Of a stretch of 24,593 bases of DNA, positions 1-24,593 are shown one piece after another (position 1 is the first letter of the stretch; every line of letters begins with the position of its first letter). Below the pieces are notes generated by a model. It did not search any database and was not told where the DNA came from. It worked only from the letters and a program-made list of their open reading frames with translations. Position numbers and translations under genes: made by a program. Origin of the DNA: Candidatus Schekmanbacteria bacterium (GTDB lineage Bacteria; CSSED10-310; JACPHN01); assembly GCA_016188575.1 (NCBI GenBank), contig JACPHN010000240.1, positions 1 to 24,593 on the forward strand. The letters are read 5' to 3'.

Positions 1-1319
1 ACTTCTGTGAGCGCTTCCAGGCGAACGTGATAGAAATCCCCCTGGCGGCCGTTCTCGATCCATCGATGGATCTTGTTGTAGGCGTTCTCCACCTCCACGA
101 TCGCGCCGTCGACGAGCACGCCAATGGAAATGGCGATGCCCGCGAGCGACATGATGTTCACCGAAATACCCAGCAGAAAAAGCGGGATGAACGACAGCAG
201 CACGGACACCGGAATGGTGACGATCGGCACCACGGCGGAGGGCACGTGCCAGAGGAAGAGGAGAATGACGAGCGAGACGATGACCATCTCGACGAGGAGC
301 TCGTGCCGCAGCGTCTCCATGGCGCGCTCGATCAGCCCGGACCGGTCGTACGTGGTGACGATATCGACGCCCTTAGGCAGCGACGCCTCGAGACTCGCCA
401 GGCGCTCCTTGACCGCGTGGATGACGTTGAGCGCGTTTTCGCCGTGCCGCATGACGACAATGCCGCCGACGGTATCGCCGAGGCCGTCGAGGTCGGACAC
501 GCCGCGCCGAATCTCCGGCCCGATCTCGACACGAGCAACGTGGCGCAACAGCACCGGCACGCCCGCCGCCGTCGTCTTTACGGCGACATTCTCGAAATCG
601 GTCACGGAGCGGGCGTAGCCGCGGCTCCGCACCATGTATTCGAACCCGCTCCACTCCACGACGCGGCCCCCCCCCTCGTTGTTCGACTGCCGGATCGCCC
701 GCACGACCATGTCCAGCGGGATGTCGAAGGCCACGAGCCGATTGGGATCCACCGTGATCTGATACTGCTTGACGAAACCGCCGATCGACGCGACCTCGGA
801 GACGCCCGGAACGGACTGCACCGCGTAACGGAGGTTCCAATCCTGGAAGGCGCGAAGCTCATCCGGCGACAGCCGGCCCGTGCGGTCGACGAGCGCGTAC
901 TGAAAGACCCAGCCGACTCCGGTGGCATCCGGCCCTAGCTCGGTGGCCACGCCCTGCGGCAGGCGGGGCTGAATCTTGGAGAGGTACTCGAGGACGCGCG
1001 ACCGCGCCCAGTAGAGGTCGGTTCCGTCCTTGAAAATGACGTATACGTACGAAAACCCGAAGTCCGAGTAGCCGCGGATGGCCTTGACCTGGGGCGCGCC
1101 GAGCAAGGAGCTGACGATGGGGTAGGTGACCTGGTCCTCGATGACGTCCGGCGAGCGGTCCCAGCGCGAAAACACGATTACTTGGGTGTCCGACAGATCA
1201 GGCAACGCATCGAGGCGGATGGCGCCGAGGAGGTTGACCGCGATCGCGCCGAGCGCGACGACGCCGAGCAACACCAGCCAGCGATTGTCGGCCGAGAAGA
1301 CGATGATACGGCGAATCAT
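1..1319 (-). CDS. cusA: Heavy-metal RND efflux pump, CusA/CzcA type (partial, N-terminal 439 residues)
   Basis: Inner-membrane proton-driven pump that exports metal ions (Cu/Ag in the CusA branch) through a tripartite complex with the two upstream genes. The start Met at 1319 follows an AGGAGG site 5 bases upstream. The frame then stays open to the window edge, so only about 40% of a protein of the usual length of about 1,040 residues is present. Seen: an N-terminal transmembrane helix (about residues 13-33), a periplasmic porter region, then transmembrane segments. The last contains G-V-L-V-D-G-A-I-V with Asp404, which corresponds to the TM4 proton-relay Asp of CusA-family pumps, followed by the E-N-A signature. 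It begins 9 bases after the fusion-protein stop codon, so it is the third gene of the operon. Metal specificity between Cu/Ag and Zn/Co/Cd cannot be settled from this half; the metal-binding domains of its partner favour Cu/Ag. Confidence 0.93.
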   Translation of the reverse strand, partial: MIRRIIVFSADNRWLVLLGVVALGAIAVNLLGAIRLDALPDLSDTQVIVFSRWDRSPDVIEDQVTYPIVSSLLGAPQVKAIRGYSDFGFSYVYVIFKDGTDLYWARSRVLEYLSKIQPRLPQGVATELGPDATGVGWVFQYALVDRTGRLSPDELRAFQDWNLRYAVQSVPGVSEVASIGGFVKQYQITVDPNRLVAFDIPLDMVVRAIRQSNNEGGGRVVEWSGFEYMVRSRGYARSVTDFENVAVKTTAAGVPVLLRHVARVEIGPEIRRGVSDLDGLGDTVGGIVVMRHGENALNVIHAVKERLASLEASLPKGVDIVTTYDRSGLIERAMETLRHELLVEMVIVSLVILLFLWHVPSAVVPIVTIPVSVLLSFIPLFLLGISVNIMSLAGIAISIGVLVDGAIVEVENAYNKIHRWIENGRQGDFYHVRLEALTE

Positions 1320-1328
1320 GGAACCTCC

Positions 1329-2930
1329 TCAGTGCTGGTGTCCGGGAGCCGCCGCAGGAGTTTTCGCGGCGGCGGCCGGTGCGCGACTGGCCGCCGCGAA
1401 CGCGCCTCTGATCCGTGCCTCCGAATCGAGCAGGAAGTTTCCTTTGGCGGCTACTTTTTCGCCGGCGACAAGTCCCGAGAGCACGAGCGCCCGGCCGTCG
1501 ACGCGCAAACCAACCTGCACTTCGCGCGGCGTGAAAGTCCCCGCCCCGTTGTCGACGTATACGACCTTGCGGACGCCGGTGTCCAGAATCGCGGCATCGG
1601 GCACGACCACCCCTTCCTGGGGCTCGATGTCGAGCGCGACGTCCAGAAACATTCCCGGCCGCAGGGTGAGCTCGCGGTTCTCGAACTCGAACCGCACCCG
1701 GAGAGTCCGCGTCTCCAAGCTCAGGGAGGGATCGACAAACGCGATGGGCGCGCTCAGGCGGACGCGCGGGTCGTAGGGAATGCTGAGGGTGGCGGTCTGG
1801 CCCACCCTGACGAACGGTGCCTCATTCTCATAAATCGCGGCCTGCACCCAGACGTGAGACAGGTCGGTGACCGTGAACAGCTCCGTTCCCGGTTCGACCT
1901 GCTCGCCCTCGTAGATCGGTTTTGCGGTCACGAAGCCACCGGCGGGTGCGAGCAAGGTAACCGTGCGCTGCGGAGTCCGGGTCCGCTCCAGCTCCACAAG
2001 GAAAGATGCCGGGACGTCGAAGAGCTCGAGCCGGCGTCGTGCGGCCTCGACCATCTGGGCGGAGCCCCACTGGACGTCGCTGCCGGCGAGGTTGCGGCTG
2101 ATCTCCAACGCCTGCAGATACTCCTGCTGGCCGGCGAGCAGCTCCTGCGAGTAGAGCGCCAGGATAGGCTCTCCCTTCTTCACGGTCTGTCCCGTGAAGT
2201 TGACGAACAGCTTGTCGATCCAGCCCGAGATCTTGGTGTGCACGTGGCGAACGCGAGTTTCATCGGCCATCACGGTGCCCACGGTGCGCACCCGGCGGGC
2301 CAACCGCTGATGTTCGGCCACGGCCACGCGCACGCCCGCTTGCCGGAGCCCCTCGGCGCTCGCCGTGACCGCGGCCAGCCCCGGGATTTCCGCGGCGGGA
2401 GCGGCCGCACCCGTCTCTTCGTAAACCGGCACGTAGTCCATTCCCATGCTGTCTTTCGCGGGCACGGGTGAGGTAACGCGCGGATCCATCGGGTTACGGT
2501 AATGGAGGATCTTGCGCTCGGCCGGAGATGCGGGCGAAGCGACGCCCGGCTGCTGTGGCGATTGCGGCTGCGGCGTCGGCGGCGCGGCAGGGGCTTCTTG
2601 GGGCTCCCGGACAACCAGGGCCATGCCGCACTGCGGGCACCTTCCGGGTACGTCGGAGGTGACGTTCGGGTGCATGGGGCAGGTATAGCGGGCGGCCGCG
2701 GCCGGGGCCGCCTTGTTTTCCACGGGCACCAGGCGCATGCCGCAGATGGGGCAATCGCCGGGGTGGTCGCTGAGATAGGTCGGATGCATGGGACAGTGGT
2801 ACTGGGTGGTGGCGCCGGCTGCGTGCTCGTGACCACCGCCGCCACTGCTGCTGCAGCTCAGCGCAGCAGAGACGCCGGCGCTGATCAGAAGCGCCAGGAG
2901 CGCGAGGCGAAACGAACGAATGCGGATCAT
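1329..2930 (-). CDS. cusB: RND efflux periplasmic adaptor (membrane fusion protein) with N-terminal heavy-metal-binding domains
   Basis: Periplasmic adaptor of 533 residues linking the RND pump to the outer-membrane channel. A hydrophobic signal (residues 6-25) ends at Cys26, so it is probably a lipoprotein, although the lipobox (A-L-S-C) is imperfect. Two heavy-metal-binding (YHS-like) domains follow, at about 44-70 and 82-107. Each has C-P-M-H-P and C-P-x-C-G-M, giving Cys, Met and His ligands. A third, degenerate copy (about 143-170) keeps N-P-M-D-P and S-M-G-M-D-Y but has lost its Cys residues. A Pro/Ala/Gln linker (110-140) separates copies two and three. The rest is a standard fusion-protein body (barrel-sandwich, helical hairpin, beta-barrel). 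The C-terminus is Ala/Pro-rich and ends G-H-Q-H, possibly another metal site. The ATG overlaps the stop codon of the upstream gene (ATGA), so translation is coupled. Three tandem domains suggest that metal is handed to the pump. Confidence 0.93.
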   Translation of the reverse strand: MIRIRSFRLALLALLISAGVSAALSCSSSGGGGHEHAAGATTQYHCPMHPTYLSDHPGDCPICGMRLVPVENKAAPAAAARYTCPMHPNVTSDVPGRCPQCGMALVVREPQEAPAAPPTPQPQSPQQPGVASPASPAERKILHYRNPMDPRVTSPVPAKDSMGMDYVPVYEETGAAAPAAEIPGLAAVTASAEGLRQAGVRVAVAEHQRLARRVRTVGTVMADETRVRHVHTKISGWIDKLFVNFTGQTVKKGEPILALYSQELLAGQQEYLQALEISRNLAGSDVQWGSAQMVEAARRRLELFDVPASFLVELERTRTPQRTVTLLAPAGGFVTAKPIYEGEQVEPGTELFTVTDLSHVWVQAAIYENEAPFVRVGQTATLSIPYDPRVRLSAPIAFVDPSLSLETRTLRVRFEFENRELTLRPGMFLDVALDIEPQEGVVVPDAAILDTGVRKVVYVDNGAGTFTPREVQVGLRVDGRALVLSGLVAGEKVAAKGNFLLDSEARIRGAFAAASRAPAAAAKTPAAAPGHQH

Positions 2931-4279
2931 AGAGTGCCTCCGGAGGTCGTGGCGATGGGGCCGGACGTCAGGCGCAACAGGTGTGCCCAGGCGATGAAGC
3001 GCTCGGCTTCGGCGCGCGCGAGCTCGGTTCTGGCCTCGATCAATAGGTTGAAGTCCTCGAGCACAGTGGAGAAGTCGCCTTGTCCGGTCACATAGGCGGC
3101 GAGCGCGGCTTCAAAGGCGGCGCGCGTGCTCGGCACGATCGCCTGCCGGTACTGGTCGCCGACGTCGGTGGCGCGCCGCCATTCGGCACGCAGGCCCACC
3201 AGCTCGGCGAGCAGGCGGCTCCGTTCTGCCTGCAGCTCCGCCGTGGACGCGCGCAGGTCGTGCTGAGCGGCCAGGGTGAGCGGGGCCTGCTTGCGCCGCC
3301 GCCAGGCCGGCAGGTCGATACCGACGCGCACCATCGCCATGGGTTCCTGGTCCTGGTCCAACCCGAGCCCAAGCATGAGCATGAAATCGGGCCGCTCGTC
3401 CAGGGCGGCTTCGCGGAGCTTGCTCGCAGCGACCGCGACCTCCGCTTGCGCGACCTGCAGGTCGGGCGCCTGCTCCAGCACCTCCGGGGCCAGCGGCGGC
3501 GCCGGAGCAGCGCCGGACGCGGGAAGCGCATCGACCGGGCCAAGCTCCGCCTCGGGTGGCAACCCGGCGAGGCGCACCAGCTCGGCAACCTCGCGGCTAC
3601 GTTCCGCGGCAACGCCGGCGCGCCGGTTGCGCACGCGCCCGGCCTCGACTTCGATCTTCAGAAACGCCTCGCGGCTCGCCTGGCCAGCGCTGTAGCGGGC
3701 GCCAACGACCTTGCCCATCGTCGCGATCAAGGCGGCCGCATCGTCGAGGGCGTGGAGCTCCTGATCGAGCGCGTAGATCGTCCCGAACAGCACGCGCACC
3801 TGCTCGCCGACGGCGGCGCGAAGCTGAACGATCTGCGTGTCGCGCATGGACAGGTCCGCAACCGCGGAGCCGGTGCGCGCCTGGCGTTTTCCGGGGTAGG
3901 GTAGCCGCTGGAGCCACTCCAGGGTCGAAGTCAACGTCCGTTCAGGGACGGGCAGCCCCATGGCCTGCGACGAGAGCTCGAGAGCCGGATCCGGCAGCGC
4001 TCCGGCCGGGGAAACGCGCGCCAGGGCCGCCTCTTTTCGGGCGTCGGCAACCGCGAGCTCGGGGGCGCCGGCCAGCGCTTGGGCCAAGATCTGTTGCAGG
4101 TCCGCGGCGATCCGCGACGGTGCGGAGCTCGCGGCGGAAGCGCTGCCAGCGGCTGGGGCCGGGGCGGACGGGTCGCCGACGGCGCTCGTTCCTACTGCAA
4201 TCTGGCTACCGGCCACAGTCAACAGCGCGGTCGCCACCCACGGGGCCAACATCGGGTAAGCGAGGAAGCGTCGGATCAT
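2927..4279 (-). CDS. cusC: TolC-family outer-membrane efflux protein (CusC-like)
   Basis: Outer-membrane channel subunit of 450 residues and the first gene of the efflux operon. The start at 4279 has a CGGAG ribosome site 7 bases upstream. An N-terminal hydrophobic segment (about residues 9-30) acts as a signal peptide. There is no lipobox Cys, unlike E. coli CusC, which is lipidated. An Ala/Ser/Pro-rich spacer follows, and then two outer-membrane-efflux repeats of long Ala/Leu/Glu/Arg-rich helices. The segment 'LPYPGKR' near residue 126 is typical of the strand that follows the first helix pair in metal-efflux TolC proteins. The gene overlaps the fusion-protein start by 4 bases. The whole operon reads away from the RiPP operon across a shared upstream region. 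Confidence 0.9.
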   Translation of the reverse strand: MIRRFLAYPMLAPWVATALLTVAGSQIAVGTSAVGDPSAPAPAAGSASAASSAPSRIAADLQQILAQALAGAPELAVADARKEAALARVSPAGALPDPALELSSQAMGLPVPERTLTSTLEWLQRLPYPGKRQARTGSAVADLSMRDTQIVQLRAAVGEQVRVLFGTIYALDQELHALDDAAALIATMGKVVGARYSAGQASREAFLKIEVEAGRVRNRRAGVAAERSREVAELVRLAGLPPEAELGPVDALPASGAAPAPPLAPEVLEQAPDLQVAQAEVAVAASKLREAALDERPDFMLMLGLGLDQDQEPMAMVRVGIDLPAWRRRKQAPLTLAAQHDLRASTAELQAERSRLLAELVGLRAEWRRATDVGDQYRQAIVPSTRAAFEAALAAYVTGQGDFSTVLEDFNLLIEARTELARAEAERFIAWAHLLRLTSGPIATTSGGTL

Positions 4280-4351
4280 GAGCGGCTCCGAGAAAAGTTT
4301 GGTTCAGGACAGACCGGGCCGATGCGTACCGGGGGCGACCCGGCAGCAGCC

Positions 4352-4364
4352 TTTGCAATGCAAA
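4352..4364. promoter_or_regulatory. 13-bp palindrome TTTGCAATGCAAA
   Basis: A perfect odd palindrome (TTTGCA-A-TGCAAA), AT-richer than its surroundings, 73 bases upstream of the outer-membrane-factor start. It overlaps a possible plus-strand -35 element. It is a candidate operator for a dimeric regulator of either operon. No metal-regulator consensus is claimed. Confidence 0.35.
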
Positions 4365-4444
4365 CAACGGGCCACCTTACAGCCCGTGTGGACGCCGCGG
4401 CCCTGCCCGCGGCAAGAGATCGGCATGGCGCCCCGCGAGCTCCC

Positions 4445-4479
4445 TGCAGAATAGTCATCTCCGGCGGTGCAGAATAGTC
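4445..4479. repeat. 12-bp perfect direct repeat TGCAGAATAGTC, 23-bp period
   Basis: Copies lie at 4445-4456 and 4468-4479, separated by 11 bp. The period of 23 bp is close to two DNA helical turns, so both copies would face the same side of the helix, as in sites for response regulators or other tandem-binding activators. They sit 112-146 bases before the cyclase start and 166-200 before the efflux operon start. Confidence 0.5.
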
Positions 4480-4556
4480 TACAGCGGGAGGTCGCACGGC
4501 GACTTGCCTGCCGCTGTCGCCGCCGCTACGCTGGTGGCCGGCTGGACAGGAGAAAT

Positions 4557-4575
4557 GCCACCGCCGGGCGGTGGC
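4557..4575 (+). promoter_or_regulatory. Hairpin directly upstream of the cyclase ribosome site
   Basis: GCCACCGC (4557-4564) pairs perfectly with GCGGTGGC (4568-4575) around a 3-base loop. The AGGAG ribosome site (4579-4583) follows at once, then ATG at 4591. A GC-only stem this close to the site could affect translation initiation or mark the 5' end of the transcript. Confidence 0.45.
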
Positions 4576-4590
4576 GCCAGGAGAAGCGGC

Positions 4591-6597
4591 ATGAGCGGCA
4601 TTTACGGCATGGTCCGGTTCGACCAGCGCCCCATCGACGCCGATTCCGAGGTCGGCGGCGTGCGCCGGATCATGACTCCGTGGGGACCGGATCGACGGAC
4701 AGAGCAGTCCCGGGCCGGCGTGCTCCTCGGCCATCTGCTCAGACGTATCACGCCTGAGGACGCGAGTGACCGGCAGCCCGCCACGGATCACGAGGCCGGG
4801 CTCACGCTGGTCGCTGACCTCCGGCTCGACAATCGCGAGGACCTGGCCGCCGCGCTGGACATGAGCCCTGCGGAATGCGCGGCGGCCCCCGACAGCGCGC
4901 TGTTGCTTGGCGCCTGCGTGCGGTGGGGCGAGCGCGCCTGGGAACACCTCGTTGGTGCCTGCGCCGGCGCGGTCTGGGATGCGCGGCGGCAATATCTGGT
5001 GCTGGCGCGCGACGCCATGGGCGAGCGCCCCCTGTACTATCACCTGGACGCACGCCGGATCGTATTCGCGTCAGCAGTGCGGGCGGTCCTGGCGTTCCCG
5101 GACGTGCCGCGACGCCTCAATGAGATCGTGCTGCTCGATCACCTGCTCCTCAACTGGAGTGACCCCGAGGCCACTGCACAACAGGGCATCCTGCGGCTCC
5201 CTCCGGGATGCACGCTCACCGTCTCCGCGGCGCACGGCACCGCGCAGCAGCGCTGCTACTACACCGCCTGCGGCAGCGCTCCAGAGCTCCGCCGGGCCAC
5301 TCAGGACACGTGCGTCGAGGCGCTTCGTGAGGCACTGGAGCGGGCCGTCCATCGGCGCACGCGTAGCGCCGCCGCCGTGGCGAGCCACCTCAGCGCCGGC
5401 CTCGACTCCGCCGCCGTTACGTGCGCCGCCGCCCGCCAGCTTGGCGCGCGGAACCTGCCGCTGTACGCCGTCACGCTGGGGACACCGGCGGATCAGGACG
5501 GCGTGGTGCCGCACGGGCGTTTCGCCGACGAAGCGCCGCTTGCGGCGCAGGTCGCGAATCGGCATCCGGCAATCCACCATGCGGTCTTGCCCTTCCCCGC
5601 ATCGCCGCTCCTGGAAGATCTGGCGGCGATCACCACCGGCGCGGGTGGGCTCATTCCCATTGCATACGGCTACGCTACCTATCGGGCGACGATCGAGCAT
5701 GCCGCGCGATGCTCGGCCAACGTGTTGCTCGGCGGCTTCGCCGGAAACGCGACGTTCAGCTCCGGCGGTGAGTATGGTGCAGTGTGCTACGTATATCGGG
5801 GCCTTTGGCGCACCGCTTTTGCCCTCGTACTGGGCCACGCGCGCGCGCGCCCGATGCCGTTATGGCGTAGCTTTGCGAGCCTGGTTGCCTACCAGATGAT
5901 CAAGGCCGCGGCACTGCGGCTCTCGATTTCCCTGCCGCGCGGTGGCCCGGCCGTCCACGGCCTCCGCGATGTCGTGGCGATCCGACCGGAGGTCCTGGCG
6001 CGCCACGACCTTTTTCGGCGCGCGTACCGGCGGGGCACACTGCAGTTCCTCAGTGGCGTCCACCAGGAACCCCGCGGCCGGCTCCTCGCGATGGTCAGGC
6101 GCAGCGGCTGGTGGCCGGACATGTGGTATGGCTTCAAAGCCACGCTGGGCGTCGAGGTTCGCGACCCATTGGCCGACCGCGGCCTCGTGGAGCTGTGTCT
6201 CTCCATTCCGCCTGAGCGCTTCATGGCGGGCGGCCGCTCCCGCGCCCTGGCCAGGGCGATCCTCGCCGGACAGGTCCCGGCCGAGCTCTTGGCGGATCGC
6301 CGCCGGGGGTTTCAGAGCGCCAACTGGATGGCACGTTTCCAGGCCGGCATTCCCCTCATGCTGCTACTGCTCGAGCGCTTCAAGCGGTCGCCGGCGGTCT
6401 GCGATCTTCTCGACGTGCCGAAGCTCGAAGCGCTCGTGCGCGCCTTTGTGCCGCCAGTCACCTGGGATCACCCGTTCTTCGAGCGGTATTACCTGTTCAC
6501 GCCGCTGGCGTTTCAGGTCGGGCTCCTGTTGGCACGGCAGGAGTCAGGAGGCGACCCCGTCGATGGGCTTGCTGGCAGCATCGGGAATCCCTTGTGA
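4591..6597 (+). CDS. Asparagine-synthetase-like lasso peptide cyclase (C protein)
   Basis: Predicted ATP-dependent macrolactam-forming enzyme of 668 residues: it would adenylate an Asp or Glu side chain of the precursor and join it to the core N-terminus. The start at 4591 is chosen for its AGGAG site and because the domain begins there (M-S-G-I-Y-G). Asn synthetases begin M-C-G-I. Here Ser replaces the catalytic Cys of the glutaminase half, which fits an enzyme that needs no ammonia from glutamine. The synthetase half keeps the PPi-binding loop S-A-G-L-D-S (268-273). The usual acidic G-A-D-E segment is replaced by G-G-F-A-G-N-A-T-F-S, a form I recall from proteobacterial lasso-type cyclases, and a C-terminal V-R-D-P-L-A-D-R segment also fits that group. 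It overlaps the kinase gene (GTGA). The kinase, PqqD and precursor context supports a RiPP role over amino-acid metabolism. Confidence 0.8.
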   Translation: MSGIYGMVRFDQRPIDADSEVGGVRRIMTPWGPDRRTEQSRAGVLLGHLLRRITPEDASDRQPATDHEAGLTLVADLRLDNREDLAAALDMSPAECAAAPDSALLLGACVRWGERAWEHLVGACAGAVWDARRQYLVLARDAMGERPLYYHLDARRIVFASAVRAVLAFPDVPRRLNEIVLLDHLLLNWSDPEATAQQGILRLPPGCTLTVSAAHGTAQQRCYYTACGSAPELRRATQDTCVEALREALERAVHRRTRSAAAVASHLSAGLDSAAVTCAAARQLGARNLPLYAVTLGTPADQDGVVPHGRFADEAPLAAQVANRHPAIHHAVLPFPASPLLEDLAAITTGAGGLIPIAYGYATYRATIEHAARCSANVLLGGFAGNATFSSGGEYGAVCYVYRGLWRTAFALVLGHARARPMPLWRSFASLVAYQMIKAAALRLSISLPRGGPAVHGLRDVVAIRPEVLARHDLFRRAYRRGTLQFLSGVHQEPRGRLLAMVRRSGWWPDMWYGFKATLGVEVRDPLADRGLVELCLSIPPERFMAGGRSRALARAILAGQVPAELLADRRRGFQSANWMARFQAGIPLMLLLLERFKRSPAVCDLLDVPKLEALVRAFVPPVTWDHPFFERYYLFTPLAFQVGLLLARQESGGDPVDGLAGSIGNPL

Positions 6598-7634
6598 GCG
6601 CCGTTGTCTCGCCTCATAATAGGACTGCCGTCTGTTTCCGCCCCCCCGGCGCACACACCTTGGCCACAAACCAGTACGACGCATACGGTATGAGTATCGC
6701 CACCACGGCGCGGCTGCCCCTGCGGCCGCGGGAGGGCGCCGGCACGCCGGATACCTTTATTGAAGAAGGCCCCGTGGGCGAATCCCTGGTTGGGAGCCGA
6801 ATGCGAGGGCCGCTGTTTGAAGCGGCGCCGGGTCAGCTCCTGATCCGGACGAGGCGCATCGCCAAGCTGCTGGTGTCCGAAGGGAAAGCGCTGCGCTTCG
6901 AGCGGCTTCCCGAAGCGACACCCGAGGCGGTCGCGAACCTGGTGTTGGGCTGGGGCCTGTCGGCGCTGCTGCACCAGCGCGGTGCGCTGGCTCTCCACGC
7001 GAGCGCCGTGCGCATCGGCGAGCGCGGAGCCGCGTTGTTCCTGGGCGCGGCGGGCGCCGGAAAGTCGACCCTGGCCCGCGCCTGCACGCTCAGGGGGTGG
7101 CACCTGCTCGATGACAATACGGCCGCCATCGGGTTCAGCGGGGACGGCGGCCCCGTCGTCTACCCGGGCAGCATGCAAGCAAAGCTCTGGCCCACCTTCC
7201 CGCGGCTCCTCGACGGACTCGCCTCTCGCCCGCTCGGAGGCACTCCGGAGCGGCCCAAGGTCGCCGTCGATCTCGGCCGTTCCTTTTGGCCGGCTCCCGT
7301 TCCGGTGCGGCGAATTTACCGTTTGGCCAGCGCCTCCGCAAACCAGCCTCGCGTCGAGCCCATCGAGGGGCGGAACAAGTTTCTCTTGCTGCTCAACAAC
7401 CTCGCGGCCGCTCATCTTGTGCCCGCCTGCCTCAGGAGCCTGGATTGTTTTTCCGCCATTCTTTCGACCGTGTCGCAGACGGCTATGGGCACTCTCCAGG
7501 TGCCGCGCGGCCTGCAAGGTGTTGAAGATGCCGTCGCGCTCGTCGAGCAGGAGATGGCGGTTGGCGCGCGCGGGCGAAGCAGTGATCAGGCCCGGCCGGA
7601 CTGCCGGGAAAGGGACGCGGATGGAGCTCGGTGA
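6594..7634 (+). CDS. HPr-kinase-like protein, putative lasso peptide kinase (K protein)
   Basis: 346 residues starting with GTG, overlapping the cyclase stop by 4 bases. It has a P-loop G-A-A-G-A-G-K-S-T (residues 151-159), preceded by the H-A-S-A-V strand typical of HPr kinase C-terminal domains and followed by L-L-D-D-N, equivalent to the acidic Walker B pair. There is no HPr protein or PTS gene nearby. In paeninodin-type clusters, homologues (PadeK, ThcoK, SyanK) phosphorylate the side chain of the C-terminal Ser of the lasso precursor. The precursor encoded here also ends in Ser. The start is not certain: an in-frame ATG at 6690 exists, but the Y-D-A-Y-G-M-S-I strand that begins the domain lies across it, favouring the upstream GTG. 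Assignment to precursor phosphorylation is inferred from family and context. Confidence 0.78.
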   Translation: MSAVVSPHNRTAVCFRPPGAHTLATNQYDAYGMSIATTARLPLRPREGAGTPDTFIEEGPVGESLVGSRMRGPLFEAAPGQLLIRTRRIAKLLVSEGKALRFERLPEATPEAVANLVLGWGLSALLHQRGALALHASAVRIGERGAALFLGAAGAGKSTLARACTLRGWHLLDDNTAAIGFSGDGGPVVYPGSMQAKLWPTFPRLLDGLASRPLGGTPERPKVAVDLGRSFWPAPVPVRRIYRLASASANQPRVEPIEGRNKFLLLLNNLAAAHLVPACLRSLDCFSAILSTVSQTAMGTLQVPRGLQGVEDAVALVEQEMAVGARGRSSDQARPDCRERDADGAR

Positions 7635-7902
7635 AAAGTCGAGAATCAAGCGGCGCAGCGATATCGTCTTTGGCGCGATCGAGTCCGACATCGTGATGAC
7701 CGACCTGGATGCCGGCATGTACTATTCGCTCAACGAGACGGGGGCGCGATTGTGGTCGATGATCGCGGAGCCCCTGACGCTCGGAGAGGTGTGCGACGCG
7801 CTCGCCGAAGAATACGGCGTCGACCGCTCGCGCTGCCTGCAGGAAGTCGTCCGCTTCGCCGAGGAGCTGCGCCGGCGAAGCCTGTTGGAGGTGGAGAGCT
7901 GA
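7621..7902 (+). CDS. PqqD-family RiPP recognition element (lasso B1-type leader-binding protein)
   Basis: A 93-residue stand-alone PqqD-like protein that should bind the precursor leader and present it to the processing enzymes. The ATG at 7621 lies inside the end of the kinase gene (14-base overlap) behind an AAAGGGA site. Seen: the winged-helix pattern with an 'YYSLNETGARLW' segment (about residues 34-45), then a helix with L-x-x-x-Y-G-V-D and a C-terminal helix ending S-L-L-E-V. These are the hallmarks of PqqD and lasso B1 proteins. In most lasso clusters B1 partners a transglutaminase-like B2 leader peptidase, either fused or as the next gene. Here the next gene is the precursor, and no B2 is seen. 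Confidence 0.82.
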   Translation: MELGEKSRIKRRSDIVFGAIESDIVMTDLDAGMYYSLNETGARLWSMIAEPLTLGEVCDALAEEYGVDRSRCLQEVVRFAEELRRRSLLEVES

Positions 7903-7952
7903 ACAGAGAGGCCGCGAAATCATGCCGAACCTCGATCAGGAGGAGCACCGAG

Positions 7953-8093
7953 TTGGAAAAGAGAGAGGAAGCCGCCAAGCAAGAGCCGCAGAAGAAAAAG
8001 TGGACGCCACCGCGAATCGAAGACGTCTCCATGACCGCGATCACGGAGGTGAGCTTCGGCGGGTCAGGGACGGACAGCAGCATCTATAGCTGA
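7953..8093 (+). CDS. Putative lasso-type RiPP precursor peptide (46 residues, TTG start)
   Basis: A small gene opened by TTG at 7953 behind a very strong AGGAGGAG site (7940-7947), giving 46 residues that end F-G-G-S-G-T-D-S-S-I-Y-S. Its reading frame continues upstream through the PqqD gene; the ribosome site fixes the true start. The N-terminal half is charged (Glu/Lys/Gln). It is followed by W17-x-x-P20-x-I22, a match to the Y-x-x-P-x-L leader motif bound by B1 proteins, with Trp for Tyr. Thr31 fits the conserved Thr at position -2, making Val33 core residue 1 and Asp41 core residue 9. The predicted core is VSFGGSGTDSSIYS: a 9-residue ring closed on Asp9 and a 5-residue tail ending in Ser14. 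Cores starting at Ser34 (ring of 8) or Phe35 (ring of 7) are possible but lose the Thr rule. The last Ser is the expected target of the adjacent kinase. Confidence 0.72.
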   Translation: MEKREEAAKQEPQKKKWTPPRIEDVSMTAITEVSFGGSGTDSSIYS

Positions 8094-8196
8094 TCCGCTG
8101 GCGCGCCGACGCACAGCGCGGAACGAGGCGATGGCGCACGGTGAGGGAGTGGTCCTGAGTCCATCGCCTGTTCGACTGCAAGAAGACCCCACCTCA

Positions 8197-8221
8197 CCTC
8201 CCCCTGCAAGCGCGGGAGAGG
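8197..8221 (+). terminator. Hairpin downstream of the precursor gene
   Basis: CCTCCCCC pairs with GGGAGAGG around a 9-base loop with one mismatch, about 100 bases after the precursor stop. There is no U-tract. It may partially terminate or stabilise the 3' end of the precursor message, letting the precursor be made in excess over the glycosyltransferase. It lies in the otherwise featureless 177-bp gap at 8094-8270. Confidence 0.3.
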
Positions 8222-8270
8222 CGCCGCGGGTATTGTCGCGCCGGCGGCGAATGGGCGGTGGAATCAGGTG

Positions 8271-9521
8271 ATGCGAATCGCGGTCTGTCTGGAGCTCGGC
8301 GCGGGTCTTGGTCATCTGTGTCGCGTGGAACCTGTCGTGCGGCTCCTGCAGCGCAATCGCGCGGCCATTACCGTGGTTTCCCCGGCGGGCGCCGATAGTC
8401 GCGAAGTCCTGGGGGCTCTCGACGTCGAGCTCCGGCCCGCTCCTCCGCACGGCCCACGCGCGGAGCAGGCGGCAGCGCCATCTCACACCTACGGGCAAAA
8501 TCTCCGCAGGAACGGGTATGGCGATGAACACTGGCTTGCCGACACGTTGCGGCGCTGGGTCGCTCTCCTCGGCGAGCTCGCCCCGAGCCTGGTCGTGACC
8601 GAGCACGCGCCGGCGGCGCTCCTGGCGGCTCGCGCCCTCGACCTCCCGCGGGCCGTGCTCGGAACGGGATTTTCGCTGCCACCGGACGAGGTCCCCATGC
8701 CCGGCCTGCAACCCTGGTTCCGCGTTCCCGAATCCTATCTTCAGACCGCCGAGGCCGCCACGGTTGCCGATGTCAATCGCGGACTGACCGCGGCGGGTCT
8801 GCCACCGATCCAGGCGGTTCGCGACATCTTCGCCGGCGCCAGACGCTTTCTCTGCACCGTTCCCGAGCTCGACCATTACGGCCCGCGCCCGTCGGAACGG
8901 TACTGGGGTGTCGCCCACAGCTCGCCGTTCTCCGCGCGACCCCGCTGGCCGTCCGGCGGCCGGCCCCGCATCTTCTTCTATCTCGGCGGAGGCCACCGTC
9001 ACCTCGACGGCTTGCTCGGCGAGCTGGGCAAGCGCCGGCTCGCCGCGCTGGGGTATGTCCCGGGCCTGACCCGCCCCGATCGCCGCGCGCTCGCCCGAGA
9101 TACCGTGCGACTCGCTGCCGAGCCCATCGATTCGGCATGGGCGCCCGCAACGTGCGACTGCGTCGTTACGCATGGCGGATCCTGGAGCCAGGCCGCGCTG
9201 CTTCGCGGAAAACCGGTCCTGGCGCTGCCCCAGCAGCTCGAGCAGGCCGTCTGGAGCTACCGCGCCGGCGCCCAGGGGCTCGCCACGGTGGTGAGCATCC
9301 TCGACCGCGCCCCTGACTGGCACCGGCGCATCTCCGAGCTGACGTCCGCAGCCCTGCGCGACCGCGTCGCTGCCTTCTCTGGCCGGTACACCCAGCGCTT
9401 TCCCCACGGCTGCTGTGGCGCAGAGCTGTGCGCGGCGCTGTTACCCAAGGAGCATCCGGCGCCACGCGAGGCTCCCCAACAACTGGACGAAACCGATGAC
9501 GATATCCGAAGAAATGTTTGA
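8271..9521 (+). CDS. GT-B fold glycosyltransferase (UGT/MGT-like, GT1 type)
   Basis: A 416-residue protein with the two-domain GT-B pattern. The N-terminal Rossmann start has an L-G-x-G-L-G-H-L loop (about residues 7-16), typical of acceptor domains in macrolide-type glycosyltransferases. The C-terminal nucleotide-sugar site has T-H-G-G-S (His301) followed by L-P and a Gln-rich segment. It would move a hexose from an NDP-sugar to a small molecule or peptide. ATG 8271 (or GTG 8268) has only a weak CAGG site. The 177-bp gap after the precursor means it may have its own promoter, but it is co-directional. Its end overlaps the radical SAM gene by 26 bases. Glycosylation of the lasso peptide is inferred from position; pseudomycoidin is a known phosphorylated and hexose-bearing lasso peptide, but its enzyme is of a different type. 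A lipid or polyketide acceptor is equally possible on sequence alone. Confidence 0.8.
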   Translation: MRIAVCLELGAGLGHLCRVEPVVRLLQRNRAAITVVSPAGADSREVLGALDVELRPAPPHGPRAEQAAAPSHTYGQNLRRNGYGDEHWLADTLRRWVALLGELAPSLVVTEHAPAALLAARALDLPRAVLGTGFSLPPDEVPMPGLQPWFRVPESYLQTAEAATVADVNRGLTAAGLPPIQAVRDIFAGARRFLCTVPELDHYGPRPSERYWGVAHSSPFSARPRWPSGGRPRIFFYLGGGHRHLDGLLGELGKRRLAALGYVPGLTRPDRRALARDTVRLAAEPIDSAWAPATCDCVVTHGGSWSQAALLRGKPVLALPQQLEQAVWSYRAGAQGLATVVSILDRAPDWHRRISELTSAALRDRVAAFSGRYTQRFPHGCCGAELCAALLPKEHPAPREAPQQLDETDDDIRRNV

Positions 9522-10350
9522 GCTGGGCGGTGCGGCCCCATTCGAGGTGCGGGTGGACGCGTCCACGATCTGTCAGCTTCGCTGCCCCGTTTGCCCCAGC
9601 GCGACCGGGCAGAACCGCGACGTCATCGGGCGAGGAACCTTGAAGGCGCGCGATTTTGAGATGTTCCTAACGAACAACTCATGGATCGAGATCGTCGAGC
9701 TCGGCAACTGGGGAGAAGTGATGCTGAACAAGGGAGCTCCCGGAGATCCTGCGCATCGCCCACGATCACGGCGTGGCCACGGAGCTCGACGAAGGCGCCA
9801 ACTTCAACGACACCCCGGACGCATCCCTGGAGGCGCTCGTCCGCTACCAGGCTCGCGTCGTCCGCATCCCGATGGACGGCGCTACCAACGAGACCTACAA
9901 GATCTACCGACGCGGAGGCGACTTGAAGACGGTGATTGGCAACGCCCGCAAGCTCCTGGACATCAAACAGCGCCTTGGAAGCCCCTATCCGAAAGTCACT
10001 CTCCAGTTTGTCGTCTTCGGGCACAACGAGCACCAGATTCCTCACATCAAGATCCTCGCCAAGATCCTCGGCCTCCCCGTGAAATTCAAGCTGAGCTGGA
10101 GCTCGTCGTACTCCCCAATCCGGGACGAGGAACGAGTGCGAGCTGCAATCGGTTTTGCTGACCGCGCGGAATGGCTCGTGAGCGTTGGACGGTATTACTA
10201 CCGACATCAATGCTATCAGATGTGGTGCTCGCCGCAAGTCAATTGGGATGGAAAGTTCCTGGGTTGTACGCGCAACGTGTACCGAGCATACGACGGCAAC
10301 GTCTTCGCGAAAGACTTCATGCGTCGCTGAACGCGGCGCAATCGCGTTAG
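9496..10350 (+). pseudogene. Radical SAM (SPASM-like) enzyme, broken by two frameshifts and C-terminally short
   Basis: The first frame begins at 9496 (or at 9514) and has the 4Fe-4S motif C26-x3-C30-x2-C33 ('CQLRCPVC'), so it belongs to the radical SAM family. Around 9733, at 'aacaagggagctccc', it loses sense, and the family sequence resumes in another frame (G-V-A-T-E-L-D-E-G onward, then I-P-M-D-G-A-T-N-E-T-Y-K). One extra G in the GGG run explains this. The second frame runs through a C-terminal Cys pair region (C-Y-Q-M-W-C, G-C-T-R-N-V-Y) and stops at 10330. A third frame offers A-S-L-N-A-A-Q-S-R then stops at 10350, resembling the usual L-E-A-x-L-N end but lacking the final helix. Either a decayed gene or, for the first break, a sequencing error. 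If functional, it could modify the precursor. Confidence 0.75.
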
Positions 10351-10356
10351 GCGCGA

Positions 10357-11673
10357 TCACACAAACTCCCACCCTGCGGCATCCCGGGTCGCGGGCGCCG
10401 CCATAAGCAAGAACACGTACCCGATCCCCGCCGCACCCACCATGAAGCTCGGGTTCATCGCTCCGGTGGCGTCCCCGGACTCCCACCTGAGAAAGCCGTC
10501 GACCTCTTGACGTGCCGCCCAGGCATACCCCGCGAGCTGCTCGGCGCGCTCCCGCCAGACCTCATCGCCGGTTGCGCGGTAGAGCGCTAGCATGACCCCG
10601 GCGTTGCCCGCGTTCCCGTGACACACGCACGGGCTCCAGTGCGATCCCAAAGCCATGATTGTCTCCCCTGCCGAAATCGCCGTCTCCAGGTAGCGGGCCT
10701 CGCCGGTGAGCCGCCAGAGCTCCACGAAAAAAAGCGCGATCCCACCGGTGCCATGACACCACTGATCCTGAAATTCCGCGGTCTGATCGGGCTGTCTCCG
10801 GTACCATGACAGGTTCCCGTCGCGCCTGACGGCGATCTCCGCGAGCCATGTCGCCGCCTGTACCGCGCCCTTGCGATAGGCGAGTCCGCGATCGCCGAGC
10901 GCGCCGGCGAGCCGCGCCAGGAAATAGCCGATACCGGCAGTGCCGTGCGAAATACCGGGATAGTAATACTCCGACCCGATGGCGAGAGGCCACTTTGCTC
11001 CCGCTCCCTCGGCGACGGCGGCCGCCAGCAAGCGGTCGGCACGAGCCACCGCGGAGCGCAGCCAACGCTCGTCGCCATCGACCGCGTGCAGCTCGAGTAA
11101 GAACAGGCCCTCGCCGGCAGCCCCGCTGATCACGTCGAGGTCGGTGCTCCCTTCCGGCAGCCGCGCCGCGATCGCGCGCGCCTGATCGCGCCAGCCCTCG
11201 CCGGGAAACGCCTCATCCAGCGCCAAAAACATCCGCCCGTGGCCAGCGAGCCCGACGTGGAGCCCAGCCGGAGCGGCGCTGGTATCCACGGCGGCAGCGG
11301 CGACAAACTGCGCCCCCTCCCGGATCAAGGCGGCGAGCTCCTCCGACGGATGCTCCAGGTAGTACTTGGCGAGAAAGAAAAGGATGCCCGCTGCCCCCGT
11401 ATAGAAATCCGACGAATACCCGTACGAGACGTTCACGCCATCGAGATACTCGGCGATGAGCCACCGCGCGCCCGCACCGCTCCGCTCGGCTCGGTGCGCG
11501 ACGTCGCGCATGACCTCCGAGGCCGCCGCTCCCCAGTCGACGGGTGGCGCCACCGCAGCCGTGGCGGTGGCGTCCGGCCCCCCAGCGAACGAGCGATCCG
11601 GCGCAGCGGTGTCCGCACAGCCGACGGCGGTGCAGAGCGGAACGAGAATGACGAGCAGGCGCAATCTAGACAT
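10357..11673 (-). CDS. LanC-like lipoprotein (exported lanthionine-synthetase-C fold)
   Basis: A 438-residue protein. Start 11673 is chosen over longer in-frame starts because of the GGAGG site 7 bases upstream and because it begins a textbook lipoprotein signal (M-S-R-L-R..., lipobox A-V-G-C, Cys19). The mature part shows seven Gly-x-x-Gly helix-pair repeats of the LanC alpha-toroid (F-Y-T-G-A-A-G, V-G-L-A-G-H-G, I-S-G-A-A-G, I-S-H-G-T-A-G, W-C-H-G-T-G-G, V-C-H-G-N-A-G, M-V-G-A-A-G). All NisC active-site equivalents are present: His243, Trp305-Cys306, Cys351-His352, with the last two groups spaced almost as in NisC. LanC cyclases act in the cytoplasm on LanB/LanM-dehydrated peptides; none is seen here, and this one should sit in the periplasm. 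Its substrate is unknown. It is coupled to the M23 lipoprotein upstream by an 8-base overlap and converges on the radical SAM pseudogene. Confidence 0.85.
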   Translation of the reverse strand: MSRLRLLVILVPLCTAVGCADTAAPDRSFAGGPDATATAAVAPPVDWGAAASEVMRDVAHRAERSGAGARWLIAEYLDGVNVSYGYSSDFYTGAAGILFFLAKYYLEHPSEELAALIREGAQFVAAAAVDTSAAPAGLHVGLAGHGRMFLALDEAFPGEGWRDQARAIAARLPEGSTDLDVISGAAGEGLFLLELHAVDGDERWLRSAVARADRLLAAAVAEGAGAKWPLAIGSEYYYPGISHGTAGIGYFLARLAGALGDRGLAYRKGAVQAATWLAEIAVRRDGNLSWYRRQPDQTAEFQDQWCHGTGGIALFFVELWRLTGEARYLETAISAGETIMALGSHWSPCVCHGNAGNAGVMLALYRATGDEVWRERAEQLAGYAWAARQEVDGFLRWESGDATGAMNPSFMVGAAGIGYVFLLMAAPATRDAAGWEFV

Positions 11674-12841
11674 TTCGTACCTCCACGGTTTCACGCAGCT
11701 CGCTTTCATTTCCTGCGGCATCGACGGCAATCACGATGATGCTGTACAGACCATCTGGATAGAGCGGCACACCGTCTCTCTTTTCCTCGGTATCCCAATA
11801 AAAGTCGCGCTCCTCGACCGCCGGTTCGCCCGTGCGCCCACTTCGAGAGCGGCGCATCAGCTCGTAATACGAGAACGTCCGGTCGCCGATCGAGGGATCT
11901 CCGGGGACAACTTCGCCAGGGAACCGATAGACAGTCAGAGCGCGCTCGACGTCCGCCTCGCGGGTGGGCCCGAGGCGAATCCTCAGGGTGCCGCCGTCGA
12001 AAGCGACGCCTCGCCAGATGACTCCTGTGGCACCCGCGATCTCCACTTCGACGCGCGCCACCGCCAGGCGATCCCCGACTCCCCACACCGGGTCATGGGC
12101 GTCTGCTCCGCCATCGCGAATGCCGGCGACGACTTCGACCCTACCCGCGACCACCGTGGGTTGACCCGCGGCGAAGCGCGCGCCGCTGTCGCCGGAGAAG
12201 TATCGCAGCGGCGGGTCGAACGCCGGGGCCTCATCATCGTCGTATGTGAAGTAGGCCGTGGAGTCCAGGCTGATCAAACCATAGACATCGCTCCACGCTC
12301 CCCCTGGCGCCGGGGTCACGCGCGAAAGGTGCACGTGCTCCATGCCCTGAAAGCTGATGCTGGCGATCTGCTGTCCTTGCCGCACGCGGTCGCCGGTGCG
12401 GAACCGGAAGTTGTCGACGTGGGCGTAGGACCAGCCGAAGCCGGGCGCGGACTCGTCTTCGATGACGATGTACTTGTAATACTCCACGGCCTCGTCGAGG
12501 TGGCGCACCCGCCCTGTCTGCAGGGCGTAGATGGGAGTGCCGTTGGGAGCGAGAAAATCGATGCCATCGTGGAGGTAGGTCGTATCCGGCGTCGCGGCGC
12601 CTTGATACTGGCCAAAGGTATTCATGATCCAGGCGCTCGTGCGGATGCCGCCGTGCCCCGAGCCATCGGTGGGCCAGGGCAGCGGCGGACTCGCGTCGTC
12701 CTGGGTGGCGGAGCCGCCTGCGGGCGCACAGGCGCTGAGGGCGAGAATGAGGCAAGCAGCGAGAAGCAGGCGACCCGGGAGCGGGGAGCAGGCGGCCCCG
12801 AGGTTGAAATTGGCGTCTTGGGCTCGGAGGAAGCTAGTCAT
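11666..12841 (-). CDS. M23 (LytM-type) metallopeptidase lipoprotein
   Basis: A 391-residue predicted cell-envelope endopeptidase. The ATG at 12841 has a GAGG site. A long N-region precedes the hydrophobic stretch and a perfect lipobox L-S-A-C (near residue 38). The M23 domain has the zinc motif H91-x3-D95 (L-H-D-G-I-D), the strand P-I-Y-A-L-x-T-G-R-V, a Y-A-H-V-D segment and the second zinc motif H169-V-H171. It therefore looks catalytically competent for cleaving peptidoglycan cross-bridges or another Gly-rich peptide. From about residue 200 on is a beta-rich region ending in a Y-P-D-G-L-Y-x-I-I-V-I-A-V-D-A-A-G-N-E segment typical of an Ig-like sandwich. It overlaps the LanC-like gene by 8 bases, so the two lipoproteins are co-translated and probably act together in the periplasm. 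Confidence 0.85.
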   Translation of the reverse strand: MTSFLRAQDANFNLGAACSPLPGRLLLAACLILALSACAPAGGSATQDDASPPLPWPTDGSGHGGIRTSAWIMNTFGQYQGAATPDTTYLHDGIDFLAPNGTPIYALQTGRVRHLDEAVEYYKYIVIEDESAPGFGWSYAHVDNFRFRTGDRVRQGQQIASISFQGMEHVHLSRVTPAPGGAWSDVYGLISLDSTAYFTYDDDEAPAFDPPLRYFSGDSGARFAAGQPTVVAGRVEVVAGIRDGGADAHDPVWGVGDRLAVARVEVEIAGATGVIWRGVAFDGGTLRIRLGPTREADVERALTVYRFPGEVVPGDPSIGDRTFSYYELMRRSRSGRTGEPAVEERDFYWDTEEKRDGVPLYPDGLYSIIVIAVDAAGNESELRETVEVRNV

Positions 12842-13222
12842 GACTCAGAACCTCGGCGCTGTTGTTCAGGCGATGGGAAGAGATCACGGAGCGGATGTTC
12901 TTATTGGTGCCGCGTTTTCGGCACGCCGGGGAGCGATGCACAGATCATGCCGGGAGCTCGGGCCGCGCATGGAGAACGTCGGGGCGCCGGAGCGGAGGAG
13001 GGAGCAGCGAGCGGAAACGCCAATTGCGCACGCATCAGCGCACGTTCGTGCGCATGGCTGCAGGGTGCGCCGCAAACGACATGGACCGCGCGTGCTTGCC
13101 TGCGGCAGCGTGCCGGTTCGGCACCGTGGCGGCGCGCGGCAAAGAGCTGGCCCATCGATTGCGACTCGATGCATGCCGGCATCCCGCAAGCTTGAAACCA
13201 ACACCCACGAGAGGACTCTCCC
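12842..13222. promoter_or_regulatory. Divergent intergenic region between the M23/LanC pair and the FHA gene
   Basis: 381 bp without a credible gene; ORFs on both strands here have Arg/Ser/Pro/Cys-rich compositions typical of chance frames in GC-rich DNA. It should hold promoters for both directions. The one structure I see is the palindrome at 13038-13053. Confidence 0.5.
13038..13053. promoter_or_regulatory. 16-bp palindrome GCGCACGTTCGTGCGC
   Basis: A perfect inverted repeat with 7-bp arms around TT, plus a further GCGCACG copy at 13027-13033. It lies in the divergent region and is a candidate dimer-binding operator or a small hairpin. Confidence 0.35.
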
Positions 13223-13627
13223 ATGCACGTCTATCTGTTGCTCGAAACCGGCCCCGGAGACGTCGCCCTGCTCTGGGAGCTATCGCGACTCCTGGTGGTG
13301 GGTCGTCACCGCTTCAACGACATCGTCGTCAGCTCCCCGCGAATGAGCCGACGCCACGCCGAGCTCTTCACCGACCAGGGCGTGCCCTATGTCCGGGACC
13401 TGTCCGCGAATCACCTCACGTTTGTCAACGGGCGGCGCCTGACGAGCTCTGCGCCGTACGCGCTCGACAACGACGACGTCGTCAGTTTCGGCGTGGGCAG
13501 TGCCGCGGTCTCCTACCGCGTCTGCCGGCGCCGGCACCCCGCAGTGCGCGTGCTCGACCTGCTCGGAGGCCAAGCCACCAGCACCCAGGGATCTACAGCG
13601 CACGCCGCGGGCAGGCAGGGGACCTGA
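13223..13627 (+). CDS. Small FHA-domain protein
   Basis: A 134-residue protein made almost wholly of one forkhead-associated domain, which binds phosphothreonine peptides. Seen: V-V-G-R-H-R-F-N-D-I-V (Arg and Asn of the phosphopeptide pocket), S-R-R-H-A-E (the Ser and His that define the family), then D-L-S-A-N-x-T-F-V-N-G-R-R-L and the last strands. A GAGAGGA site precedes ATG 13223. There is no kinase or secretion gene beside it, so its partner is unknown. Stand-alone FHA proteins of this size often act as adaptors in Ser/Thr kinase signalling or in type VI/III secretion assembly. The last 25 residues after the domain are low-complexity and may be unstructured. Confidence 0.85.
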   Translation: MHVYLLLETGPGDVALLWELSRLLVVGRHRFNDIVVSSPRMSRRHAELFTDQGVPYVRDLSANHLTFVNGRRLTSSAPYALDNDDVVSFGVGSAAVSYRVCRRRHPAVRVLDLLGGQATSTQGSTAHAAGRQGT

Positions 13628-13671
13628 AGCCACCGCCTCGATCGTGCGGCTGCCGTGCCTGCGCCCCTCTT

Positions 13672-13696
13672 CCTCCCCCCGCACCGTGGGGGGAGG
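13672..13696. terminator. Strong hairpin after the FHA gene
   Basis: CCTCCCCCC (13672-13680) pairs with GGGGGGAGG (13688-13696) around a 7-base loop, with partial pairing continuing outside. No U-tract. The CCTCCCC...GGGGAGG theme resembles the 8197-8221 hairpin, so both may belong to one dispersed palindromic repeat family. It is a likely transcript 3' end. Confidence 0.45.
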
Positions 13697-13821
13697 CGAG
13701 GAGGGCAGGAGCTGTTCGCGCGGTGCGCTGGTGGATTCAGGATGAGCAGAGCACTGGCGCGAACCGCCGCCGCACACTATTGTGAAAACCGCGCGGCACG
13801 GCGGCCGTGTGGAGCGCCTTG

Positions 13822-15090
13822 ATGTTTGGAACGATCAAACCACGGTTGTGTCGTCAGGGGACAGCGAGCGCGGAGACGTACCGCGCGGCGCACTGTGGGC
13901 TCTGCAAGGCATTGGCGGTCGCCCACGGACCGCTTGCGCGGGTGCTGGCTACACACGACCTGACCACGTTGGCCGTGCTGGCGGACGCCGTGGCCGTCGT
14001 GCCCGCGGAAATGGCGACGTGCCGGTGCCCCTTGGCACCCGGGCGGCAACAGCTTGTGCTCGCCCCGTCCGCGGCGGCGATGCGCCTGGCCGCAGCGACT
14101 CAGGTGATCCTGGCGGACCTCTGGCTCGCCGACCAGGCCGCCGACCGATCGCGACTCTTCGGCGCGGCTCGGTGGCTGCTCACACGCGCGGTGCGGCGCT
14201 CCCGCGCGGCACTGCTCCGCCTCGGCTTCCGGGACGCAGCATGGGTCGCGATCACCGCGCAGCAGGCCGCGGTGGAAGGTGTCCCGGCGACCCCCGAGCG
14301 GGCGGCGGCGCCCACAGGACAGATGGTCGCGTCGCTCTTGGAGCAAGTCGGAGTCGCCGCGATCGGGACGAGATCCGCCGCGGTCTCGCCGCTGCCAGAG
14401 CAGTTTCGACGCCTCGGAGAAGCGCTCGGCCACGCCGTCTACCTCATCGACAGCATCCGCGACCTGCGCTCGGACTGCCGGCGCCGGCAGTTCAACCCTT
14501 GCCTCGAGACCGTGGCGGGGCGCACGGCCCCGTCGCCGGCGCGCTTCGACGCCACCGTGAGCGCACTGGTGACGGCAGTTGCCGGAGTTCGGGAGCAGGT
14601 CTCGGCGATCTCCTGGCCGCGGCACGGTGCTCTCGTGCGCCACTTGCTGGTCGAGCGTCTGGCGGCAGTGGCGCGGCAGAGCGAGCAGGCGACGCGCCGT
14701 TGGTTGGATGGCAATTCACCGAGCCTGGAGAACGCGGGTTTCCTGGCATGGCTTGGGGCGGCGTTCAGGTGGCTGCGCGCCCGGGTCACGGCGAAAGGCC
14801 GGGGCGACAATACTGAGGCGATGGCGAGCTCCGAGACGTCGGACTCGTCCGCGGAGCAGGAGCCGCGCCCGCGCCATGCGGAGCGCGGCGATCGCAGCTC
14901 CTGCTGCCAGTACTGCGACTGCGAGCCCTCATGTTGTGACTGGGGGTGCGGCAAGGATGGGCATTGCTGTCGGTCCACGCACGGCTGCGGGCACTGCGAC
15001 AGTTGTCACTCCTGTGACGGCGGCCACGGGTGCGACAGTTGCCACGCCTGCGATTGCGACTGCTGCGCCTGCTGCGACTGCTCCCCGTAA
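13822..15090 (+). CDS. DUF5685-family protein with Cys-rich C-terminal tail
   Basis: 422 residues; start 13822 is chosen for its GGAG site at a 7-base spacing and because the family begins M-F-G-x-I/V-x-P. Seen: H-C-G-L-C-K-A-L near residue 23 (family Y/H-C-G-L-C motif), a T-H-D-L-T-T-L-A segment, alpha-helical Ala/Arg/Leu-rich body, and G-H-A-V-Y-L-I-D-S-I-R-D-L-x-x-D near residue 210, which matches the family's Asp-rich second motif. Biochemical function is unknown to me. The striking part is the last 64 residues, with 22 Cys plus many His and Asp in C-x-C, C-C and C-D/H-x-C runs. It looks like a metal-binding tail, or a site for Fe-S or Zn loading. A Ser/Glu linker (about 330-355) separates body and tail. 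Confidence 0.75.
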   Translation: MFGTIKPRLCRQGTASAETYRAAHCGLCKALAVAHGPLARVLATHDLTTLAVLADAVAVVPAEMATCRCPLAPGRQQLVLAPSAAAMRLAAATQVILADLWLADQAADRSRLFGAARWLLTRAVRRSRAALLRLGFRDAAWVAITAQQAAVEGVPATPERAAAPTGQMVASLLEQVGVAAIGTRSAAVSPLPEQFRRLGEALGHAVYLIDSIRDLRSDCRRRQFNPCLETVAGRTAPSPARFDATVSALVTAVAGVREQVSAISWPRHGALVRHLLVERLAAVARQSEQATRRWLDGNSPSLENAGFLAWLGAAFRWLRARVTAKGRGDNTEAMASSETSDSSAEQEPRPRHAERGDRSSCCQYCDCEPSCCDWGCGKDGHCCRSTHGCGHCDSCHSCDGGHGCDSCHACDCDCCACCDCSP

Positions 15091-15130
15091 CCACCTCGAG
15101 CAGCCGGTGGATGCAGGCCGGTCCCACATC

Positions 15131-15159
15131 TTGCGGCAATCGCACGGTCCTTGTAGAAC
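15131..15159 (+). promoter_or_regulatory. Possible sigma-70-like promoter before the CMD gene
   Basis: TTGCGG (15131-15136), 17-base spacer, TAGAAC (15154-15159). It matches the consensus at 3 and 4 of 6 positions and lies in the 204-bp gap before the next gene. Weak; offered only because nothing else in the gap looks like a promoter. Confidence 0.2.
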
Positions 15160-15294
15160 CTTATGATGCCGGCGAGCCGCGCGGTGCTTGTGTGAGCGCT
15201 GGGCCGGCGGCATTTGCGTGCCTGCCCCGCGACGAGCAGCGCCGGCGACTCGGATTCCGAGCACAACCGCATGTTTGATCTCAGGAGGGTTCGC

Positions 15295-16251
15295 ATGCCT
15301 CTGCCATCTTCGGTTCGAGGTTTCGCACTCTTAGTCATTGCCTGTGCCATCCTCTTGCTTTCCCCGCAGCCATCCCAGGCAAATCCAGATTTGACCCCGG
15401 CCGAGCTCCAGATGACCCAGCAGGACATCGCCGCGACGCTTGGCATGGTTCCGACGTTCTTCAAGATGTACCCGGAAGTCGCCCTGCCCGCGGCATGGGA
15501 GGTCTTCAAGGCCATTGCCCTGAGCCCCGAGACGGCGATCCCAGGTAAGTTCAAGGAGCTCATCGCCCTTGGCGTTTCGGCGCAAATTCCTTGCCGCTAT
15601 TGCGTTTACTTCCACACCCAGACCGCACGTCTCAACGGAGCAAGCGACGCCGAGATCCACGAAGCACTGGCGGAGGCGTCACTCACGCGGCTCTTCAGCA
15701 CGGTGATCAACGGCGCCGCACCGGACATGGCGAGCTTCCGGATGGAGATCGATGGGGTGGTCAAGAAGATCAAGGCCGACAGTGAGGCCGCCGCGGCCAA
15801 GACGACTGGTGCCGCTGCGCCGGCGGCACCTCCGGCCGAGATGATGGTTACCGATTCGGCTTCCGCGTACAAGGAAATGGAGAGCATGTTCGGCACCGTC
15901 CCGTCGTTCATGCGCCACTTCCCTGACGCTGCGGTGGCCGGCGCCTGGAAGCAGATGAAGCTCGTGGAGATGAACCCAAACGGCGCTGTTCCGCCAAAGT
16001 TCAAGTCGCTCATCTCGCTGGCAGTCGCGGCACAGATCCCCTGCGCTTACTGTGTCTACGCCGACGCCGAGCTCGCCAAGATCGACGGCACGACGCAGGC
16101 CGAGTTGGACGCGGCTGTCGCCGTGTCGGCTCTGGTGAGGCACTGGAGCACCTATCTCAACGGGCTGGCACTCGATGAGGACGCGTTTCGCAAAGAAGTC
16201 GATGGCATCGTGGACTTCCTGAAGAAGAAAACGGAAAGTACCAAGAAATAG
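15295..16251 (+). CDS. Exported protein with two AhpD/carboxymuconolactone-decarboxylase-like (CMD) domains
   Basis: 318 residues starting at 15295 behind AGGAGGG. A signal peptide (about residues 5-28, ending S-Q-A-N) directs it to the periplasm. Two homologous CMD repeats follow, joined by an Ala/Pro linker (about 168-186). Repeat one has P-C100-R-Y-C103-V-Y-F-H107, the full redox Cys pair with its His as in AhpD. Repeat two has P-C250-A-Y-C253-V-Y-A-D257, with the His replaced by Asp. Each repeat begins with an M-x-x-V/T-P-x-F segment. AhpD-type proteins reduce peroxides or organic hydroperoxides with thiol partners. An exported, duplicated version suggests a periplasmic antioxidant or thiol-redox role. 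One site may be catalytic and the other altered. The truncated haemoglobin follows 109 bases downstream. Confidence 0.85.
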   Translation: MPLPSSVRGFALLVIACAILLLSPQPSQANPDLTPAELQMTQQDIAATLGMVPTFFKMYPEVALPAAWEVFKAIALSPETAIPGKFKELIALGVSAQIPCRYCVYFHTQTARLNGASDAEIHEALAEASLTRLFSTVINGAAPDMASFRMEIDGVVKKIKADSEAAAAKTTGAAAPAAPPAEMMVTDSASAYKEMESMFGTVPSFMRHFPDAAVAGAWKQMKLVEMNPNGAVPPKFKSLISLAVAAQIPCAYCVYADAELAKIDGTTQAELDAAVAVSALVRHWSTYLNGLALDEDAFRKEVDGIVDFLKKKTESTKK

Positions 16252-16259
16252 CCACGTCC

Positions 16260-16282
16260 CCCCTGCCTGCTGCCGGCAGGGG
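16260..16282 (+). terminator. Hairpin after the CMD gene
   Basis: CCCCTGCC (16260-16267) pairs perfectly with GGCAGGGG (16275-16282) around a 7-base loop, 8 bases past the stop codon. There is no clear U-tract, so an imperfect terminator or 3'-stabilising stem. Confidence 0.45.
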
Positions 16283-16360
16283 CCATTCCTGCGGCACTGA
16301 CGCCGGAGGCCTGCCCATGGCTCCGCCGCCGGTGCCGCTCCGCCTTCGGAGTGCCAGGGT

Positions 16361-16747
16361 ATGAGCCAGCCGACGCCATTTGCACGTGTCGGGGGTGAAG
16401 AGGTATTGCGCACCATCATCGACGACTTCGTCGACCGCTGCTTTGCAGACGTGTGGATCGGCTTCTTGTTTCGCAACGCCAACCGGGCGCGCATCAAGAC
16501 ATTCGAGTACCAGCACGCGGCTGCCTTCCTGGGCGCTGGAACCGAGTACGAGGGGCGGCCGCTGGACGTCGCCCACGGGCGGCACCACATCGCCGGCGGA
16601 CAGTTCATGCGGCGCCTGCAGATTCTGCGCGAAACGCTCGACGATCACGGCGTACCGCCACCCGTGCGCGACGCCTGGATCGAGCACAATGAGTCGCTGC
16701 GAGCAGTGATTACTCGGGATCTGGGGGCGGTCTGCCACCAGCCCTAG
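16361..16747 (+). CDS. Truncated haemoglobin
   Basis: A 128-residue 2-on-2 globin that binds haem and O2 or NO. Seen: F-A-R-V-G-G-E-E-V-L-R at the N-terminus (the A/B helix start of truncated globins), a Y-Q-H-A-A-A-F-L-G segment (E helix), Y-E-G-R-P-L-D-V-A-H72 with His72 as the proximal haem ligand, and I-A-G-G-Q-F-M-R-R-L (G helix). The length is standard for the family. The ribosome site is weak (CCAGGG). It lies between an antioxidant-like CMD protein and a CoA-transferase. A role in NO/peroxide detoxification is inferred from the neighbour, not shown. Confidence 0.83.
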   Translation: MSQPTPFARVGGEEVLRTIIDDFVDRCFADVWIGFLFRNANRARIKTFEYQHAAAFLGAGTEYEGRPLDVAHGRHHIAGGQFMRRLQILRETLDDHGVPPPVRDAWIEHNESLRAVITRDLGAVCHQP

Positions 16748-16903
16748 TTCGAGCACCCAAATCCTGCCGAGGTGAGGCGAGCCGGCTTTCCCGTTCCCTT
16801 GCAGGCTGATATCATCACCGCTGCCGGTGCTGAGACCGAACCCCTGGCGAGGAGGCCGCCGCCTGGTCGCGAAGCCCCCCGCGAATCTAACCGGGAGATG
16901 CCG

Positions 16904-18433
16904 ATGACGTCGTTGCGCGATCGCATCGAAAACGCCTATATCTGGGATCGAGTCGTGCCCGTTGAGGAGGCGGTGAAGCACATTGGCGACCGCTCGGTGG
17001 TTGCCATCAGCGGCTTCACCAAGTCAGGCGAACCCAAGGTCACCATTCCGGCGCTGGCTCGGCACTTCGAGCAGAGCTCGCCGAACGCTCGCATCGCCCT
17101 CTTTTCCGGCGCATCGCTGTCCGACGAGGTCGAGAATCCGCTCGCCGCCTTCATCGGCAAGCGCGGCCCATACATGTCCTCGCCCGCGTCCCGAAAGCTG
17201 ATTCACGCCGGGAAGATGGACTTCACCGACGTCCATCTGTCGACATTCGCCCGCAACTTGATGTACGGGTTCTACGGAGAGATCGACGTCGCAATAGTTG
17301 AGGCGTCGCGCATCAGGCCTGATGGCTCTGTCGTCCTCTCTTCCTCCGTCGGAATCTCGGCGGAAGCGCTGGTCAAGGCGCGGAAAATCATCCTCGAGGT
17401 CAACACCGCGATCCCCGACTACACGGGCTTTCACGACATCACCATTCCCGCCTTGCATCCGCACGTCGGCTGGCCTATCCCGATCACCAACGTCAGCGAC
17501 CGGGTCGGCACCCCATACGTTCAGATCGATCCGCGCAAAGTCGTGGCGGTCGTCGAGTCCCGGGTCCCCGATTATGGAGTAGCGTTCAAGCAAACCTCGG
17601 CGACAGACGAGCGAATCGCGGAAAACGTCATCGATTTCCTGATGCGCTGCCAGCAATGGCTAAACTGGGGGAAACGCATTCCCCCGATCCAATCCGGCGT
17701 GGGCAATGTTGCCAACGCCATTATTAGCGAGCTCTATCGCTCGCCCTTCCAGAAGATCCGGTTCTGGACGGAGGTCTTTCAGGACGGCATGCTGGGCTTC
17801 GTGGAGGACGACCTCAAGTTCGAGTGCGCGTCGGCGACCGCGGTTTCCTTTTCGGAAAGAGGCCGCGAGCGATTCCTGCATGACTTCGCCCGCTGCCGCG
17901 ATCGCATTGTGCTGCGGCCGATGTGGGTATCCAACTGTGCGGAGCTCATCGCTCGGCTGTTTGTCATCAGCATGAATACGCCAATCGAAGTCGATATTTA
18001 CGGGCACGTGAACTCCACGCACATCGACGGCTCCAAGGTCATCAATGGCCTGGGCGGCTCGGGTGACTTCTTCCGCAACGCCTACGTGAGCATTGTCCAC
18101 ACGCCATCGGTGCGCCGCTTGAAGGACGGACGCACGGTAAGCTGCATCCTGCCGTACGTCCGCCACATCGACCACACCGAGCACGATATCAAGTGCATAG
18201 TCACCGAGCAGGGTTACGCGCTCAATACGGAGATCCGCTCCGCCCGCAAGCGCGCCGAGGACATCATCGACAAGTGCGCGCACCCGTATTTCCGTCCGCT
18301 CCTGCGCGACTACTTGCAGCACGCCGGGGGCGGCGACGAACCGCGCACCACGGACATGAAGGTGCTGCAGGACTGGTGGACCGAGTACGCGGCTGCCTGC
18401 AGGAGCTTCGCCGGCGAGGTCGACGCGGACTGA
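16904..18433 (+). CDS. Class I CoA-transferase / acetyl-CoA hydrolase family (succinyl-CoA:acetate type)
   Basis: 509 residues; start 16904 has a GGGAG site 7 bases upstream, better than ATG 16898 with no spacing. It transfers CoA between carboxylic acids through a glutamyl-CoA thioester. Seen: S-G-F-T-K-S-G near the N-terminus, the block F-W-T-E-V-F-Q-D-G with Glu290 as the likely catalytic residue (matching the active Glu of AarC-type enzymes, position 294), and N-G-L-G-G-S-G-D-F-F-R-N-A-Y with the G-x-G-G oxyanion/CoA loop. Also V-T-E-Q-G-Y-A near the C-terminus. Length and motif order match Cat1/AarC enzymes, which act on succinyl-CoA and acetate. Exact acyl preference cannot be read. It stands alone, with no other acetate-metabolism gene around. 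Confidence 0.88.
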   Translation: MTSLRDRIENAYIWDRVVPVEEAVKHIGDRSVVAISGFTKSGEPKVTIPALARHFEQSSPNARIALFSGASLSDEVENPLAAFIGKRGPYMSSPASRKLIHAGKMDFTDVHLSTFARNLMYGFYGEIDVAIVEASRIRPDGSVVLSSSVGISAEALVKARKIILEVNTAIPDYTGFHDITIPALHPHVGWPIPITNVSDRVGTPYVQIDPRKVVAVVESRVPDYGVAFKQTSATDERIAENVIDFLMRCQQWLNWGKRIPPIQSGVGNVANAIISELYRSPFQKIRFWTEVFQDGMLGFVEDDLKFECASATAVSFSERGRERFLHDFARCRDRIVLRPMWVSNCAELIARLFVISMNTPIEVDIYGHVNSTHIDGSKVINGLGGSGDFFRNAYVSIVHTPSVRRLKDGRTVSCILPYVRHIDHTEHDIKCIVTEQGYALNTEIRSARKRAEDIIDKCAHPYFRPLLRDYLQHAGGGDEPRTTDMKVLQDWWTEYAAACRSFAGEVDAD

Positions 18434-18641
18434 GCCGATACACATTGAAGGGCGGGGTTTCGGACCGGCTGACGAAGGGCGGACTGGCGGCATTAGCGAC
18501 AATTGTTTGACAATTACAGATACATCGGTCACTCTATCTTCATTAGCCTCGCCCATCATGGAGGCTTGCGCTGGATCAACCGCCGAGCTCCGACGCCATC
18601 GCCCGCTATGGCGGCTCCGGCAAGAAGAAAGGACAGGCGAA

Positions 18642-20342
18642 ATGAAGATCAGTCCGGGAGAGAACCGGGGCGCATCACTACAGACGTACGTGGACGTGCT
18701 CAGGGCGGAGGCGGAGCGCCCCTGCGGCGGCGCCGCATCGACTCCTCCCGCCACCGTTGCGGACCGTTTTGAAGATGCGGCCCTTCCCCATGGGCGTGGG
18801 CCAGGTCAGGCGCCCGCTCGCGTCCTCGACATGGAGAACCCGCTTGGTCAAACCCCGGCACTCGGCGGGCTCTCGCCCCGGGCGGATTCGGCCACGACAG
18901 CGCGGCACGCGGAGGCGAATCAGGATGGCGATCACCTGATAGGCGCCGCTACATTCGCAAAGCTGAGGGCGGTCACGGAGGGTGTCCTGACAGGACCACA
19001 GCCGCTCGTCTCTGGCCACGTGAGTTGGGAGACCACGAGCGACGCCCCGTTGCACCCGCTCGCCGCTCACATTCTGGTCGAGCTGACGAGCACCCGCACC
19101 GCGCTCGTCCGGCGCACCGTTGCCCCGAGTCTGACGGCCACGGGGCGCGCCGCCGAGGCGCGCGCCGAGCTGAGCCTGGGCGACAGCCTCAGCGCCGCGC
19201 TGCCGCCCCTCCCCACCGCCGCCGCGCTCAGCCGCGCGCTGGCATGCGCCCCTGGCGCCAGCACCTCCGACGTTCTCCCCATCGACGACAGAGGGAACAA
19301 GCACGACGGCGAGAAATTCGTCGTCTACCCCGACGGTCGTATGGAGCCGTACGATGAGGAGCGCCACCGCGATATCGACGCTCTCCACCACACCAACGGC
19401 ATCAATACCGATCTCGATGGCCCGGAGCCGGACGACGGGGCGATTGGCGAGGCCCGCATGATCGCCAGGCGCGAGCAGAAGCCCGTCATCCTCACGTACA
19501 ACGCCACCAGCCCCTACGACGAGGACCGGGGCGCAGGACCGCTGAGCATCGATGTGGGTGACGTGCTCCAGTCCATCGCGGACATCTACGACCCACTGCA
19601 GCTACGCGCCGTGGCCACGGGTGGGAGACTGGGCAATAAGGCCGTCCTCGCGCAGGCCGACAACATGGTCGACGCCTCGCGCAAGGACGAGGGAACCACC
19701 TTTATCGGCTATAGCCACGGCGGAGGCGTCATGCACAGCGCGGCTTGGGTAGCGTCTTGCCGCATCTTCGGCGAGGAGTGGGCAATGAGCTACAGCGCCC
19801 ACGGCGACCCGGTGCGCGCTACCATCGAGGCGCAGCAGCACAGCGAGCAACGCATGAGCAAGATCCGCGTGGTGACGGTTGGCGGCGCGCCGGGGTCGCC
19901 GGTGGGGCCGGCGCTGATGGCGGTCAGCGGTGGCGCGGCGGTGGGCGCGGTATTTGGGGGCACCACGGGAGCTCTGGTGGGCGGCGCAGTCGCCGGTCCC
20001 GGCGGAGCATTGGCTGGCGGCGCGGTGGGCGCGACGACGGGCGCAGCGGCGGGCGGGGCAGCCGGTGGGCTGGTCGCGGCGCCGTTTGTCGCCGGCGGAC
20101 TGTTCGGCGCGGCGTGGCCACCCGGAACCAGGCACGAGCACATCACCAACACGCGCGACCCTGTCCCCGGTCTGTTTGGGTACAACGCCTTCCTCCTTGA
20201 CCCGCGTGAAGCGATCCGCGAAGAAACCGGACACGACGTGGCACTTCTCCCCGAGAACGAACGCGTGCATGTGGTTGCGGACGACAGCAACCCTCACGAT
20301 ATCCATTCGACCTATCAGAACCGCCTGGCAGACGAAGCCTGA
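18642..20342 (+). CDS. Putative effector: conserved N-terminal module plus lipase-like alpha/beta-hydrolase with glycine zipper
   Basis: 566 residues; ATG 18642 follows AAAGGA. Residues 1 to about 125 match the N-terminus of the next gene residue by residue, for example M-K-I-S-P-G-E-N-R-G-A versus M-R-I-G-P-G-Q-N-I-G-A, so this is a shared delivery or adaptor module. The C-terminal part (about 260-566) has a nucleophile elbow G-Y-S358-H-G, an acid candidate in T-R-D506-P-V-P-G and His555 in D-I-H-S-T-Y, the Ser-Asp-His order of lipases and type VI lipase effectors. Between Ser and Asp sits a Gly/Ala zipper (about 421-490), likely membrane-inserting. No signal peptide is seen. No VgrG, PAAR or other delivery gene is in view, so export route and target (phospholipid inferred) are open. 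Confidence 0.6.
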   Translation: MKISPGENRGASLQTYVDVLRAEAERPCGGAASTPPATVADRFEDAALPHGRGPGQAPARVLDMENPLGQTPALGGLSPRADSATTARHAEANQDGDHLIGAATFAKLRAVTEGVLTGPQPLVSGHVSWETTSDAPLHPLAAHILVELTSTRTALVRRTVAPSLTATGRAAEARAELSLGDSLSAALPPLPTAAALSRALACAPGASTSDVLPIDDRGNKHDGEKFVVYPDGRMEPYDEERHRDIDALHHTNGINTDLDGPEPDDGAIGEARMIARREQKPVILTYNATSPYDEDRGAGPLSIDVGDVLQSIADIYDPLQLRAVATGGRLGNKAVLAQADNMVDASRKDEGTTFIGYSHGGGVMHSAAWVASCRIFGEEWAMSYSAHGDPVRATIEAQQHSEQRMSKIRVVTVGGAPGSPVGPALMAVSGGAAVGAVFGGTTGALVGGAVAGPGGALAGGAVGATTGAAAGGAAGGLVAAPFVAGGLFGAAWPPGTRHEHITNTRDPVPGLFGYNAFLLDPREAIREETGHDVALLPENERVHVVADDSNPHDIHSTYQNRLADEA

Positions 20343-20350
20343 CAGCACCC

Positions 20351-20372
20351 GGGGCGCGAAAGCGAGCGCCCC
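20351..20372 (+). terminator. Hairpin between the two effector-like genes
   Basis: GGGGCGC (20351-20357) pairs with GCGCCCC (20366-20372) around an 8-base loop, 8 bases past the first stop codon. No U-tract; the next gene is 36 bases on, so partial termination or attenuation is more likely than a full stop. Confidence 0.4.
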
Positions 20373-20408
20373 GACCCTCCGTCGCGAACGAGAAAAGGAG
20401 ACCCGAAC

Positions 20409-21806
20409 ATGAGAATCGGCCCGGGACAAAACATTGGCGCAGCAGTGCAGGCGCAGGTGGATGCCGTCAAGGGAGAGGCGGAGCGGCAGCAGAGCGCCGC
20501 CGCGGCGCCGCCCGCCGGCGCTGCGGATCATTTTGTGGATGCGGCGCGTCTCGACGCCGCCGGCGCTACCCTACCGAACGCTCGCGCTCTGGACTTGGGG
20601 AGCCCACTCGGCGCAGTCCCAACAGCCGCCGAGCTGCAATCGCGCGCAGCCTCGGCCGCGGCAGCAGGGCGCGACCAGGTGAAGGCCGATGTCGACCACC
20701 TGCTGGAGTCCGAAGCGGTTGCCAAGCTGAAAGCGGTCGTGGAACCGGCGCTGGAGAGACTGCAGCCGGTTGTCTTCAGCGCCGAAGGCTGGGGCGCCTC
20801 GATCGGCGTCGACGACGGCAAGCATCCGCGCCCGTTCGGCTACGGTGAAAAGAAGGACACCATCGTCGAAAGTGACAAGCAGTGGCACAGCACCACAAAG
20901 CATGAGCGAGCATCGATTGGTGGGCACGGGGGTCCCGAAATCGTGACGAAAGACTTCACGACGACGGAGGAGCACGGCATTCACGGCAGGCTGTTCGGAG
21001 AAGCGGACGGTCAGACGGTGAGCGCGGCGATTGGCGCGGAATTCGAGGCGGGGAAAAAGACCACTGTGGAAGATCATCGCGGCGGCTCGACCACCGAGAC
21101 CTTTGGCGGCACGCGAGGGCGCGTCTACGGCGAGGCGGGCGTGTTCGGCCAAACGCTGGGCGCCGAGGGCTTCGCCGGCGTGGATCACTTCCAGGAAACG
21201 GGCGCAGAGAAGGACGGTGACGAGTCCTGGACGGCGCTCAAGCAACAGGCGTGGGGGGGAGCACGTGGAGTCGCCAAGGTCCACACGGGCCCCACAATAT
21301 CGGCCCAGGGGCGCGGCGAAGTCGGTGCGGGGTATCGCTTCGAGGTCACGCAACATGCTCCCATCGGCGGCGAAGAGGCGGGCGGTCTCGGCGCTGTCCA
21401 GCGCGTCGCGTTCGACGTCTTCGTGGGCGCGAGTGCCGAGGTCGAGGGTAATGCGGGGCTAACCGGCGCAGGCGCCAAAGTCGAGACCTTTGCGGGCCTG
21501 CGCCTGGGCGTGGAAGAACGCGCCTCGCTCGCTGCGGATGGCACCGAGCTCGTGGGAGGAATGGGCCGGGTCGAGGGCTGGGTCGGCGTTGGCGCCAAGG
21601 CCGAGGGAAAGGTAGGCGTCGACTGGGAGCACGGAAGAGTAGACGCCAAAGGCTCGGTCGGAGCGGCGCTCGGCGCCGGTGGCTCACTGGATATCGGCGT
21701 CACCATTGCTGGCGAAGAGGTGCTCAACAAGACCGTCGGAGAGGGCGAACCGGACGCTACCGACAAAAAGACTCTGACGACTTTCCCGCGCCCGCCCAAG
21801 CCGTGA
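20409..21806 (+). CDS. Gly-rich repeat protein with the same N-terminal module as its neighbour
   Basis: 465 residues; ATG 20409 has an AAGGAG site 8 bases upstream. Residues 1 to about 125 are homologous to the upstream protein, including a shared helix (D-H-L...A-K-L-K/R-A-V). The remainder is unlike it: a repetitive beta-rich sequence in which G-A/E-V/A-G-x-G patterns recur (E-A-G-V-F-G, G-V-G-A-K-A-E-G-K-V-G-V and similar) and A-E/K alternation is frequent. It has few hydrophobic stretches, no Cys and no transmembrane helix. I do not recognise an enzymatic fold. Such glycine-rich beta repeats occur in polymorphic toxin proteins and in pore-forming or adhesive proteins. It could be a second effector, a partner or a neutraliser of the upstream lipase. 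The shared N-terminus points to the same delivery machinery. Confidence 0.6.
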   Translation: MRIGPGQNIGAAVQAQVDAVKGEAERQQSAAAAPPAGAADHFVDAARLDAAGATLPNARALDLGSPLGAVPTAAELQSRAASAAAAGRDQVKADVDHLLESEAVAKLKAVVEPALERLQPVVFSAEGWGASIGVDDGKHPRPFGYGEKKDTIVESDKQWHSTTKHERASIGGHGGPEIVTKDFTTTEEHGIHGRLFGEADGQTVSAAIGAEFEAGKKTTVEDHRGGSTTETFGGTRGRVYGEAGVFGQTLGAEGFAGVDHFQETGAEKDGDESWTALKQQAWGGARGVAKVHTGPTISAQGRGEVGAGYRFEVTQHAPIGGEEAGGLGAVQRVAFDVFVGASAEVEGNAGLTGAGAKVETFAGLRLGVEERASLAADGTELVGGMGRVEGWVGVGAKAEGKVGVDWEHGRVDAKGSVGAALGAGGSLDIGVTIAGEEVLNKTVGEGEPDATDKKTLTTFPRPPKP

Positions 21807-21965
21807 GTCAACCGGCGGCGGTCGCCTGTTAGCCAGCGGGGCTCGGATCGGGTGCGGCGGCATGAACATCGGTTGCTCGCGGTCCGCGCCCGGGCAACTG
21901 GACAAAAACGGCCCGGACGGGAATGCTGGAATTGTTAGAATAGCATCCAGCGCCGGAGCCGAGCC

Positions 21966-23060
21966 ATGTTCGATGGAGCCAGTGCTACGCCGAAACCCTC
22001 CGAGAGACAACCGCGATGGGATCGACTCTCCACAGTGCGGAATCTCGTCGCCTCTGAACGAGCTCGACCCGAGCTCGTTCAGAGGCGACAGCTCGGGGCG
22101 CACAGCGGCGTGCCGCGTTCGACGTTGCCACACTGGCTCGCCCGCAAGCGGAGTCTCGATGCCGATCCGCGCGTACACGAATTCTTCGAATCGCTTCAGG
22201 GACTTGCCTTCGTCCACCGACTTGTGGCCGCGGCGCACGTCACCTGCAAACAGGTCGGCCTCTGTGGCGTACGGCTCGTGAGCCTCTTTCTGCGCCTGAC
22301 TCGACTGGACCGCGTGGTGCCCGCCTCTGTCGGCTCCCAGCATGCGGTGGCTCGCGCCATCGCGGAGCTCATTGTCCAGTTTGGCGATGCCGAACGCAAA
22401 CGGCTGCGTCGACCAAGCCCCAGCGGTTCATCACGGTGGCCCAGGATGAGACCTTCCATCCGCCGCCTTGCCTGGTGAGCATCGAGCCCGTCTCGCACTT
22501 CATTCTTTTGGCGCGCTACTCGGAGAAGCGCGACGCCGTGAGCTGGGGCGACAAGATGCGAACGGCTACCTGCGACCTCGATGTTGGCATCGTGCCGGCC
22601 GTCAGCGACGAAGCCAATGGGTTGCTTGCGCACGCGCCCGGCGAACGGATCGCCAAAGCCGACATCGATTGGTGGCACGACGCGCTACTGGAGGACCCGG
22701 AGGGGGTGAACAAAGTGATTCGGGCGCTGCGCTATCGCCTCGATCATAGCCACGGAGAGACTCGGCGGATGATCAAAGAGCACCTGACCTACGTCGAAAA
22801 CCACCGACATCAGATGCGCTATGCCACCTATCGTGCCCGCCACCTTCCGATCGGCAGCGGGGTGCAGGAAGGCGCCTGCAAGACCCTGGTCACGCAGCGC
22901 CTGAAGCGCTCAAGAATGAGCTGGCGAATCCCGGGCGGCCAGGCAATCCTGACAATGCGCTCATGGAACCAGTCGAATCGATTCGAGGTCGCCTTCCAGG
23001 AGCTTCTGTCCCGATTCCAACGCCCATTTACGGGCGTCGGACGGATCGGCTTTACACTGT
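21966..23060 (+). pseudogene. Transposase remnant (ISKra4-like), frameshifted and internally deleted
   Basis: The N-terminal part is in one frame (21966 to about 22420). It has G-V-P-R-S-T-L-P-H-W-L-A-R-K (helix-turn-helix-like) and V-H-E-F-F-E-S-L-Q-G-L-A-F-V-H-R-L. The sequence continues in a second frame from about 22425 with Q-D-E-T-F-H-P, then S-D-E-A-N-G-L-L-A-H, and ends with the conserved C-terminal block P-I-G-S-G-V-Q-E-G-A-C-K and R-L-K-R-S-R-M-S-W. The break between the two frames shows it is dead. Remembered relatives have a few hundred more residues between S-D-E-A-x-G-L-L-A-H and the C-terminal block, so a middle segment seems deleted. The open frame continues to 23296, but homology stops near 23060. 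No clear terminal inverted repeats or target duplication were found. Confidence 0.75.
22047..22089. repeat. 20-bp perfect inverted repeat with 3-base loop
   Basis: The left arm 22047-22066 is perfectly complementary to the right arm 22070-22089; the loop is ACC (22067-22069). It sits inside the degraded transposase N-terminal frame, where it adds residues not expected from the family. A GC-rich 20-bp stem is an exceptional cruciform or hairpin structure. Confidence 0.9.
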
Positions 23061-23569
23061 GGGTTGCCACCAATCGACAGACCCGCTCCATGAGCGGCTC
23101 GGGGGCACCCAGGTCGGCTACAGGTGAAGCAGAAGCTCCGACATTCGTCCGATGCCAGTTTTTCCTGAGCAGGTACACTGGTTGCGCTACTCGTGGGTCA
23201 ATCGCGCCCCCTACGGGTGTTGCGTCGCATGCCCCCAACCTCACCTCGTTGCACGAGCGATGTCAGCAGGAAATGCCTTGCCGGATACCGGGGTAAACCA
23301 CGCGCCCCTGGGAAGAGCGAAAGACCACGTTTGTACGGAATCGAGCGGCCAGTGTTCCAGCACCAATCGATTGACAGTCACTCTGCAACGGACGCGGCCG
23401 ATTTCTGACATTGGGAACGCAACGTAACAACCCCTCGGGGGGCTCGGGTGCAATGCAAATGCCGCCCACGCCAGCTTTCCGGCGTCGGCGCCGGACTGGT
23501 GGGTTACTGGAAGCCCTGTCTACGCTTGTTCAGCCTGTGAGAGGATACCACGTAGCATGGTCTACCGCA
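23061..23569. other. 509-bp gap without a recognisable gene
   Basis: Lies between the transposase remnant and the immunity gene. It has only chance ORFs. A small hairpin CCGCTC/GAGCGG (23083-23088, 23092-23097) is visible near the end of the transposase homology. The left part may be leftover mobile-element DNA. GC content begins to fall towards the right end. Confidence 0.5.
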
Positions 23570-23959
23570 TCACGGAGGCGGCTCACAACGCCAATCCCAG
23601 TTCGCATGCCGGCGAATAAGATCGATAAAATCCGGGCCGGCCAGAATAATTCCGTGATCGTTGTCGACAAGTAGCGCGGGATCGTCTGCCACTGTGAACA
23701 TAATCGCCCTGCACAGCTCTATGTCTGAGAAGTCAACGCTGTAAAGTACTGGCTTCTCAATCAGTGAACATATATGGCATAGTGCGTCATTTTCTATCTC
23801 ATTCAGAATGTCATCGTCTCTTGACACGTACGCTCTTGATACTCCGGATTCTACTACCCAGTTCGTTGGTGATGTGTGATGAACTGTGAATAAGGTTGAT
23901 AGCCTAGTTTCGATTTCATGGTTATATTCGCGGGGGGCAATTATAACAACAGATTCCAT
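23570..23959 (-). CDS. Putative immunity protein of a polymorphic toxin
   Basis: A small acidic protein of 129 residues. ATG 23959 has a good AGGAG site and begins 9 bases after the toxin gene stop codon, the classic arrangement of a toxin and its immunity gene. Seen: many Asp/Glu (I-L-N-E-I-E-N-D, V-D-F-S-D-I-E-L-C, A-D-D-P-A-L-L-V-D-N-D-H-G) and W-D-W near the C-terminus; no signal peptide or transmembrane helix, so cytoplasmic. I do not recognise a named family. The gene is visibly AT-richer than the rest of the window, as is the toxin tip upstream. Acting as inhibitor of the adjacent nuclease-like domain is inferred from position, size and charge. Confidence 0.68.
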   Translation of the reverse strand: MESVVIIAPREYNHEIETRLSTLFTVHHTSPTNWVVESGVSRAYVSRDDDILNEIENDALCHICSLIEKPVLYSVDFSDIELCRAIMFTVADDPALLVDNDHGIILAGPDFIDLIRRHANWDWRCEPPP

Positions 23960-23968
23960 TACAGGCTC

Positions 23969-24593
23969 CTACGGTCTAACGACTTCGATCAGAAGCTTTT
24001 CATCTCTTGTCACAAGACCTCCAGATTGTTGAATCCCTCTTAATACACTGCCTCCAAGCCGCGGTCCGTATCCTATTGTAGGCAGACCAGTTGCCGATTC
24101 AGTGACCAGCACTTGTCGTGTCAACCCTGCGCCAGATCCAGATTTCACTTGAATCGCTGCATTCCTTAGGAGAATGTCGGCGTCAGTGACGAGCATTCCT
24201 GTAGCATCTGTAATGGGTACGTTTACGCCAACGACATGCCCTGGATAAACTGATTCAATCTTGTTTGCGAGATCGGCAACAATCGGGTCTGTAGACGTGA
24301 ACGTCCGTGGAGCCACCGCCCCCGCCATCTCGCCCGCCCCACCGGCCGCCACGCGCCCGGCGCCCGGCACGATCATCGCGCCCGTCTCATCGGCCAGGAG
24401 CTCCACCCCGAGCTCGGCCAGGCCCTTCAGTCCCAGTTCCGCGAGCTGCTTGCCCACGGCATACAGGCCCGTGGCGAGCAGCACGTCGTTGGCGGTGCTG
24501 CCGGCGATGTGGGCGACCGAAGCGATCGGCACGAGGTAGCCGGTGCCGTCCTCGCCAGCGTTGCGGATGAGCTGCACGTCGCGCTGGATCTCC
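23969..24593 (-). CDS. C-terminal part of a polymorphic toxin with a nuclease-like tip (partial)
   Basis: The last 207 or so residues of a larger protein that continues beyond the right edge; the frame is open to the edge, and a GTG at 24577 is only an internal codon. The visible upstream part (24593 to about 24300) is GC-rich, with hydrophobic and Gly/Ala-rich helices (G-L-K-G-L-A-E-L-G), typical of the pre-toxin region of Rhs/CDI-like proteins. From about T-F-T-S-T-D-P-I onward the DNA is AT-richer and encodes the toxin domain: V-T-D-A-D-I-L-L-R-N-A-A-I-Q-V-K-S-G, with Asp codons at 24182-24184 and 24176-24178 and Q-x-K at 24143-24151. This fits the D...(E/Q)-x-K pattern of restriction-endonuclease-fold nucleases. 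It would cut nucleic acid in a competitor. Family name and delivery system cannot be given from this fragment. Confidence 0.72.
   Translation of the reverse strand, partial: EIQRDVQLIRNAGEDGTGYLVPIASVAHIAGSTANDVLLATGLYAVGKQLAELGLKGLAELGVELLADETGAMIVPGAGRVAAGGAGEMAGAVAPRTFTSTDPIVADLANKIESVYPGHVVGVNVPITDATGMLVTDADILLRNAAIQVKSGSGAGLTRQVLVTESATGLPTIGYGPRLGGSVLRGIQQSGGLVTRDEKLLIEVVRP

Follow-up and report, generated by a model that had tools for sequence, protein, structure and literature searches.

A probable short lasso peptide precursor with a TTG start in a Candidatus Schekmanbacteria genome, likely to be phosphorylated and to depend on an unlinked leader protease

Does the short TTG-initiated frame at the end of a small operon in Candidatus Schekmanbacteria encode a lasso peptide precursor, and how would such a precursor be matured when no B2 leader protease gene is found in the window, that is, in the whole stretch of 24,593 nt that was analysed? 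The features on which the answer depends are these:

4591 to 6597, + strand, asparagine-synthetase-like lasso cyclase (C protein) with the ATP-binding motif LSAGLDSA; NF033535 and PF00733
6594 to 7634, + strand, HprK-related kinase with the P-loop GAAGAGKST; TIGR04352 (7.3e-10, below cut-off) and predicted fold
7621 to 7902, + strand, PqqD-type RiPP recognition element (B1), predicted leader binder; PF05402 (5.8e-19) and NF033536
7938 to 7945, + strand, ribosome-binding site AGGAGGAG, spaced 7 nt from the TTG; sequence
7953 to 8093, + strand, predicted lasso precursor gene, 46 codons and a stop; sequence, composition, pattern scan, alignment and profile
7953 to 8048, + strand, leader peptide of 32 residues if the core starts at Val; Thr(-2) register
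8001 to 8018, + strand, W-x-x-P-x-I leader recognition motif; sequence
8043 to 8045, + strand, Thr codon, residue -2 if the core starts at Val; sequence, and a nearly invariant column in a 17-precursor alignment
8049 to 8090, + strand, predicted core VSFGGSGTDSSIYS; sequence and register analysis, the other possible start at 8052 giving SFGGSGTDSSIYS
8073 to 8075, + strand, Asp codon, predicted ring-closing residue; core position 9, or 8 in the alternative register
8088 to 8090, + strand, C-terminal Ser codon, predicted phosphorylation site; Ser endings in W- versus Y-leader precursors
8268 to 9521, + strand, GT1-like glycosyltransferase of uncertain membership, 174 nt downstream; TIGR01426 only (0.005)

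The genes follow each other on one strand in the order cyclase, kinase, PqqD and precursor, and the coding sequences of the first three overlap. For the cyclase, the best model was the lasso cyclase NF033535 (285.5 bits, cut-off 525), with asparagine synthase at 155.5 and PF00733 at 9.9e-28; its alignment places a Ser at residue 2, the position at which true AsnB has its catalytic Cys. The PqqD protein was matched best by the lasso PqqD model NF033536 (1.6e-17, below cut-off), and the profile of its family matches the solved lasso B1 proteins TbiB1 (7e-25) and TfuB1 (4e-10). An AlphaFold2 model of the kinase, made with 14 relatives (pLDDT 85.5), has the PEPCK/HprK kinase fold, including that of L. 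casei HprK/P (4.3e-5), and the enzyme is predicted to act on the precursor. All three proteins miss the curated NCBI cut-offs. The sequence-only reading of this DNA had described an operon with a lasso-type cyclase and a PqqD protein, and both are indeed upstream, on the same strand and matched by family models; it did not name the HprK-like kinase among the things seen, although it expected 80 Da for a phosphate, and it did not mention that the window lacks a leader protease. The glycosyltransferase, whose family matches are weak, is possibly a further tailoring gene. No exporter, nucleotidyltransferase or signal-peptidase-like protease was recognised in the cluster.

Other genes of the window deserve mention in their own right. 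A radical-SAM gene (9500-10330, + strand, motif CQLRCPVC) is read in two frames split near 9735 and seems frameshifted, by decay or by assembly error. A LanC-like protein (10357-11730, - strand), whose N-terminus resembles a signal peptide and in which WCHG and CHGN stretches are conserved, lies outside any lanthipeptide cluster, and its gene is preceded by that of an M23 peptidase. A DUF5685 protein (13807-15090, + strand) has a long C-terminal tail rich in Cys, His and Asp.

The precursor frame itself is real as it had been described, with the 46-residue length, the TTG start and the AGGAGGAG site all in place. It begins 50 nt past the PqqD stop, as the final gene of the tight operon, runs from the TTG at 7953 to a stop codon at 8091-8093, and is translated as MEKREEAAKQEPQKKKWTPPRIEDVSMTAITEVSFGGSGTDSSIYS, in which the W-x-x-P-x-I motif, the Thr (at -2 given a core start at Val) and Asp9 of the sequence-only reading are found. 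Its GC contents at the three codon positions (0.48/0.48/0.78) are coding-like, the third-position values of the cyclase, kinase and PqqD genes being 0.79-0.86. We scanned for frames that combine a ribosome site, the leader motif, a Thr, an Asp/Glu at 7-9 and a short tail. By chance, 0.07 such patterns would be expected in a dinucleotide-resampled window, and 0.0004 in the gap of 365 bases that holds the precursor. The other match in the window (10136-10330) was rejected as a false positive, being the end of the radical-SAM gene. When a W-leader profile, built from the precursors of other genomes only, was searched against 1520 ORFs from seven sampled stretches of the source genome, the frame ranked second (E 0.065), behind a sister precursor on contig C160 (E 0.011) and before an ORF at E 1.4. 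Taken by themselves, such E-values are weak, and much of the weight for the precursor call is borne by the operon position. The precursor search of the genome gave three matches in all, each of them already in the search alignment; the frame was among these, and it stood above every other candidate of the window. No model of the family libraries matches it. The homologue search that had been proposed earlier, made against a set with one genome of the host class (the source genome), returned only the precursor itself above noise when it was the sole query, with no detectable sequence homologue in plasmids or phages; the sister precursors of its own genome were reached by profile and cluster scan.

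The leader protease has to be sought elsewhere. In the genome, which is 93.8% complete so that a second B2 could be unassembled, the profile search found Transglut_core3 above cut-off only once, on contig C250. The protein passes the lasso B2 model NF033537 (89.9 bits, cut-off 33), retains the Cys and His that its family conserves, and is encoded among serC-, peroxiredoxin- and EF-G-like genes with no RiPP gene adjoining. This one B2 contrasts with at least three B2-less clusters. The cyclase profile matched the window contig (C95), C160 and C150 at 700-753 bits and C154 at 352; the next match, on C68, was rejected, since it begins MCGI and looks like an ordinary AsnB. A scan of genome contigs with the window cyclase found no relative. 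Contigs C150 and C160 each carry a cyclase, a kinase, a PqqD and a candidate precursor, and the C150 precursor passes the NCBI model NF033521 (lasso_leader_L3). On C154 (genome G000, L238 7918-11566), a lasso-type cyclase is accompanied by an HprK-like kinase and a sulfotransferase; no precursor and no PqqD were recognised in that cluster, which may rely on parts of the others. Two further observations concern this genome: a gene with an end similar to an S74-type tail-fibre chaperone lies between precursor and cyclase on C160 (L016 5177-7452), and a stand-alone PqqD on C230 (L018 8878-9231) has an FAD-linked oxidase-like gene as its neighbour and no cyclase nearby on the stretch examined.

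The register of the core was approached with precursors collected from 80 PqqD loci, found with a four-sequence PqqD alignment as profile, and from class-wide and further locus searches. Counted from the leader Tyr, the Thr is at position 16 in 28 of 29 Y-leader precursors, while in W-leader precursors it is at 15 (n=15), 14 (n=8) or 16 (n=5, one being the rejected match in the window). In the latter group the ring acid moves with the Thr and not with the Trp (D23/24 for Thr at 14, mostly D24/25 for Thr at 15), although ring sizes and this co-movement are both partly imposed, since only precursors with an Asp/Glu 7-9 from the Thr were selected. In the 17-precursor alignment, a ring longer by one residue is common to the window and loci L023, L170 and L243, and the form with Thr(-2) and the acid at position 9 is found again in L023 and L170. 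At Thr+2, both leader groups have Gly more often than any other residue, but Gly is equally common at nearby positions, and the Thr(-2) register gains only mild support from this. The leader form [Y/W]xxPx[L/V/I/F/A], to which discrete lasso RREs bind (PMC13381572), is present together with Thr(-2) in the sequence and in the alignment, and an acidic residue is present at core 7-9, as Asp9 or Asp8 depending on the register. From the Thr positions, the spacing between acid and Thr and the alignment, a Val1-Asp9 ring appears to be the best reading. It had also been the earlier one, although the tail past a nine-residue ring comprises five residues (SSIYS) and not the three (I-Y-S) then given.

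The core ends in Ser, as do 21/27 W-leader precursors versus 7/29 with a Y-leader (Fisher p 1.3e-4, relatedness ignored), and the Tyr-Ser ending recurs in the C150 precursor and in the Tistrella-like L243 precursor. PadeK phosphorylates the C-terminal Ser of paeninodin (PMC9266682); given the terminal Ser and the operon kinase, we predict phosphorylation as in paeninodin, so that the lasso peptide would probably be phosphorylated on its last residue. The related kinase BsfK targets Ser3 and not the C-terminus (PMC10368454), and the site here is thus only a predicted one.

Compared with known systems, the cluster is like the paeninodin type (Paenibacillus; pseudomycoidin) in its lasso cyclase, PqqD-type B1, HprK-like kinase and C-terminal Ser. 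It differs in having no local B2 and no recognised exporter or nucleotidyltransferase, in its core of 13-14 residues, in a Thr one residue nearer the leader motif, and in its non-Bacillota host. The WxxP leader is a further likeness, being the usual kind among lasso peptides of Bacillota (PMC13381572). The Bradymonas BsfA cluster is likewise Gram-negative and kinase-bearing with a discrete B1, but has a YxxPxL leader, Ile at -2, a Gly1-Asp8 ring, a phosphorylated Ser3 and its own BsfB2 (PMC10368454). The Bacillota LPP family (RRE, HprK, NTP transferase) shares the RRE, the HprK-like kinase and a [Y/W]xxP leader, but uses a signal-peptidase-like protease (PMC13381572); the window cluster has a lasso cyclase and no recognised protease of that kind. 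The order cyclase, HPr kinase, PqqD and a 48-aa WxxP protein is found on Tistrella mobilis pTM1 (TMO_RS20715 to TMO_RS31800), and a Tistrella-like genome (G326) has one unlinked B2, as the source genome does. The pTM1 cluster differs in that its cyclase is 34% identical, its probable core is GAAGPFLDGATVSLPPP, with neither Thr(-2) nor a Ser at the C-terminus, and genes for a sigma factor, FecR and a TonB receptor come next. Its small protein WP_187297850.1 (L019 8315-8461), annotated as hypothetical, is probably a lasso-type precursor. In Azospirillum, genes annotated as coding for tail fibre proteins are neighbours of the W-leader clusters L020 and L025. The operon, the syntenic Tistrella cluster and the two sister precursors, one of them passing the NCBI lasso-leader model, give good support to the class, lasso-peptide precursor, that had been proposed from the sequence.

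It is likely, in our judgement, that 7953-8093 encodes a class II (no cysteine) lasso precursor and that its maturation proceeds along the following lines. The PqqD protein would bind the W-x-x-P-x-I leader, and the HprK-like kinase would phosphorylate the precursor, most likely at the C-terminal Ser. A B2 protease would then cleave after Thr-Glu; because there is none in the window, we propose for this step the single B2 of the genome, on C250, which would be common to the C150 and C160 clusters. The cyclase would adenylate Asp9 and link it to the new N-terminus of Val1, and the tail S-S-I-Y-S would pass through the nine-residue ring, where Tyr13 and phospho-Ser14 would be the likely plugs.

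Other explanations were weighed against this scheme. It is very improbable that the frame is a chance ORF or part of a decayed cluster whose cyclase serves another precursor: the TTG start, the lack of a close homologue and the seemingly frameshifted radical-SAM gene nearby would fit such an origin, but not the coding-like composition, the chance expectation of 0.0004 in the gap, or the fact that the frame heads the candidates of the window and is among just three precursor matches genome-wide (all in the search alignment by construction). There is a small but real chance that cleavage falls one residue later, leaving the core SFGGSGTDSSIYS with Glu at -2 and a Ser1-Asp8 ring. Canonical leaders have YxxPxL at -17 to -12 (PMC10368454), by which Ser would be core position 1 here, and the canonical Y-leader core begins at 18 from the Tyr, two past the Thr at 16; the C150 sister precursor fits this register with Ser1-Asp8, and Ser as first residue is frequent, and a ring of 8 the commonest. 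Of the N-terminal residues observed in lasso peptides, G, C, S and A are given as examples and Val is not named (PMC12670498). However, W-leader precursors do not hold the canonical spacing, with the Thr at 14 or 15 in most; several of those with Thr at 14 would be left with a six-residue ring, which is too small; Thr(-2) would be lost; and in L177, L190 and L023 Thr-Glu immediately precedes a Gly core start. Ser1-Asp8 is therefore kept as the alternative to the preferred Val1-Asp9 ring. We regard it as distinctly unlikely that the product is a linear phosphopeptide or is cyclised but unthreaded (branched-cyclic). With so short a core, rich in Gly and Ser, the tail, five residues long with Tyr the bulkiest, may not stay threaded, and 13-14 residues is at the bottom of the 13-33 range of lasso cores (PMC13352647); against this, several family cores of 13-16 residues have the same Asp/Glu placement, and a cyclase is present.

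The proposed use of the C250 protease can be set beside other genomes. One B2 each was found in G061, G063, G326, G099 and G228, against 11, 5, 9, 7 and 8 cyclase-profile matches, respectively, ratios that are upper bounds because the weaker matches may be ordinary AsnB. The B2 gene is on a contig without a cyclase match in G326 and G099 and far from one in G228; in G061 its neighbours, judged from the sequence alone, are a nucleotidyltransferase-like gene and an efflux system. This last genome, an uncultured Pseudomonadales chromosome of 4.3 Mb (L042), also has several candidate precursors with proline-rich leaders. A B2 was found elsewhere in eight of nine further genomes, which had been chosen for a B2-less locus, and some of these proteases may serve complete clusters. 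That another protease removes the leader and the C250 B2 has nothing to do with the window cluster is unlikely. It would suit the unlinked position of C250 and the case of pseudomycoidin, kinase-bearing and reported, in the title of a reference in PMC13352647, to form without leader and leader peptidase. Both the recurrence in distant genomes of a single B2 with several B2-less clusters and the eight genomes with a B2 elsewhere, some perhaps for complete clusters, argue for the C250 protease instead. A literature search, covering few subscription papers, found no account of lasso clusters that share an unlinked B2. On balance, we lean towards the view that this genome and several unrelated ones hold scattered cyclase-precursor modules served by one genome-wide leader protease (with kinase and leader-binding protein sometimes in common) rather than self-contained clusters, and that W-leader precursors form a subclass with Thr(-2) one or two residues nearer the recognition motif.

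The window thus probably encodes a new lasso precursor of the W-leader subclass, of a known family but atypically organised, phosphorylated and dependent on an unlinked B2. Lasso mining usually looks for precursor, protease and cyclase side by side, and clusters with a distant protease, TTG starts and short W-leaders are easily missed. If one B2 does serve many clusters, it must be promiscuous and would be of use as a tool, and the lasso peptides of such genomes would outnumber those counted so far. The peptide itself would offer an experimental test of Val, an aliphatic residue, as the first of the ring in so short a lasso.
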